A DNA stretch of 64,000 nucleotides, taken from contig NZ_WHVL01000001.1 of assembly GCF_020622355.1 (NCBI RefSeq), positions 248,001-312,000 on the forward strand, given 5' to 3'. The notes below the pieces were generated by a model, which ran no database searches, was not told where the DNA came from, and worked only from the letters and a program-made list of their open reading frames with translations. The DNA comes from Vreelandella malpeensis. GTDB taxonomy: Bacteria > Pseudomonadota > Gammaproteobacteria > Pseudomonadales > Halomonadaceae. Below are positions 1 to 64,000 of the stretch, piece after piece. Each line of letters begins with the position of its first letter. Position 1 is the stretch's first letter. Position numbers and translations under genes: made by a program.

Positions 1-119
1 TGGGCGCGTACCTCGGCCGCTTTCTGCTCGCACAAGGCATCGTCCGCCGAGGCCATCAACGGCAGGGCGCTGGTCGAAACCAGCAGCAGGGCCTTGAGTG
101 TCGATCCGCGATGTTTCAT
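1..119 (-). CDS. Exported DUF1090-like protein, N-terminal fragment
   Basis: Reading leftward from an ATG at 117-119, the first 39 codons give a basic start (MKHRGS), a hydrophobic stretch and an ASA-type signal peptidase site, so the product is exported. The first mature residues (DDALCEQKAAEVRA) resemble the start of DUF1090 proteins, small periplasmic proteins of unknown role with a conserved Cys followed by a charged helix. The rest lies outside the window. The family call rests on a few residues; the signal peptide is clear. Confidence 0.55.
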   Translation of the reverse strand, partial: MKHRGSTLKALLLVSTSALPLMASADDALCEQKAAEVRA

Positions 120-307
120 TGTCTTCCCCTGGTCGTTGCGCCTTTCGGCGCGAATGAAAGCGATAAGCCCAGGTTAGAGAGTGTGACGAGGAAAGGGTTC
201 TGAGCCAAACCCCGATCAAACGATAAAACGGGTTGCACGATCAGACGTTCGGCCACGCCAGGCGCTGGAAAGCGCGACGTCCCTGCCAGGTTCGATAAGC
301 TGCTACC

Positions 308-709
308 ATGGCGTTTCACCCCCTACAGCACGAAAGGCCCGCCGTGACGCGTACCCATCACACTGCCCCTACCTTTCAGCTACGCCTGGCGATGGCGCGC
401 GATGTGGTCATCGGCCCGGGCAAGGCCGACCTTCTGGAAGCCATCGAGGGCACCGGCTCCATCTCCGCGGCGGGGCGGGCGCTGAACATGAGCTACAAGA
501 AAGCCTGGCAGCTCATCGATACGATGAACGGCCACTTTCCCACGCCGCTGGTGATCACCCAGTCCGGTGGCAGCGACCGCGGCGGCGCTCGACTTACCGA
601 GCTTGGCCAGACGGTATTGGCGCACTACCGCGCCCTGGAGCGTCAGCTTGCGCCAGAGCACTCGAGTGACGCCCGGGCGCTGCTGGCTCTGCTCGACGAC
701 CGCGCTTGA
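308..709 (+). CDS. ModE-like winged-helix regulator lacking the molybdate-binding domain
   Basis: This 133-residue protein holds only the N-terminal LysR-like winged helix of ModE: a GPGKADLLEAIEGTGSISAA region, then MSYKKAWQLIDTMN as recognition helix and a GGARLTELG wing. Full-length ModE carries two further molybdate-binding (MOP/TOBE) modules that are absent here. It lies 61 bases upstream of modA in the same direction and likely controls modABC, possibly through the inverted repeat at 736-759. The ATG at 308 lacks an obvious ribosome site; a GTG at 343 or the ATG at 392 are alternatives. Confidence 0.8.
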   Translation: MAFHPLQHERPAVTRTHHTAPTFQLRLAMARDVVIGPGKADLLEAIEGTGSISAAGRALNMSYKKAWQLIDTMNGHFPTPLVITQSGGSDRGGARLTELGQTVLAHYRALERQLAPEHSSDARALLALLDDRA

Positions 710-735
710 ACCACCGGCCCATTGCCGCTACTCTC

Positions 736-759
736 CGCTATATCCAAATGGAAATAGCG
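736..759 (+). promoter_or_regulatory. Candidate ModE operator upstream of modA
   Basis: CGCTATATCC and GGAAATAGCG form an inverted repeat (9 of 10 positions) around a 4-base spacer, 11 bases before the modA start. The CGCTATAT half-site resembles known ModE operators. Binding by the neighbouring one-domain regulator is inferred. Confidence 0.5.
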
Positions 760-770
760 AGACTCGAGCG

Positions 771-1550
771 ATGAACCGATTCCCTTTTCGCCCCCTGGCC
801 GCCGCGCTCTGTCTCGCGCTCAGCCCTGGAGTTCTGGCCGCCGACCGCGTGCAGGTGGCCGCCGCGGCCTCGCTGACCGATGCCTTGAACGAGGTCATCG
901 AGGTGTTCGAAACCGAGCACGATATTGAGATCGTTCCCGTCTACGCCTCCTCTTCGACGTTGGCGCGCCAGATCGCCAGCGGCAGCCCCGCACAGCTGTT
1001 CGTGTCCGCCAACGTCGACTGGATGGACTGGCTAGAAGACGAAGGCGTCGACGTACAGGCGCGCCGCGACCTGCTTCAAAATCGGCTGGCGCTGGTCAGC
1101 GCCAGCGATTCGCTGCCGGCGCGCTTCACCCCGGGTGACGGCGAACCCATCGCAAGCCTGATGGGCGATGACGACCGCTTGTCGGTGGGCGATCCGGATC
1201 ACGTGCCGGCGGGTATCTACACGCAGCAGGCGCTAGAGGCGCTCGGCGAATGGAAGGCGCTCGAGGCGCGCCTGGCGCGTGGCAACGACGTGCGCGCGGC
1301 GCTGGCGCTGGTCGAGCGTGGCGAAACGCCGGCGGGCGTGGTCTACCAGACCGATGCCTTCGCAAGCCCCGCCGTGCGCGTGCTCGGGCTCTTTCCAGCG
1401 GACAGCCACGATCCGATCACCTACCCGGCGGCGCTGATCGATGCCGACGATAATGCCGCCGCGCAGACGTTTCGCGAGTGGCTCGAAAGCGATGCGGCGC
1501 TGGACATCTTCGAGGCCTACGGCTTCGATACGAGCGTGAGCCGCCCGTGA
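771..1550 (+). CDS. modA: Molybdate ABC transporter substrate-binding protein ModA
   Basis: Periplasmic binding protein of 259 residues that captures molybdate (or tungstate) for the ModBC importer. It begins with a signal peptide (MNRFPFRPLAAALCLALSPG, cleavage after VLAA) followed by VQVAAAASLTDALNEV, the classic ModA start with the oxyanion-binding Ala-Ser. The YASSSTLARQI and GAGIY-equivalent (VPAGIYTQQALEALGEW) segments are also typical. The ATG at 771 is chosen because it opens the signal peptide; the frame is open upstream but unconvincing. The modB start overlaps its stop. Confidence 0.93.
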   Translation: MNRFPFRPLAAALCLALSPGVLAADRVQVAAAASLTDALNEVIEVFETEHDIEIVPVYASSSTLARQIASGSPAQLFVSANVDWMDWLEDEGVDVQARRDLLQNRLALVSASDSLPARFTPGDGEPIASLMGDDDRLSVGDPDHVPAGIYTQQALEALGEWKALEARLARGNDVRAALALVERGETPAGVVYQTDAFASPAVRVLGLFPADSHDPITYPAALIDADDNAAAQTFREWLESDAALDIFEAYGFDTSVSRP

Positions 1551-2248
1551 CGCTCTCCCCCACCGAATGGGAGGCGATTCGGCTGAGCCTTCTGATCGGC
1601 CTGGCGGCGGTGGCCTGGATTCTGCCGCCGGGCATCGCGGTGGCCTGGTGGCTCGCCCGTTTCGAGTTTCGCGGCAAGGCGCTGGTGGATGGGTTGATCC
1701 ACCTGCCGCTGGTGCTGCCGCCGGTAGTGGTGGGCTATCTGCTGCTGGTGGCGCTCGGGCGCCAGGGGATGGTCGGGGCATGGCTCTACCGCGTTTTCGG
1801 CGTGTCCTTGCCCTTTACCTGGCAAGGGGCGGCGGTGGCCAGCGGGGTAATGGCCTTTCCGCTGCTGGTGCGGGCGCTGCGGCTGTCGCTGGAAGCCGTG
1901 GACCCCAAACTGGAGGCGGCGGCCCGCACGCTGGGCGCCAGCCGCTGGCGGGTATTTGCCACCATCACCCTGCCACTTGCCGTGCCCGGGCTTGTAACCG
2001 GTACCATGCTGGCCTTTGCCCGGGCGCTCTCCGAGTTCGGCGCCACCATCACCTTCGCCTCCAATATTCCCGGTGAAACCCGCACCCTCCCACTCGCGCT
2101 CTACACCCTGATCCAGACGCCGGGACGCGAAAGCGCCGCCGCGAGGCTCTGCGTGCTGTCGATCGTCATTGCCCTGCTGTCGCTGATCGCCTCCGAGTGG
2201 CTGGCCCGACGCACCAGACAGCGCCTTCAGGAACGTGATGCCTACTGA
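1547..2248 (+). CDS. modB: Molybdate ABC transporter permease ModB
   Basis: Inner-membrane permease of 233 residues with five or six hydrophobic segments and the cytoplasmic EAA-loop for contact with ModC (EAAARTLGASRWRVFATITLPLA). The GTG at 1547-1549 overlaps the modA stop, which suggests translational coupling and gives a product starting VTLSPTEWEAIRLSLL, the usual ModB start. An upstream ATG at 1478 would overlap modA by 73 bases and is not favoured. Confidence 0.92.
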   Translation: MTLSPTEWEAIRLSLLIGLAAVAWILPPGIAVAWWLARFEFRGKALVDGLIHLPLVLPPVVVGYLLLVALGRQGMVGAWLYRVFGVSLPFTWQGAAVASGVMAFPLLVRALRLSLEAVDPKLEAAARTLGASRWRVFATITLPLAVPGLVTGTMLAFARALSEFGATITFASNIPGETRTLPLALYTLIQTPGRESAAARLCVLSIVIALLSLIASEWLARRTRQRLQERDAY

Positions 2249-3347
2249 TCCGTCGACCCACTCATCGCCCAGCCTGCGCGTGGACATCGACCAGCGGCTG
2301 GGCAACTTTCACCTCCAGGTGTCGCTTGCGCTGCCCGGCCAAGGCGTTACCGGCATATTCGGTACCTCCGGTAGCGGCAAGACCAGCCTGATGCGCGTGA
2401 TCGCCGGCCTCGAGACGCCCGATCGGGGGCATGTGCAGCTAGGCGAACGCACCCTGCTGGATACCCGCCAGCGCCTTGTCGTACCTGCACACAAGCGTCG
2501 TATCGGCGTCGTCTTTCAGGAGGCGCGCCTGTTTCCCCACTACCGGGTGCGCGGCAACCTGACCTACGGCATGCCTGACCACGCCGCTTCGCGCTTCGAC
2601 GAGATCGTTGCGCTTTTGGGCATCGCCCACTTGCTGGAGCGCTTGCCGGGCACGCTCTCCGGCGGTGAATCGCGCCGCGTCGCCATCGGCCGCGCCCTGT
2701 TGAGCGACCCGCGCTTACTGTTGATGGACGAACCACTCACTGGCCTCGACGGCGCGCGCAAGCAGGAGCTTCTGCATTTCATTGCCCGCTTGGCAAGGCA
2801 AGTGGACATCCCGATCATCTACGTCAGCCACGACCCGGACGAGATCGCCACCATCGCCGATCACCTGGTGTTGATGCGCAGCGGCCGCATGGAGGCCAGT
2901 GCCCCGCTGTCGCACTTGCTGCAACGGTTCGACCTTACCCAGGCGCTGGCGGGTTTCGACGCGGCCTCGATTCTCGAGGGGCACGTCATCAGCCACGATG
3001 CCCACTATCAATTGACGCGCGTGGCGCTGGGCGATGGCCTCGAGCTGCTGCTGCCTGGCACCCAGACGACCCTCGGCAGCACGCTGCGGCTGCGCATTCA
3101 CGCCAGAGACATCGCCATTGCCCTGGCGCCGGCCACAGGCACCAGCTATCGCAACCAGTTGCCCGCCCATATCGAGGCCATCGAAATGCCGGCCGAGACG
3201 CCGCATACGGTGGAGCTACGCCTACGGCTCGGCGCGCACCGGCTGCGCGCGCGCCTGACGCGCCTGGCGTTCGATCAGTTGGGCCTTGCTGAAGGGCAGA
3301 GGATCACCGCTCTGATTCGAAGCGTTGCCTTCACGTCCTTGCAGTGA
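2235..3347 (+). CDS. modC: Molybdate ABC transporter ATP-binding protein ModC
   Basis: ATPase of 370 residues that drives ModB. Walker A is GTSGSGKT at about residues 43-50, the Q-loop follows in VVFQEARLFPHYRV, the signature is LSGGESRRVAIGRALL and Walker B is LLLMDEPLTGLD. The last 80 or so residues form a TOBE/MOP-like domain, which in this family binds molybdate and tunes activity. The gene starts inside the end of modB (14-base overlap) with adjacent GTG and ATG starts at 2235 and 2238. It closes the modABC operon. Confidence 0.93.
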   Translation: MMPTDPSTHSSPSLRVDIDQRLGNFHLQVSLALPGQGVTGIFGTSGSGKTSLMRVIAGLETPDRGHVQLGERTLLDTRQRLVVPAHKRRIGVVFQEARLFPHYRVRGNLTYGMPDHAASRFDEIVALLGIAHLLERLPGTLSGGESRRVAIGRALLSDPRLLLMDEPLTGLDGARKQELLHFIARLARQVDIPIIYVSHDPDEIATIADHLVLMRSGRMEASAPLSHLLQRFDLTQALAGFDAASILEGHVISHDAHYQLTRVALGDGLELLLPGTQTTLGSTLRLRIHARDIAIALAPATGTSYRNQLPAHIEAIEMPAETPHTVELRLRLGAHRLRARLTRLAFDQLGLAEGQRITALIRSVAFTSLQ

Positions 3348-3505
3348 CCCCGCGGCTCTTGCCGCCAAGCACTCCTTTGGTATCCAAACCCAGCTCCAGG
3401 CAAAGTCATCGCGAATAAGCTTTCCCGATTTCACCATTTAAGCCCCGCCCAAGCGGATTGCTACTATCGATGACGCACGTTATCACGCAATCCCAGGAGG
3501 CTTTC

Positions 3506-4681
3506 ATGAGCGACTCAACGACGACCGACTCGGGCGTGGCACCCGCCACCGCCGGCAAATTTCTCTGGTTCCTGCCCACCCACGGCGATGGCCACTTCCT
3601 GGGGACCCATCAGGGAGGCCGCGACGTCCACCTGGGTTATCTGCGACAGGTGGCCCAGGCCGCGGATCAACTCGGCTTTTACGGCGTATTGCTGCCGACA
3701 GGGCGCAGCTGCGAGGATGCCTGGGTCGTCGCCTCGGCGCTGGCGCCGGCCACCGAGCGCCTGCGCTTTCTAGTGGCGGTGCGGCCAGGCCTTCAGTCCC
3801 CCACGCTTGCCGCTCGCATGACCGCTACGCTGGATCGCCTCTCGAACGGCCGTCTGCTGATCAATGTCGTTACCGGGGGGGACCCGGTCGAAAATCGCGG
3901 TGATGGTGTCTTTTTGGCCCACGATCAGCGCTATGAGGTGACGCGTGAATTTCTCGACGTCTACCGCGACTTGCTGGCGGGCAAGCGCGTGACCTACGCC
4001 GGCCGCCACATCAGCGTGGAAGAGAGCGAGCTGCTCTACCTGCCCGCGCAGACACCTCGCCCGCCGCTCTATTTTGGCGGCTCCTCCGTGGCGGGCATCG
4101 AGGTCGCCGCCGACACGGTGGAGAAATACCTCACCTGGGGCGAGCCGCCCGCCCAGGTGGCGGACAAGCTCGCCACGGTCAAGGAGGCCGCCGACCGCGC
4201 CGGGCGAACGCTCACGTTCGGTATCCGCCTGCACGTGATCGTTCGCGACACCGATGCCGAGGCCTGGGCCGCGGCAGAGAAGCTCATCGAGCACCTAGAT
4301 GACGAGACCATTGCCGCTGCCCAGTCGACGCTGGCCCGAATGGATTCCGAAGGCCAGCGGCGCATGGCCGCTCTTCATGGGGGCCGGCGCGATCGGTTGG
4401 AAATCAGTCCCAACCTGTGGGCTGGCGTGGGCCTGGTGCGCGGAGGCGCCGGAACGGCCCTGGTGGGGAGTCCGGAAACGGTGGCCGCCCGCATTCGCGA
4501 ATACATGGCGATCGGCATCGACACGTTCATCTTCTCCGGCTATCCGCACCTGGAAGAGGCCTACCACTTCGGCGAGAAGGTGCTGCCACTGCTGCCCAAG
4601 GATCACGCCGCTCCCGTCATCGATACCGCCCGAACGGCGCAACGCGGCGAAGTCATGGCCAATAGCACCCCGCCGCGCTGA
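3506..4681 (+). CDS. ssuD: FMNH2-dependent alkanesulfonate monooxygenase SsuD
   Basis: A 391-residue bacterial luciferase-fold enzyme that uses reduced FMN and oxygen to release sulfite and an aldehyde from alkanesulfonates. Family marks are [12 protein letters not shown] near the start, [35 protein letters not shown] and the late [12 protein letters not shown] and [13 protein letters not shown] motifs; the length fits SsuD. The ATG at 3506 follows an AGGAGG at 3495-3500. Reduced FMN probably comes from the SsuE-like reductase at 5314-5886, which is encoded convergently rather than in the same operon. Confidence 0.92.
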
Positions 4682-4711
4682 AAGCGCTTCTCCCTGTCAC
4701 CGCCAGGAATC

Positions 4712-5278
4712 ATGCTCATGATCGACGATCACTACCTTATCGTTCCCGGCTGGCACGGCTCGAATGTCGATCACTGGCAAAGCCACTGGCAGAGCCGGTT
4801 GGTCAACAGTTCCCGCACGCGTGTCGAAAGCTGGAGCCACCCTGAACGCAACGATTGGATAGAAGCGCTGAATCGAGCCGTGGCCGGCGCGTCAGCGCCG
4901 GTGGTTCTGGTCGCTCATAGCCTTGGCTGCATTACGGTGGCCCACTGGGCGGGCCGTTATCCGAGCCTCACCCAGAAAATCAAGGGCGCGCTGCTGGTTG
5001 CGCCCGCGGACGTGGAGCGGGGAAGCGTCAGTCAACACCTGGTAGACTTCGCGCCAATTCCCCTGGCGCCGCTGCCTTTCGCGAGCCTGGTGGTGGGGTC
5101 GACCAACGACCCGGCCGCCTCGCTCGAACGCATCCAGCAGTTCGCCAATGCCTGGACCAGCGCCCTGCACGTCATACAGGGTGCGGGACATATCAATACT
5201 CAATCAGGCCACCACCGGTGGCCTGAAGGCATGCGCCTGCTGGGCTGCTTTACGCCTTGCGAGCATCGCATCGCCTGA
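4712..5278 (+). CDS. RBBP9/YdeN-family serine hydrolase
   Basis: A 188-residue cytoplasmic alpha/beta hydrolase of the small RBBP9 type. It opens with the family hallmark YLIVPGWHGSNVDHWQSHW, has the nucleophile elbow VAHSLGC (Ser about residue 70), a conserved Asp region (SLVVGSTNDP) and the C-terminal catalytic His in GAGHINTQSG. The natural substrate of these hydrolases is mostly unknown. It lies 30 bases after ssuD in the same direction, so it may be co-transcribed, but a role in sulfonate use is only inferred. Confidence 0.85.
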   Translation: MLMIDDHYLIVPGWHGSNVDHWQSHWQSRLVNSSRTRVESWSHPERNDWIEALNRAVAGASAPVVLVAHSLGCITVAHWAGRYPSLTQKIKGALLVAPADVERGSVSQHLVDFAPIPLAPLPFASLVVGSTNDPAASLERIQQFANAWTSALHVIQGAGHINTQSGHHRWPEGMRLLGCFTPCEHRIA

Positions 5279-5313
5279 CGCCTGCGACATCCCGAATCGA
5301 GTGAAAAGGGTCG

Positions 5314-5886
5314 TCAGGCATAAGCGATACGCGGATTCGCTCGGCCACTGACCGCAGCCGGCGCTGGCAGGGCCTCGATCAGCTCATCGAGCGCGCGCTG
5401 GATGCGCGTACTGGCCTCCTCCTCCACCCGGTAAGTACTGACCGTTTCGCGTATCAGTTGGCCCGCGCTGACGTAGACACCGCTGAGCACGTTGCTCGCG
5501 CCCAGTGCGGAAAGCACCGGCTTCATGGCATAGTCGATCACGAGCAGGTGACTATCCGAGCCGCCCGTCGCCAGCGGCAGCACTACTTTGCCTTTCAGTC
5601 CCCGTTGCGGCACCAGATCGAGCAATCCCTTGAGCGCGCCGGAGAACGATGCCTGATAGACAGGCGTTGCCAGGATCACGGCATCCGCCTTGGCGATCGC
5701 CTCGCGGTAGCGCACCACCTGCGGGTCGGCTACGTCGGCGAAGAATACCGCGTTACCGTCGAATTCGTTGGCGTCGAACACGTCGGTCTGGAAGCCGCGT
5801 GCCTCGAGCAGGCCCTCGATGAAGGCGATGAGGGCGGAGGTGCGTGATACGCTGCCGGGGCTTCCGGCAATCAATACGATACTCAT
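5314..5886 (-). CDS. ssuE: NADPH-dependent FMN reductase SsuE
   Basis: A 190-residue flavodoxin-fold reductase that supplies FMNH2 to a two-component monooxygenase. The N-terminal LIAGSPGSVSRTSALI is the FMN phosphate loop of SsuE/MsuE-type proteins; DAVILATPVYQASFSGALK is the second flavin contact. The ATG at 5884-5886 replaces an upstream in-frame start that would add 49 unlikely residues. It is the last gene of the minus-strand sulfonate operon, 130 bases after the dioxygenase gene, and converges with ssuD and the hydrolase gene. Confidence 0.88.
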   Translation of the reverse strand: MSIVLIAGSPGSVSRTSALIAFIEGLLEARGFQTDVFDANEFDGNAVFFADVADPQVVRYREAIAKADAVILATPVYQASFSGALKGLLDLVPQRGLKGKVVLPLATGGSDSHLLVIDYAMKPVLSALGASNVLSGVYVSAGQLIRETVSTYRVEEEASTRIQRALDELIEALPAPAAVSGRANPRIAYA

Positions 5887-6016
5887 GGTCGTCTCCCTGG
5901 GTTGATACATCATCGTTTCAATAAGCCGGATTTTCCGGAAAGCCGCCCTGATCGCCCCGCCTCTCGCACGCGGGGCATCGCCGGGCGGCCCATGAATCGC
6001 CGCGTCCTCTTTGCGG

Positions 6017-6919
6017 TCAAAGAGGACGCCCACCCCCGAGGCTCACCCGGCGCATGTCGCGCACCTCCTTTTCGTCGAAGGCGGAGCGGTAGTGCGCCGT
6101 GGCGCGGTTGTCCCACAGCACCACATCGCCCACTTGCCAGCGGTGCTCGTAACGGTGCGCGGGCGTGTAGAGATGAGCGCGCAGCGCCTCGATCAGCGCC
6201 TTGCCCGAGGCATCGTCAAGCTCGGGAATTTCGACCTCGGTCGCCTCCCCCAAGAACAGCAGCTTGTTACCGGACTCCGGGTGCGTGGTGACCAGCGGGT
6301 GCGGATGCGCCTCCCCCTTGGGGGGATTGTGCAGCTCACGGTAGCGCGGGCGTGATGAATCGCGGTTCTGGAAAGGGTTGTAGGTGATCAGCGATAGGTC
6401 GGCGATCGCCTTCCGGGTGTCGGCGTCGAGCGTTTCCCAGGCCAGGTTGAGGTTGTACCAGTGGGTATCGCCACCGGCCGAAGGAAGCTTTCGAGCATAG
6501 AGCGCGGACGCCTTGGAAGGCCTGGGCGTCCACTGGTGATCGACATGGGCAGCGAGCTCGCCGTTACCGGTATAGCCGCCCTTGACGTTGGACACCTTGA
6601 CGACGTCCGGCGTGATACCCTGGTCGTTGGTGGCCAGCACCGGGATATGGCCGGGCGGATGGAACACGTCGCCGAAGTAGGTGGTGAAATCGAGCAGCTG
6701 CTCGTCGCTCAACCGCTGGCCCTTGAATATCAGGATATGGTGCTCGAGCCACGCTTGCTTGAGCTTTCGATAGTGCGATGCCGACAGCGGCTGGGCCAGG
6801 TCGATGCCTCGAACCACGGCCCCCAGGGCGCCGCCGGTAGGCGTGATGGTCAAGGTCTGCGAGGCGAAACTGGATACGTGTGGGCCAGCTTCGGCGGCGA
6901 TGGTCGCGGTCGAACTCAT
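6017..6919 (-). CDS. TauD/TfdA-family Fe(II)/2-oxoglutarate dioxygenase
   Basis: A 300-residue oxygenase that would hydroxylate the carbon next to a sulfonate or sulfate ester and release sulfite or sulfate. Iron ligands are visible as H125 and D127 in AAHVDHQW and the distal H276 in NRATAHYR, with a 2-oxoglutarate-binding Arg following in DMRRVSLGG. Its start overlaps the end of the ABC ATPase gene by 4 bases. Taurine, an alkyl sulfate or another sulfonate are all possible substrates; the sequence does not decide. Confidence 0.88.
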   Translation of the reverse strand: MSSTATIAAEAGPHVSSFASQTLTITPTGGALGAVVRGIDLAQPLSASHYRKLKQAWLEHHILIFKGQRLSDEQLLDFTTYFGDVFHPPGHIPVLATNDQGITPDVVKVSNVKGGYTGNGELAAHVDHQWTPRPSKASALYARKLPSAGGDTHWYNLNLAWETLDADTRKAIADLSLITYNPFQNRDSSRPRYRELHNPPKGEAHPHPLVTTHPESGNKLLFLGEATEVEIPELDDASGKALIEALRAHLYTPAHRYEHRWQVGDVVLWDNRATAHYRSAFDEKEVRDMRRVSLGGGRPL

Positions 6920-7725
6920 GAGACGTTCTCCTTTTCAAGGGTCGAGGGTTGCGGGTCGTTGAGATGGTCGTTGAGATGGAAGGTGTTCAGCAGCGCTTCG
7001 CGGTAAGCGACGAAGCGAGGATCGCTGCGCGCTCGCGGCCGTGGCAGGTCGATGTCCATGACTTGCAAGGCGGTGGCCTGGTCGCTGGAGAGAATCACGA
7101 TCCGATCGGCCAGATAGACGGCTTCCTCGATATCGTGGGTCACCATCACCATGGTGATGGCCTGTTCGCGCCAGATGCGCTCGAGCTCCTGCTGCATGCG
7201 AATCTTCTTCATCGCATCCAGCGCCCCCAGCGGCTCGTCGAGCAGCAGCATTTGCGGCGAGATGGCAAGGCCTCGCGCAATGCCGACCCGTTGCGCCATG
7301 CCCCCGGAGAGTTGGCGCGGATAGGCGCCGTAGAAGGCCGTCAAGCCGACGATATCGAGATAGTGGCGCGCTTTTTCCAGCGCCTGGGTGCTGCTGTTGC
7401 CGATCAGTTCAAGCCCCATGGCGACATTGGCTTCCACGGTGAGCCAGGGCAGAAGCCGCGGCTCCTGAAAGACCATGGCGCGCTCCGGCCCCACGCCCTG
7501 AACCGGCTCGCCGTTCAGGTGGATCGTGCCGCTGTCGGACGCCTCGAGGCCCGCCAGGATTCTCAACAGGGTGGTCTTTCCGGAGCCGCTGGCGCCGATG
7601 ATGGCCACGAACTCACCGGCGGCGATCTCCAGATCGATGCCCTTGAGTACCTCGAGCCGGCTCTCCTTGAGCGCGAAGGACTTGTGGACATGGCGAACAC
7701 TCAACCCTTTCGCGATCGCCGTCAT
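6916..7725 (-). CDS. ssuB: Sulfonate/taurine ABC transporter ATP-binding protein (SsuB/TauB-like)
   Basis: ATPase of 269 residues with Walker A GASGSGKT (about residues 44-51), a Q-loop in MVFQEPRLLPWLTVEANV, signature LSGGMAQRVGIARGLA and Walker B MLLLDEPLGALD. The PRLLPW Q-loop and length are typical of the nitrate/sulfonate/taurine importer family. Both ends overlap neighbours by 4 bases, showing tight coupling with the binding protein before it and the dioxygenase after it. Confidence 0.88.
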   Translation of the reverse strand: MTAIAKGLSVRHVHKSFALKESRLEVLKGIDLEIAAGEFVAIIGASGSGKTTLLRILAGLEASDSGTIHLNGEPVQGVGPERAMVFQEPRLLPWLTVEANVAMGLELIGNSSTQALEKARHYLDIVGLTAFYGAYPRQLSGGMAQRVGIARGLAISPQMLLLDEPLGALDAMKKIRMQQELERIWREQAITMVMVTHDIEEAVYLADRIVILSSDQATALQVMDIDLPRPRARSDPRFVAYREALLNTFHLNDHLNDPQPSTLEKENVS

Positions 7726-8825
7726 GGTTTTACTCCTTCACCGGCCTCGTCGCCCGCGTCGGTGCCCTCGGCATCGCCGTTGTAGGCATTGGTGTTGTAG
7801 GCATTGGTGTTGTAGGCATTGGTGATGACATCGGCGACCGTCAATTGATCGGCTCTCAGCGTGCCTTCACGCTCGAGCACGCCCAGCCAGTACTGCACGT
7901 CGTGGTCATTGAGCCGCGCCTGGTCGCGCACGCCGAAACCGGCCCAATAGTCCGCCAGCTGCGCATTTTCGTGACGCTGTGCCAGCAGCTCGGCGATCAA
8001 CTCTCGCGCTTGATCCGGGTGGTTTTTCGCCCAGTTTGCGGCGCGTCCGGATTGAGTGACCAGCGTGCGCACCGCCTGTGGATGGCGCTCGACGAACTCG
8101 CGCTGCATGGAGTAGGGGCTCAGGGTGATATCCCCCAAGAGCTCATGATCATCGAACAGCGAGCGCACGCCACCGCCCTCTTCGAGCTGCCCTGCAAAGA
8201 CGGACTGCCAGGCGCCGACGGCCGCGATGTCGACCTGCCCGGAGCGCAGCGTCTGGCCGAGCTGCGGCCCCGGCACCGCCACCAGGCGCACCGCGTTATA
8301 GGGAATATCGTGCTGGCGCAGATACTCCCGGACGACGTAGTCCAGATGCGCGCCCAGCGTATTGACCGCGACGGTCTTGCCGACCAGATCCGACGGCTCG
8401 CGAATCTCGCTATCTTCGAGCACGTAGAAGCGGCTATTGACCGTTTCATCGACGCCGTTGGACGCCATGACACCCACGATGTCTGCGCCATTGGTGATGG
8501 CATTGATGGTCGCGGAGGTCGCCGCCCCGGCGATGTCGATCGACCCGGACGCCATGGCGAACAGACTCTCCGGCCCGCCCTGGCTGAAGCCTTCGGAGGT
8601 CAGCGTCACGCCGTGATCGTCGAGCCAGCCTTTCGCCTGCGCGATTTCCGGCGCCGTGATCTGACCGCGACTGCTGAGATAGCGAATGGTCACCGTTTCG
8701 CTGTCCGCGCCCTCGGCGCCCTGGGCCTGGCCGGACAACGCCGCCTGGCTCGTCAGCAGCCACCACGTGCCCGCCAGTAGCAGCGACGCTTTCATGCCCC
8801 GTTTTCCTATCGCGAATTGATGCAT
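7722..8825 (-). CDS. ssuA: Sulfonate ABC transporter substrate-binding protein with a repeat tail
   Basis: Periplasmic binding protein of 367 residues of the SsuA/TauA type: signal peptide ending near GQAQGAEGA, then TIRYLSSRGQITAPEIAQAKGW and a ligand cleft around MASGSIDIAGAATSATINAI. The ATG at 8823-8825 is chosen over one ten codons upstream because GGAGAG lies at the right distance. The C-terminus is odd: three identical 5-residue units (TNAYN) from a perfect 15-base tandem repeat at 7780-7824, followed by an acidic Gly-rich tail. This tail is probably disordered and not needed for binding. Confidence 0.85.
   Translation of the reverse strand: MHQFAIGKRGMKASLLLAGTWWLLTSQAALSGQAQGAEGADSETVTIRYLSSRGQITAPEIAQAKGWLDDHGVTLTSEGFSQGGPESLFAMASGSIDIAGAATSATINAITNGADIVGVMASNGVDETVNSRFYVLEDSEIREPSDLVGKTVAVNTLGAHLDYVVREYLRQHDIPYNAVRLVAVPGPQLGQTLRSGQVDIAAVGAWQSVFAGQLEEGGGVRSLFDDHELLGDITLSPYSMQREFVERHPQAVRTLVTQSGRAANWAKNHPDQARELIAELLAQRHENAQLADYWAGFGVRDQARLNDHDVQYWLGVLEREGTLRADQLTVADVITNAYNTNAYNTNAYNGDAEGTDAGDEAGEGVKP
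7780..7824 (-). repeat. Three perfect 15-base tandem repeats in the ssuA 3' end
   Basis: The unit TTGTAGGCATTGGTG (plus strand) occurs three times head to tail at 7780-7794, 7795-7809 and 7810-7824. It encodes TNAYN repeats in the binding protein tail. The 15-base period keeps the frame, so copy number changes would alter tail length only. Confidence 0.95.
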
Positions 8826-8902
8826 CAACCTTCTCTCCTGGTTATCGAAATTCATTGCCCTTGAATCATTGCCTTTAAATCATTGCCCGTTGACGATGCG
8901 CC

Positions 8903-9763
8903 TTACGCGCCGCTCTCGCTTTCCCAACGGCAAAGGCGTCCTTGAAGTGCCACCAGCAGGTAGTTGGCCAGTAGCCCGAGCCCTGCCAGCAGGAAGATGG
9001 CGGCAAACATCAGCGGCGTCTGGAAGTTGTATTGGGCATTCATCACCTGAAAACCGACCCCTTGGTTGGCACCGATCATCTCGGCGGCCACCAGCAGCAA
9101 CAGGGTCGAGGTCGCACTCAGCCTCAGGCCAACGAAGATCGACGGGATGGCGCTGGGAACCACGACGCGCCGAAACACTTCGAAGCGCGACGCGCCGAAC
9201 ACACGAGCCATCTCAATCAGCTTGGCGTCGGTCTGCTGAACGCCCGCGATGGTGTTCATCAACAGCGGAAACACCGACGCCCAGAAGATGACGAACACCT
9301 TGGACGCCTCACCCAGCCCCATCAGCAGGATGAAGACCGGATAGACCGCCAGCGCCGAGGTCTGACGAAAGAGTTGCAGGATGGGATCAAGCGCCTGCTC
9401 GATGGCACGGAAGCTGCCCATGGCCAGTCCCAGCGGTATGGCCAGCAGCACCGAAGCGCCGAAGGCGATGCCCGAACGCTGCAGGCTGATGCCGATATCC
9501 CCCAGCAGAGTGCCGTGCCAAAGCGCGTTGAACAGCGCGACCGCGATCCGGTCCAGTGGAGGAATGACTGCCGCGTTGAGCCAGCCAAGCGAGCTTGCGA
9601 GCTGCCACAGCCCGAAGAAGACGACGAGCGCACCGTAGCGGCCAAGACACAGGCTGCCTGTTCGCATCATCGCGTGACTCGCCTGATGCAAGCGTGTGTC
9701 GTTGACCCCGAGCGTCGGGGTGACGCTTCGGGTGTTGACGTCGTAGGTAGTGGCTTTCTTCAT
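8903..9763 (-). CDS. ssuC: Sulfonate ABC transporter permease (SsuC/TauC-like)
   Basis: Inner-membrane permease of 286 residues with about six hydrophobic segments and an EAA loop (EMARVFGASRFEVFRRVVVPSA) that docks the ATPase. GLWQLASSLGWLNAAVIPPL at the first membrane segment is characteristic of SsuC/TauC. The ATG at 9761-9763 (MKKATTYDV) is preferred; the frame is open upstream to 9859 but that extension is not permease-like. It is the first gene of the minus-strand operon permease > binding protein > ATPase > dioxygenase > flavin reductase. Confidence 0.87.
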   Translation of the reverse strand: MKKATTYDVNTRSVTPTLGVNDTRLHQASHAMMRTGSLCLGRYGALVVFFGLWQLASSLGWLNAAVIPPLDRIAVALFNALWHGTLLGDIGISLQRSGIAFGASVLLAIPLGLAMGSFRAIEQALDPILQLFRQTSALAVYPVFILLMGLGEASKVFVIFWASVFPLLMNTIAGVQQTDAKLIEMARVFGASRFEVFRRVVVPSAIPSIFVGLRLSATSTLLLLVAAEMIGANQGVGFQVMNAQYNFQTPLMFAAIFLLAGLGLLANYLLVALQGRLCRWESESGA

Positions 9764-10091
9764 TGTGACGGCCCCTTGGCAACCAAGCGTTGCATTCGAT
9801 GAGGCCTCTACCCTACTAAGCTCTACTTCGCCGGCTAAATGGTCATCATCACTAACCATATTGAGAATTGGATATTAGCGCCGGCGAGATTTCGGCTCGC
9901 CGGCAAGGAGCCAACACCGGCTTCGAACGCATGGAATCTTCACAACGGTGGATTCAACGACTGAACGTCATCGCTGCCAGCACCGTCCATTGAGGAAAAG
10001 ACATGCGGCTGGAGTACGGAGGGATTAGGGTCACCGCCGGACGTCACGGTAAGTGAGCCCAGAGCGACACAAGCGCAGAAAACGAGCGCTG
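9764..10091. other. Intergenic region upstream of the sulfonate operon
   Basis: About 330 bases with no supportable gene. It should contain the promoter of the minus-strand sulfonate operon; an AT-rich stretch lies at 9850-9878. A 9-base stem with a 7-base loop (arms 9880-9888 and 9896-9904) lies 117 bases upstream of ssuC and has no T-run, so it is not a standard terminator. No regulator site was recognised with confidence. Confidence 0.5.
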
Positions 10092-10125
10092 AAAAAAAGC
10101 CGATAGAGCATGACGCTCTATCGGC
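10092..10125 (-). terminator. Intrinsic terminator of the TRAP/catabolic operon
   Basis: An 11-base perfect stem (GCCGATAGAGC at 10099-10109 with its complement at 10115-10125) and 5-base loop are followed on the minus strand by seven T residues. It sits 30 bases beyond the stop of the TRAP large permease gene and ends the long operon that begins at 17737. Confidence 0.93.
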
Positions 10126-10154
10126 CTTGTCCTACCCAGCGCATCGATCGACTA

Positions 10155-11444
10155 TCAAAACGCCTTGGGGAACATCATCTGTGGCAGGAACAGGAAGACG
10201 CTGGGCAGCAGGATCAGCGCGATGATGACCAGCAGTATCAGCCCGATCAGCGGCAGCACCGCGAGGAAGGCGCGCGGCATCGAGACCTCGCCGATCTGGG
10301 TGGCGATGAGCAGGCAGATACCGTAGGGCGGCGTGATCAGCCCAAGCGTCAACGACAGGATCACCACCAATGCCATGTGGACCTGGTTGATGTCCGCCGC
10401 GAGGCAAAGCCCCTGGATGATCGGCAGGAAGATGATCACCGCGGTCACAGGGCTCAGCACCGTGCCGATGACCAGCATGAAACTCATCACCAGCAGCATG
10501 ATGCCGATGCGCGACTGGGTGACCGACAGGATGAAGTTGGCTACCTCCTGAGCAATGCCCAGATACGAGATCAGCCAGCCCATGATGCCGGCGGAGGCCA
10601 CGGCGAACATCGGCAGCGAGAACGCCACCACCGAGTCGCCGAGAATGCTCGGCAACTTGGTCAGCGGAATGGCGCGGTAGACGATAAAGGCCAGCACCGC
10701 GCCGATGAGCACCGCCACCGACGCCGCCTCGGTGGCGGTGAACACCCCGAGGGTGATACCACCGAGAATGATGATCGGCAGCAGCATCGGGGGCGTGGCG
10801 ATGAGCGCCGTGCGTCCCATCTGGCCGAAGGAGAACGTGCCCGTGGCCTTGATGCCGTGACGCTTGGCCACGTGATAGACGTAGCCCATCTGCATCACCC
10901 CCACCAGAATGCCCGGTAGCACCCCGCCCATGAACAGCGCCCCTACCGAGACGTTACCGAAGGCGCCATAGATGACCATCAGGATCGAGGGCGGAATGAT
11001 GCCCCCGAGCACCGACGAGGCCGCGGTAAGCGCCACGGCGAAAGGCGCCGGGTAGCCCGACTTCTTCATCGCCGGGATCAGCACCGCCCCCACGCTTGCG
11101 GTATCGGCCGCCGCGGAGCCCGAAAGGCTAGCGAACATCATCGACACCATGACGTTGATATGGCCAAGGCCGCCGCGAATGTGGCCGACGGTACTGTCGG
11201 CAAAACGCAGTAGCCGGTCGGTGATGCCGCCGTCGTTCATCAGCCGCCCGAGCAGCAGAAAGAACGGCACCGCCAGGAGCGGAAAGGAGTTGATGCTGGC
11301 GAACATCTGGTTGACCACTGAGGTGAGCGGCAATCCCAGTTGCAAGATGGTGACGATGGAGGCCAGACCGATGGCGAAGGCGATCGGCACGCTCAGGGCG
11401 ATGAGCAGCAGAAAGCTTCCGATCAGTGTAATCAAGGGGTTCAT
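10155..11444 (-). CDS. TRAP transporter large permease (DctM-like)
   Basis: A 429-residue inner-membrane protein with roughly a dozen hydrophobic segments, the sodium-coupled transport subunit of a tripartite ATP-independent system. Typical DctM features include PFFLLLGRLMNDGGITDRLL, the SMMFASLSGSAAADTASVG loop and SVLGGIIPPSILMVIYG. It overlaps the small permease gene by 4 bases and works with that subunit and the binding protein at 12009-12995. The substrate is unknown; context suggests an amino or sulfur compound handled by the upstream enzymes. Confidence 0.92.
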   Translation of the reverse strand: MNPLITLIGSFLLLIALSVPIAFAIGLASIVTILQLGLPLTSVVNQMFASINSFPLLAVPFFLLLGRLMNDGGITDRLLRFADSTVGHIRGGLGHINVMVSMMFASLSGSAAADTASVGAVLIPAMKKSGYPAPFAVALTAASSVLGGIIPPSILMVIYGAFGNVSVGALFMGGVLPGILVGVMQMGYVYHVAKRHGIKATGTFSFGQMGRTALIATPPMLLPIIILGGITLGVFTATEAASVAVLIGAVLAFIVYRAIPLTKLPSILGDSVVAFSLPMFAVASAGIMGWLISYLGIAQEVANFILSVTQSRIGIMLLVMSFMLVIGTVLSPVTAVIIFLPIIQGLCLAADINQVHMALVVILSLTLGLITPPYGICLLIATQIGEVSMPRAFLAVLPLIGLILLVIIALILLPSVFLFLPQMMFPKAF

Positions 11445-11944
11445 GGGTCGAGGGCCTCGCTCGGGCTTGGCGCGCGTTTGTCACGCAGGGCCTTGATGTC
11501 ATCGACGATGACTTCGATGGAGAACGCCAGCATGGCGATACCCGCCACCGGCATTGCCGCGAACACGTAGGCCATGGGGGTGCCCAGCGCCACCGAACGG
11601 CGATTCCAGCCCATATCGACCAGCACGTTGCCATTGACGATCAGCACGTAGATCACCGGCAGACACGCGAGGCTGCCAAACAGGCGCAGCGAGCGCTGGG
11701 TGAGGCGAAAGTGGGCGGGAAACACGTCGACGACGTAGTGACGGCGCCGGCGCAGCGCTACCGCCGCGCCTAGAAACACCGCCCAGATGAAGCAGGCCAT
11801 GGCGATCTCGTCGGTCCAGGAGACCGATATCTTGAGAAAGCTGCGGGCCACCACCTGGTAGAGCACCGTCAGGATGAAGATCGCGAACAGGCTGCCGGCA
11901 ATCACCGCCAGCAGCCGTTCCAGGACATCGTTGATCAATCGCAT
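11441..11944 (-). CDS. TRAP transporter small permease (DctQ-like)
   Basis: A 167-residue membrane protein with four hydrophobic segments. VARSFLKISVSWTDEIAMAC and FLGAAVALRRRRHYVVDVF are the signature regions of DctQ. The ATG at 11942-11944 (MRLINDVLERLLA) is chosen because it places the first membrane helix near the N-terminus; an upstream start at 11983 would run through the strong hairpin that separates it from the binding-protein gene. Confidence 0.88.
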   Translation of the reverse strand: MRLINDVLERLLAVIAGSLFAIFILTVLYQVVARSFLKISVSWTDEIAMACFIWAVFLGAAVALRRRRHYVVDVFPAHFRLTQRSLRLFGSLACLPVIYVLIVNGNVLVDMGWNRRSVALGTPMAYVFAAMPVAGIAMLAFSIEVIVDDIKALRDKRAPSPSEALDP

Positions 11945-11963
11945 GCGTTCGTCCTTTTCGTCC

Positions 11964-11993
11964 GGCCGGCGCCTTGCGGGCAAGGCGCCGGCC
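11964..11993 (-). promoter_or_regulatory. 14-base perfect hairpin between TRAP dctP and dctQ genes
   Basis: GGCCGGCGCCTTGC at 11964-11977 is followed after GG by its exact complement at 11980-11993. The minus-strand transcript has no T-run after the stem, so it is more likely an RNA stabiliser or partial attenuator that lets the binding protein be made in excess over the permeases, as is known for other binding-protein operons. The role is inferred. Confidence 0.75.
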
Positions 11994-12008
11994 AGCCTAG
12001 CTACCGGC

Positions 12009-12995
12009 CTAGAGGTCGCGAATCGTCTGGAGCAGCTCGGTCAGGCCGTGCTCTTCGGCGAAGGCATCGTGAAGCGGTAGTGCGCGGTCGATGAATGCCT
12101 GCTTGTCCACTTCGCTGACCGTGACCCCCAGCTCCTCAAACTGCTGGATGAACTCGGCGTCGTACTCCTCGCCCTTCTCGGTGCCGTGCTCACCGGCGTG
12201 CTGAGCGGCGGCCAGGATGATCGCCTGATCCTCCCCGGAGAAGCGGTTGAAGCGGTTCTCGCTCATGGAGATGTGGCTCATCATGATCTGATGCTCGGTC
12301 TTGGCGTGATACGGCGCCACTTCGTACAGCCGGCTCGAGAAGTAGCCGCTGATGGTGCTCTCGAACGCCCCTACCACGCCGGTCTGCATGCCGGTGTAGA
12401 TCTCGGTCCAGGGAAGCGAGGTGGTCAGCGCCCCGTAGGCCTGCCACATGTCCGCGTCCAGGCGCGAGCCGGTCACGCGCATCTTCACGCCCTCGAGATC
12501 CGAAGGCTCGGTGACCGGGCCCTGGTTGCTGCTCAGGTTGCGCGTGCCGCCGCCGGTCAGGCTGAGAAGCTTCAGACCGACACCGGCGTCAGTCACGGCG
12601 TTGTCGAAGTACTCGAACACCGGCGAGTCCGGGGCGGTGGCGGCGCGGAACTCGTCCATGTCCTCGAACAGGTAGTTCAGGCTGAAGATCTCGAACTGCG
12701 GCACGTAAGGCGAGACGTTCATCACCCCGCCGATGATCATGTCCGTGGTGCCGATGCGGATCTCGTCGACCATGGTCTGGTCGTTGCCGAGCTGGCCACC
12801 CGGGAAGATCTGCACGGTAATGCGGTTGTCGGTGGCCTCCTCGACCTCGGCCTTGAAGGCCTCGGCCGCGTCGATCCACGGGTGGGGGGCGGTAACCACG
12901 GTGCCCAGGCGCAGGGTTTCGGCAAGCGCCGGAGTGGCGCTCATCAGGGTGACGGCGCCGACCAGGGCCAGGCCGGAAAGGGAGCGTTTCGTCAT
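12009..12995 (-). CDS. TRAP transporter substrate-binding protein (DctP-like)
   Basis: A 328-residue periplasmic solute receptor with signal peptide (MTKRSLSGLALVGAVTLMSA, cleaved after ALA). Family features are FPGGQLGNDQTMVDEIRIGT, the ligand-carboxylate Arg region GVKMRVTGSRLDADMWQAYG and the TGVVGAFESTISGYFSSRLYEVA motif. It hands substrate to the DctQM permease encoded next. Upstream lies a hexanucleotide repeat that separates it from the AhpD-like gene. Confidence 0.92.
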   Translation of the reverse strand: MTKRSLSGLALVGAVTLMSATPALAETLRLGTVVTAPHPWIDAAEAFKAEVEEATDNRITVQIFPGGQLGNDQTMVDEIRIGTTDMIIGGVMNVSPYVPQFEIFSLNYLFEDMDEFRAATAPDSPVFEYFDNAVTDAGVGLKLLSLTGGGTRNLSSNQGPVTEPSDLEGVKMRVTGSRLDADMWQAYGALTTSLPWTEIYTGMQTGVVGAFESTISGYFSSRLYEVAPYHAKTEHQIMMSHISMSENRFNRFSGEDQAIILAAAQHAGEHGTEKGEEYDAEFIQQFEELGVTVSEVDKQAFIDRALPLHDAFAEEHGLTELLQTIRDL

Positions 12996-13014
12996 GGGGA
13001 AGTGTCCTTTGGCT

Positions 13015-13050
13015 ATTGGTATTGGTATTGGTATTGGTATTAGTATTGGA
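13015..13050 (-). repeat. Hexanucleotide (ATTGGT) repeat in the leader of the TRAP binding-protein gene
   Basis: Four perfect ATTGGT units (plus strand) at 13015-13038 are followed by two degenerate ones, ATTAGT and ATTGGA. The tract lies 20-55 bases upstream of the dctP start, between it and the stop of the AhpD-like gene. Tracts of this type can change copy number by slippage and alter spacing in a leader or promoter. Confidence 0.93.
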
Positions 13051-13065
13051 GGATCGATCCGCGCG

Positions 13066-13644
13066 TCAGGTGCCGGATACCGGCTCGCCGAGCGTGTGCA
13101 TCAGGCGGTTGGCCCAGCCGAACAGCGTGGTCGAAAGCGTGAGATCGAGGATCTCCTGGTCGTCGAGGCCCACGTCGCGAAGGCGCTGGATATCGTCCTG
13201 GTCGACCTGCGGCGGCGTCTCGGAGAGCCGCATGCCGAAGCGCAGGATGGCGCGGGTACGCTCGTCGAGCACCGCGTCCTTGCCGCGCAGGAAGATATCC
13301 TTCATCACCGCCTCACTACCGACGATGTTGTTGTAGCGATGGGCGTGAACCGCAGCGCAGTAGATGCAGCGATTGACCACTGACGCCGCCACGGCACCGA
13401 GCTCACGCTCCTGGCGTGACAGCCCGCCCTTGTCGTACATGATGCCGTTGAACAGCGACGTGCGGATGCGCAACGACTCCGGGTCGTGGGCCAGCACCAG
13501 CACGTAGTCGGAGATCCTGGTGTTCGACGGTGTTTCCTTGAGCGCCTCGCGCTGAGCCTCGGTTGCGCTGTCGTAGTCGATCGGCGTGACGTGGGGGCGC
13601 CAGGTGGGAATGCGCGAGGTGAACTTGTGAATGACCCGGCTCAT
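13066..13644 (-). CDS. AhpD-like (CMD family) peroxidase-related protein
   Basis: A 192-residue protein of the carboxymuconolactone decarboxylase/AhpD fold. It has the redox motif C93-x-x-C96 with H100 (NRCIYCAAVHAHR), in which the cysteines reduce peroxides in AhpD proteins. It overlaps the preceding CMD protein gene by 4 bases and is probably a partner of it. Such pairs are known next to oxidative catabolic genes (I recall the Avi_7169/Avi_7170 family names, unchecked). Substrate unknown. The ATG at 13642-13644 is favoured over a longer reading that overlaps fully. Confidence 0.83.
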   Translation of the reverse strand: MSRVIHKFTSRIPTWRPHVTPIDYDSATEAQREALKETPSNTRISDYVLVLAHDPESLRIRTSLFNGIMYDKGGLSRQERELGAVAASVVNRCIYCAAVHAHRYNNIVGSEAVMKDIFLRGKDAVLDERTRAILRFGMRLSETPPQVDQDDIQRLRDVGLDDQEILDLTLSTTLFGWANRLMHTLGEPVSGT

Positions 13645-14132
13645 TGGCTCTCTCCCATGACGCTCAGCACGGCGGTCAAGCGCAGCTGATAGTTGACGAA
13701 GGCCACGAGCCCCGCCAGGCGCACGATGTCCGCCTCCTCGAGCCCCGCCGCGCGCAGGCTTTCGATGTCGGCCTTGGTGGCCTCCTTGGGCGAGCGTGTG
13801 ACCAGGTCCACGTAGCCGACCATGGCGGCCAGCCGTGTCTCGTCGGCGCCGGGCGTCACCTGCGGGTCCGCTAAGGACGCTGCGGCCGGGTCGGCGTAGC
13901 CGTCGAGCAGCGCGGCGTAGTGCTTCTCTAGCCCGGCCTGACGGCAAAGCCGCGCCATGCGACAGGCGAGTGCCGCGCGCAGCGCCAAAGGCACCCCGCC
14001 CGGGTCGGAAGGCATCAACGCCGCATCATGGGAGGCCTGGCTCAAGTCCATGAGTTTGCCGCGTGTGGTCAGCGCCTCGGCCAGCGGCCCGTCGGCGGCC
14101 ACATTGGCCGCGATTTCGATCACGTGGGTCAT
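13641..14132 (-). CDS. CMD-domain protein (AhpD-fold, no CxxC)
   Basis: A 163-residue protein, mostly helical, with the CMD-like segment MVGYVDLVTRSPKEATKADI followed by LRAAGLEEADIVRLAGLVAF. That last stretch matches the helix pattern of CMD proteins, but the catalytic CxxC is missing, so it may be a structural or substrate-binding partner of the CxxC-bearing protein that follows. Its start overlaps the flavin monooxygenase stop by 4 bases (ATGA type). Confidence 0.78.
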   Translation of the reverse strand: MTHVIEIAANVAADGPLAEALTTRGKLMDLSQASHDAALMPSDPGGVPLALRAALACRMARLCRQAGLEKHYAALLDGYADPAAASLADPQVTPGADETRLAAMVGYVDLVTRSPKEATKADIESLRAAGLEEADIVRLAGLVAFVNYQLRLTAVLSVMGESQ

Positions 14133-15625
14133 TGCGCCACTCCTTGTCGTGTCTTGTCGGTCGCTTCGGGCAGGGGCGACGCCGTCCACTCGTCGCCCTG
14201 TAGCTCCGGTGAATCGTAGTCGTTGAGCTGCTGCCAGTGGCACTCGACGTCTTGCTGATAGAAGCTCGCGGCGATGGCACCGGCCAGCCAGCTCGCCCCT
14301 TCGCTGATGCCGGGGATGTCACCGCTGACCTTGCCAAGGCTGACCGAGGCGCCGTAATTGAAGCAGTGGATGTTGGCAAGCCAGGGGGCGGTGCCAGCCT
14401 CGCGCTCCTGGAAGGCGAAGTCGCGGCCCACGTAGGGAAACTTGCCGAGCTCGTCGTGGGCGAGTTCCGCCGGCGGCTGATAACGGTCGCGCCACAGCAG
14501 GATCTGATCGGCGTAGCCGGCAAGCTCCGTGCGCGCCAGCGGGTCGATCTCGAAGCCGGTGCCGAGAATCAGGAAATCGCCGCGCACCTCGCCCTGGCGG
14601 GTGGTGACGACGACCTCGTCGCCCTCCATGCGCGTGGCCTCTACCCCGCACTCGAAATGGAAGTGGGCGTTTTCGTGGCGGCTCACCCGCAGGGTCGAGC
14701 CGCGCGGCGGCGGTGTCTGGGTAATGAAGGAGTAGTGCATGATCCGCCAGCGCCAGGCATCCGGCAGGCTCGCGTAGCCGTGGGTAAAGCCGAAGGAGCC
14801 GATGCCCATCATCTTGTTGATGGTCGGCATCTGGGCGCGGCGAATCAGAAAGCGAACCTCCGCGGCGCCGTGCTCCAGCGCTTCGGCGGCGTTGTCGATG
14901 GCGGAGGCGCCCACACCGACGACGATCACCCGCTTGCCTTCGAGTGCCTTGAAATCGATCTCGTCGGCGGTGTGGGCCCAGGCGGTGCGGGGCAGGCCCT
15001 CAACGAAACCGGGAATCTTCGGCCCGCCGGTGCCGTCGCGCCCGGTGGCCATCACCAGCTTGCGAGTCAGCACGGTCTCCTGAATCGCGCCAGGCCCGGA
15101 GAGGGTCAGTTCGAGAAGCTCGCCGGCGGGGGTCACGCGCTCGACGTTGACCTCGTTCTCCACCGGCAGGGCCAGCACCTGGCGATACCAGCTCAGATAC
15201 TCCATCCACATCGGACGCGGAATCTTGTCCAGCGCCTCCCACTCGGCGGTGCCGAACTGGGATTCGAACCAGGCGCGAAAGGTCAGCGAGGCGAAGCCGT
15301 AGCTCGGCCCGGGCAGGGTCTTCGGCGAGCGCAGCGTCTCCATGCGGGCGTAGTTCATCCACGGCCCTTCGAGCCCTTCCGGGTTGCGATCAAACACGCG
15401 AAGGTCGCGAATGCCGCCGCACAAGAGTGCAAACGCCGCCACCAGCCCGCACTGGCCACCGCCGATGATCACCACATCGTGGACATGGCGATCACCCTGC
15501 GCGGTGCGGCTCGGCACCCAGGAAGCGGGCGGCAGGTTCAGGCAGGCCAGGTCGAAGCGCACGCGCTCATCGAGCGCGGCGAGCCCGGCGCCGGCCAGGG
15601 TGGGGGAAATGGAAGTCTGGGTCAT
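14129..15625 (-). CDS. FAD/NADPH-dependent flavin monooxygenase (FMO/Baeyer-Villiger type)
   Basis: A 498-residue oxidoreductase with two dinucleotide folds: FAD at VVIIGGGQCGLVAAFAL (about residues 51-67) and NADPH at RVIVVGVGASAIDNAAEAL. Between them GLPRTAWAHTADEIDF resembles the monooxygenase fingerprint region, and LILGTGFEIDPLA the later FAD contact. Such enzymes hydroxylate N or S atoms or insert oxygen next to a carbonyl. It overlaps both neighbours by 4 bases. The substrate is unknown; it presumably acts on the compound imported by the TRAP system or on the aminotransferase product. Confidence 0.85.
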   Translation of the reverse strand: MTQTSISPTLAGAGLAALDERVRFDLACLNLPPASWVPSRTAQGDRHVHDVVIIGGGQCGLVAAFALLCGGIRDLRVFDRNPEGLEGPWMNYARMETLRSPKTLPGPSYGFASLTFRAWFESQFGTAEWEALDKIPRPMWMEYLSWYRQVLALPVENEVNVERVTPAGELLELTLSGPGAIQETVLTRKLVMATGRDGTGGPKIPGFVEGLPRTAWAHTADEIDFKALEGKRVIVVGVGASAIDNAAEALEHGAAEVRFLIRRAQMPTINKMMGIGSFGFTHGYASLPDAWRWRIMHYSFITQTPPPRGSTLRVSRHENAHFHFECGVEATRMEGDEVVVTTRQGEVRGDFLILGTGFEIDPLARTELAGYADQILLWRDRYQPPAELAHDELGKFPYVGRDFAFQEREAGTAPWLANIHCFNYGASVSLGKVSGDIPGISEGASWLAGAIAASFYQQDVECHWQQLNDYDSPELQGDEWTASPLPEATDKTRQGVAQ

Positions 15626-17265
15626 GGCATCATCTCGCGTTGGGACTGCGCGGCCTCGTCGGCTTCGTGCGGCCACCAGAACCAACGTAACGGTACATCG
15701 GCACCACCTGGGTCGGCAGGCGGGCTTGCTTCTCTTGCACGCTCGACGAGCGCTTCGGCTGCGACGAAGGGATCCTCGAGGGTCTCCTTGCGTGGCGCCG
15801 CACGAAGGCCGGGGGAATACAGCAGCGCATCGAGCGAATCCAGTGCGGGCTCAATCGATTGTGCCTGATCAAACGGTGTACGTACCGACCAGGTGCCCGT
15901 GCGGTCATCGACGCTGTAAAGCTTCATCAGCGAGGCCGCGTGGCGTGCAATGAATTCGACTGCCGATATTACATAGTTAGCCGCTTCATTGCTAAAAAAG
16001 AAATGAAATCCTAGTCTTACCCAACCAGGACGATATAAGCTTCTGCCATTTTGAACTAACCGCTCGTGCTCGACGGCGGTGTCGTCGTCGATGTCGAGCA
16101 GCGCATGGCCGTAAGGGCCGGCGCAGGAGCAGCCGCCGCGTGCCTGGATGCCGAACAGGTCGTTGAGCATCGCCACCACCAGGTTGTGGTGGATTTCGCG
16201 CCGCCCGGCGCGCAGGTTGAACGAGAAGATCGCAAGCCGCGGGGCGTCGCGCGGGCCGAGCAGCGTCAGGTTGTCGAGCGCCGACCAGCGCTCGAGCGCC
16301 CGGGCGGCGAGCTCTGCCTCTCGCGTCTCGATCACCTCTTCGCCGAGCAGCGACTTGATGCGAAAGGCGAAGCCAGCGCGAATGTTGCCCAGGATATCCG
16401 GCGTTCCACCCTCCTCCCGGCGCTGCACGTCGGTCACGTAGCGATGATTCGTCGCCGTCACGTAGGAGACCGTGCCGCCGCCGGCCACCGAGGGCACCGC
16501 ATTGACGCAGAGGGCTCGGCGCATCACCAGCACCCCGGAGCTGCCCGGCCCGCCAACGAACTTGTGAGGCGAGACGAAGATGGCGTCCAGGTGATCGTCG
16601 TTACCGGTGCCCGCCATGTCGATGGCAACGTAGGGGCCGCTGGCCGCGTAGTCGAGCAGCGCGATGCCGCCGAAGCGGTGCATCAGGCGCGCGATGGCCC
16701 GAACGTCACTCTTCACCCCGGTCACGTTGGAGGCCGCCGAGAAGGCCCCGATCAACCGCCGCCCCTGGTGGCGGGCAAGCTCGTCCTCGAGCACGTCGAG
16801 ATCGATCAGCCCGGCTGCGTTCAAGGGAATCCGCCGGATCTCGGCGGCGCACTCGCGCCAGACCAGGTCGTTGGAGTGGTGTTCAAACGGGCCGAGAAAG
16901 ATCACCGGCGCGTCTTCACCTGCGTCCGCCTCGCCCTGGGTGAGCCCGAGCATCTTCCAGCAGCGGTCGATAGCCGCGGTGGCCCCACTGCCTGCAAAGA
17001 TCACCGCGTAGTCGTCATTGGCGTTCACCGCGCGGGCGACCTGGCGGCGGGCGTCCTCGCGCAGCCGGGTGGTGGTGCGCCCGGTGTAGGAGGTTTCGGT
17101 GTGGGTATTGGCGTAATGGGGCAGTACCTGGGTACGCATCGCCTCCTCGACGATGCCCAGCGCCCGGCCCGAGGCGGTATAGTCGGCGTAGAGCAGCGCC
17201 CGCGCGCCGAAGGGGCCCTGAAACGGCTCGCCTTCACCGATCACGTCATCGGCCAGGCGCGCCAT
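15622..17265 (-). CDS. Class V (SufS/cysteine desulfurase-like) PLP enzyme
   Basis: A 547-residue fold-type I PLP enzyme. The PLP lysine sits in SPHKFVGGPGSSG, the PLP-binding Asp/His region in LLDYAASGPY and GPFEHHSND, and a Cys-containing active-site loop in ARGGCSCAGPYGH, comparable to the SufS catalytic Cys loop. This hints at C-S or C-N bond cleavage rather than plain transamination. The ATG at 17263-17265 starts 8 bases after the Lrp gene; an ATG at 17340 would overlap it by 68 bases. A C-terminal 100-residue extension has no family I recognise. Confidence 0.82.
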   Translation of the reverse strand: MARLADDVIGEGEPFQGPFGARALLYADYTASGRALGIVEEAMRTQVLPHYANTHTETSYTGRTTTRLREDARRQVARAVNANDDYAVIFAGSGATAAIDRCWKMLGLTQGEADAGEDAPVIFLGPFEHHSNDLVWRECAAEIRRIPLNAAGLIDLDVLEDELARHQGRRLIGAFSAASNVTGVKSDVRAIARLMHRFGGIALLDYAASGPYVAIDMAGTGNDDHLDAIFVSPHKFVGGPGSSGVLVMRRALCVNAVPSVAGGGTVSYVTATNHRYVTDVQRREEGGTPDILGNIRAGFAFRIKSLLGEEVIETREAELAARALERWSALDNLTLLGPRDAPRLAIFSFNLRAGRREIHHNLVVAMLNDLFGIQARGGCSCAGPYGHALLDIDDDTAVEHERLVQNGRSLYRPGWVRLGFHFFFSNEAANYVISAVEFIARHAASLMKLYSVDDRTGTWSVRTPFDQAQSIEPALDSLDALLYSPGLRAAPRKETLEDPFVAAEALVERAREASPPADPGGADVPLRWFWWPHEADEAAQSQREMMP

Positions 17266-17272
17266 CCAGTCG

Positions 17273-17737
17273 TCAGAGCTCGCCGAGGGGCAGCTCGCTG
17301 GTTTTCTTGACTTGTTCCATGGAGAAGCAGGATGTGACATTGCTGAGCTCTATTCTCGCGATGAGTCTTTTGTAAAAGGCGTCGTAGGCAGCGTTGTCGC
17401 GGGTGATGACCTTCAGCAGGTAGTCGAACTCGCCGGCCAGACGGTTCACCTCCATGATTTCCGGGAAGGATTGGACGACCTCCTGAAAGGCGTCCAGCCA
17501 GGCCTGGTTGTGCTTGTCGGTCTTGATCATCACGAAAACGGTCAGGCCGAGATCGAGCTTGCGGGGATTCAGCACGGCGATGCGCTTCTCGATCACTCCT
17601 TCCTTTTCCAGGCGTTGAATACGCCGCCAGCAAGGGGTGACAGAAAGCCCCACTTTCTCGGCCAGCTGCGCAATGGATACGCTATCATCGCGCTGAAGCT
17701 GTTCAAGAATTTTTAAATCGAAACGATCAATAAGCAA
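17273..17737 (-). CDS. Lrp/AsnC-family transcriptional regulator
   Basis: A 154-residue regulator with the N-terminal helix-turn-helix (DLKILEQLQRDDSVSIAQLA and GLSVTPCWRRIQRLEKEGVI) and a C-terminal ligand-binding domain with the MEVNRLAGEFDYLLKV core. It starts at a TTG (17735-17737) with GGAGGG at good spacing. As first gene of the operon it likely senses an amino-acid-like ligand and controls itself and the downstream PLP enzyme, monooxygenase, CMD proteins and TRAP transporter. Confidence 0.92.
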   Translation of the reverse strand: MLIDRFDLKILEQLQRDDSVSIAQLAEKVGLSVTPCWRRIQRLEKEGVIEKRIAVLNPRKLDLGLTVFVMIKTDKHNQAWLDAFQEVVQSFPEIMEVNRLAGEFDYLLKVITRDNAAYDAFYKRLIARIELSNVTSCFSMEQVKKTSELPLGEL

Positions 17738-18017
17738 TTTATTACCCTCCAGGCCTTATAAGAGAAATAATATTCCTCAAGGGAGGCCTTATCGAGGTGT
17801 GGAAGGAAATATTTTCCAGCGCTAACCCCAAGGCGAGGAGCCAATCTGTTCCCAGGCTTACATTGTTAGCCTTGGCTATTCATCTTATCGACAATCAACT
17901 TTATTTTTTAACCACTTAGCTCTTTCCGGCATGGCTGCATGCTAGCATTCGCGCATGATCCATCTGCCCTTTAGCCTTCGCTCAAGCGGCCCTACATCTT
18001 TCAGAGTCGACTCGATC
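17738..18017. promoter_or_regulatory. Divergent promoter region between the Lrp operon and mntP
   Basis: 280 bases of AT-rich sequence drive two divergent units. Seen here: a 9-base direct repeat AGGCCTTAT at 17751 and 17784, and the near-palindrome GGAAATATTTTCC at 17805-17817, which fits the loose AT-rich Lrp site pattern. No manganese (yybP-ykoY) riboswitch core was found upstream of mntP. Regulator binding is inferred. Confidence 0.45.
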
Positions 18018-18581
18018 ATGACGCCCGTTGCCCTACTGTTTCTCGCCTTCTCGATGTCCGCGGATGCCTTCGCAGCCTCGATCAGCAAAGGCGCCGAACT
18101 CGCTCGGCCTCGCTTTCGCCACGCGGTGGGGATCGGGCTGGTGTTCGGCGTCATCGAGGCGATCACGCCGGTGCTGGGTTGGGCGGCGGGCATGGCGTCG
18201 CAGCGCTTCGTCCAGGCCTGGGATCACTGGATCGCCTTTGCTTTGCTGTGCGCCATCGGCGCCCACATGGTGCACGCCGGCCTCAAGAAGGAAGAGAGGA
18301 TCGCGCATCGCCGCCAAACCTTCTGGCTACTCGTATTGACCGCCACCGCCACCAGTTTGGATGCCATGGCCGTGGGAGCGAGTCTGGCCTTCATCGACGT
18401 GGACATCGTTGCCACCAGCCTGGCGATCGGCCTGGCCACGACCTTGATGGCCTCGATCGGCACGGTGCTCGGCCACCGACTGGGCCGCTGGGCCGGCCAC
18501 TGGGCAGAGATGATCGGTGGCGTGGTGTTGATCGGCATCGGCTGTGTGGTGTTGATCGAGCACACGGGGGTGCTGGGCTGA
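18018..18581 (+). CDS. mntP: Manganese efflux pump MntP
   Basis: A 187-residue inner-membrane exporter with six hydrophobic segments in two homologous halves. The acidic membrane motifs FSMSADAFAASISKG near the N-terminus and ATSLDAMAVGASLAF in the second half are the duplicated MntP signature that carries Mn(II). The ATG at 18018 gives the usual short N-terminus. It is transcribed away from the Lrp operon and is monocistronic, converging with a GNAT gene. Confidence 0.93.
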   Translation: MTPVALLFLAFSMSADAFAASISKGAELARPRFRHAVGIGLVFGVIEAITPVLGWAAGMASQRFVQAWDHWIAFALLCAIGAHMVHAGLKKEERIAHRRQTFWLLVLTATATSLDAMAVGASLAFIDVDIVATSLAIGLATTLMASIGTVLGHRLGRWAGHWAEMIGGVVLIGIGCVVLIEHTGVLG

Positions 18582-18591
18582 CGCCGGCGCT

Positions 18592-19032
18592 TCAATCGCG
18601 TGTCAGCGCCATGTGCAACAGCGGATAATGCTTGCCCAACCCGTCCAGCGGTGAGCGGCCCACCACCTCGAAGCCGCGCTGTCGATAGAAAGCCAGCGCC
18701 GCAGGATTCTGCTCGTTCACATCCACGTTGGTCACTCCTTGCGCTTGGCGGGCGTGATCGAGCAGCGCCGTGCCGATGCCCAGGCCTCGCGCTTGCGGGG
18801 CGATAAAGAGCATTTCCAGCTTGCCCTGCGCCACGCCGCTAAATCCCAGCGCGCCACCGCTTGGTGAGCGCACCACATGCAGCGCTACCGCATCAAAGAA
18901 CTGCTCGAAGAGCAGCGGCTTGAGCATTAGAAGATCCTCCTCGGCGAGAAAGTCGTGGGTGGCCCGTACGGAGGCTTCCCAGAGGGTGATCAGCTCCGAG
19001 TAGTCGGCGCTGGAGGCGGGTTCTATCTGCAT
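18592..19032 (-). CDS. GNAT-family N-acetyltransferase
   Basis: A 146-residue acetyltransferase with the acetyl-CoA loop in LFIAPQARGLGIGTALLDHA (the Q/RxxGxG/A motif) and the C-terminal NPAALAFYRQRGFEVVGRS. The architecture resembles YjaB/ElaA-like small acetyltransferases; the acceptor is unknown. It overlaps the preceding protease-like gene by 10 bases on the same strand. Confidence 0.9.
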   Translation of the reverse strand: MQIEPASSADYSELITLWEASVRATHDFLAEEDLLMLKPLLFEQFFDAVALHVVRSPSGGALGFSGVAQGKLEMLFIAPQARGLGIGTALLDHARQAQGVTNVDVNEQNPAALAFYRQRGFEVVGRSPLDGLGKHYPLLHMALTRD

Positions 19033-19463
19033 CGTTCAAACCTCGTGAGAATCCTTTTCAAGCGTATGGAGAGTGCCAGAAGCTCCTCAACCCAGCCACG
19101 CACGTTATCGGGATATTCGCCCCAAGGCGTGCGCCGCCCGCCGACCTCGTGCTCGAATACCGTAGCCAAGCCCTCACTCACCACGCCTTCCATAAAGGTC
19201 GTGCGCGTCTCGTCACGATGGATCACCCAGCCTCGAGCCAAGTGATGCAGTTCGTGAAACAGCGTATAGCCAAGCTCCTGGCGGGCGATTTCCGGAATCA
19301 CCATACTGCCTGTCTGACAGGCAAGTTCGAGCTGCTCGGCCAGCAACGGCAGGTGCTCGCGCACTTGGGGCTCAACCTCGGCGCCTACGGCCTCCACATT
19401 GTCCCGCGCTGCGGATGAAAAATGACGTGAATCGCGGGTATATAGATAAAGCGGTGTGATCAT
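19023..19463 (-). CDS. DUF2268-like predicted zinc protease
   Basis: A 146-residue protein with a zincin motif HELHH (in TLFHELHHLARGW) and the downstream EGLATVFEHEVGG, the arrangement seen in DUF2268 proteins (predicted Zn-dependent proteases). It is shorter than many members. No signal peptide is seen. Its end overlaps the GNAT gene start by 10 bases, so the two are probably co-expressed. Confidence 0.72.
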   Translation of the reverse strand: MITPLYLYTRDSRHFSSAARDNVEAVGAEVEPQVREHLPLLAEQLELACQTGSMVIPEIARQELGYTLFHELHHLARGWVIHRDETRTTFMEGVVSEGLATVFEHEVGGRRTPWGEYPDNVRGWVEELLALSIRLKRILTRFERCR

Positions 19464-19578
19464 GGGATGCCTTTCGTTCAGAGGGCGGTAGCGCTCACGG
19501 CCGGGTTTACGACGAACATTTATTTCAGTTATTTCGCCACTAAGCTTTCAAAGCACCCTACTACATAAGGAGATGACA

Positions 19579-19860
19579 ATGGCAACGAATCGACCGCTGG
19601 GAGGCGATGGGCTGGGCGCGATGAAAGGCGCGAAATTGTTCGTGGCGAGTTCGGCTTCGGCAAGGGCGGTGTGCGCGAGCACATGAACCACCTGGGGCCT
19701 CATATCAAAACGTTGAGCCACTGCCTGGGGTCGACACCTTTCACGAGATCGGTGCGGAGTATCAGGAGTTCAATGACGAGCGTCACCGCCGTTCCGTTGC
19801 CAACGTTCATGGTCAGGCAACGGCGCTGGTCAGAACTCTATCCAGCCAGGCGGCGAGTCA
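19579..19860 (+). pseudogene. Probable decayed gene with frameshifts
   Basis: A good ribosome site (AAGGAG) precedes an ATG at 19579, but the frame closes after 35 codons at 19686. Coding-like sequence continues in other frames, for example EIVRGEFGFGKGGVREHMNH and later FHEIGAEYQEFNDERHRRS up to about 19860. This pattern suggests a small gene broken by at least two frameshifts. I do not recognise the parent protein. A true 35-residue peptide from the first frame cannot be excluded. Confidence 0.35.
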
Positions 19861-20319
19861 AGCGAAATTCCACGCGGCTTTGGGGCTGAAGCTTCCCCAA
19901 GGGTCTTCGCCGTTAAAGGGGCCAACGTAAAGCACGCGATCACCGCGTACGATCCACTCCATGCCATGCTCCGGCTCCCACTGGCACTCGAGCTCCAGAT
20001 GGGCCACCGGGGCCGCACCTTCCGGGGTCGGCACGATCAACACACTCGGCGTAACCAGTTTCAATACTTCACGCGGCGTGGCGAACTCGATGATGGGCTC
20101 GCCCGTCTCGCTCAGAAACACCTCGATGTAGTGGATCGTTGCCTGGCAGAGATGCTCGATGATCGACTCATCCAGCGCGTTGAAGTAAGCGGCACAGCGT
20201 TTTATAAAGTCAGGGGCGGCATCTTCGCTTAAAAGCGGAAAGAAGCGGTCGAACAAGGTGCTGTATACCTCGCCTTCCACTCCATCCTCACCCTGCTGAA
20301 GTCCACGAACGTATTCCAT
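19858..20319 (-). CDS. Conserved hypothetical protein, DUF6985-like
   Basis: A 153-residue cytoplasmic protein without signal peptide or membrane segment. The C-terminal ECQWEPEHGMEWIVRGDRVL followed by YVGPFNGEDPWG resembles the end of DUF6985-type proteins, which are often scattered singly and sometimes act as immunity-like proteins; that comparison is from memory. The ATG at 20317-20319 has a clean AGGAG. It faces a decayed gene across its 3' end. Confidence 0.65.
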   Translation of the reverse strand: MEYVRGLQQGEDGVEGEVYSTLFDRFFPLLSEDAAPDFIKRCAAYFNALDESIIEHLCQATIHYIEVFLSETGEPIIEFATPREVLKLVTPSVLIVPTPEGAAPVAHLELECQWEPEHGMEWIVRGDRVLYVGPFNGEDPWGSFSPKAAWNFA

Positions 20320-20482
20320 AACTCTCCTGGCGCGTTGGCTACATTGACAAGACCATGATGGCCGACATCGCGGGATGAGCCAACGCTTACGCGGCGAACG
20401 CTTGATGGAGACCAGCCGCGAGAACATCACATTAAAACGATAGCTCCGGCGCGGGCTCGATACGCTCGCGCCGGATTGATAC

Positions 20483-21532
20483 CTAATCCCGATTCAGCCC
20501 CTCGAGCAGCGCTTCGTGAAAACGCTCCGGGGCCTGGATCTGCGGCGAGTGGCCGAGTTCGGGGAAGCTGACCAGCGTGGCGTCGGGGATGGCCTGCGCG
20601 GTTTTTTCACCCAGCTCGTCGTAACGGCCCAGGGTCGCCTGCACGTCTTCTGAGGCGCGGCCCTTACCGATGGCGGTATTGTCCTGCTCGCCGATCAGCA
20701 GCAGCGTGGGCATCTCGAGCTCGCCGAACTCGTAGACCACCGGCTGGGTGAAGACCATGTCCGAGGTCAGCGCCTGGTTCCAGGCGACCAACTCGCCGTC
20801 TTCACCTGCGTACATGCCTGCCAGCATCTCGACCCAGCGGTCGTACTCGGGCTCCCAGGTATCGACGTAGTACGTCGAGCGCTGGTAGTCGCGAATGCCC
20901 TCGGCACTGGTTTCGAGCTCGCTTGCGTAGCCGTCGTCGATGCTCTGGTACGGCACGCCCAGCGCCTTCCAGTCCTCGAGGCCAATCGGGTTGACCATCA
21001 CCAGCTGCTCGGTGCGCTCCGGGTACATCAGCGCAAAGCGCGTGGCGAGCATGCCCCCCATGGAGTGGCCTATGACGGTGACGACCTCCGTCTCGAGCTC
21101 ATCGAGCAGCGCATTCGTGTTGGCCGCCAGCTGATGGAAGCTGAACTGGTAATGCTCGGGCTTGGTCGACTTGCAGAAGCCGATCTGGTCCGGCGCAATG
21201 ACGCGATAGCCTTCGTCCACCAGCGCCTCGATGGTCGCCTCCCAGGTGCCGGCGCAGAAGTTCTTGCCGTGCATCAGCACGATGGTACGGCCATTGGCGC
21301 TGCCCTCTTGCGGGGCGACGTCCAGGTAGGCCATCTGCATCTCCTGACCCTGGGATTCGAACTCGAAGCGCTCGACCGGATAGGCGTACTCGAAGCCGGA
21401 GAGTTCGCCATCAAACGTGGGGGCATCCTCGGCCAGGGCGTTCGAGCTGTAGGCGAGCACCGCCAAACCGCCCACGGCAGTCGCCAGGAGCGTTCGGGTG
21501 AAGGGGGCGTGGCGAACCAAGGAATATCGCAT
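20483..21532 (-). CDS. Exported alpha/beta hydrolase
   Basis: A 349-residue periplasmic or secreted hydrolase. A signal peptide (cleavage after SNALA) is followed by an alpha/beta hydrolase domain: oxyanion HGKNFCAGTW, nucleophile elbow VIGHSMGGM, acid residue in LLIGEQDNTAIG and catalytic His in PELGHSPQIQAPERF. The set resembles haloalkane dehalogenase or epoxide hydrolase relatives, but the elbow Ser points to an esterase-like activity. The ATG at 21530-21532 starts the signal peptide. Monocistronic. Confidence 0.87.
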   Translation of the reverse strand: MRYSLVRHAPFTRTLLATAVGGLAVLAYSSNALAEDAPTFDGELSGFEYAYPVERFEFESQGQEMQMAYLDVAPQEGSANGRTIVLMHGKNFCAGTWEATIEALVDEGYRVIAPDQIGFCKSTKPEHYQFSFHQLAANTNALLDELETEVVTVIGHSMGGMLATRFALMYPERTEQLVMVNPIGLEDWKALGVPYQSIDDGYASELETSAEGIRDYQRSTYYVDTWEPEYDRWVEMLAGMYAGEDGELVAWNQALTSDMVFTQPVVYEFGELEMPTLLLIGEQDNTAIGKGRASEDVQATLGRYDELGEKTAQAIPDATLVSFPELGHSPQIQAPERFHEALLEGLNRD

Positions 21533-21702
21533 CGAGTGGCTCCTCTCTTCCATGAATGAGTTTCGAAAGTGCGTAGCCAGTATAGACATAGGCCTGCACA
21601 CCGATCGACGTGCCTTCAACGCCCTGATTAAAGCCGCCTATCCAGCCCGATACATGGCCGAGTACCGCGCACTGCGCTACGCTTCAAGCAATTTAACGAT
21701 TC

Positions 21703-22206
21703 ATGGCAGCAACTTACATGCGCGCACTCACCGGAAAGAAACAGATCGCAGGGCTGGTCGGCTGGCTGGTGTTGGCTTATCTTGCCGCCGCCGTGGGGGC
21801 AGTTGCCTCGATCAACGCGGCGGAGTTCTACGAATCGCTCCAGCAGCCCGCCTGGGCGCCGCCGACCTGGCTGTTCGGGCCGATGTGGACAACGCTCTAC
21901 GGGCTGATGGGGATCGCCGCCTGGCTTGCCTGGCGCGAACGTGGCGCGCGATCCGCCCTTGTCGTTTTCGTGATTCAGCTTGCGCTCAACGCGTTGTGGA
22001 GCTGGCTGTTTTTCGTATGGCAGTTGGGGGCGGTCGCGTTCGTGGCCGTGCTGGCGCTTTGGGCGCTGATTCTGGTGACGCTGGTGATGTTCTGGCGGCT
22101 CAAGGCACTCGCTGGCGTGCTATTGGTGCCGTATCTCGCCTGGGTCAGCCTGGCCTGCGCGCTGACCTGGAGCGTGTGGCAGTTGAATCCGCAGGTGTTG
22201 GGATAA
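21703..22206 (+). CDS. tspO: TspO/MBR-family tryptophan-rich sensory protein
   Basis: A 167-residue membrane protein with five hydrophobic segments rich in Trp. PAWAPPTWLFGPMWTTLYGL and LALNALWSWLFFVWQLG are the TspO signature; the family binds porphyrins and affects oxidative or light stress responses. The start may be the ATG at 21703 or the one at 21718 (MRALTGKKQ). It stands alone, transcribed away from the hydrolase gene. Confidence 0.9.
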   Translation: MAATYMRALTGKKQIAGLVGWLVLAYLAAAVGAVASINAAEFYESLQQPAWAPPTWLFGPMWTTLYGLMGIAAWLAWRERGARSALVVFVIQLALNALWSWLFFVWQLGAVAFVAVLALWALILVTLVMFWRLKALAGVLLVPYLAWVSLACALTWSVWQLNPQVLG

Positions 22207-22256
22207 GGCGAAAGCTCCTTTTCCCCAATCGGGCTATCAATCGCATCGACTGATCG

Positions 22257-22478
22257 CTAGAACGAACGCCCCAAGGCCGTATACCAGTTCGGCCCTGCCA
22301 GCAGACGCCCGGCCTGTTCGCGGCATTCGGGGTTTCGAGACACCCGGTATTCATCCCCCAGTCGGCCCACCGCCGTCTGCCGGAGCCGTTCGGGCAGGGC
22401 ATCCCATGACGACGCGTCATCGTGGACCAGGTCGTAGAACGCTCGAGCCAGCACCCGGCCATCGTCTTCGGTGTTCAT
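22257..22478 (-). CDS. Small hypothetical protein
   Basis: A 73-residue acidic protein with no recognised domain; it contains VLARAFYDLVHDDASSWDAL and ends with NWYTALGRSF. The ATG at 22476-22478 is preceded by AAGGTGATGG, a fair ribosome site; an upstream start at 22562 would overlap the leader. Short helical proteins of this sort are common in Halomonas relatives, but no function can be offered. Confidence 0.6.
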   Translation of the reverse strand: MNTEDDGRVLARAFYDLVHDDASSWDALPERLRQTAVGRLGDEYRVSRNPECREQAGRLLAGPNWYTALGRSF

Positions 22479-22575
22479 TCCATCACCTTCTCGAAGTAGG
22501 GAGTCGACACACCCGCGTGTTCGGTTAAACCTGCTGGATAGATCGGCAGGCGGATCAGACATCCGCAGTAACGAC

Positions 22576-23157
22576 TTAGAAAATACTTTGCCAGCTTCGC
22601 GGATCGAACGCTGCCACCTTGGTGTACCGCCCGGACCACGACTCGAACTTGAGCGTACCGCGAAAATTCGGGCGCACCGTTCGCTGCTCGTTCAGCAGCC
22701 AAAGCTCCAGCGCGTCGATCGGCCGGGAGGTCACTTCCAGATCACCCACGTTGGGCGCCATGTGGGGAAGCGCATAGTCCGCGCGCTTCAGTTCCCCTTG
22801 GTAGCGGTAGATCATCGGGCTGCGGAACGCGTCGTGTTCGAGACGATAGTACTGGTTGTACCCGATGACGGTGATCTCGCGACCGCTGAACGTCACGAAC
22901 GCGAAGTTCGGCGTGCTGGGGCGAATCAAGCGCGGATTCGACAGCAGATGTACCGCTTCTTCGCTACTCAACGCATCTTGCGCCTCACTGCCCGACAAGG
23001 GGTAGACGTGAAACCCCTGCAAGTCCCGGTAGGCCTGCTGTAACAACGCTTCCGTCGGCTTGGGGTGCATCCAGCGTATATCGCGAGAGGCGCACCCGCA
23101 GAGTACCAGCGCCAACAACAGGTACACTATCCACTGCCTTGATGCAGGTGTGTTCAA
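22576..23157 (-). CDS. Putative lipoprotein of unknown function
   Basis: A 193-residue protein with an N-terminal hydrophobic helix ending in LCGC at residues 19-22, a plausible lipobox with Cys22. The mature part has repeated short hydrophobic strands (for example FAFVTFSGREITVIGYNQYY) and Trp/Arg-rich C-terminus. I do not recognise a family. It is probably an outer-membrane or periplasmic lipoprotein. Confidence 0.7.
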   Translation of the reverse strand: MNTPASRQWIVYLLLALVLCGCASRDIRWMHPKPTEALLQQAYRDLQGFHVYPLSGSEAQDALSSEEAVHLLSNPRLIRPSTPNFAFVTFSGREITVIGYNQYYRLEHDAFRSPMIYRYQGELKRADYALPHMAPNVGDLEVTSRPIDALELWLLNEQRTVRPNFRGTLKFESWSGRYTKVAAFDPRSWQSIF

Positions 23158-23289
23158 TTCGGTCGTCCTTGAAGCGTCGTATCGTCCATGTCATTCATGG
23201 CGCGTGTAAAACGGAGGGGCCAGGGGAGTGAGCATCATAGCGCTTTCTGACGATGTGAGAGCACTTAGCTTCCCTCAGAATGCCTGCAA

Positions 23290-23525
23290 GAACGACGGGA
23301 CTGGCAAGACCGGTAAGAAAACGCTGGGCTGCAGCAACAAGCTGATCAAAAAAGATTCAGGCGCTGGTAAACCCGTGTAATGACCCAGCGGACATCAGCA
23401 GGCTGCTGTACGTGGCCTCGATGGTGGTGAAGTCGGTGTGGGTGCTGCTGGTCGCTGGGCTGGTGGTTCAGTTTGGGGTGTTGATGGCGCTGGGGCGGTT
23501 GGGACAGCGCCAGTACGCAGGATAA
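23290..23525 (+). pseudogene. 3' remnant of a membrane protein gene
   Basis: Codons from about 23310 read KKTLGCSNKLIKK, and after one extra A in the A-run near 23348 they continue as IQALVNPCNDPADISRLLYV, then a hydrophobic segment (VWVLLVAGLVVQFGVLMALG) and a stop at 23523-23525. A perfect 10-base hairpin follows at 23535-23559. This looks like the frameshifted end of a lost gene with its terminator. The parent protein is not recognised. Confidence 0.4.
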
Positions 23526-23534
23526 ACCCTGCTC

Positions 23535-23559
23535 CAGGCGTTTGTTGCTCAAACGCCTG
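23535..23559 (+). terminator. Hairpin after the gene remnant
   Basis: CAGGCGTTTG (23535-23544) pairs perfectly with CAAACGCCTG (23550-23559) around TTGCT. There is no T-run, so termination would be weak or Rho-assisted. It sits 10 bases after the stop of the gene remnant. Confidence 0.45.
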
Positions 23560-23626
23560 AAGCAAAACATCTGGCTGGCATTGAACAGCTTTATGAGTGA
23601 AAAGTCATTGCCGATCACTCATAAAC

Positions 23627-23659
23627 GTACAATAATCCGTACAGTACAACATTACGTAC
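23627..23659 (+). promoter_or_regulatory. Symmetric GTAC operator array of the toxin-antitoxin operon
   Basis: Four GTAC cores start at 23627, 23639, 23644 and 23656, a mirror-symmetric 12-5-12 spacing centred on 23643, 13-45 bases upstream of yefM. Known YefM antitoxins repress their own operon through TGTACA-type palindromes, so this is very likely the autoregulatory operator. Confidence 0.75.
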
Positions 23660-23671
23660 AGGAACATCACT

Positions 23672-23923
23672 ATGGATGCTATTAGCTATACCGCCGCCCG
23701 AAGCCACTTGGCCAAGACCATGGAGCAGGTCTGCGAGGATCATTCACCTGTCATCATCACGCGTACCAAAGCGCCTTCGGTGGTCATGCTTTCGCTTGAA
23801 GATTATGAGGCGCTACAGGAAACCGCTTATCTACTCCGTTCACCCAATAACGCACGCCGTTTGATGGATGCCATGGCCGAGCTAGAACAAGGTAACGGCA
23901 AAGAGAAGGAGCTGCTTGAGTGA
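23672..23923 (+). CDS. yefM: YefM-type antitoxin
   Basis: An 83-residue Phd/YefM antitoxin. The N-terminal MDAISYTAARSHLAKTMEQV forms the DNA-binding dimer; TRTKAPSVVMLSLEDYEALQ is the family core; the C-terminal helix (MAELEQGNGKEKELLE) wraps and neutralises the toxin. It represses its own promoter together with the toxin, in line with the GTAC array upstream. The stop overlaps the toxin start (GTGA). Confidence 0.95.
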   Translation: MDAISYTAARSHLAKTMEQVCEDHSPVIITRTKAPSVVMLSLEDYEALQETAYLLRSPNNARRLMDAMAELEQGNGKEKELLE

Positions 23924-24174
23924 GGCTCACCTTTGCCGAGAATGCTTGGGAAGACTACTTGTACTGGCAGAAAACCGATAAGAAGATTCTTGGCCGCATC
24001 AACAAGCTGATCAAGGAAATTCAACGGCGGCCCTTCGAGGGAGTGGGAAAACCCGAACCGCTCAAGCATGGTTTTGCGGGCTACTGGTCTCGGCGAATCA
24101 ACGACGAGCATCGGATCGTTTATAAGGTGGCGGATGATGCGCTGCTAATTGCGCAGCTTCGGTATCATTATTGA
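23920..24174 (+). CDS. yoeB: YoeB-type mRNA interferase toxin
   Basis: An 84-residue RelE-fold ribosome-dependent RNase. It has the conserved WEDYLYWQKTDKKILGRINK start, the PFEGVGKPEPLKHGFAGYWS loop and the catalytic end RRINDEHRIVYKV...LRYHY, with the YoeB active-site Glu, Arg, His and Tyr positions present. It starts at a GTG overlapping the antitoxin stop. All key residues appear intact, so the toxin should be active. It lies 46 bases from the attC site of the neighbouring integron cassette but is oriented against the array. Confidence 0.95.
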   Translation: MRLTFAENAWEDYLYWQKTDKKILGRINKLIKEIQRRPFEGVGKPEPLKHGFAGYWSRRINDEHRIVYKVADDALLIAQLRYHY

Positions 24175-24219
24175 TTCATGGTCAGTAGTCGACCTTCTAT
24201 TCATTTGGTTTCGGGCTGT

Positions 24220-24291
24220 GTATAACGACGCGCTCTGCGGCAAATTTGGAGCGCAGCGCAAAATTTGTCCGGCAGCAGCGCCTAGTTATGC
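24220..24291 (-). repeat. Integron attC recombination site
   Basis: A 72-base imperfect palindrome bounded by GTATAAC (24220-24226) and GTTATGC (24285-24291), the paired core sites. Inside, GCGCTCTGC (24230-24238) pairs with 24272-24281 leaving C24276 unpaired, and GGCAAATTT (24239-24247) pairs with 24261-24270 leaving T24268 unpaired. Bulged bases on one arm are the hallmark of attC folded as a single strand. It lies 21 bases after the stop of the cassette gene. GTTATGCC is repeated exactly (minus strand) at 26083-26090, the other end of the cassette. Confidence 0.85.
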
Positions 24292-24312
24292 CAATGTCCC
24301 GCGTATTTCACT

Positions 24313-26064
24313 TTATGGTTTTCCGAATAGTAACTTTCCAATCCACCAAATTGATTGGCCAAAATTGGATATTAACTGCTCTCCTTGTCGCAAATATGAG
24401 CTGCTGTCGTCAATCCCCGCGAGCTTTAACGCATCCCCGATCTTCGAACTGGTAGGATGAGCATCACCTACTCGCATATCGTATGCCCCTGCGATTGGGC
24501 CAAATATTTTACGAGCTTTTTCAGGCCCTACTTTTTGAGCCAGCACATCCTCTAGTAGTTTATTTGAACCCAATTTTTCTTTATTTGAATGTGTTGAAAA
24601 TTTACGAAGCTCGCCCACATCTAATCTGTCAGAAAATACACGAACAAGTTCTTTTGCGAGCCGAAGAAGAGATGCCTGATCCTTGCTGGCAAAACGAGAT
24701 ATGTGCTTCAAAACTTCTGAGCGGTTAATGTCATGTGTGAAGAGCGGCACGCCGAAGGTGTCACGAAATCCGTTTTCAAGCATAGCCATTACCTCAAAGA
24801 AAAGATCCTCCACGGCATGCGTAGATGCCGGTTGAGCCTTCACTTGGGATTCCAACAACTCACTTGATACCTTCCCATCTGGAACGACATTATGTGCCGC
24901 CCAGATATGCTGCTCCCATGCAGGAAGGCGAGCAATGTCATAAGCGTAGACGGTGATTAAATCTGAAGAGTTTATCCCAAAGTGAATCGAATACCCGGAA
25001 GTTGATTTGATTCCGCCAGTTTCTGCTGTATACCACCCGAGCGAAAACCCACGTAGCTCAAGAAGCTCATTAATAATACTGGTACGAAACCAAAGCCATC
25101 TTCCAATGTCTTCACTATTTAATTCGGCAGACGGCAAACGAGTACCATCAGTTTCCACTATGAACTGCGGTAGGTTGTTATCTGCGTCCCCTCTCACACG
25201 AGTGCTAGTCCCTTGGTGATCTATCCATTCGTCCCGCCAGAACTCCCCCTCAACTCTAACACCTTTATAGCCACCTTTTTGTCCTTGGGAGCTTTCATAA
25301 TCAGTATTTTCGTTGGTTTCTGGTCCCATCACGGGCGCATCATCTTCTTCATCTACGTCAGTTCGCCAAGTGCGAAACATTGCCCAACTTCCGCCAAAAA
25401 CGCCGTTGATGTCGCGAACCAGTAGCTCATATCGACCGCCATCTCGCTCTTCTTGATGGCCTTCTATGCCTGCGTAGTCGCTAGTTTCAAGAGAAGATAC
25501 ATTTTCAACTCTTTGACGGTAGTAAGAGAGCCGTAACGCTAAGTTCCTAGCGGCCAAGTAATCAAGTAAGTATTCTCTCTTGATTTCTATGAGGCGCTGC
25601 TCACCGTTCTCGTCGAGAATCTCACGAGCGACAACCACAAAATTCTCTTCAGGCCGGACCCAATTATCCTCTTCTTTAATGAGGCGAAGGGCTGCAACAA
25701 GATCCGGGTTTAATATCCATTGCCTTCCTCCTACAACTGGTAAAGGTAACTCCAGGACTAAGTGAACGCCTATCGCTTCTTTGTCGTTATATTGATACTC
25801 ATAAATAGTCGAGTAGAAGCCATCCTCGTATGCATAAGGGGCAATCGTTCTGCTAAGCCCGATGTCCCCCCAGCTTAACTTCTCAGCTATTTCACGGTTT
25901 TCTGGTGAGAACGCAACGGACCCACATCCAAAGAACTCGTTGCTATAACCTATGTTTTCAACGTTTCCGTTCTCGTTCTCTGCAGAAGCTCGCAAAGGTA
26001 CCCAAGTTGACTTAGAAAATTTACGACGGGTCTCCTTCTTTTGAAGAATCCAATCTTGATCCAT
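24313..26064 (-). CDS. Integron cassette protein of unknown function with a HEPN-like motif
   Basis: A 583-residue soluble protein, AT-rich and unlike its surroundings in base use. No signal peptide or membrane segment is seen. The first two thirds alternate charged and aromatic strands with no family I recognise. The C-terminal 170 residues are helical (EDLFFEVMAMLENGFRDTFG, LRLAKELVRVFSDRLDVGEL) and contain R531-x4-H536 in YDMRVGDAHP, the form of the HEPN ribonuclease motif found in many defence proteins. An AGGAG precedes the ATG at 26062-26064. A phage-defence role is a hypothesis only. Confidence 0.8.
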   Translation of the reverse strand: MDQDWILQKKETRRKFSKSTWVPLRASAENENGNVENIGYSNEFFGCGSVAFSPENREIAEKLSWGDIGLSRTIAPYAYEDGFYSTIYEYQYNDKEAIGVHLVLELPLPVVGGRQWILNPDLVAALRLIKEEDNWVRPEENFVVVAREILDENGEQRLIEIKREYLLDYLAARNLALRLSYYRQRVENVSSLETSDYAGIEGHQEERDGGRYELLVRDINGVFGGSWAMFRTWRTDVDEEDDAPVMGPETNENTDYESSQGQKGGYKGVRVEGEFWRDEWIDHQGTSTRVRGDADNNLPQFIVETDGTRLPSAELNSEDIGRWLWFRTSIINELLELRGFSLGWYTAETGGIKSTSGYSIHFGINSSDLITVYAYDIARLPAWEQHIWAAHNVVPDGKVSSELLESQVKAQPASTHAVEDLFFEVMAMLENGFRDTFGVPLFTHDINRSEVLKHISRFASKDQASLLRLAKELVRVFSDRLDVGELRKFSTHSNKEKLGSNKLLEDVLAQKVGPEKARKIFGPIAGAYDMRVGDAHPTSSKIGDALKLAGIDDSSSYLRQGEQLISNFGQSIWWIGKLLFGKP

Positions 26065-26082
26065 CGGTGATTAGTCTCCTGA

Positions 26083-26100
26083 GGCATAACAGTGATTATA
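26083..26100 (-). promoter_or_regulatory. attI crossover core and candidate cassette promoter Pc
   Basis: On the minus strand GTTATGCC (26090 to 26083) is the crossover core joining attI to the cassette; it matches the attC core of the same cassette. A perfect -10 (TATAAT, 26100-26095) lies 5 bases upstream. TTGAGG in the adjoining hairpin arm, 15 bases further, could serve as -35. This would transcribe the cassette gene. The promoter strength is not known. Confidence 0.6.
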
Positions 26101-26110
26101 TACCCGTCTG

Positions 26111-26152
26111 CAAAACCTCAATGAACGCGCCAGCGCGTTCATTGAGGTTTTG
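26111..26152. repeat. Perfect 20-base inverted repeat beside attI
   Basis: CAAAACCTCAATGAACGCGC (26111-26130) and its exact complement (26133-26152) are separated by two bases. It lies between the cassette crossover point and the integrase promoter. With TTTT at the arm ends it could act as a two-way terminator insulating integrase from cassette, or as a binding or folding element. It lacks the bulges and core sites of an attC. Confidence 0.9.
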
Positions 26153-26259
26153 TAGCCGCCTTGATCAAATCTACCTCATTGATTCCATTACTAGCAAAGC
26201 AAATTTTGGCTGCCTTTCCAAAATTCGCGTGCTGGCACGATTTGCCATTTCTAATAATA

Positions 26260-26275
26260 CTGTATATAAATACAT
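26260..26275 (+). promoter_or_regulatory. LexA (SOS) operator of the integron integrase
   Basis: CTGTATATAAATACAT differs from the gammaproteobacterial LexA consensus (CTGTATATATATACAG) at two positions. It overlaps a TATAAA-like -10 and lies 28 bases before the integrase start. LexA control of integron integrases through such a box is established knowledge, so the site fits its position. Confidence 0.8.
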
Positions 26276-26303
26276 TTAAATATTAATACAAAGAGATACC
26301 CTC

Positions 26304-27248
26304 ATGAAGCTAATGGATAGGGTCCGGGCTACCTTACGGGTGAAACGCTATAGTCTTCGTACTGAGAAGACGTATCGCTACTGGATTCGCTTCTTCATTC
26401 GCTTTCATGGAATACGCCACCCTGCCACGATGGCGGGTCAAGAAGTAAGGCAGTTCCTGGAGCACCTTGCCGTTGAACGGCATGTGGCAGCTGCCACCCA
26501 AAACTAGGCGCTTAATGCCATCGTATTCTTGTATCGGCATGTACTTGAACAACCACTTGGTGAGATCGGTACTTTTAGCCGAGCCAAACGCCCTCAACGT
26601 TTACCGGTGGTGCTTTCCCATCAAGAAGTGATACGTGTTTTCGAGCATCTTGCAGGCTCCATGCATCTCATCGCTTCGCTTATGTATGGCTCCGGTTTAC
26701 GTGTTTCTGAGGCCTGCCGTCTGCGTGTCAAAGACCTCGACTTTTCACGGCAAGTGATCACCGTCCGTGCTGGCAAAGGTAATAAGGATCGTACTACTCT
26801 CTTACCATCGCCTTGTATAGCGTCATTGCAATATCACGTTCACCGGGCAGAGCAGCAACTGGCCAAACGCCTTGAAAGCGGCGCGATACCGGTATCGTTA
26901 CCCCATGCGCTAGACCGGAAGTACCCCAATGCAGGAACGTCACTTGCGTGGCAGTGGCTTTTTCCTTCATCCAGGCCCTGCTTCGATACCGAGAACCGGG
27001 TAGTGCTCCACCATACTCATACTTCTGCCGTGCAAAAAGCCGTGAAAAATGCCATGCGCGCTGCATCTTTAACGCGTCCTGGGTCATGCCATTCCTTGCG
27101 TCATAGTTTCGCGACTCAGCTGCTTAGCCAAGGCACCGACATTCGCACGCTGCAAGCATTACTGGGGCATAAAAGCGTCGAAACCACACAGATTTACACG
27201 CATGTACTGGGTAATGACTTTGCAGGCGTCAAAAGCCCCCTGGGCTAA
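26304..27248 (+). pseudogene. intI: Integron integrase IntI, interrupted by one amber codon
   Basis: A tyrosine recombinase reading frame of 315 codons with a TAG at 26505-26507, where relatives have Gln (QN-stop-ALNAIVFLYRHVLE). Everything else is intact and in frame: catalytic Arg in YGSGLRVSEACRL, HxxR in CHSLRHSFATQLL, His in LLGHKSVETT and Tyr in QIYTHVLG. The extra segment HALDRKYPNAGTSLAWQWLF is the insertion that distinguishes IntI from XerC/D. One C-to-T change has thus probably silenced it recently. A rescue from an internal ATG at 26529 would lack the N-terminal DNA-binding domain. Confidence 0.9.
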
Positions 27249-27331
27249 TAACGCCGCCGGCCTAACACGTATAAGGCTCAGCCGCCCTCTTGCATCTCTT
27301 TCCACCGCCGCCTAGACTCGCCAGACAACTG

Positions 27332-27466
27332 CTTGACGGGGTGCCGGTGAATCCGGCTGAGATGGCGCAGGGCGTGTCCTTCGAGGATGCCAAGCGCTGG
27401 TCCCGCTGAACCTGATCCGGCTAATGCGCTCATTCAACGAGCGCGGGTACCGGCGTAGGGATCAAG
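27332..27466 (+). promoter_or_regulatory. TPP riboswitch
   Basis: The conserved thi-box pieces are in order: ACGGGGTGCC at the 5' stem, GGCTGAGATGG, then TGAACCTGATCCGGCTAAT and the closing CCGGCGTAGGGATCA. A variable hairpin with CGCGCTC-type arms lies between the last two. It precedes tenA by 100 bases and should switch tenA-thiC off when thiamine pyrophosphate is plentiful. Confidence 0.95.
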
Positions 27467-27566
27467 CGATGGCGCCGGTACGCTCTTTCGAGATCATTCG
27501 CCACCCTTCCGCGCCATTTCCTCGATCTTCTCGCCTGCCCTTCGGATCTCGACTCCCGGAGGATGT

Positions 27567-30153
<2,587 letters not shown>

Positions 30154-30253
30154 GCCTGCGCGGACAGAAATCATGGCGTCGCCAACGCTTCTGCTAGAGC
30201 CTTGCAACTAAAATAGATATTCTTTGGTGATCGTTACCCAAAGGGACTTCGTG

Positions 30254-31942
30254 ATGAACAGAAAAACCTTTTTAGCGGCATCGGTAGCGCTGGTCAGCGC
30301 CGGGCTCTTGAGCGGCTGCGGAAGCAGCGACGAGACGCCCGAAAGCCTTTCGATGCTGGACTATATCCCGGCGGACTCCCCTTACTTCATGGCTGCGCGG
30401 GAAACGCTGCCGGAACAGGAAGTGTTCGACTTCTACCAGCGCTCGATGATCTTCGACGGCACCTTAGGTGAAGAGCTCGACACGGTGCGTGAGATGCGCG
30501 AGGCCTCGGATTCCGACGAAGAGCGTGCGTTGCTGTCGCTGGTAATCGCCATGGGCGAGGAGCTCGAAGGTGTCGAGACCCTCGACGACCTGCACGCCAA
30601 AGGCCTTAGCATCTCGCCGAAAACCGCCCTCTATGGCCTGGGCATGCTGCCGGTACTGCGCTTCGAGCTCGAGGACGGCGTGGCGTTTCGCGAGACCCTC
30701 GAGCGGGTGCTGGCGCGTGCCGAGCTGGAGCCGCAGGTGGCCACCACCGACGGCACCGACTACTGGGTGCTGAACCCGCAGGGCGATCTCGCGGTGATCC
30801 TGAGCATCGTCGACGAGCAGGCCGTACTGGCGCTGGTACCGCGCGCGCCGAGTGACGAGCTTATGGCGCTGGTGCTGGGCAAGACGCTTCCCGAGAACAG
30901 CCTGGAGGATTCCGGCGAGCTCGCCGAGATCGAGAGCCGCCACGGGTTCACGCCGTATGGCACAGGGCAGATCCATACCGCCCGCGTGCTCGACGAGCTC
31001 GGCTCGCCCAGCCACGCGGGAACGCGTGCGCTGATGGAGGCCGTCGACAAAAAGCCTTTGGATCTTGCTACCTGCCAGGCAGATATCGACCGCATCACGG
31101 CGCGTCTGCCGGGCGTGGCCATGGGCGCGCGCGCCTATGATCTGCAAGGCCGCTCGGAATTCAACGTCATTCTGGAAACCGACGACGAGATCATCAATGA
31201 CCTGCGCCGGCTCGTCACGCCAGTACCCGGGCTTGGCGAGCACAACGGCCTGGCAAGCATGGGCGTGGGCCTGAGTCTTCCGGCGCTGCTGGAGACCGTT
31301 CAGCTCTACGCGCGCCAGATGCGTGACAACCCCTTCGGCTGCGACGAGCTGCAGGCGCTCAACACTACCTGGGACGACGCCAATGCGATGCTGAGCAATC
31401 CCGTCGCCATGATGATCGCGCCGTCGCTTTCGGGTATCAACCTGCGCCTGGACCGTCTCTACGTCGAACGCGGCATGCCTACCGCCACCGGGCTTATGAC
31501 GCTGGCCTCCCCCAATCCGATGACGCTCGTGCAGACCGCCGGCTCCTTCCTGCCGGAACTCGCCGAACTGAAGCTGGTGCCCGGCGGCGAAGCCAAGCGA
31601 GTCGAAAGCTTCCTGCTGCCGCCGGAAACGCCGGACGTCTACGCGGCGATGTCGGACTCGGCCCTGGCGGTGGGCGTGGGCCTCGACAATCCATCGAGCC
31701 TGAAGGAAGGACTTGCGGCGAGCGAGCAGAGCGAGGACCTGCTGGCCCACGTTTTTCTTTCCGGGGATATCTACCACGCCTTTGCCGATATCGCCCCGGT
31801 GGTGCCGGACGATCAACTTTCCGACACGGATATCGAGACGTTTCGCCGCTATGGCGACCTCTACGAGCTGATGGAGTATTGGCTCAAGATCGACGATGCG
31901 GGACTCGAAATCGGCTTTTCAGTGGAAATGGCCGAGGAGTGA
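30254..31942 (+). CDS. Large lipoprotein of unknown function
   Basis: A 562-residue exported lipoprotein: the signal ends with lipobox LSGC, giving Cys22 followed by GSSDETPES. The mature chain is acidic, rich in Leu and Glu, and built of alternating strands and helices (VRFELEDGVAFRETLERV-like repeats), with no family I recognise. The start at 30254 (MNRKTF) is chosen because it opens the signal. A terminator-like hairpin follows. Acidic periplasmic proteins fit a salt-loving host. Confidence 0.75.
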   Translation: MNRKTFLAASVALVSAGLLSGCGSSDETPESLSMLDYIPADSPYFMAARETLPEQEVFDFYQRSMIFDGTLGEELDTVREMREASDSDEERALLSLVIAMGEELEGVETLDDLHAKGLSISPKTALYGLGMLPVLRFELEDGVAFRETLERVLARAELEPQVATTDGTDYWVLNPQGDLAVILSIVDEQAVLALVPRAPSDELMALVLGKTLPENSLEDSGELAEIESRHGFTPYGTGQIHTARVLDELGSPSHAGTRALMEAVDKKPLDLATCQADIDRITARLPGVAMGARAYDLQGRSEFNVILETDDEIINDLRRLVTPVPGLGEHNGLASMGVGLSLPALLETVQLYARQMRDNPFGCDELQALNTTWDDANAMLSNPVAMMIAPSLSGINLRLDRLYVERGMPTATGLMTLASPNPMTLVQTAGSFLPELAELKLVPGGEAKRVESFLLPPETPDVYAAMSDSALAVGVGLDNPSSLKEGLAASEQSEDLLAHVFLSGDIYHAFADIAPVVPDDQLSDTDIETFRRYGDLYELMEYWLKIDDAGLEIGFSVEMAEE

Positions 31943-31981
31943 TCGGTTCACCGCTCATGGCAGACCCATGGGCGGAACTAA

Positions 31982-32007
31982 AAACAGGGGCCCAAGGGCC
32001 CCTGTTT
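31982..32007. terminator. Bidirectional terminator between the lipoprotein and CsbD genes
   Basis: A perfect 12-base stem (AAACAGGGGCCC at 31982-31993 and complement 31996-32007) with a 2-base gap lies between two convergent genes. T-rich ends on both strands (five T on the minus strand) suit termination in both directions. Confidence 0.85.
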
Positions 32008-32023
32008 CCTGAGTGAATGCGAG

Positions 32024-32203
32024 TTATTTCTTCAGGCCTTCCTTAAGCTCGCCCTTGCCTTTCTGGACGTCGCCCTTGGCCTGCTGCGCCTTGCCTTTCG
32101 CTTCGGTCTTTTCGCTTCCGGTCGCTTTACCTACGGCTTCCTTCACCTTGCCGGCGGCTTTGTTGGCAGTACCTTTGGCTTTATCTTCTTTTGAACCTGA
32201 CAT
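32024..32203 (-). CDS. CsbD-family stress protein
   Basis: A 59-residue, Lys- and Ala-rich hydrophilic protein (MSGSKEDKAKGTANKAAGKV, ending QKGKGELKEGLKK). The repeated KGxxxxAxGKxKE pattern is that of CsbD proteins, which are abundant general-stress proteins of unknown mechanism. The ATG at 32201-32203 and stop at 32024-32026 define the gene. A terminator follows its 3' end. Confidence 0.88.
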   Translation of the reverse strand: MSGSKEDKAKGTANKAAGKVKEAVGKATGSEKTEAKGKAQQAKGDVQKGKGELKEGLKK

Positions 32204-32358
32204 GGCTTGTTACCTCTAATCCGTTAGTAGGAACCACGCTGACTGCAAGCAAAACGTCATGTCCGTTTACAGTGCAGCTAATCCTTAGAGTAGACGTTGG
32301 CGAAAAAGTTGCCTCACTTTCTTTGCAACACTCTTCACGACACTCTTTACGGTAATTT

Positions 32359-33489
32359 TTACGACAGTCGCGTGGCTTCGAAATGATCGAGCACACGGTG
32401 CAGACACTGAATCACCATCAGTGTCAGCGCGAGCGCCACGACCATCGACGAGAAGCGATAGAGCGCGCTGTAGACGATATCCTGGGTGGGGCCGAGCGAC
32501 TGGCCAAAGAGGATCCCGAGGGTGGTCATGCCACCGAACCCGACCCCGGAGCCGCCAGCTTCCAGCACATGCTCACGGCTGAACAGCATCAAGCCCAGCC
32601 AGTAGATCACGATGGCCAACAGGAAGTGATTGCTCTGAGTATAGAGCAGCAGCTGCATCGCCAACGCCAGGTTGCAGCCCAGGAGCGTGCCGACGATGCG
32701 CTTGACCGCAGAAGCTTGGGCACCGGCATAGCTCAAGGCGAACAGCACCAGAACCGTCGCCATCTGGGCGGAGAGCGAGTCGCGCAGATCGAAGGTCTGG
32801 AACACCACGAAGGAGAGCGTGGCGGTGACGCCGCCCAGAATCGTCTCGTGGCGAACCTGCGCGGCGCTCTTCTCGGCGCGCGGCGGCGGCTGACGCGGCG
32901 CCACGTCGGGAAATAGCGTGTACATGAGCATGGCGATCAGCACCGCCAGTACGCTCGCCAATAGGTTCGCGGCGAGAAGTTCACTCAGGTCCACTCCCGG
33001 GTAGCTTGCGAAGTGCAAGAGAATGCTCAGCGTCACCACGCCGTTGGCGGCGTAGAGAAACAACGGCCCCTTCGCCATCAGGTTGAAGCGAAACAGGAAA
33101 ATTGCCAGCACCACCAGCGTCATCACCACCGGCATGTGCTGCAGAAAGCCGATGATCAGGCTCACCTCGACCACGTTGAAGGCAGCATTGCCCAGAAACT
33201 GGCGGATGATGCCGGCATTGAGCAGCGGCACCATGCCGAGCAAAAACATCGGGAAGACGGTGAAGAAGACCCCGTAGTTCCAGCCCATCAGCTTGCTGAT
33301 GACGAAGCCAAGTGTGGCGCCGCCGGCCACCCGCAGACACTGGCGCAAACCGTTCTCGTCGAGCAGCGACTTAGGTGCTGACGCATCACCGGTACGCCGC
33401 TGCTTGAACAAGCCCATGCCCCAAGAGCGCCGGTCAGTAGACTCAGTAGACTCAGTAGACTCAGTAGACTCAGTAGACTCAGTAGACAT
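32359..33489 (-). CDS. DUF2955/FUSC-like membrane protein with STE-repeat N-terminus
   Basis: A 376-residue inner-membrane protein with about ten hydrophobic segments in two halves separated by a cytoplasmic RQPPPRAEKSAAQVRH linker, the layout of DUF2955/FUSC proteins that pair with HlyD-type adaptors in efflux (aromatic acids are a known substrate class for related AaeB). Its N-terminus is MSTESTESTEST..., made by six perfect 9-base repeats. The start lies inside the HlyD gene end (11-base overlap). Confidence 0.8.
   Translation of the reverse strand: MSTESTESTESTESTESTDRRSWGMGLFKQRRTGDASAPKSLLDENGLRQCLRVAGGATLGFVISKLMGWNYGVFFTVFPMFLLGMVPLLNAGIIRQFLGNAAFNVVEVSLIIGFLQHMPVVMTLVVLAIFLFRFNLMAKGPLFLYAANGVVTLSILLHFASYPGVDLSELLAANLLASVLAVLIAMLMYTLFPDVAPRQPPPRAEKSAAQVRHETILGGVTATLSFVVFQTFDLRDSLSAQMATVLVLFALSYAGAQASAVKRIVGTLLGCNLALAMQLLLYTQSNHFLLAIVIYWLGLMLFSREHVLEAGGSGVGFGGMTTLGILFGQSLGPTQDIVYSALYRFSSMVVALALTLMVIQCLHRVLDHFEATRLS
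33434..33487 (-). repeat. Six perfect 9-base tandem repeats at a gene junction
   Basis: TCAGTAGAC (plus strand) is repeated six times without error. On the minus strand it encodes STE repeats at the N-terminus of the DUF2955 protein, and the first unit also supplies the TGA stop of the upstream HlyD-like gene at 33479-33481. The period preserves the frame. Confidence 0.96.
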
Positions 33490-34579
33490 AGTGCAGCCAG
33501 CTGATCAGGTGAACCTGCAGCCAGGCGAAGGGGTGCGCCAGTGGATGTTCGCCGGGCAGCAGTTGCACGCTCGCCCGGGCGCCACTCGGCGGCATCACGA
33601 CCAGCGGTTCGTCCAGGGCGACGTGCAGGCGCAGGCGCTGGGCATCGCGCACCCAACGATCAGAAGTGGGAATGTCCGCCAGCTGGCCGTCGGCACCGAT
33701 CTGCCCTTCGCGCACCCCGGCGTCCAGCGCCGTGACGCGGCCTTCGAAGATATGCCCGGGCAGCGCGTCGAGAATCACCTTGGCCTCGTCGCCCAGGCGC
33801 ACGTGGCGCAGGCTCTTCTCGCGAAAGTCCGCGACGATGTCCAGGGTATCGGACACCAGCGCCAGCACTGGCTGGCCCGCCTGCACGTAGTCGCCGGGCT
33901 GCAGTTGCAGGTTGGTCACCTGACCTGCCTCAAAAGCGCGAACCTCGGTCCGCGCCAGGTCGAGCCGGGCTTTTTCCAGGGCGTTGCGCGCCTGACGAAG
34001 GCGCAGGTTGGCATCGCCCTCCTCGCCCAGCTGCACCTCGAGACTGGTGATCTGCGCCTCGGCGGCGCGCACGTCGGCCTCGGCGGTGTTCGCCGCCGCC
34101 ACCTGCTGTTCGTACTGCTGGCGGGAAATACTCTGTCGACCGATCAGGGACTCTGCGCGCTGGCGCTCGCCGCTGCGCTCCCGAGCGGTGGCCTGTGACG
34201 CCGCCAAGGCGGCGCGGGCGGCGGCGAGTTCGGCATTCAGACGGGCATTCTCCTGCTCGGCCTGCTCCACCTTGAGCTCGGCGTCCGCTACGGCGATCTC
34301 GAACGGGTCGGCCTTGAGACGAAACAGCACGTCCCCTTTGGCTACCTGCTGGTGATCGCGCACCACCACTTCGCTCACCGGCGCGCTCACTTCCGGCGCG
34401 ATGCGCGTGACCGGACGCAGGATGCGTGCCTCCGGCGTGATCGGCATGAAGCTGTCGGCCACCAAAAAATAGACGAACAAGAGAGCAAAGGCGGCCAGGG
34501 CCACCCTTACCCAACGGGTAAAGCGCTGATCGGGGGTCATACGGGGTACTCGTTCAAAACCCGGCAGGGCCGGCTTCAT
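33479..34579 (-). CDS. HlyD/EmrA-family membrane fusion protein
   Basis: A 366-residue periplasmic adaptor with one N-terminal membrane helix (VALAAFALLFVYFLVADSF), a lipoyl half-motif (APVSEVVVRDHQQVAKGDVL), a long coiled-coil hairpin (about residues 95-205, ELKVEQAEQENARLNAELAA) and the second lipoyl and barrel parts (ALVSDTLDIVADFREKSL). It couples the DUF2955 inner-membrane protein to an outer-membrane channel that is not in this window. The start is either 34579 or the ATG at 34540. Confidence 0.87.
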   Translation of the reverse strand: MKPALPGFERVPRMTPDQRFTRWVRVALAAFALLFVYFLVADSFMPITPEARILRPVTRIAPEVSAPVSEVVVRDHQQVAKGDVLFRLKADPFEIAVADAELKVEQAEQENARLNAELAAARAALAASQATARERSGERQRAESLIGRQSISRQQYEQQVAAANTAEADVRAAEAQITSLEVQLGEEGDANLRLRQARNALEKARLDLARTEVRAFEAGQVTNLQLQPGDYVQAGQPVLALVSDTLDIVADFREKSLRHVRLGDEAKVILDALPGHIFEGRVTALDAGVREGQIGADGQLADIPTSDRWVRDAQRLRLHVALDEPLVVMPPSGARASVQLLPGEHPLAHPFAWLQVHLISWLHYVY

Positions 34580-34724
34580 CAGGGTTAATACGTTAGTCTA
34601 ACAAACAATTAGCAAGCTAACAATAAAGCACCCCATTACCTCTAACTCGATAGCCTCTAACTCCATAGCCCCTATACAAAAAAGCCCCTATGCAAGAAAG
34701 CCCCTAGATGAGAAAGCCTTTACA
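34580..34724. promoter_or_regulatory. Leader of the HlyD-DUF2955 operon with small repeats
   Basis: AT-rich sequence holding TTAGTCTAA and a looser inverted pair GTTAG...CTAAC (34593-34621), a candidate operator for an unidentified repressor, then several loosely repeated AGCCCCTA units between 34667 and 34710. No gene is seen. Confidence 0.4.
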
Positions 34725-34726
34725 CG

Positions 34727-34754
34727 AAAAAAGCCCCGCACTAGGCGGGGCTTT
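34727..34754 (-). terminator. Terminator of the outer-membrane barrel gene
   Basis: A stem of AAAGCCCCGC (34730-34739) with GCGGGGCTTT (34745-34754) around ACTAG, with a T-run on the minus strand, lies 22 bases after the stop of the gene at 34776-35285. Confidence 0.92.
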
Positions 34755-34775
34755 AAATAGACGACTGCTCGCGTC

Positions 34776-35285
34776 TCAGAAGCGGTAGCGCAGGCCAACG
34801 CTTGCGGCGTCGAAGTCGTAGGCGGATTTGTCGAGATAGCGCATGTAATCGGCGCCCACGGCGACGTTGGGTGCGATGTCTACCTCGGCGCCAGCACCGT
34901 AGGAGAAGCCGCTTTCACGGTCGATGTCGAAATCGACCTCGGTCATGCCCGCCAGGCCGTAGAGGCGAACGTTGGGGGCGATCGGCGCGATACCCTTGGC
35001 ATAGACGCCGGCCAGGTAGTCAAGCTTGGCACCGCCGTCGGAGCCGCCGGTACCCAGGTGGCCTTCCAGCGCGAAGTAGTCGTTGAACTGGGCGCCGCCG
35101 CGAAGGCGCAGGCCCGTGCTGTCGCGCGAGGAGCCGCGGTCCGGGTCCAGATTCCAGAACATGGCATCGCCGCCGATGTAGCCTTCCGGATAGCCAAAGG
35201 ATTGCTGCGCTTGAGCGGATGCCGCGAAAGCACCCGAGCCGAGCAACAGGGCAGCGGAGGTGAGTGACAAGACGGTCATCTTCAT
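34776..35285 (-). CDS. Outer-membrane beta-barrel protein
   Basis: A 169-residue porin-like protein with a signal peptide (MKMTVLSLTSAALLLGSG, cleaved near AQA) and eight likely strands, ending in Phe (VGLRYRF), the usual C-terminal insertion signal of outer-membrane barrels. The pattern of alternating residues and Gly/Tyr/Asp turns resembles OmpA-like or opacity-type barrels. The ATG at 35283-35285 starts the signal; the frame is open much further upstream by chance. Confidence 0.85.
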   Translation of the reverse strand: MKMTVLSLTSAALLLGSGAFAASAQAQQSFGYPEGYIGGDAMFWNLDPDRGSSRDSTGLRLRGGAQFNDYFALEGHLGTGGSDGGAKLDYLAGVYAKGIAPIAPNVRLYGLAGMTEVDFDIDRESGFSYGAGAEVDIAPNVAVGADYMRYLDKSAYDFDAASVGLRYRF

Positions 35286-35362
35286 AGGGGTAACCTCAGT
35301 TAAAAAACAGTGTTTCCTTACGCCGACCAAGTGTGGCTCAAGACGCTCGAAAACGCAAATCC

Positions 35363-36280
35363 TCAGCGCACCCGGGAAAGGCCGAGTATCACGATCCCCC
35401 CGACCACGACCGCCCCACCCAACAGTTGAACCGGCTCGAGCATCTGCCCCAGCACGAAATAACCGAACACCAGCGAGGCCACCGGCTCGATGTTCATGAC
35501 CGGGGCGTTGCGCGCCATGTCGAGTCGCGGCACGAAGATGAACAGCGTCGAGAACCCGGCGCCGTACAATAGCGCCAGAAGCCCGAGCCCCGTCCAGCCC
35601 GCCGCGTTCTCGGGCAGGTCCATGCCGCCGGGCACCGCGCCCAGCACCGCTCCCGCTATCATGGCGAAGAACACCGTCTGCATGGTGAGCAGGCTGCGAA
35701 GCGTGCTGCCCACGCCAGCCAAGCGGTGCTCGGTGATCCACAGCGCGCTTGCGAACACGAAGGCAGCCATCAACCCGAAACCGATCCCGGTGAGCCACTC
35801 CGGGCCCATGGCCTCGGGCTGGGAGAGCCAGGCGGGAATGTCGAGCACGACCAGAAGCCCCACCAGGATGGTACCCATTACCAGGCACTGGCGAAGCGTC
35901 GGTCGCGGCCCGCCCAGCGCCCAGCTCAAGAGCGCCAGCTGGATGGGAAAGGTATTGACCAGCAGCAGCGCGATGACCACGGGAAGTCGCGCCACCGCCG
36001 AGTAGAGGCTCAGGCTCTGAACGGTGATCAATAGCCCCACCGCTAGTTGCCAGGGCCAGGTGCCGCGAGGCAGCCACAGACGCTTGCGCTGCAGGGCCAC
36101 CAGCATGAGCAGGATCACGCACGCAACGCCGGAACGGGTCAGAATGGCCAACAAAAGCCCCGTGCCGTTGTCGAAGGCCAGACGCGCCGAAACGTGGTTG
36201 GCCGCGAACATGCTGCCCACGGTCAGCAGCAGGGCGATTGCCAGCGGGCGGGGCAGCGCGGAAGGGGCAGATGTGGACAT
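35363..36280 (-). CDS. EamA/DMT-family transporter
   Basis: A 305-residue inner-membrane protein with ten hydrophobic segments arranged as two five-helix halves, the EamA duplication. Typical stretches are ARLPVVIALLLVNTFPIQLA and ARNAPVMNIEPVASLVFGYF. The family exports amino acids and other metabolites; the substrate here is unknown. It lies 78 bases upstream of the barrel gene on the same strand. Confidence 0.88.
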   Translation of the reverse strand: MSTSAPSALPRPLAIALLLTVGSMFAANHVSARLAFDNGTGLLLAILTRSGVACVILLMLVALQRKRLWLPRGTWPWQLAVGLLITVQSLSLYSAVARLPVVIALLLVNTFPIQLALLSWALGGPRPTLRQCLVMGTILVGLLVVLDIPAWLSQPEAMGPEWLTGIGFGLMAAFVFASALWITEHRLAGVGSTLRSLLTMQTVFFAMIAGAVLGAVPGGMDLPENAAGWTGLGLLALLYGAGFSTLFIFVPRLDMARNAPVMNIEPVASLVFGYFVLGQMLEPVQLLGGAVVVGGIVILGLSRVR

Positions 36281-36471
36281 GCGTTGGATCGGCTCGCGTT
36301 GAGTTTACAAGAGGTCATGAACGGTCATTTTACACGGTTGATCCACGCACTTGAGCGCTGATCGACGAACGATCGAAATGATATACTAATGTCTAATGCG
36401 CTGACGCCAGAGAGGCGGATTTCCCTCGACGCCACGACGTTTCACGTCGTCATAACACAAAGAAGGCTCAT

Positions 36472-37656
36472 ATGAACGCACCGGTGCTGGTGATCAACTG
36501 CGGCTCCTCCTCGATCAAGTACGCGCTGATCGATTCCACTCTCGAGACACCGCGTTTGGCCGGCCTGGCAGAACGCCTGGGCACGCCCCAGGCGCGGCTC
36601 AAGGGCAAGAACAGCGCCGGTGAAAGCTTCATTCAGGCGCTGCCCGGCGCCGACCATGCCAAGGCCCTGAACGCCATACTGGATCGGCTCGAGGGACGCC
36701 TGCCCGTGGCGGTGGGCCACCGTATAGTCCACGGCGGCGAGCGCTTCACCCAGGCCGCGCTGATCACCGGCGACGTGCTGGAGGCCATCCAGGCCACCGC
36801 CGCCCTGGCGCCGCTTCACAATCCGGCCAACCTGGCAGGCATCGAGGCAACGCAAACCGTCTTCGCCGAGCTTCCTCAGGTGGCGGTGTTCGACACCGCC
36901 TTTCATCAGACGCTACCGCCCAAGGCGTACCGCTACGCCCTGCCTGAGGCGTTCTACACCGAGCACGGCATCCGCCGCTACGGCTTCCACGGCACCAGCC
37001 ACGCCTTCGTCAGCCGTCGCGCCGCCGAACTCAGCGAACGCGGTGAAGGCGGCTGGCTGACCGCGCACCTGGGCAATGGCTGCTCCACCGCTGCCGTATG
37101 GCAGGGCAAAAGCGTGGATACCAGCATGGGCCTGACGCCGCTCGAGGGACTAGTGATGGGCACGCGTAGCGGCGACGTCGACCCGGGCCTGCACGCCCAC
37201 CTGCATCGGCAGCTCGGTTGGTCGCTCGACGAGATCGACGATGTGCTCAACAAGCGAAGCGGCCTCCTGGGGCTTTCCGGGCTGACCAACGACATGCGCG
37301 AAATCGAGGAAAAAGCGCTCGAGGGCCACGCCGGCGCTTCGCTTGCGCTGGAGGTCTTCTGCTACCGTATCGCAAAGTCGCTGGCCGCGCTTTCGTGTGC
37401 GCTGCCGGTGCTCGATGGCGTGATCTTCACCGGCGGCATCGGCGAGAACTCGCCCATCGTACGCGCCCGGGTGCTCGAGCTTCTGCCCCACTTCGGCTTC
37501 GCCCTCGATGACGCCGCCAACGAGGCGACGATTCGCGGCGGCGAAGGCGCCATCGGCAAGGCCGGCCACACCGGCCCCGAGGCCTGGGTGATCCCCACCG
37601 ATGAAGAGGGCCGCATCGCCCTGGAAACCCGCCAGTGCCTGGAGACGTTTCTATGA
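36472..37656 (+). CDS. ackA: Acetate kinase AckA
   Basis: A 394-residue kinase that interconverts acetate plus ATP with acetyl phosphate. Signatures are [17 protein letters not shown] near the start, [11 protein letters not shown], the catalytic [23 protein letters not shown] and the nucleotide site [10 protein letters not shown]. Its stop overlaps the pta start (ATGA), so the two enzymes of the acetate/acetyl-CoA path are coupled. Confidence 0.97.
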
Positions 37657-39839
37657 ACATCGCAAGCGATCAACCGCAGGCCATCCTGCTGGTGCCCACC
37701 AGCGCCGGCGCCGGGCTCACCTCGGCGTGCCTGGGTCTCATCCAGGCGCTGGATACCATCGGCCTGAAGGCGGGATTTCTCAAGCCCTTCATGCAGAACG
37801 AGCTCAACGGGCCGGGGCTCGACCGTTCGACGGCGCTGGTATCGCGCACCCTCAACCAGCGCCCGCCCTCGCCGATCTCCCAGGCGCGCCTGGAGCGTCT
37901 TCTGCGCGACGACCAGACCGACGAGTTGATGGAGGACGTGATCGAGCTGTTCGACCAGGTCACCCGTCAGGCCTACCGCGACGGCTCGGCGCTCGACCTG
38001 GTGGTGGTCGAGGGCGTGGTGCCTACCCAGCACACTACCTACGCCACCCAGACCAATGCCCAGCTGGCCCACGCCCTGAACGCGCGCATCATCCTGGTCG
38101 GCACCGGGGATCTCCACGAGCCACAGCGCCTGGCGGAAGAGCTCGACATGCATGCGCGAAGCTTCGGCGGCGTGAGTTCCAAGCGCACCCTGGGCGGCAT
38201 CCTGATGCGCATGAAGAATTTGCCCTACGGCGGCCACGAGGATGAGCTTTCCGCCGCCCCGGGCACGGTCAAGCCCCAGCTCGAGGAGCCGGTGCTCGAG
38301 GAGCTTCGTCGCTACTCGCCGTTTCTGGCCACGGAAAGCTTCCATCTGATCGGCATCGTGCCTCAGAGCAAGACCCTGACCGCCCCGCGTACCCTGGATG
38401 TGGCTCGAGCGCTGGACGCTCGGCTGCTCAACGAGGGCGATGCCGCCGGGCGCCGGGTGATGTCGACGAGCCTGTGCGCGCGAAGCGCGGCGAATGCGCT
38501 GCACATCTTCACGCCGGGAAGCCTCGTGGTGGCCTCTGGGGACCGCGACGACGTGATCCTCGCTGCCGCCCTTGCCACCATGAACGGCACCAAGCTTGCC
38601 GGGGTGCTGCTCACCAACGGCTTCATGCCCAACGACAACATGATCGAGATGTGCCGGCCTGCGCTGCGCACGGGCCTGCCGGTACTAGCGGTCGAGACCG
38701 ATAGCCTCACCACCGCCCAGAACCTGACCCAGATCAATCGCGAAATCCCGCTGGACGATTTCGAGCGTGCCGAGCAGGTGGCCCGCTACGTGGCCGCCCA
38801 CATGGACCTGGACTGGCTCAAGGCCAACCTTTCCCGCGGCTACACCCGGCGGCTGTCGCCCTCGGCGTTTCGCTTTCAGCTCGTCAAGCAAGCCCAGCAG
38901 GCCAAAAAGCGCATCGTGCTGCCGGAGGGCAACGAACCCCGTACCGTGGAAGCGGCCATCATCTGTCAGCGCCGGGGCATTGCGGACTGCGTGCTCCTGG
39001 GTCAGCGCGAGGAGATCGAGAACGTCGCCCGCCATCGTGGGCTGACCCTGCCCGAGGAGCTTGCCATCATCGATCCGGAAAGCACCCGGGCAAGCTATGT
39101 CGGCCCGATGGTGGAGCGCCGCCGGGGCAAGCTCAACGAGCTCACCGCCGAGGCCCAGCTTCAGGACAACGTGGTGCTGGGCACCATGATGCTCGCCATG
39201 GACGAGGTGGACGGCCTGGTGTCCGGGGCGATCCACACCACCGCCAACACCGTGCGTCCGGCGTTCCAGTTGATCAAGACCGCGCCGGAGTACAACCAGG
39301 TCTCGTCGATCTTCTTCATGCTGTTGCCGGAGCAGGTGGTGGTCTACGGCGACTGCGCGGTGAACCCGGACCCGGACGCCGAGACTCTGGCGGAGATCGC
39401 CCTTCAGAGCGCGCGCTCCGCCGAGGCCTTCGGCATCGAGCCAAGGGTAGCGATGATCAGCTACTCGACCGGGGATTCCGGCAGCGGCGTGGACGTGGAC
39501 AAGGTGCGCGAGGCGACCCGCATCGCCCGCGAGCGGGCCCCGCATTTGGCCATCGACGGCCCGCTTCAGTACGACGCGGCGGCCATTGAAAGCGTCGGCA
39601 AGCAGAAGGCGCCGGACTCCCCGGTGGCGGGTCGGGCCACGGTGTTCGTCTTCCCGGACCTGAACACCGGCAACACCACCTACAAGGCGGTGCAGCGAAG
39701 CGCACAGGTGGTGAGCGTCGGCCCGATGCTTCAGGGCCTCAACAAGCCGGTGAACGATCTTTCCCGCGGCGCGCTGGTCGACGACATCGTCTACACCATC
39801 GCCTTGACGGCGATCCAGGCCGGTCAGCGCAACGGCTGA
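37653..39839 (+). CDS. pta: Phosphate acetyltransferase Pta (long type)
   Basis: A 728-residue three-part enzyme that moves acetyl between phosphate and CoA. The first 380 residues form a DRTGG-bearing regulatory region starting with a P-loop-like [13 protein letters not shown]; the C-terminal third is the catalytic domain with [33 protein letters not shown] and [16 protein letters not shown]. The length equals that of long enterobacterial Pta. The ATG at 37653 overlaps the ackA stop. A strong terminator follows. Confidence 0.96.
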
Positions 39840-39863
39840 TCACCGCGTTTATTGCGCTCAACC

Positions 39864-39900
39864 AAAAACGCCCCGAGGCTTGGCCTCGGGGCGTTTTTTT
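39864..39900 (+). terminator. Terminator of ackA-pta
   Basis: A 16-base stem with a 3-base loop (arms 39864-39879 and 39883-39898) ending in a run of eight T. It separates ackA-pta from the convergent cyo operon and its A-run could also serve the opposite strand. Confidence 0.96.
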
Positions 39901-39917
39901 TGGCGGTCACTTGCGTA

Positions 39918-40790
39918 TCAAACCAGCGGCACCACCGCTTCGAGCACCATCACCAGGCTCATCGCCGTGATGGTCAGGATGGAGACGCCGAAGACCTGCT
40001 TGGCCCAGCGCACATCATCATTGAGACGATAGCCGCGCAGTGCCAGGTAGAGCCAGTAGCAGCCCATCACCAATGCCACGCACAGGTAGCCGATGCCGGC
40101 CTGGCTCGCCAGTCCCAGCGCCAGAGACGCGGGAATGAACGCCACGATGTAGCCGAGAATGTGATGCTTGGCGGTCTTGATGCCGCGCACCACCGGCAGT
40201 ACCGGAATCGATGCCCGCTGATAGTCCGCGTAGCGGAAGATCGCGATGGCGTAGGAGTGCGGCATCTGCCATAGGCAGAAGATCACCAGCAGTGCAATCG
40301 CGCCGCTGTCGAAGGTACCGGTCACCGCGCAGTAACCCACCACCGGCGGCATCGCCCCGGAGAGGCTGCCCACCAGAGTGCCGTACTCGGAGTGACGCTT
40401 CATGTAGAGGCTGTATATGCCAACGTACACGCCCCAGCCGATCACGGCGAGTGCCACGGTCAAGCCGTTGGTGCCGAGTGCCAGACACACCACGCCGCAC
40501 ACGCCCAGAAGCGCCGAGAGCCCCAGCGCCTGGGTGATCGATACGCTGCCGCGTACCAGCGGGCGATGGCGCGTGCGCGCCATCAGGGCATCGATATCGC
40601 GATCGATCACGTTGTTGCAAGCGCAGGCCGAACCGATGATCAGCGCGATACCGAGCAGTACGGCGGCGAAGGTCATCAGGTCGAACTGCCCCTGGGCGGC
40701 CAGGAAGTAGCCCCCGATGGCGGCAATCAGATTGCCGCCGATGATACCGGGTTTGGTGAGCTCCAGAAGATCCTGCCGCCGGCTGGGCAT
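39918..40790 (-). CDS. cyoE: Protoheme IX farnesyltransferase CyoE (heme O synthase)
   Basis: A 290-residue membrane prenyltransferase that adds farnesyl to heme b to make heme O for cytochrome bo3. The diphosphate-binding NNVIDRDIDALMARTRHRPL is diagnostic, with a second Asp-rich loop later (YRLNDDVRWAKQ). The ATG at 40788-40790 begins MPSRRQDLLELTKPG as in other CyoE. It is the last gene of cyoABCDE. Confidence 0.95.
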   Translation of the reverse strand: MPSRRQDLLELTKPGIIGGNLIAAIGGYFLAAQGQFDLMTFAAVLLGIALIIGSACACNNVIDRDIDALMARTRHRPLVRGSVSITQALGLSALLGVCGVVCLALGTNGLTVALAVIGWGVYVGIYSLYMKRHSEYGTLVGSLSGAMPPVVGYCAVTGTFDSGAIALLVIFCLWQMPHSYAIAIFRYADYQRASIPVLPVVRGIKTAKHHILGYIVAFIPASLALGLASQAGIGYLCVALVMGCYWLYLALRGYRLNDDVRWAKQVFGVSILTITAMSLVMVLEAVVPLV

Positions 40791-40795
40791 CGTGG

Positions 40796-41125
40796 TTAGC
40801 CGATCATCATGTTGATGTGCAGATGATGCATGATCCACAGGGAGCCTCCTACCACGAGGGCGAGAATCGAGACAGTGAACACGAAGGACATCATGTTCCA
40901 TCCTTCGTCGGCCTTGGTGTTCAGGTGCATGAACATGACCAGCTGGACCAGCATCTGAAGGACCGCGGTGATGACGATGATCCAGACGGTGACGGGGGTG
41001 CTGAACGCACCCATCATCACGGCGCCGAAGGGGATGATCGTCAGCACCAGCGACAGGACCAGACCCAGTACGTAGGACTTGGTGGAACCGTGGGCGCTCG
41101 CCGGTTCAATAGAAGCAGAGCTCAT
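40796..41125 (-). CDS. cyoD: Cytochrome bo3 oxidase subunit IV CyoD
   Basis: A 109-residue protein with three hydrophobic helices and the Met/His-rich loop VMFMHLNTKADEGWNMM typical of subunit IV. It stabilises the oxidase. It lies 1 base after cyoC and 5 bases before cyoE. Confidence 0.95.
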   Translation of the reverse strand: MSSASIEPASAHGSTKSYVLGLVLSLVLTIIPFGAVMMGAFSTPVTVWIIVITAVLQMLVQLVMFMHLNTKADEGWNMMSFVFTVSILALVVGGSLWIMHHLHINMMIG

Positions 41126-41126
41126 C

Positions 41127-41756
41127 TCAAAGCACTCCCATCAGGTAGACGAAGGAGAAGACGCAGATCCAGACGATATCCAGGAAGTGCCAGAACAGGC
41201 TCAGGCACAGGATACGCGGACGCGTGGCGGCATTGATGCCCTTGGTCTGGAGTTGAACCAGCATCACCAGGATCCAGATCATGCCGAAGGTCACGTGCAG
41301 GCCGTGGGTGCCTACCAGCGTAAAGAACGCCGACAGGAAGGCACTGCGGTCCGGACCGTACCCTTCATGGATCAGGTGATGGAATTCATAGACTTCCATC
41401 CCGAGGAACATCAGGCCCAGCACGAAGGTCACCACCAGCCACATCTTCAACTGGCCGACACGGTTGGCGTTCATGGCCAGAACGCCCATGCCGAAGGTGA
41501 AACTACTGATCAGCAGGGCAAAGGTACCGAACAGGATCAGCGGCAGCTCGAAGATGTCCGCGCCGGTCGGCCCGCCCGCCGTGCCCCTCATGAGCACGGC
41601 GTAGGTGGCGAACAGCGTCCCGAAGATCACCAGGTCACTCATCAGGTAGACCCAGAAGCCGAATACCTTGGTACCCGCTACATCGTGATGCTCGTGGTGC
41701 TCATGATCGTCGTGGTCACCCGCATGGGCGCCGTGGTGCAATGTATCTGTCGCCAT
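41127..41756 (-). CDS. cyoC: Cytochrome bo3 oxidase subunit III CyoC
   Basis: A 209-residue protein with five membrane helices and a His-rich N-terminus ([19 protein letters not shown]). [27 protein letters not shown]-type sequence and [13 protein letters not shown] mark subunit III of quinol oxidases. Its start shares one base with the cyoB stop. Confidence 0.95.
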
Positions 41757-43732
41757 TACGAGTGTGCCTCCACACGCTTGAGATGCGCCTGTTCGATCCG
41801 CTCGACTTCGGCGGCGGGCACATAGTAGTCGATGTCGTCGTTAAACACGCGGGCCAGGAAGCTCACGAGCGTCCCCACGGCGCCGACGATCGCCAGCCAC
41901 CAGATATGCCAGATCATCGCGAAGCCGAAGATCATGGCGAAGACGCTGATGATCGGACCGGCATGGGTGTTCTTGGGCATGTGAATATCGTGGTAGGCCT
42001 TTTGCTCCGCCTGCTCGAGACCGCGCTGCTTCTGGGTCCAGAAGCTGTCGATGTCACCCACGGTCGGCTCGTGCGCGAAGTTGTAGAACGGCGCCGGAGA
42101 CGAGGTGGACCACTCGAGGGTACGAGCATCCCACGGGTCGCCGGTGACGTCGGCGTTCTTCTTGCGATCACGGACACTGACGTAGAACTGGATGATGGTA
42201 CAGGCGATACCACAGGCGATCAGGACCGCACCCACCCAGGCCACGATCATCCAGGGCTGCCATTCGGCGTTCGGGTAGGACTGCATGCGACGCGCCGCAC
42301 CGTAGAAGCTCAGCACGTAAAGCGGCATGAACGCGGTGTAGAAGCCGATGATCCAGAACCAGAAGGAGCGCTTGCCCCACTTCTCGTCGAGGGTGAAGCC
42401 GAAGGCTTTCGGGAACCAATAGGTCAGACCCGCCAGCATGCCGAACAGTACGCCGCCGATGATCACGTTGTGGAAGTGCGCGATGACGAACAGGCTGTTG
42501 TGCAGCACGAAGTTCGCCGCCGGCAGTGCCAGCATCACACCGGTCATGCCACCGATGGTGAAGGTGATGATGAAGCCGAGCGTCCACAGTACCGGAGAGG
42601 TCATCTCCAGGCGGCCACGGAAGATGGTGAAGATCCAGTTGAAGACCTTAACCCCCGTCGGGATCGCGATGATCATCGTCATGATGCCGAAGAAGGCGTT
42701 GACGTTGGCGCCCGCCCCCATGGTGAAGAAGTGGTGCAGCCAGACGATGAACGAAAGCACGGTGATCGCCACGGTCGCCCACACCATGGTGTGGTAACCG
42801 AACAGACGCTTGCGAGCGAAGGTCGCGATGACCTCGGAGAACACACCGAAGGCCGGCAGGATCAGGATGTAGACCTCAGGATGCCCCCACGCCCAGATCA
42901 AGTTGACGTACATCATCACGTTGCCGCCAAGCTCGTTGGTGAAGAAGTTCATGCCGAAGTAACGATCCAGCGTCAGCATCGCGATAGTCGCCGTCAGAAT
43001 CGGGAACGAGGCGATGATCAGGACGTTCGCGCAAAGCGAGGTCCAGGTGAAGATCGGCATGCGGAACAGTGTCATGCCCTTGGTGCGCATCTTCAGGATG
43101 GTGACGAAGAAGTTGATACCGGTCAGGGTCGTACCGATACCGGATATCTGCAGCGCCCATATCCAGTAATCCACCCCGACCCCGGGACTGTACTCTATCC
43201 CCGAGAGCGGCGCGTAGGCGAGCCAGCCGGTAGTCGCGAACTCACCCACGACCAGAGAGATGTTGATCAGGATGGCCGAGACCGCGAACAGCCAGAAGCT
43301 CAGGTTGTTCAAGAACGGGAAGGCAACGTCGCGGGCACCGATCTGCAGCGGTACCACCAGGTTCATCAGGCCGATGACCATCGGCATCGCCACGAAGAAG
43401 ATCATGATCACGCCGTGGGCGGTGAAGATCTGATCGTAGTGATCCGGGGGTAGAAAGCCCATGGAACCGCCGGCGGCCACCATTTGCTGGGTCCGCATCA
43501 TAATCGCATCGGCAAAGCCGCGCAGCAGCATGACCAGCGCCACGATGAAGTACATGATGCCGAGTTTCTTGTGATCCACCGAGGTGAACCACTCGTTCCA
43601 CAGCCAGCCCCACTTACGGAAGTAAGTGATGGCCGCCAGCAGTCCAAGACCGCCGATGATCATCCCTATTCCCACGACCACGATAATCGGATCGTGCAAA
43701 GGGATTGCGTCAAAACCTAATTTACCGAACAC
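41756..43732 (-). CDS. cyoB: Cytochrome bo3 oxidase subunit I CyoB
   Basis: A 658-residue heme-copper catalytic subunit that oxidises ubiquinol and pumps protons. Seen are the heme ligand region in [14 protein letters not shown], the copper B/cross-linked Tyr segment [20 protein letters not shown], the [10 protein letters not shown] histidine pair and the final [12 protein letters not shown] heme ligands. Length is close to E. coli CyoB. Confidence 0.97.
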
Positions 43733-43735
43733 GGC

Positions 43736-44725
43736 TTAACCTCCCGCCTCGTTGCTGATGAGCTGGCCGTTGTCTGCCCCCTCACCCTCTTGGTTGTCGG
43801 TCGTCTGATAGGCTTCATTGCTATCCACGGCCGGTGCACGGTCTGCGTCCTGCGTATCCGTTTCAGGATCCGTTCCCGTATGGAAACTGCTGACCAGACG
43901 TTCGTAGAACTCCGGGGTCACGCTCGAGAAGTACTGGACCGGATCGAACGAGGAGCGCTCGGCGAGCTCAGAATACCCTTCCGGGAACGTCAGCTCGTTG
44001 GGTGACGCCGCAACGTCCGCGACCCATGCCTCGAAATCCTCGTCGGACGTGACGTAGGCGTCGAAGACCATGCCGGCAAAACCCGCACCGCTGTAGTTGG
44101 ACGAGCGTCCCCAGTAGGTACCGATCTCGTTGCCGATCAGGTGAACGTCATTGTCCATGCCCGCCATGGCGTAGATTTGAGTACCCAGGCGCGGAATGAA
44201 CAGCGAGTTCATCACCGAGCCGGAGCTTACGCGAAAGCGTACCGGCGTGTTGACCGGAATGGTGACTTCGTTGACCGTGGCGATGCCCTGCTCCGGATAG
44301 ATGAACAGCCACTTCCAGTCCAGCGAGATCGCCTGGATCTCGAGGGTCGGCTGATCGCTTTCGAGCGGGCGGTGCGGGTCGAGCTCGTGGGAGGAGCGCC
44401 AGGTGATGACCGCCAGGATACCGACGATGACGACCGGAACCAGCCACACGATGGCCTCGATCACGTTGGAGTGTGCCCAATCCGGAAGGTACTGCGCGAC
44501 GGTGTTATTGCGCCGATAGTGCCAACCGAAAGCGATCGTGAGCACAATGACGGGAATAACCACGATGAGCATCAAGCCAAAGGCACTGAGAATCAGCGAA
44601 CGCTGTGCTTCACCGATATCGCCCTTGGGATCCATCAGGGCCGAGCTACAGCCTGCCAGCAGCAAGCACAGCGCAAGGAGCACGAAGAACGTGCCGCGCC
44701 TGCGCCATTTGGAGGGTTGTTGCAT
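43736..44725 (-). CDS. cyoA: Cytochrome bo3 oxidase subunit II CyoA
   Basis: A 329-residue lipoprotein subunit: lipobox LLAGC (Cys26), two membrane helices, then a cupredoxin domain (LDWKWLFIYPEQGIATVNEV) that lacks copper ligands, as expected for quinol oxidases. The last 60 residues form an acidic, Gln/Asp-rich tail (TDPETDTQDADRAPAVDSNE), longer than usual. First gene of the operon. Confidence 0.95.
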   Translation of the reverse strand: MQQPSKWRRRGTFFVLLALCLLLAGCSSALMDPKGDIGEAQRSLILSAFGLMLIVVIPVIVLTIAFGWHYRRNNTVAQYLPDWAHSNVIEAIVWLVPVVIVGILAVITWRSSHELDPHRPLESDQPTLEIQAISLDWKWLFIYPEQGIATVNEVTIPVNTPVRFRVSSGSVMNSLFIPRLGTQIYAMAGMDNDVHLIGNEIGTYWGRSSNYSGAGFAGMVFDAYVTSDEDFEAWVADVAASPNELTFPEGYSELAERSSFDPVQYFSSVTPEFYERLVSSFHTGTDPETDTQDADRAPAVDSNEAYQTTDNQEGEGADNGQLISNEAGG

Positions 44726-45011
44726 GGTGCGATCTCGTCAGAGTTGCGTTACAAAACCGGTCACTACACAGCGCGTCAAACGCCAGGCCATGGTAGCGGA
44801 CCAACTAGCACCCCATATTTTTCCTAGAGCACTAGGCGCAACGCCTGATTACACCGGGAAAAATATGCGCTACCGCATGGGGTTGGTAGCGAACTTAGCG
44901 TGCGCTTGACGCACAAACAAAGGCAGCGATATTTTCTACCGATCGGCTGCGCGCAGAAAGCGACGCATTGCCGCACCCTGCCCGAAAAAACCGCTAGATA
45001 CCGCGCCTTGG
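44726..45011. promoter_or_regulatory. Region upstream of cyoA with a long inverted repeat
   Basis: This stretch carries the cyo promoter (minus strand) and the 3' side of deoR. It contains CATATTTTTCC (44814-44824) matched exactly by GGAAAAATATG (44857-44867), with two small hairpins nested between them (CTAG-AGCA-CTAG at 44824-44835 and AGGCG-CAA-CGCCT at 44834-44846). Its role is unknown. Confidence 0.55.
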
Positions 45012-45773
45012 CTAAGTGATTGCGATGTCCGTCACGCACGGCAAGCCCATCTCAAATCGCTTTGAAATCTGCTCGTCGTCGGTGACCACCACATCGAAGT
45101 CGCTAAGAGTAGCAAAATAGGCTGGTCGAACGACACCCATTTTGCGCCCATCGACGACTAAAATTCGCCGCGCGGCGGTGGCGATCGCCGCCCGCTTGGG
45201 CGCCACTTCGTGAAAGTGAAAGCAGCTCACGCCCTGCCTTGCGTCCACCCCCGCGGCGGAAATCAGCGCCTTGTTGATGCCCAGCCGCCGGATTTCGTCG
45301 GCCACGCCGTCGCCCCCAAAGGATTGCGAGGCGCCGTAGTAGAGCCCCCCCAGAAGGATGAGTCGCACGCCAGGCAACGCCGCTACCTGGTTGGCGACGT
45401 TCAAGGCATAGCTCACCACGGTGAGTTCGCAAAAGCGCGCAAGCAAAGGAAGCAGCGGCTGCAGGGTAGAGCCGCAGTCGATGAACAGCGTGTCGCCCTC
45501 CTCGATGAAATCCAGCGCGCGCTGGCAGAGGCGATGCTTCACCGCTAGCCCCAGCGCCTCCTGTTCGGTGAGATCGTAGACCGGAGGCGTCGGCGCCACC
45601 TTGAACAAGCGCCCGCCCATCAGCGCGATTGGCCCCGGGCACGCCTGAAGATCGCGACGAATGGTCATTTCGCTCACCTGGCAGAGCTTCGCCGCGTCGC
45701 GAAGGTGCAGCACCCCCTGGCAGCCCAGCGCTTCCTTCAACCGTTCGAAACGCTGTTCCCGGCGTTCGCTCAT
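45012..45773 (-). CDS. deoR: DeoR-family transcriptional repressor of the deo operon
   Basis: A 253-residue repressor with an N-terminal helix-turn-helix (LHLRDAAKLCQVSEMTIRRD) and a sugar-phosphate-binding DeoR C-terminal domain (GDTLFIDCGSTLQPLLPLL and DGRKMGVVRPAYFATLSD). It sits head to head with the tsx-deo genes and the two 16-base operators lie between. By analogy it senses deoxyribose 5-phosphate. The ATG at 45771-45773 is favoured; the frame upstream lacks domain sequence. Confidence 0.9.
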   Translation of the reverse strand: MSERREQRFERLKEALGCQGVLHLRDAAKLCQVSEMTIRRDLQACPGPIALMGGRLFKVAPTPPVYDLTEQEALGLAVKHRLCQRALDFIEEGDTLFIDCGSTLQPLLPLLARFCELTVVSYALNVANQVAALPGVRLILLGGLYYGASQSFGGDGVADEIRRLGINKALISAAGVDARQGVSCFHFHEVAPKRAAIATAARRILVVDGRKMGVVRPAYFATLSDFDVVVTDDEQISKRFEMGLPCVTDIAIT

Positions 45774-45833
45774 GCACCCTCCCCCGTTATTCGAGCCCCC
45801 GTTCACGAAATGTCGACGGTCGCCGCAAACCGG

Positions 45834-45870
45834 TGTTAAAAACTTAGCACCAAATGTTATAATTTTAACA
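45834..45870 (+). promoter_or_regulatory. Two tandem DeoR-type operators
   Basis: TGTTATAATTTTAACA (45855-45870) is close to the E. coli DeoR operator TGTTAGAATTCTAACA. A weaker copy, TGTTAAAAACTTAGCA, lies at 45834-45849, centre to centre 21 bases away, two helical turns. Both are between the divergent deoR and tsx genes and should allow cooperative repression of both. Confidence 0.8.
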
Positions 45871-45966
45871 TTCGCCAGCCCGCACCCCACAATTTTCAGC
45901 GCGCTCCTGTTGGAACCGCTTACAACAATCACACTGCGGTCGCGCCACGACTACCTAGAGGCCTTA

Positions 45967-46812
45967 ATGACTACTCGACGTTCTACCCGATTCCCGCGCC
46001 CACTCCTTCAAGGCGGGGTCGGCACCTTGCTGGCAGGCGCCTTGCTGACACCGGCACTCGCAAGCGATGAGGCCGCAGGCACCTTCGACCCGCTCTGGTC
46101 CTTCGGCAACGTCTCGGTGAACTACCTCGACTGGTCCAGCGGCACCGAACGACGCACCGCCGGCAATGCTGCCAAGAGCGACTTCACCTACGTCGAGATC
46201 GAAGGTGCAGTGGGTTTCCACTGGGGCGAGTTCTACGGCTTCTTCGATTTCGAGAACCCGACCAACGATCAGTTCGACGAGTCGAGCGGTGGCCAGGACA
46301 ACTTCCGCACCGCCGGCAAGGTGACCTCGCACCTCTACCTCGGCGACACGCCCTTCTCGCTCTACGCTCACGTCTACGACTTCCGCGACTATGGCTTCGA
46401 TGGCCGCGAGCAGGATCAGATTCTGGGGCTTGGCTATCGTACCACGTTCGACAACGGCCTCTGGTTCAAGCCCTTCATCGGCCCGGCACGCGTACAAAGC
46501 GACGGTTACACCGGCATGAACGGCTACATGGCCGGCTGGGTGGCGGGCTTCGACTTCGATGCCTTCGACCAGAACTTCAGCGTGACCAACTGGCACGAGC
46601 AGACGTTCGACCGCGATCGCGACTACCTCGAGCAGAACTACGTCAACGGCACCGCAGGCAGCACCGGCACCAACGGCGCCGTGGGCCTCTGGTGGCATCC
46701 GATGGCATTGATCACCACCGGCGTGCAGTACCGTTACTCGAACAACAAGCTGGGCGCCCCGGACGTTTATCAGAACGCCATGATCTACTCGATCAAGCTC
46801 AACGTCCTCTAA
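45967..46812 (+). CDS. tsx: Tsx-like nucleoside-specific outer-membrane channel
   Basis: A 281-residue outer-membrane barrel with a signal peptide (cleavage after TPALA). WSFGNVSVNYLDWSSGTERR, YVEIEGAVGFHWGEFYGFFD and the C-terminal YSIKLNVL are typical of the Tsx channel family. It admits nucleosides to the periplasm for the CNT transporter encoded next. The ATG at 45967 follows the DeoR operators by 97 bases. Confidence 0.88.
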   Translation: MTTRRSTRFPRPLLQGGVGTLLAGALLTPALASDEAAGTFDPLWSFGNVSVNYLDWSSGTERRTAGNAAKSDFTYVEIEGAVGFHWGEFYGFFDFENPTNDQFDESSGGQDNFRTAGKVTSHLYLGDTPFSLYAHVYDFRDYGFDGREQDQILGLGYRTTFDNGLWFKPFIGPARVQSDGYTGMNGYMAGWVAGFDFDAFDQNFSVTNWHEQTFDRDRDYLEQNYVNGTAGSTGTNGAVGLWWHPMALITTGVQYRYSNNKLGAPDVYQNAMIYSIKLNVL

Positions 46813-46848
46813 CCCGAAGCGAGCCACGCGAACTCGAAGGATCTCCCT

Positions 46849-48132
46849 ATGACACTCCTGATGAGCCTGGTCGGCATGGTCACCTTGGTCGCCATCGCCC
46901 TGCTGTTCTCCTATGACCGCAAGTCCATTCGCCTGCGCACGGTGCTCGGCGCCTTCGCCATCCAGGCGGGCATCGGCGCCTTCGTGCTCTACATTCCCTT
47001 CGGTCAGGTATTCCTGGAAACCATCTCCAACGGGGTGAGCCAGGTGCTGGTGTATGCCAACGACGGCATCGGCTTTCTGTTCGGCGGCCTCGGCGACGTC
47101 GATAACGTCGGCTTCGTGTTCGCCGTGAAGGTGCTGCCGGTCATCATCTTCTTCTCCTCGCTGATCGCCGTGCTCTACTACCTCGGCATCATGCAGTGGG
47201 TGATCCGCATCCTTGGCGGGGCGCTGCAGAAGGCGCTCGGCACGTCGCGCACCGAATCGCTCTCGGCCACCGCCAACATCTTCGTCGGCCAGACCGAAGC
47301 GCCGCTGGTGGTGCGCCCGTTCATCGCGCGCATGACGCCGTCGCAGCTCTTCGCGGTGATGTGTGGCGGCCTCGCCTCGGTGGCGGGTTCGGTGCTGGCG
47401 GGCTATGCCCAGCTCGGCATTCCCATGGAGTACCTGGTGGCGGCGTCCTTCATGGCCGCCCCGGGCGGGCTTCTGTTCGCCAAGCTGATCATGCCGGAAA
47501 CCCAGGACAACCAGGACGGCGACGACGTCACCAAGGTGGACGAGGAGCTGCAGGCTCAGGAGGACAAGCCCGCCAACGTGCTCGACGCGGCGGCCTCCGG
47601 GGCGACCTCGGGACTGATGCTTGCCGCCAACGTCGGCGCGATGCTCCTGGCGTTCATCGGCCTGATCGCGCTGGTCAACGGGATTCTCGGCGGCGTGGGC
47701 GGCTGGTTCGGATTCGGCTCGCTGAGCCTGGAGATGATTCTCGGCTGGCTGTTCGCGCCGCTGGCGTTTCTGCTCGGCGTGCCCTGGGCGGAGGCCACGC
47801 TTGCCGGCTCCTTCATCGGCCAGAAAATCGTGGTCAACGAGTTCGTCGCTTTCATCAACCTCGCGCCCTACATTGATGGGGAACAGGTGGTGGCCGCAAC
47901 CGGTCAAACCATGACGCCTCACACCCAAGCGGTTCTTTCGTTCGCGCTGTGCGGCTTTGCCAACCTCTCCTCCATCGCCATCTTGCTGGGAGGACTTGGC
48001 AGCATCGCCCCGACGCGGCGCAACGAGATTGCCCGCTTCGGCGTCAAGGCCGTGCTGGCCGGTACGCTCTCCAACCTGATGTCGGCCTCGATCGCGGGCT
48101 TCTTCATCGCCCTGGGAAGCGTGGCGGCGTAA
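46849..48132 (+). CDS. nupC: CNT-family nucleoside transporter (NupC/NupX-like)
   Basis: A 427-residue inner-membrane importer with about ten hydrophobic segments. [20 protein letters not shown] and [20 protein letters not shown] are concentrative nucleoside transporter signatures, as are the later [12 protein letters not shown] and [14 protein letters not shown]. It uses a proton or sodium gradient. A charged insert ([16 protein letters not shown]) separates the two halves. Same transcript as tsx and the deo genes. Confidence 0.92.
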
Positions 48133-48151
48133 GCCCGCCGCCGCGCGGAGA

Positions 48152-48178
48152 AACGGGCACGCCGCAGGGGTGCCCGTT
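48152..48178 (+). promoter_or_regulatory. Hairpin between nupC and deoC
   Basis: AACGGGCAC (48152-48160) pairs with GTGCCCGTT (48170-48178); CGCTTTT follows. It could be a weak terminator or attenuator that lowers expression of the catabolic genes relative to the transport genes, or an RNA processing point. Confidence 0.6.
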
Positions 48179-48182
48179 CGCT

Positions 48183-48218
48183 TTTAAGGGCTATTTTTCA
48201 TTTAAGGGCTCTTTTTCA
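48183..48218 (+). repeat. Two 18-base tandem repeats before deoC
   Basis: TTTAAGGGCTATTTTTCA (48183-48200) is followed directly by TTTAAGGGCTCTTTTTCA (48201-48218), one mismatch. They lie 30 bases before the deoC start in the leader that follows the hairpin. Confidence 0.93.
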
Positions 48219-48248
48219 TTACTGTCTTTCATCCAACGCGAGAACGCC

Positions 48249-49034
48249 ATGACCGCCTCCACTGATCTGACCCACACCGCCAAGCAAGCGCTCGCCCTGA
48301 TGGACGTCACCAGCCTGAACGACGACGACACCGACGCGCGCATCGAGTCGCTTTGTCAGATGGTCAAGACCCCGGTTGGCACCCCCGCCGCCGTCTGTGT
48401 GTACCCGCAGTTCATCGTCACCGCCGCGCGTGCCTTGACCGCTCACAACCTGAGGGATCAGGTGAAGATCGCCTCGGTCACCAACTTCCCCGCTGGCGGC
48501 GAGGACATCATGAGCGCGGCGCGGGAAACCCGCGAGGCCGTGGCTTCCGGCGCCGACGAGGTCGACGTGGTGTTTCCCTACCGCGCTCTGATGGCCGGCG
48601 ACGAAGAGACCGGCCGAGAGCTCGTCGAGATGTGCAAGGCCGCCTGCGGCGACCAGGCGATCCTTAAGGTGATCATCGAGTCCGGCGAGCTCAAGACCCC
48701 TGAGCTGATCCAGCGCGCCAGCGAACTCGCCATCGAAGGCGGAGCCGACTTCATCAAGACCTCCACCGGCAAGGTCGCCACCAACGCCACGCTCGAAGCC
48801 GCCGAGATCATGCTCGGTGCCATCAAGGCAAGCGGCCGGGAGGTCGGCTTCAAGGCTGCCGGCGGCGTTCGCACCGTCGAGGAGGCTGCCGAGTACCTGA
48901 AACTCGCCGCCGACATCATGGGTCCGCACTGGGTCACGCCCCAACACTTTCGTTTCGGCGCCTCGAGCCTTCTGGGGGACGTGCTCGTCACCCTGAACGG
49001 CGGTGCCGCCGCCCCGCAACAAGGAGGCTACTAA
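48249..49034 (+). CDS. deoC: Deoxyribose-phosphate aldolase DeoC
   Basis: A 261-residue class I aldolase that cleaves deoxyribose 5-phosphate to acetaldehyde and glyceraldehyde 3-phosphate. The Schiff-base lysine lies in [18 protein letters not shown], with the second lysine in [27 protein letters not shown] and [15 protein letters not shown] are further family blocks. The start follows GAGAACGCC. It overlaps no gene; deoA starts 2 bases after its stop. Confidence 0.95.
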
Positions 49035-49036
49035 TC

Positions 49037-50371
49037 ATGGCGCATCTGCTTCCCCAGGAATTCATCCGCCTCAAGCGCGACGCCCAGACGCTACCGCTCG
49101 AGGAGATCAAGCACTTCGTCCAGGGTATCGCGGACGATCGCATCAGCGACGCCCAGATCGGCGCCTTCACCATGGCGGTGTACTTGAACGGCATGTCTCG
49201 CGAAGAGGTAGTCGCGCTGACCACCGCCACCCGCGACTCCGGCCACGTCATGCAGTGGGACTCCCTGAACCTGCCGGGCCCGGTGGTCGACAAGCACTCC
49301 ACCGGCGGCGTGGGTGATCTGGTGTCATTAGTGCTCGGCCCCTGGGTCGCCGCCTGTGGCGCCTTCGTTCCCATGATTTCCGGGCGCGGGCTCGGCCACA
49401 CCGGCGGTACGCTGGACAAACTGGAGTCGATCCCCGGCTACGATCCCTACCCCGCTCCGGAACGCTTCGGCCAGATCGTCCAGTCCACTGGCGTTGCCAT
49501 CATCGGCCAGACCGGCAACCTGGCGCCGGCGGACAAGCGCATCTATGGGGTGCGCGACATCACCGCCACGGTGGAGTCGATTCCCCTGATCACCGCCTCG
49601 ATTCTGGGCAAGAAGCTCGCCTCGGGGCTGGATGCGCTGGTGATGGACGTCAAGGTCGGCAGCGGCGCCTTCATGCCGACGCCGCAGAAGTCCCGCGAGC
49701 TCGCCGAGAGCATCGCCAACGTGGCCACTCAAGCCGGCACGCCGACCACCGCGCTTCTGACCGACATGAGCCAGCCGCTGGCGCCGTGTGCCGGCAACGC
49801 GGTGGAGATCGTCGAGACGCTTTCGCTTTTGCGTGGCGAACGCCCGCAAAGCCGGGTGATGCAGGTCACCCGCGAGCTCGCCGTCGAGATGCTGCTAGCC
49901 GGCAAGCTCGCCCAGAGCCGCGACGATGCACTGGCCAAGCTCGAAAAGGCCCTGACCTCCGGGGCGGCCGCCGAGGTGTTCGCGCGCATGGTCGCCGAGC
50001 TCGGCGGGCCGAAGGACTTCATGGAGCGAAGCGAGCACTACCTGCCCAAAGCGAACGTGGTGCAGCCGGTTTACGCCGATAACGCGGGCGTCGTCTCGCG
50101 CATCGACACTCGGGCGGTGGGCATGAGCGTGGTCGAACTCGGTGGCGGGCGCCTGCGTAACGACGCCAAGGTCGATCACAGCGTCGGCTTCAGCGCGATT
50201 GCCGAGATCGGTGATCGCGTCGATGCCGATACGCCGCTGGCCTTCGTTCACGCGGCTAATGAGGACGCCGCACGCCGCGCCGCCGAGCAGCTCAAGGCCG
50301 CGATCAACCTTGGACAGTCGCCGGTCGAGGCGGATACGCTGATTCAGGATACCTTCAGAGGAGAAGCGTAA
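49037..50371 (+). CDS. deoA: Thymidine phosphorylase DeoA
   Basis: A 444-residue phosphorylase that splits thymidine and deoxyuridine to base and deoxyribose 1-phosphate. The signature [10 protein letters not shown] is intact, followed by [20 protein letters not shown], the substrate-binding loop. The stop shares one base with the deoB ATG (TAATG). Confidence 0.97.
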
Positions 50372-51609
50372 TGCGACGCGCCATCGTGGTGGTACTCGAC
50401 TCCTTCGGCATCGGCTCTGCGCCGGACGCCGCTGACTTCGGCGACCAGGGCGCCGATACGCTCGGTCACATCGCCGCTGCCTGCGCCCGCGGCGAGGCCG
50501 ACACCGACACCAGAAGCGGCCCCTTGAAGCTGCCCAACATGGGCAAACTCGGTCTGTTCCACGCTCACCGGGACGCCACCGGCGCGCTCGCCGAAGGCGT
50601 CGAGCTTCCGGAAGAGCTCGACGGTGCCTACGCTCACGCCCAGGAGATCTCCAGCGGCAAGGACACGCCGTCCGGCCACTGGGAAATCGCCGGCGTGCCG
50701 GTACGCTTCGACTGGGGCTACTTCCTCGATAAAGAGGCAAGCTTCCCGCCGGAACTCCTGAAGCAGATCGTGGAAAAGACCGGGCTTCCCGGCGTGCTGG
50801 GCAATTGCCACGCCTCGGGCACCGAGATCATCGCGCGCCTGGGTGAGGAGCACGTCGAGAGCGGCAAGCCGATCGTCTACACCTCGGCGGACTCGGTGTT
50901 CCAGATTGCCGCCCACGAGGAGCACTTCGGCCTCGAGAAGCTCTACGCGCTGTGCGAGACCGTGCGCGCGCTGCTCGAGCCTTACAATATCGGCCGGGTC
51001 ATCGCCCGCCCCTTCGTCGGCGAAAGCTTTGAAACCTTCGCGCGCACCGGCAACCGGCGCGACTACAGCATCGAGCCACCCACGCCCACGGTGCTGCAGA
51101 AGCTTCACGAGGCCGGCGGCGAGGTGGTCTCGATCGGCAAGATCGCCGACATCTACGCCCACTGCGGCATCACCCACAAGGTGAAGGCGAGTGGCCACGA
51201 CGCGCTGATGGAGGCAACGCTCGGTGAAATCGCGCGTACCGACCGCCGCGACAAGCCGACCTTCATCATGGCCAACTTCGTCGATTTCGACTCGCTCTAC
51301 GGCCACCGCCGCGATGTCCCCGGCTACGCCGAGGCGCTGGAGCACTTCGATGCCCGCCTGCCGCAGCTTCTCGAGGCCCTCGATGACGAGGATCTGTTGA
51401 TCCTGACCGCAGACCACGGCTGCGATCCGAGCTGGGAAGGCACCGAGCACACCCGCGAGTACGTGCCGATCCTGGTGCGCGGCGGCACCTTCACGCCGGG
51501 GCCGATCGGCAAGCGCGATACCTTCGCCGACATCGGCCAGACCCTGGCGGATTTCTTCGTGCTGCGCGAAATGGACGACGGCGAAAGCTTTCTGCCCCGC
51601 GTGGCCTGA
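50371..51609 (+). CDS. deoB: Phosphopentomutase DeoB
   Basis: A 412-residue metal-dependent mutase of the alkaline phosphatase superfamily that converts deoxyribose 1-phosphate to the 5-phosphate. Metal ligands are visible in [31 protein letters not shown] and [19 protein letters not shown]; the phosphorylated Thr lies in [12 protein letters not shown]. It links the phosphorylases to DeoC. Confidence 0.97.
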
Positions 51610-51638
51610 CCCACTGACTGGATAATCGAGGAACTTGC

Positions 51639-52379
51639 ATGGCAACGCCGCACATCAACGCTGAAAAAGGCGATTTCGCCGATACCGTGCTCATGCCCGG
51701 CGACCCGCTGCGCGCCAAGTACATCGCCGAGACCTATCTCGAGAACGTGCGTCAGGTCAACGACGTGCGCAGCATGCTCGGCTTCACCGGCACCTACCAG
51801 GGGGTCGAGGTCTCGGTGATGGGCCACGGCATGGGGATTCCGTCGGTGTCGATCTACGCCAAGGAGCTGATCACCGAGTTCGGCGTCACGTCGATCATTC
51901 GCGTCGGTTCCTGTGGCGCGGTGCGTGACGACGTCAACGTGCGTGACGTGGTGATTGGCCTCGGCGCCAGCACCGACTCCAAGGTCAACCGCATGCGCTT
52001 CAACGACCACGACCTGGCCGCCATCGCCGACTTCGAGTGGGCAAGCCACGCCGTGGCCGCCGCCAAGGCGCAGAACGTGCCGGTCAAGGTGGGCAACCTC
52101 TTCTCGGCGGATCTGTTCTACAACCCCCAAGAGCAGATGGCCGAGCTGATGAAGCGCTACAACATCGTCGGCGTCGAGATGGAAGCCGCCGGGCTCTACG
52201 GCGTGGCCGCCGAGTTCGGCGCCCGGGCGCTGACGATCTGCACCGTGTCGGACCACATCCTCAAGGGCGATTCGCTCTCCAGCGCCGATCGCCAGAGCAC
52301 CTTCAACGACATGATGACCATCGCCCTCGAGGCGGTGCTGCGTGACAAGGGGGCGCTTGGCGCCGAGGCGGCATCATGA
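51639..52379 (+). CDS. deoD: Purine nucleoside phosphorylase DeoD
   Basis: A 246-residue hexameric-type phosphorylase for purine nucleosides. [36 protein letters not shown] and [15 protein letters not shown] are the DeoD family blocks, with the catalytic Asp in [10 protein letters not shown]. It overlaps the cdd start by 4 bases. Confidence 0.96.
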
Positions 52380-52780
52380 AGGTCGACGACGCCCTGCTCG
52401 AGAAACTGACCACGGCGCTTGGCAACGCCTACGTGCCCTACTCGGACCACCCGGTGGCCTCCGTCATGGAGACGCCGGACGGCGAGCAGTTCGTGGGCTG
52501 CAACGTCGAGGTCGCCCACTACAAGGGCGTCTGCGCCGAAGGCTCGGCGATCTCGGCGATGGTCACATCTGGCCACCGAACGCTTGCCCGGGTGTTCGTG
52601 ATGGGCCCGGGAGAGCATTTGTGCACCCCTTGCGGGGACTGTCGCCAGCGCATTCGCGAGTTCGCCACCCCAACGACCGAGATTCACGTCATCGCCCGCG
52701 ACGGCGAGATTCTCAAGAGCTACACCCTGCAAACGCTTCTGCCGGACGCCTTCGGCCCCGAGCAGCTGCCGCCGCGCTGA
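52376..52780 (+). CDS. cdd: Cytidine deaminase Cdd
   Basis: A 134-residue homotetrameric-type deaminase that converts cytidine and deoxycytidine to uridine forms. Zinc ligands are C53 (in GVCAEGSAI, with proton shuttle E55) and C86 and C89 (in [10 protein letters not shown]). It overlaps deoD by 4 bases and ends the nucleoside operon. Confidence 0.95.
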
Positions 52781-52787
52781 CGCCCGC

Positions 52788-52807
52788 GCCCCGCCGCCTG
52801 GCGGGGC
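52788..52807 (+). terminator. GC-rich hairpin after cdd
   Basis: GCCCCGCC (52788-52795) and GGCGGGGC (52800-52807) form an 8-base stem with a GCCT loop just after cdd. No T-run follows, so it may be a weak or Rho-assisted end of the deo operon. Confidence 0.4.
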
Positions 52808-52877
52808 CGGCTGGCACCGGTTCCACAATCCTCGTATGCTGTGGGCCCTTTCCTTCACCTCTTTCAGGAGAAACGCC

Positions 52878-54005
52878 ATGGCGGCTCTGTTGCCCGATGT
52901 CGACCCCGCTGGTCTGCTCGAATACTCCGTGGTCTACACCGACCGCTCGCTGAATCACATGTCGAAGCGCTTTCAACACGTGATGCGCGACATCTCCGCT
53001 ACCCTGAAGGAGGTCTACAACGCCGAGGCCAGCGTGATCGTGCCTGGCAGCGGCACCTTCGGCATGGAAGCGGTGGCGCGCCAGTTCGCCCTCGACGAAA
53101 AAGTGCTGGTGGTGCGCAACGGCTGGTTCAGCTACCGCTGGACACAGATCATCGAGACCGGACGGCTGACCGATGACCACGAGGCGCTCAAGGCGCGCCG
53201 GGTGGACGCAGGCGATGCCCGCTCGCCCTTCGCCCCGGTGCCCGCCGCCGAGGTGGCCGAGCGCATCCGTGCGGAAAGACCCGCCGTGGTCTTCGCCCCG
53301 CAGGTGGAAACCTCCGCCGGTATTCTGCTGCCGGATGCCTATATTCGCGAAGTGGGCAAGGCTGCCCGCGAAGTCGGGGCGCTGTTCGTGCTCGACGCCA
53401 TCGCCGCCGGCACGCTGTGGGTCGACATGCAGGACCTGAACATCGACGTGGTGGTCAGCGCCCCGCAGAAAGGCTGGAGCGGCCAGCCCTGCTGCGCCAT
53501 GGTGATGCTCGGCCGCCGCGCCGTCGAGCGCCTCGACACCACCCGGAGCAACAGCTTTGCCTGCGATCTGGGCAAGTGGCACGCCATCATGCAGGCGTAC
53601 GAAAACGGCGGCCACGCCTACCACGCCACCATGCCCACCGACGCGCTCACCACGCTCAGAGACATCATGCAGGAGACCCGCGAGTACGGTTTCGACAAGG
53701 TGAAGCAGGAGCAGATCGACCTCGGGGTGCAGGTGCGCGCCATGCTCGCCCGCCACGGTTTTGTCAGCGTCGCCGCCGAAGGCTTCGAGGCGCCGGGCGT
53801 GGTGGTCAGCTACACCGAAGATAGCGGGATCGTCGGCAAGCTGGCCCACGCCGGCGTGCAGGTCGCCGGCGGCGTACCCTTGATGTGCGACGAGGGCGAC
53901 GACTTCCCGACCTTCCGCATCGGCCTCTTTGGCCTGGACAAGCTGCACCATACCGAGCGCAGCGTCGAAAAGCTCGAAGAGGCGATCGAGCGGGTGAAGG
54001 CATAA
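52878..54005 (+). CDS. Class V aminotransferase (alanine/serine-glyoxylate type)
   Basis: A 375-residue PLP-dependent aminotransferase of the alanine-glyoxylate/PucG group: VPGSGTFGMEAVARQF phosphate loop, FVLDAIAAGTLWVDM with the PLP Asp, and Lys in SAPQKGWSGQPCC, then substrate Arg near FRIGLFGL. The ATG at 52878 has AGGAG at 52866. The exact amino donor is unknown. Single gene downstream of the deo operon. Confidence 0.85.
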   Translation: MAALLPDVDPAGLLEYSVVYTDRSLNHMSKRFQHVMRDISATLKEVYNAEASVIVPGSGTFGMEAVARQFALDEKVLVVRNGWFSYRWTQIIETGRLTDDHEALKARRVDAGDARSPFAPVPAAEVAERIRAERPAVVFAPQVETSAGILLPDAYIREVGKAAREVGALFVLDAIAAGTLWVDMQDLNIDVVVSAPQKGWSGQPCCAMVMLGRRAVERLDTTRSNSFACDLGKWHAIMQAYENGGHAYHATMPTDALTTLRDIMQETREYGFDKVKQEQIDLGVQVRAMLARHGFVSVAAEGFEAPGVVVSYTEDSGIVGKLAHAGVQVAGGVPLMCDEGDDFPTFRIGLFGLDKLHHTERSVEKLEEAIERVKA

Positions 54006-54046
54006 GGGTCAAGTGGTGAATGGCACGTCGTGAAGCGTGAGCACCC

Positions 54047-55471
54047 TCAGGGGCGCTTTTCATTGGCGGCATGTCGATCGACCCGTTCGACGTCGACGAT
54101 GCCGGAGCGGCTGACCACGACCTTCCAGCGCGCCAGGTGGGGGTCGTCTTCGCTGCCGGTTTCGCGGATCACCAGATTGAACAGATGGCGCCGTTCGACG
54201 CTTTCACGCACCGCCTGGCCCTCCTTGAGCCGGTAGATATGGTGCTTGCCCTTGCTCATCAGCCGAGTGAGCAGCGAGATATCCAGCGTCAGGGTTTCCC
54301 GGGTGTGCTCGTAGCCGCTCAGAAAGCGCGTGGGCGACATGCGCGAGCGCGAACGATAGTGCAGCACCAGCTCTTCGCGCTGGACCACACTTCGGTGGCG
54401 AAGCTGCTGGATCTCCTCATCGAGCGTGGAGAAGCGCTTGTAGTTGAACCATTCGAGCTGGCGCCCCACCAAGGCGTTGCGCGTGGGGTCCAGGTACTGA
54501 CGCCGCCACTTGGGCCGCCCCTTGCGCAGTACCCGCCACAGGGTATTGCGCAGGTCGTCCTTGAATACCTCGCGCAGGGCGTACAGCAGCGCCATGGCCA
54601 GCACGAACAGCGCCGGAATGTCGCCCACCACATCGCGCAGGCTCAGCACCCCGAGCATCACGAACACCATCACCACGGCGGTCGCCAGCGCCTTCACCGC
54701 CTTCTGCTCGCCCTGGCCGAGCTCCTGGGAGGTCTGCTTCAAGGTGATGGGATACTCGATCAGCCGCCGCAAGAGGCGCATCTTGTTCGACATGCGCGTA
54801 GGGTCCGCCATGACACGCTCGGCGTTGTACTCGCGTTCGCGCCGGTAGTCACTCTGCACCTCGCACAGCGCCACGAGCTGCTTGCGCAGCGGATTGAACA
54901 CGCCGCCGCGCGGCAGGTGGGCGAGCAGCGTCAGGTGCTGCTGCTCGGTCAGCCAGGAGAGGTAGTTGTCGATGTTGGCGAAGTACTTGTAGAGCGTCTC
55001 GTCGCTGGGCTCGTTGCGCCGCAGCCGCTTGAGAATGCCTTCGCTCAGGCTACTCATCTCGTCGACCTTCTCAAGCAGCGCCTGGATGCTCTCGTGCTCC
55101 TGCTCGGTGGGCTCGCGCTTGGCTTCGAAGCGCAGCCCCCGGGTATCGCTCAAGATCGATTGGGTGGCCTGCTCGAGAGCGACCACGTACTGGTAGGCGT
55201 AGAGACTCAGGCTCAGTCGGTAGGAGTCGCTGCCCAGCCGGTTACGGCTCGCCAGGCGGCTGTGCACCAGCGGCAGGTGATACTGGTCGCTGTAGTAGGT
55301 GCGCGACACCTGGATCGCGCTGTGAAAGAACGCCTCTTCGGTGACGAGCTGGGCGCTCAGCCCCAACTCCCCGGGCACGAAGAGGTAGACGTCCAGCGTA
55401 TGCGAGGTCTCCTCCTTCAGTCGCCGGGTCAGGCGCAGCTGGAAGCTGTTCTTGCGCTCGACGTTGATCAC
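54047..55471 (-). CDS. Uncharacterised membrane protein
   Basis: A 474-residue protein with two membrane helices near the middle (ALATAVVMVFVMLGVLSL and IPALFVLAMALLYALREVF) flanked by long charged helical regions; the C-terminal third is Arg-rich and beta-like (SVERRHLFNLVIRETGSEDD). No family is recognised. The GTG at 55469-55471 has AGGGAG upstream. It may be an envelope-associated sensor or scaffold; nothing decides. Confidence 0.72.
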   Translation of the reverse strand: MINVERKNSFQLRLTRRLKEETSHTLDVYLFVPGELGLSAQLVTEEAFFHSAIQVSRTYYSDQYHLPLVHSRLASRNRLGSDSYRLSLSLYAYQYVVALEQATQSILSDTRGLRFEAKREPTEQEHESIQALLEKVDEMSSLSEGILKRLRRNEPSDETLYKYFANIDNYLSWLTEQQHLTLLAHLPRGGVFNPLRKQLVALCEVQSDYRREREYNAERVMADPTRMSNKMRLLRRLIEYPITLKQTSQELGQGEQKAVKALATAVVMVFVMLGVLSLRDVVGDIPALFVLAMALLYALREVFKDDLRNTLWRVLRKGRPKWRRQYLDPTRNALVGRQLEWFNYKRFSTLDEEIQQLRHRSVVQREELVLHYRSRSRMSPTRFLSGYEHTRETLTLDISLLTRLMSKGKHHIYRLKEGQAVRESVERRHLFNLVIRETGSEDDPHLARWKVVVSRSGIVDVERVDRHAANEKRP

Positions 55472-55628
55472 CTGGTGCTTCTCCCTCTGACATTAATTTT
55501 CCCTTGACGGTAAACTTGCAACCCCCATGGCTTTGACATGCGGACATCTTTGACTATAGAACCAGGATAGCCAAGCGGCATCGGCGGCTCGCCGCCCTGC
55601 CACCGCCTATCGTTTCGGGAGCCCGGCA

Positions 55629-56552
55629 ATGCCCACCGGCGGTTTTTCAAGCTTCGAGCGCGTGCTGATCGAAAGCCGCAGCCAAGTGGACACGGCAGTG
55701 TTGCTGTTGCTGGCCTGGGTGCTCGTCAAGCGCCGGGGCGTCTCGGACAGCCAGCGCCGCCGGAGGCTCGCCCAGGTGACGGGCCACTTTCGCCACGGCC
55801 ACGCGCCGACGGCGATGCTCGAGATCGCCAGGGAGCAAAACATCGACGCGCTGCAGCTGGCCGCCGAAGTGATTCGCCGTGACTGCGACGCCCAGCGTCG
55901 CCAGGCGGTGATGCACCAGGCGATTACCCTGGCCACCGACGACGGCACGCTTTCGACGGAGAACCATCACGTGCTGCGTTTTCTCGCCGATGTGCTCACC
56001 CTCGCCCCGACGACGCTGGCGACCCTGTTTCTGGAGCTGACCGGCGTGGCACTGGGTAGGCCCGAGGACATCAGCCGCCAGGCGTACTGGCTCGAGCATG
56101 ACGCCGACTACCGCGAGGCCCGAGCGCGCGAAGAGCGCGAGGCGAATGAGCGTGAAGCGCGCGAGGCGAAAGAGCGTGAAGCGCGCCAGGCAGCCGAGGC
56201 CGCCGCGCAGGAGCGCAAGCGCCAGGAGCAGGCTCGCCGCGACGAAGTCCAGCGCGAGCAGGCCCGCGAGGACCAGGCGCGCCGAGAAAAGGCCCGGCGC
56301 GAACGCGCGCGCCGTGACCCCGGCCCCACCCCGGCACCCTCGGACGCCTACAAGACACGCCGCGCCCTGGCGGTTCTCGGCCTGGCCTCCGGCGCGAGCC
56401 GTGCCGATATTCGCCGTGCCTACCGGCGCCTGGCCCAGCTCAATCATCCGGATCGCTTCTATACCCAGAGCGATCATCATGTGGCGCTGGCCTCCCAGCG
56501 TTTCCAGCGGATCAAGAACGCCTACGACTACCTGATCAAGGCGTCTCTCTGA
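55629..56552 (+). CDS. TerB-like / J-domain co-chaperone (DjlA-like)
   Basis: A 307-residue protein. The N-terminal half resembles the helical TerB/DjlA domain (AITLATDDGTLSTENHHVLR). A long Arg/Glu-rich charged helix (about residues 155-240) leads to a C-terminal J-domain with the essential HPD in LAQLNHPDRFYTQ. The J-domain should stimulate DnaK-type ATPases. Unlike DjlA there is only a weak membrane helix at the N-terminus (AVLLLLAWVLV). Confidence 0.82.
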   Translation: MPTGGFSSFERVLIESRSQVDTAVLLLLAWVLVKRRGVSDSQRRRRLAQVTGHFRHGHAPTAMLEIAREQNIDALQLAAEVIRRDCDAQRRQAVMHQAITLATDDGTLSTENHHVLRFLADVLTLAPTTLATLFLELTGVALGRPEDISRQAYWLEHDADYREARAREEREANEREAREAKEREARQAAEAAAQERKRQEQARRDEVQREQAREDQARREKARRERARRDPGPTPAPSDAYKTRRALAVLGLASGASRADIRRAYRRLAQLNHPDRFYTQSDHHVALASQRFQRIKNAYDYLIKASL

Positions 56553-56566
56553 CGAGGTGTCACCCT

Positions 56567-56998
56567 ATGCGCGATCTCTATCAACGGCTGGCACTCGCCC
56601 CCGACGTGGACGCTCCCACCCTCGAGGCCGCCATCGAGGCGTGTCCCAACCGCGCGCTGCGCCAGGACGCCGAGGCCACGCTCGTCGTGGCCTCGCATCG
56701 GCAGCGCTACGATGAGACGCATCGTGTGCTGCGCGATATCGGTAGCCTGCGGGCGCGGCTCGGGCTGACCCACGCCCCCCACTGGCAGGGCGAGGCGGCC
56801 AACGACTTCTCGCAGCCCTCGAGCGGCCCCGCCTCGAGCCTCGATACGCTGACCTCACGGGTCAGCGAGGCGGTATCGCTGTTCGACCGATTCAAGCGCC
56901 TGGGCGGAGGCTGGCTACTCGTCGCCCTGTTCGTTCTGGGCGCGTGCGTAGGCCTCGTGGGCGGGCTCGCCCTGGCCGCGGGGCTCGGCGTGCTCTGA
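56567..56998 (+). CDS. J-domain-like membrane protein without HPD
   Basis: A 143-residue protein starting MRDLYQRLALAPDVDAPTLE like a J-domain, with RYDETHRVLRDIGSL at its end, but Cys-Pro-Asn replaces the HPD, so it cannot activate DnaK in the usual way. A Gly-rich C-terminal membrane helix (GWLLVALFVLGACVGLVGGL) follows. It lies 14 bases after the J-domain gene and runs 84 bases into the antisense strand of the MscS gene. Confidence 0.72.
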   Translation: MRDLYQRLALAPDVDAPTLEAAIEACPNRALRQDAEATLVVASHRQRYDETHRVLRDIGSLRARLGLTHAPHWQGEAANDFSQPSSGPASSLDTLTSRVSEAVSLFDRFKRLGGGWLLVALFVLGACVGLVGGLALAAGLGVL

Positions 56999-59320
56999 GT
57001 GCCGCTCGCGCTCGTCCCGGCGCGTCTCGGCGCGTGTCGGCCGAGGCGCGGGCTGGGGCGGCGTCGGGCGTTTCGGCGCCTCATTGTCGCTGCCGGCGGT
57101 ATCGATGAAGAAGTCGGTCCCCGCGCTTTCGTTCACTTCCTCCTGGGAGCGCGGCTCCATGCTCACGCTCAAACGCGGCACGCCCAGGTCGATCTTCTGC
57201 TCTTCCATGCGCTGCTTGAGCAGCAAATTGAAGGCGCGTGACACGTCCCATTGCATCTCCGGGGCGGTACGAAAGCGCATGCGCAGGATCGGACAGCCAT
57301 CCTCGAAGCCCTGCACGCCCTGCATCTCCAGCGGCGACCAGATGTAGTGGCGCATCATCGGGTCCTGTCGAAGCGCCTGGGCGGTCTCCTGCATCAGAGT
57401 AATGGCATCGTCGATACGCATGTCGAAGGGTATGCGAATGCGCATCAGGGCGATGCCGAACTGACGCGACATGTTGTGGATCGACTCGATCCGGCTGAAG
57501 GTGATGATGTGCACCACGCCGTCGAGGTCGCGAAGCTTCACGGTGCGCAGGGTCAGGCCTTCGACGGTGCCCATGTGGCCGTTGATCTGGACGAAGTCGT
57601 CCACCGCCAGCGAGTCCTCGATCAGGATGAAGATACCGGTGATCAAGTCCTGTACCAGGGTCTGGGCGCCGAAACCGATCGCCAGACCGATGACACCGGC
57701 ACCGGCGAGCAGCGGCGTGACGTTGACCCCGAGATTGGCAAGCCCGGCAATCACCGCGATGATCAGAATGGCGACGAAGATGACGTTGCGGATCATCGGC
57801 GTGATCGTCTGCGCCCGAGCCTGGTTGACACGGCGCCCGCGCGAGCGCGCCGAGGAAGTAAGCGCCCGCTGGATCGCGGTGTCGGCGAAGATCCACACCA
57901 GCCAGGCGAGCAACACCGTCGCCCCCAGGCTTACCAGCGCCTGACCGATGCGCGCGCTGGCCACCGCCTGCTGGCCAAGCCCGAAGAGCGAGCCGCCCCA
58001 CACCTGCATCGAGAGTTCGGCGAACACCATCCAGGCACAGATGTGCGCCAGCACGAAGCCGAAGCGTTCCAGGCGCTTGCGGTACTGGCTATGGCGGCGG
58101 CGGTGGCGGCGCTTGGTCAAGCGTTCGGCCTGGCGGCGCAGAAGCCCGGTGACCACCAGCGTCAGCACCAAGAGGCTCGCCGAGATGATCGAGCGCGCAA
58201 GTGCCGTGCCCACGTCGCCCACGGTGATGAAGATCGCCAACAGCGAGCCGCCCACCATCAAAAGCGCCGGTATGTGCCAGAGCCCGCCGAGGGTACGCAC
58301 CATCTCGACCGCCGCGCTGGCGTCACGGCGCTGCTTGTAGGGTCGGTTGCAGATCAGGTGGCGAATCGGTCGCTTGAACTTGAGGATGAAGCGCGCCGCC
58401 AGCAGCGCCGCCAGCATGTTGGCCAGCACCGACATGAGGCTTGCAAGCTCGGGGCCGAGAAGCTCGATGAGCCGGATGGAGTTGACCGCATCGCCCAGCG
58501 CAATGAGCGCGCCGATCACGAACAGCCCGCGCAGCGCCTGCTGCTGGAGCTGCTGCACCGCGGTGAAGCGATGCCCGCGGCTGAAGAACGCGATGACCGT
58601 CTCGAATACCACGGATAGCGCTCGCCCGCACAGGCAGACGTAGGCGATGACCAGCACCAGCGCCCGTCCGGGGCTATAGGCCAGCAGCTGTCCGATGCCC
58701 AGGATGATGGCGAAGGACAGCGCCCAGGGCAGCATGCGGCGGAAAAAGTGCGCTACCAGCAGCCACGCTTTGGGATCGCGTGGCAGGTCCAGCGGCCATT
58801 CACGCCGGGTGGCTACCAGGCGCCCGAAGGCGATCATGATCGTGAGCAGCAATACCCAGACCGTGGCGAACAGCGCGCCATCGATCACCTCGCGCAGCGC
58901 CTGGCCCTGATCGGTGCCTTCGTTGAGCGCACGCAGGTCCGCTGCCCCTTGAACGAGTTGGCGTGACCACTCGTCGATGGGCGAGTTGCCCGCCTGGGCC
59001 TGATCGCCCAGATCGCTCAAGGTATCCGCCAGCGCGCCGAGCAGACCCTGGCGCACTACGCCATCGCCTTCGGTGGCATCGCTTGTGACCTGCAGCTCGC
59101 GCAGGGAGTCGAGCAGCGCCGTTCGCTGCTCCTCGTTCTCCAGGAGCGTGATGACGTCGTTGAGCGAGCTCTGGAACTCGTTGCTGCTGACCGCGGGCTC
59201 CTGAGTGTCGCCCTGATCGCCCCCCAGGCTCGGCAGCGATACGCCCTGGGCCTGCACCGCGCCGGTCAGCAGGCACAGCGCGATACTGACGATGAAACCG
59301 ATCCACCACTGCTGTCGCAC
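56915..59320 (-). CDS. MscS-family mechanosensitive ion channel
   Basis: An 801-residue channel. It starts at a GTG (59318-59320) directly after AGGAGGAG; this start opens a signal peptide (cleavage near VQA), unlike the upstream ATG. About eight to ten hydrophobic segments precede the MscS pore (NVTPLLAGAGVIGLAIGFGA) and cytoplasmic beta domain (VDDFVQINGHMGTVEGLTLR). The size fits YbiO-like members. The disordered Arg/Glu-rich C-terminus is unusual. It protects against osmotic downshock, useful to a halophile. Confidence 0.9.
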   Translation of the reverse strand: MRQQWWIGFIVSIALCLLTGAVQAQGVSLPSLGGDQGDTQEPAVSSNEFQSSLNDVITLLENEEQRTALLDSLRELQVTSDATEGDGVVRQGLLGALADTLSDLGDQAQAGNSPIDEWSRQLVQGAADLRALNEGTDQGQALREVIDGALFATVWVLLLTIMIAFGRLVATRREWPLDLPRDPKAWLLVAHFFRRMLPWALSFAIILGIGQLLAYSPGRALVLVIAYVCLCGRALSVVFETVIAFFSRGHRFTAVQQLQQQALRGLFVIGALIALGDAVNSIRLIELLGPELASLMSVLANMLAALLAARFILKFKRPIRHLICNRPYKQRRDASAAVEMVRTLGGLWHIPALLMVGGSLLAIFITVGDVGTALARSIISASLLVLTLVVTGLLRRQAERLTKRRHRRRHSQYRKRLERFGFVLAHICAWMVFAELSMQVWGGSLFGLGQQAVASARIGQALVSLGATVLLAWLVWIFADTAIQRALTSSARSRGRRVNQARAQTITPMIRNVIFVAILIIAVIAGLANLGVNVTPLLAGAGVIGLAIGFGAQTLVQDLITGIFILIEDSLAVDDFVQINGHMGTVEGLTLRTVKLRDLDGVVHIITFSRIESIHNMSRQFGIALMRIRIPFDMRIDDAITLMQETAQALRQDPMMRHYIWSPLEMQGVQGFEDGCPILRMRFRTAPEMQWDVSRAFNLLLKQRMEEQKIDLGVPRLSVSMEPRSQEEVNESAGTDFFIDTAGSDNEAPKRPTPPQPAPRPTRAETRRDERERHSEHAEPRGQGEPAHEAYARAQNEQGDE

Positions 59321-59453
59321 ACTCTCCTCCTGGACTTGCCATCCTGGTCGCTGCCGAGGATGGTTCATTGATGGAGCCACCGCGAATATCGCTTAGCCTG
59401 TGGCGTGACTATGATAGGCTGAAAACGTAAACGTTCACCGCAAGGATGCCGAG

Positions 59454-60461
59454 ATGACGCTGCAGGCGCCACCCCAACGTTTGAACCATGATGGCCAAAC
59501 GCGCTGCGTCGGTGTGGAGATCGAATTCGCCGGCCTCCCCGCCCGGCAAACCGCTCAACGAGTGGCCGAGCTGTTCGACGGCGAGGTCGAGCGAGTCAAT
59601 CCGCATCGGCTGCTGGTCCACACGCCCCACTTCGGTACTTTCAAGATCGAGCTCGACACCCAGTACGCTCACCCGGACATCAGCCGCGAGCAAAAAGCAA
59701 GTACCGGTGACGGCGAATGGGACGATCACCGTCGCCTGCGGCGTCGCGAATTCCACCGCAAGACCCGGGCGCTGATCGGCGACATGGTCACCGGGCTCGT
59801 GCCGACCGAGATCATCTGTCCGCCGCTTGCCTGGAGCGAGCTCGAAAGACTCGACGTGCTGTTCCAGGCGCTGCGCGAGAAAGGCGCCAAAGGGACCGAT
59901 GCGAGCCTGCTCTACGGGTTCGGGCTGCATCTCAACGTCGAGACGGCGAGCCTCGAGGTCACGCATCTGCTGGCGATGATGCGCGCCTACCTGCTGCTGG
60001 CCGGCTGGCTGCGCGACGAGATCAAGGTGGACATCACCCGCGAGGTGCTGCCCCATGCAAACCCCTTTCCCAAGGAGTACGCACGCAAGGTGCTCGACCG
60101 CCGCTACGCGCCGACGCTCGACCAGTTTATCGATGACTACCTGCACCACAACCCCACGCGCAATCGCGAGCTCGACATGCTGCCGCTGTTTGCCTACCTG
60201 CGCCCGGAACATCCGCACGCGCTGGTCCACGCTCGCCTGACCAAGCCTCGCCCCGCCTTTCACTACCGGTTGCCCAACGCGCAGCTCTCTCGCCCTGGCT
60301 GGGGAGCGGTGGTGGAGTGGAATCGCTGGGTCGAGGTGGAAAAGCTGGCCTTCGATACGCCGCGCCTAGAAGCGCGCTGCGACGAATTCGTGGCGCGTCA
60401 CGCCCGTCGCTGGCCGGCGCGTCTGAAAGAGCACCTGCGCCACCTGTTCGCGCACCGTTGA
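59454..60461 (+). CDS. Amidoligase-family enzyme
   Basis: A 335-residue member of the glutamine-synthetase-like amidoligase group (Amidoligase_2): VGVEIEFAGLPARQTAQRVA is the metal-binding start, FKIELDTQYAH the second acidic strand, and GFGLHLNVETASLEVTHLLA the third. These ATP-dependent ligases form amide bonds; substrates are unknown. It lies 22 bases before an amidotransferase-like gene, a pairing seen before for this family. Confidence 0.83.
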   Translation: MTLQAPPQRLNHDGQTRCVGVEIEFAGLPARQTAQRVAELFDGEVERVNPHRLLVHTPHFGTFKIELDTQYAHPDISREQKASTGDGEWDDHRRLRRREFHRKTRALIGDMVTGLVPTEIICPPLAWSELERLDVLFQALREKGAKGTDASLLYGFGLHLNVETASLEVTHLLAMMRAYLLLAGWLRDEIKVDITREVLPHANPFPKEYARKVLDRRYAPTLDQFIDDYLHHNPTRNRELDMLPLFAYLRPEHPHALVHARLTKPRPAFHYRLPNAQLSRPGWGAVVEWNRWVEVEKLAFDTPRLEARCDEFVARHARRWPARLKEHLRHLFAHR

Positions 60462-60483
60462 TACCTGCCAGGAGACGTCGCCC

Positions 60484-61152
60484 ATGCCTCGCCCCTTGAT
60501 CGGCATCACCACCTCCGATGACAAGAGCCACCTGGCCTGGTGGTTCGACTGGTTCGCCGTCTGGCGCCACGGCGGACGCCCGCTGCGGCTGTCGCCTTCG
60601 CGCCCGCGCCCGCCAGACCTCGACGGGCTGATCATCGGCGGCGGCGACGACATCCAGGCGCAGCTCTACGGCGGCGAGCTGCAGCTTGGCGTGCGCCTGG
60701 ACCCGGCCCGGGACGCGCTGGAGCTCGACCTGCTGGCGCACTTCATCCCGCGCCATACGCCGGTACTGGGCATCTGTCGCGGGGCGCAGCTGATCAACGT
60801 CCACCTCGGCGGCACGCTCGATCCGGACATCTACACCACCCACGAGGGATTGAAGCGCCGGCGCACGGTACTGCCCAGAAAGACCGTCGACATCGTCGGG
60901 GGCAGCAAGCTTTTTGAGCTTCTCGAGGTGACCTGGTGCCGGGTCAACAGCCTTCACCACCAGGCGGTGAACGTCGCGGGCCGGGGAATCGAGATCGTCG
61001 CGCGCGACCGCGACGGCCTGGTGCAGGGGATCGAGTCCACCGAGCACGATTTCGTGATCGGTGTTCAGTGGCACCCGGAGTGGCTGATCTTCAACCGCCC
61101 CCAGCAGCGTCTGATCCGCGCGCTGGTGGAGGCGGCCCGCCGTCAGGGCTGA
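60484..61152 (+). CDS. Class I glutamine amidotransferase-like hydrolase (PuuD/peptidase C26 type)
   Basis: A 222-residue enzyme with the nucleophile C98 in LGICRGAQLINVHLGG, and His and Glu in GVQWHPEW. The sequence resembles gamma-glutamyl-GABA hydrolases, which cut gamma-glutamyl amides. Paired with the amidoligase it may hydrolyse, edit or supply ammonia for the same linkage. Confidence 0.87.
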   Translation: MPRPLIGITTSDDKSHLAWWFDWFAVWRHGGRPLRLSPSRPRPPDLDGLIIGGGDDIQAQLYGGELQLGVRLDPARDALELDLLAHFIPRHTPVLGICRGAQLINVHLGGTLDPDIYTTHEGLKRRRTVLPRKTVDIVGGSKLFELLEVTWCRVNSLHHQAVNVAGRGIEIVARDRDGLVQGIESTEHDFVIGVQWHPEWLIFNRPQQRLIRALVEAARRQG

Positions 61153-61155
61153 ACG

Positions 61156-61662
61156 TCAACGCGCCTTCAGAGCGCTCAGCGCGGCGTCGTAGTCGGGCTC
61201 GTTCTTGAGCTCGCCCACCAGTTCGCTGTGCAGTACGGTGTCATCGGTATCGAGCACCACCACCGCCCGCGCGCAGAGCCCCTGCATCGGGCTATTGACG
61301 AGGGCCACGCCCCACGCTTTCAAAAATTCCGGGTGACGAAAGGTGGAGAGCGTCTCCACGTCATCGAGCCCTTCGGCGCCGCAAAAGCGCACCGCTGCAA
61401 ACGGCAGGTCCGCCGAGACCACCAGCACCACCGTGTCTTCCATCGCCGCGGCCAGCTCGTTGAAGCGGCGCGTGGACGTGGCGCAGGTGGGCGTATCGAC
61501 GCTGGGGATGATGTTGAGCACCTTGCGCTTGCCGGCGAAATCCGCAAGCGTCACGTCATTGAGGTCGCGGTCGGTCAGCGTGAGCGCCGGCGCCTTGGCG
61601 CCCGCCTCGGGAATCGCGCCATCCACGTCCATCGGTGTACCGCCTCGGGTAATTTGCTGCAT
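61156..61662 (-). CDS. tpx: Thiol peroxidase Tpx
   Basis: A 168-residue atypical 2-Cys peroxiredoxin that reduces peroxides with thioredoxin. Peroxidatic C60 lies in [17 protein letters not shown] and resolving C94 in [13 protein letters not shown]; both are intact. Length and motifs match bacterial Tpx. It converges with the upstream hydrolase gene, 3 bases apart. Confidence 0.95.
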
Positions 61663-61778
61663 GAGAGTTCCTTACGTGTTATTGGTGACAATCCGGCAAC
61701 ACGGTTCCCGGTCGCCGAATCATGGGCGACTCGTTTATAACGCAGCCGGCGGCTTGCATCCATCGACACGAGATTTTC

Positions 61779-62492
61779 ATGCCCTCAGTACTGATCATCA
61801 AGACCGGCGACGCCTTTCCCGAAGTCGTCGAGCGCCACGGTGACTTCGACAGGCTGTTCTCGCAGCCTCTCGAGCGCGCCGTGCCCGGCATCACCGTCAC
61901 GCTCTGGGACCCGCGCAGCGACACCCATGCACCTGAGCTTGACGGGCTCGATGCCATCGTGATCACCGGCTCAAACGCCATGGTCAGCGACAAGGAAGCG
62001 TGGAGCGAGGCGCTCAAGCCCTGGCTCAAGCAGGCCCGTGCACGCGATATCGCCATGCTCGGCGTGTGCTACGGTCACCAGCTGATGGCGGAAGCCTTCG
62101 GCGGCGAGGCCGGCAACCACCCGAAGGGGCGCGAGGCGGGTACTTTCATGGTCGAGCGTACTGACGCCTCCGACCGTGATGCGCTGTTCAGCCAGTTGCC
62201 CTCGCGTTTCAAGGCGCACCTGACCCATGGCCAAACGGTGCTGCGCGCACCGAGCGATGCCGTGATTCTCGCCTGCAACGACCACGACGGCCACCAGGCG
62301 CTGCGTTACGGCACGCGCCAATGGAGCGTGCAGTTCCATCCAGAGTTCGACACCGACATCATGCGCGCCTATCTCGATCGCGTGAGCGACGCACTGATCG
62401 AGCAGGGCGAGGACGTTGGCGCCTTGATTCAGGGCATCGCGCCCACCCCTCACGCCAGCAGCCTGCTCGAGCGCTTCACGCGTCTCTTGTAG
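61779..62492 (+). CDS. Glutamine amidotransferase, GMP-synthase-like class I
   Basis: A 237-residue stand-alone GATase domain with C97 in MLGVCYGHQLMAEAFGG and His/Glu in SVQFHPEFD. Members resemble GuaA N-terminal domains; the acceptor partner is not encoded here. The ATG at 61779 (MPSVLIIKTGDAFPEV) is chosen over the ATG at 61722. Its end overlaps the convergent nfi gene by 17 bases. Confidence 0.87.
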   Translation: MPSVLIIKTGDAFPEVVERHGDFDRLFSQPLERAVPGITVTLWDPRSDTHAPELDGLDAIVITGSNAMVSDKEAWSEALKPWLKQARARDIAMLGVCYGHQLMAEAFGGEAGNHPKGREAGTFMVERTDASDRDALFSQLPSRFKAHLTHGQTVLRAPSDAVILACNDHDGHQALRYGTRQWSVQFHPEFDTDIMRAYLDRVSDALIEQGEDVGALIQGIAPTPHASSLLERFTRLL

Positions 62493-63195
62493 GCTCGACG
62501 CTGGCCTTGCGGCGCTTCTCGTCGCGCCGCGAAGCGAGCCGGTCGGCCAGCCGCGTGGGTTCGGGCAGCTTGGTACGCCCGAGGCACCGCGTGACCCAGT
62601 CAAGCGAGGTGGCAAGCGACAGCCGGTGCCCGGGCGACACGAAGATCGGCTTCACCTTCTCCCGCGAGCGCAGCACGGCGCCGATGGTCTCGCCCCGGGC
62701 GGTCAGTGCGCTCCAGTCGCCGCGCTGCTCGCCCACCGGCTCGAAGCGCCCGTAAAGGCGCGACTTGGCGACACCGATGGTTGGAAGGTCCAGCCATAGT
62801 CCCAGGTGCGCCGCCACGCCGAGCTTTCGCGGATGCGCGATCCCCTGGCCGTCGACCATCACCAGTTGCGGCGTTTGCGAGAGTTTCGCGAAGGCGCCCA
62901 GGGCGGCGGGAATCTCGCGAAACGACAAAAGCCCTGGCACGTAGGGCATACGCGTGGGCTCGCGGTGAATCACCTGCTCGACCACCTCCAGCGTCGGCGC
63001 CTTGATCTCATTCCACTCGAGCAGTACCACCGCCGCCCGGGTGATCTCGCCGGCCTCCTCGAAGCCGATATCCACTCCGGCGATGTACGCCACCTCGTCG
63101 ATGCGGTCGGCGAGTTCCAGGCGCGTTGCGAGGCGCTTTTGCAGTGCGATGGCCTCGGCGGGCTCGAGATTCCATTCGTGCAACGGTGCGTCCAT
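62476..63195 (-). CDS. nfi: Endonuclease V Nfi
   Basis: A 239-residue DNA repair enzyme that nicks next to deoxyinosine. The catalytic Asp residues are in YIAGVDIGFEE (D42) and MVDGQGIAHPRKLGVAAHLG (D115), with RMPYVPGLLSFREIPA as lesion-recognition wedge. Length is typical; the C-terminal 25 residues are a basic tail overlapping the neighbour's 3' end. Confidence 0.94.
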   Translation of the reverse strand: MDAPLHEWNLEPAEAIALQKRLATRLELADRIDEVAYIAGVDIGFEEAGEITRAAVVLLEWNEIKAPTLEVVEQVIHREPTRMPYVPGLLSFREIPAALGAFAKLSQTPQLVMVDGQGIAHPRKLGVAAHLGLWLDLPTIGVAKSRLYGRFEPVGEQRGDWSALTARGETIGAVLRSREKVKPIFVSPGHRLSLATSLDWVTRCLGRTKLPEPTRLADRLASRRDEKRRKASVEPTRDA

Positions 63196-63247
63196 GTCAC
63201 CTCCTGTCTATGGTGCCTCGCTAAGCCTAGAAGATTTCTCGGCGCAT

Positions 63248-63272
63248 AAAAAACCCCGCTCGAAAGCGGGGT
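63248..63272 (-). terminator. Terminator of deaD
   Basis: ACCCCGCT (63253-63260) and AGCGGGGT (63265-63272) with a CGAA loop, followed on the minus strand by six T, lie 31 bases after the helicase stop. Confidence 0.93.
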
Positions 63273-63302
63273 CTTATCAAGCCTTGAGCTTCAGGCTCAA
63301 GT

Positions 63303-64000
63303 TCAGGCGCGTTCGCGGCGGCGAACCGGCGCATCGCCATCGTTGCGGCGGCGGCGCGGTGCGCGCTCGGGGGCGCTGTCTTCGCTGATTTCCAGCGGAC
63401 GACCGGCCACCCGGGCGCGAGCCATCTTGGCTAGAATGCTGGCCGGCAGGCCGCTCGGCAGTTCCACCACCGAGAAGGCGTTGCGGATATCGATACGGCC
63501 GATACGCGCGCCTTCGATACCGCCTTCGTTGGCCAGCGCTCCGACCAGCTGGCCCGGCTTGACGCCGTCCTTGTGACCGACGGAGACGCGGTAGCGGGTC
63601 ATGCCTTCGCTCGGAGTATTCGAACGTTCGCGACGCGGCTTGGCGTCACGGCCGCCATCACGCGTCGGACGCTCCTTGCGCGGTGCCTGCAGACGACCGA
63701 TCGGCGCTTCGTCGGCACGGGCCATGGCGGCGAAGGCGCAGGCAAGCTCAATGGCGTCGTGGCCTTCCTCGACCAGACGCTCGACCAGCGCGCGCTGTTC
63801 GTCGGCGCCCTTGGTCAGGGCCGCCACCACGCGGTGATGGAACACCTCGTCGCGGTGGGCGCGAATGGCGCTCTCGTCCGGCAGCGGCATTTCGGTCATC
63901 TTCTGACCGGTGGCCTGCTCCATCCAGCCCACCTTGCGGCCTTCACGGAAGCCGGCGAAGGTGATCGCGATACCGCTGCGTCCGGCACGACCGGTACGGC
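63303..64000 (-). CDS. deaD: DEAD-box RNA helicase DeaD/CsdA, C-terminal part
   Basis: The visible 232 residues begin in helicase motif VI (RTGRAGRSGIAITFAG), followed by the dimerisation helices, an Arg/Lys-rich linker (APRKERPTRDGGRDAKPR) and a DbpA-type RNA-binding domain (RYRVSVGHKDGVKPGQLVGA through FSVVELPSGLPASILAKM), then a basic tail. This order is that of DeaD/CsdA, which remodels RNA in ribosome assembly and the cold. The N-terminus lies beyond the window. Confidence 0.93.
   Translation of the reverse strand, partial: RTGRAGRSGIAITFAGFREGRKVGWMEQATGQKMTEMPLPDESAIRAHRDEVFHHRVVAALTKGADEQRALVERLVEEGHDAIELACAFAAMARADEAPIGRLQAPRKERPTRDGGRDAKPRRERSNTPSEGMTRYRVSVGHKDGVKPGQLVGALANEGGIEGARIGRIDIRNAFSVVELPSGLPASILAKMARARVAGRPLEISEDSAPERAPRRRRNDGDAPVRRRERA

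Follow-up and report, generated by a model that had tools for sequence, protein, structure and literature searches.

HEPN proteins are already known from integron cassettes (PDB 3jrt), where they were proposed to be dormancy RNases according to the accessible part of PMC3710099, which also gives a position rule for the HEPN active site: an acid in helix 2, an Arg at the end of helix 3, and a His in the next loop. Defence genes are carried as attC cassettes as well (Darracq 2025, Kieffer 2025, Getz 2025), as reported in the accessible part of the review PMC12409362. Among the STAND proteins, which carry a C-terminal sensor, Avs1 to Avs4 recognize a phage protein, be it the large terminase subunit, the portal, or a different one (accessible part of PMC12931631), and the structure 8DGC is that of SeAvs3 (accessible part of PMC11291478). 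Here, we describe a gene for a 583-aa protein found in a 64-kb window, the whole stretch of DNA analyzed. The first-pass annotation had presented it as a cassette-borne candidate defence gene with a HEPN-like end and had assigned it to no recognized family. The latter statement holds in our searches, since the protein had no match in Pfam or NCBIfam at E≤1, in PADLOC at E≤10, or in PHROGs at E≤1. In the literature, searched among open-licence papers and with no family name to search by, no paper was tied to this family.

The 583-aa gene in its integron

The features of the locus are listed below.

24313 to 26064, minus strand: 583-aa HEPN-type candidate defence gene (start codon at 26064, stop codon at 24313 to 24315; ORF call and translation)
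24223 to 24292, minus strand: attC site closing the cassette (covariance model, 87.4 bits, with its own row in the training set)
26083 to 26090, minus strand: cassette start core GTTATGCC, 26 nt upstream of the ATG and complementary at 8/8 positions to the attC end
26112 to 26151, no strand assigned: perfect 19-bp inverted repeat with a 2-nt loop, in the interval that separates the integrase gene from the cassette (repeat scan)
26304 to 27248, plus strand: integron integrase gene (Pfam Phage_integrase and Phage_int_SAM_4, with the stop read as X)

The ORF call and translation reproduced the gene coordinates exactly and placed the gene on the minus strand, which the first-pass annotation had left out. 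On that strand, the order is core GTTATGCC, 18 nt, ATG, ORF, stop, and attC (GGCATAAC...GTTA), and GTTATGCC is complementary at every position to the GGCATAAC that ends the attC. The gene therefore has what we looked for in an integron cassette, namely, an attC site after the ORF, a complementary core before it, and an adjacent integrase gene. The attC covariance model, built from 11 training sites that include the one in the window and from which a very different attC could escape, detected one attC site in the 64-kb window, at 24223 to 24291 on the minus strand, with a weak mirror on the other strand, in support of the earlier view that this is the only cassette. The DNA of the site folds with a z of -1.8 on the plus strand and -2.0 on the minus strand. 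No match such as the 19-bp inverted repeat is expected by chance, and a strict promoter scan upstream of the cassette found none. The integrase gene contains an in-frame TAG at 26505 to 26507 (codon 68); excision of the cassette by its own integrase is therefore doubtful in the window strain, where the cassette may be locked in place.

A toxin-antitoxin pair had also been reported next door. The pair is real (YefM-YoeB according to Pfam and NCBIfam, at 23672 to 24174), but it adds no support to the defence reading, and we rejected it as part of the system: since it lies on the strand opposite to the 583-aa gene and no second attC was found in the window, its membership of the integron is unsupported. 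No antitoxin gene was seen inside the window cassette.

The 583-aa gene is single-copy in its own genome. Compared with its three nearest copies, it shows dN/dS (omega) values of 0.07 to 0.13, indicative of purifying selection, and the protein is therefore maintained; over all eight pairs computed, the values range from 0.07 to 0.40, with the highest for the pair L013/L015.

Predicted C-terminal HEPN domain and its conserved residues

The features of the C-terminal part are as follows.

24316 to 24825, minus strand: predicted HEPN helical domain, residues 414 to 583 (AlphaFold2 models; structure rows at Z 4.5 to 5.3, not above unrelated ones)
24628 to 24630, minus strand: codon of D479, an acid (D/E) in 61/61 members, in predicted helix 463-480
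24472 to 24474, minus strand: codon of R531, invariant in 61/61, in the last turn of predicted helix 514-533
24457 to 24459, minus strand: codon of H536, invariant in 61/61, in the loop after predicted helix 514-533

AlphaFold2 modeling of the full-length protein with 48 sequences gave a best pLDDT of 86.5 and a pTM of 0.76 (79.6 to 62.5 for the other four models), while the C-terminal part alone, with 43 sequences, reached 88.2 and a pTM of 0.84 (87.8 to 82.2 for the other four). The helical nature of the last ~170 residues, claimed at first from the sequence, is borne out by these predictions, with helices at 418-437, 463-480, 500-512/514-533, 541-548, and 557-580. The R531-x4-H536 motif is present in the translation, and D479, R531, and H536 occupy positions in the model that fit the HEPN position rule as given in the accessible part of PMC3710099.

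The C-terminal part is predicted to be a bundle of helices running up and down, in which the motif occupies the canonical HEPN position; the fold search for HEPN, with a Z of about 5, is weak by itself. In the VIA comparison of the C-terminal part, HepS (5.3), HepT (5.2), a HEPN toxin (4.9), AF0298 (4.7), and Csm6 (4.0) scored at the level of unrelated rows, which went up to 5.5 (fumarase at 5.5, a designed binder at 5.3). Foldseek returned no match for the C-terminal domain at E≤0.001. HEPN family profiles did not match the window protein or the relatives searched; among them, PF18739 (HEPN_Apea) had no match in the window protein at E≤1, in any of ten family members at E≤10, in 143 genomes, or in control genomes. 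A weak Pfam match to NNH7, a NACHT N-terminal helical domain, was seen in one of ten members (E of 0.013).

The conservation of the motif was inspected in an alignment of 61 full-length members (58 distinct proteins) that spans Pseudomonadota to Nostoc and Halobacterium. Nine of 70 loci (L022, L039, L040, L042, L043, L046, L049, L050, and L070) were left out because their protein is 480 aa or shorter. Both R531 and H536 are invariant in all 61 members, as the HEPN reading of the first-pass annotation had anticipated. H536 is the only one of 11 histidines present throughout, of the five R-x4-6-H pairs that the protein contains, R531-x4-H536 alone is kept throughout, and D/E479 is the only position within residues 414 to 583 that is acidic in every member. 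Among 14 divergent C-termini, R531 and H536 are the only invariant columns. As for the loci left out, the Arg and His are readable and kept in six (L022, L042, L046, L049, L043, and L070), and L039, L040, and L050 lack the corresponding stretch; in L022, L042, and L078, the assembly contains a broken copy. Of 14 loci outside the alignment in which the site can be read, 13 keep both residues, including four E. coli copies and L081 to L084, and the weak relative L080 has a Ser aligned in place of the Arg. In 53 of the 61 members, the Arg is followed immediately by Val or Leu and not by the polar residue that is frequent, though not universal, at this place in HEPN proteins. The HEPN reading is supported, and we deem it very likely that the C-terminal part of the protein harbors a HEPN active site.

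Resemblance of the N-terminal half to Avs3

One further feature concerns the other half of the protein.

25165 to 26064, minus strand: beta-rich N-terminal domain, residues 1 to 300, similar to the C-terminal region of Avs3 (PDB 8dgc; VIA and Foldseek)

In VIA, the N-terminal half aligned to Avs3 with a Z of 11.1 (rmsd 3.4 Å, 165 aligned residues), the next row having a Z of 4.8, and the alignment places model residues 1 to 285 on residues 1852 to 2076 of the 8dgc chain. Avs3 was also the top row in Foldseek (E of 7.3e-3, probability 1.00), but with a poor superposition (TM 0.18, rmsd 12.3 Å). The N-terminal half is thus predicted to have the fold of the Avs3 C-terminal region, a link of structure and not of sequence: the N-terminal sequence and profile found no significant sequence match in PDB, and the profile showed no relation to ten Avs2-type loci (1356 to 1478 aa, two genes occurring twice) plus two partial frames, selected with PDLC02162, 02163, and 02164, which are all Avs2. 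Neither a STAND NTPase domain nor an Avs profile was matched in the 583-aa protein by Pfam or PADLOC. A search for PF14130 returned short ORFs only, in 4 of 274 genomes. Against 398 Pseudomonadota genomes, the N-terminal profile alone had matches in six, all of them family members. Whether this half senses a phage protein is, in our judgment, evenly poised.

Distribution of the family

The family is unnamed, rare, and widely transferred, reaching E. coli, Fusobacteria, Nostoc, and haloarchaea. One search of genome contigs yielded 49 family loci, and 16 plasmid records in PLSDB carry a member, including those of a Fusobacteria bacterium, Nostoc, Rhizobium, Halobacterium, and Halorubrum. Three of 97 near genomes have the gene, its own genome counted; phylum-wide, the family profile matched 11 of 398 genomes at E≤1e-5, although in five of these the match was weak and partial. 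In E. coli, the family occurs in 21 of 5426 complete genomes, and in 20 of these the match covers at least 80% of the query. IMG/VR gave 8 loci by sequence query and 11 by family profile, and two further single-sequence queries found none. An origin as a phage gene was rejected, given no match among 50,697 phage records and none in the viral structure library at E≤0.001.

Two groups of relatives were observed at the margins of the family. L081 to L084, from other Pseudomonadota, are weak relatives of 375 to 585 aa with an (L/I)R-x4-H(A/S) version of the motif and are probably a sister family. In L070, a Treponema plasmid, a separate short ORF at 5085 to 5381 encodes the C-terminal HEPN half alone, with the Arg and His kept; the family may also exist as a split or stand-alone effector.

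Integron cassettes account for at least a quarter of the family loci. Core complementarity of at least 7/8 was found in 14 of the 60 loci with both flanks, against means of 0.8 for shuffled flanks and 4.6 for cross-paired flanks, and in 10 of these 14 the core lies at exactly -26. The heptamers GTTATGC or GTTATGT stand exactly 26 nt before the start codon in 19 of 73 loci examined; L004 and L059 encode an identical protein. The attC covariance model, run on 63 other loci, gave 21 matches at E≤0.1, some of which are training rows, and at least two attC sites in each of L003, L004, L008, L010, and L048, these five being cassette arrays. Applied separately to eight loci, the model matched the site of the window (in L001) and nothing in the other seven, which show no cassette signs. 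The records with core or attC signs are titled Vreelandella, Shewanella, Marinicella, Pseudoalteromonas, and Zobellella, together with metagenome-assembled genomes titled, as written, Desulfobulbaceae, Chlorobiaceae, Melioribacteraceae, and others.

Genomic context and defence neighbours

In E. coli, the gene is cargo of a mobilizable element (IME) in a tRNA-Asn gene, with a MobQ relaxase, pilV, and bfpA; most of the integrase-to-TraD stretch is present in 20 genomes. In the four elements viewed, it lies alone between the integrase gene and pilV, directly behind the integrase, with neither an antitoxin nor an MNT gene next to it. The slot was also viewed in nine other such elements. Thoeris occupies it in one, as ThsA (687 bits) and ThsB (230 bits), and CBASS in another, as a CD-NTase (495 bits) with S-4TM effectors; a third has a TIR protein (PDC-S66, 373 bits), and a fourth has a Cap4-nuclease protein together with a HEPN/DUF262 pair. 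Thoeris and CBASS are anti-phage systems. The other five occupants (L110, L111, L114, L115, and L116) have no recognized defence call; the scans covered ten slot proteins by PADLOC and ten by Pfam, with the L116 slot ORF in neither. Among the tRNA-Asn MobQ elements L104 to L116, the slot swaps Thoeris, CBASS, TIR, Cap4-nuclease, and unrecognized genes, and we regard those of L110, L111, L114 (606 aa), and L115 (337 aa) as candidate defence genes.

Elsewhere, PADLOC gave clear calls for eight of ten neighbour genes picked from other loci: GajA and GajB in both L034 and L036, Avs1a in L034, a candidate PDC-S54 in L041, Cas3 in L045, and a type I MTase in L015. The remaining two were in L018, with chiefly RecD-like rows, and in L028, with no PADLOC match. 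The Fusobacteria plasmid copy is embedded in a type I R-M operon, between the type I R and M genes, and R-M genes were also seen in the flanks of two other plasmid copies, those of Cupriavidus and Pseudomonas. The scan of neighbours by PADLOC and Pfam, which used 119 of 203 called ORFs, also returned integrases (6), resolvases (4), and ordinary metabolic genes. The defence context that had been assumed at the outset is hence present, in the form of type I R-M, Gabija, and Avs1a neighbours and of the slot shared with Thoeris and CBASS; that defence genes are enriched around the family is an impression from these loci.

Proposed function and alternative explanations

A role in defence is likely for the 583-aa gene, and the explanation that we prefer, and consider probable as a whole, is that of a stand-alone single-gene anti-phage sensor joined to a HEPN RNase and acting by abortive infection. 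The N-terminal half would recognize a product of the phage, or of another invader, and recognition would switch on the C-terminal HEPN ribonuclease through D/E479, R531, and H536. HEPN RNases generally act as dimers, and this one is probably dimeric too. Host RNA, phage RNA, or both would then be cleaved, so that growth would stop before phage release. More tentatively, and on balance rather doubtfully, the C-terminal region of Avs3 could be a transplantable phage-recognition module, of which the 583-aa family would be a minimal ATPase-free version, with one domain recognizing a conserved phage protein, perhaps terminase, and directly triggering the fused HEPN RNase.

Three other explanations were weighed. 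The protein might be a cassette-borne, toxin-like HEPN RNase of stress or dormancy that is activated by host stress and slows translation without sensing phage, as would suit the dormancy role proposed for the integron-cassette HEPN family (PDB 3jrt) in the accessible part of PMC3710099 and the presence of HepT toxins among the VIA structural rows. We consider this unlikely, given that in the four E. coli elements viewed the gene has neither an antitoxin nor an MNT partner beside it, that its N-terminal domain is large, conserved, and similar to Avs3, and that several copies sit beside defence genes. The same HEPN effector could instead be directed against plasmids or rival mobile elements and not against phages. 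Its carriage on plasmids (the PLSDB records), IMEs, and integrons agrees with such a target, whereas the E. coli slot-mates, which include Thoeris and CBASS genes, speak against it, and we give this explanation a small chance.

It is similarly improbable that the protein is not a HEPN RNase at all, with the helical C-terminal part being an interaction domain in which the Arg and His coincide by chance and with another activity residing in the N-terminal part. HEPN fold scores no better than those of unrelated helical proteins and the lack of a HEPN profile match speak for this explanation; the retention of D/E479, R531, and H536 in all 61 members, at the canonical places, argues against it.

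If the preferred explanation is true, the known repertoire gains a widespread defence family for which our searches of Pfam, NCBIfam, PADLOC, and PHROGs found no model. It travels between genomes as an integron cassette, as cargo of mobilizable elements, or as a plasmid gene, so that at least three kinds of mobile element spread it. The sensing end of a bacterial NLR-like protein would also be linked to an RNase with no intervening ATPase, and the function of the Avs3 C-terminal region, as well as the minimal machinery for phage-pattern recognition, would become directly testable. Should the ATPase-free reading hold, such a system would be compact enough to travel as one integron cassette and would be present from proteobacteria to haloarchaea.

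Comparison with known systems

The 583-aa family shares with HEPN RNases (HepT, HepS, Csm6, and 3jrt) a helical core of predicted up-down arrangement, in which an insert separates helices 2 and 3, the R-x4-H motif at the end of helix 3, and the acid in helix 2. It differs from them in having no HEPN profile match and usually no polar residue after the Arg and in the fusion of its HEPN-like part to a large N-terminal domain of its own. Similarly, residues 1 to 285 align to residues 1852 to 2076 of Avs3, a STAND NTPase bound to the phage terminase in PDB 8dgc, as detailed above, whereas the 583-aa protein has no match to the STAND ATPase or Cap4 nuclease and no sequence match to the PDB chain, carries the Avs3-like domain at its N-terminal end, and has a HEPN-like effector. 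At 583 aa, it is also unlike the Avs2-type ORFs of 1356 to 1478 aa. The R-M operon setting of the Fusobacteria copy recalls the ApeA/BMEI1217-type HEPN proteins, as described in the accessible part of PMC3710099, and the family may be distantly related to ApeA; unlike ApeA, neither the window protein nor nine relatives match HEPN_Apea. Finally, as a candidate defence gene carried as an attC cassette, the 583-aa gene resembles the anti-phage cassettes of Darracq 2025, Kieffer 2025, and Getz 2025, which we know through the accessible part of the review PMC12409362 only and among which this family may figure; beside these and the known integron HEPN proteins, what appears to be new here is the family itself, its sensor-like half, its reach, and the company that it keeps in the cargo slot.
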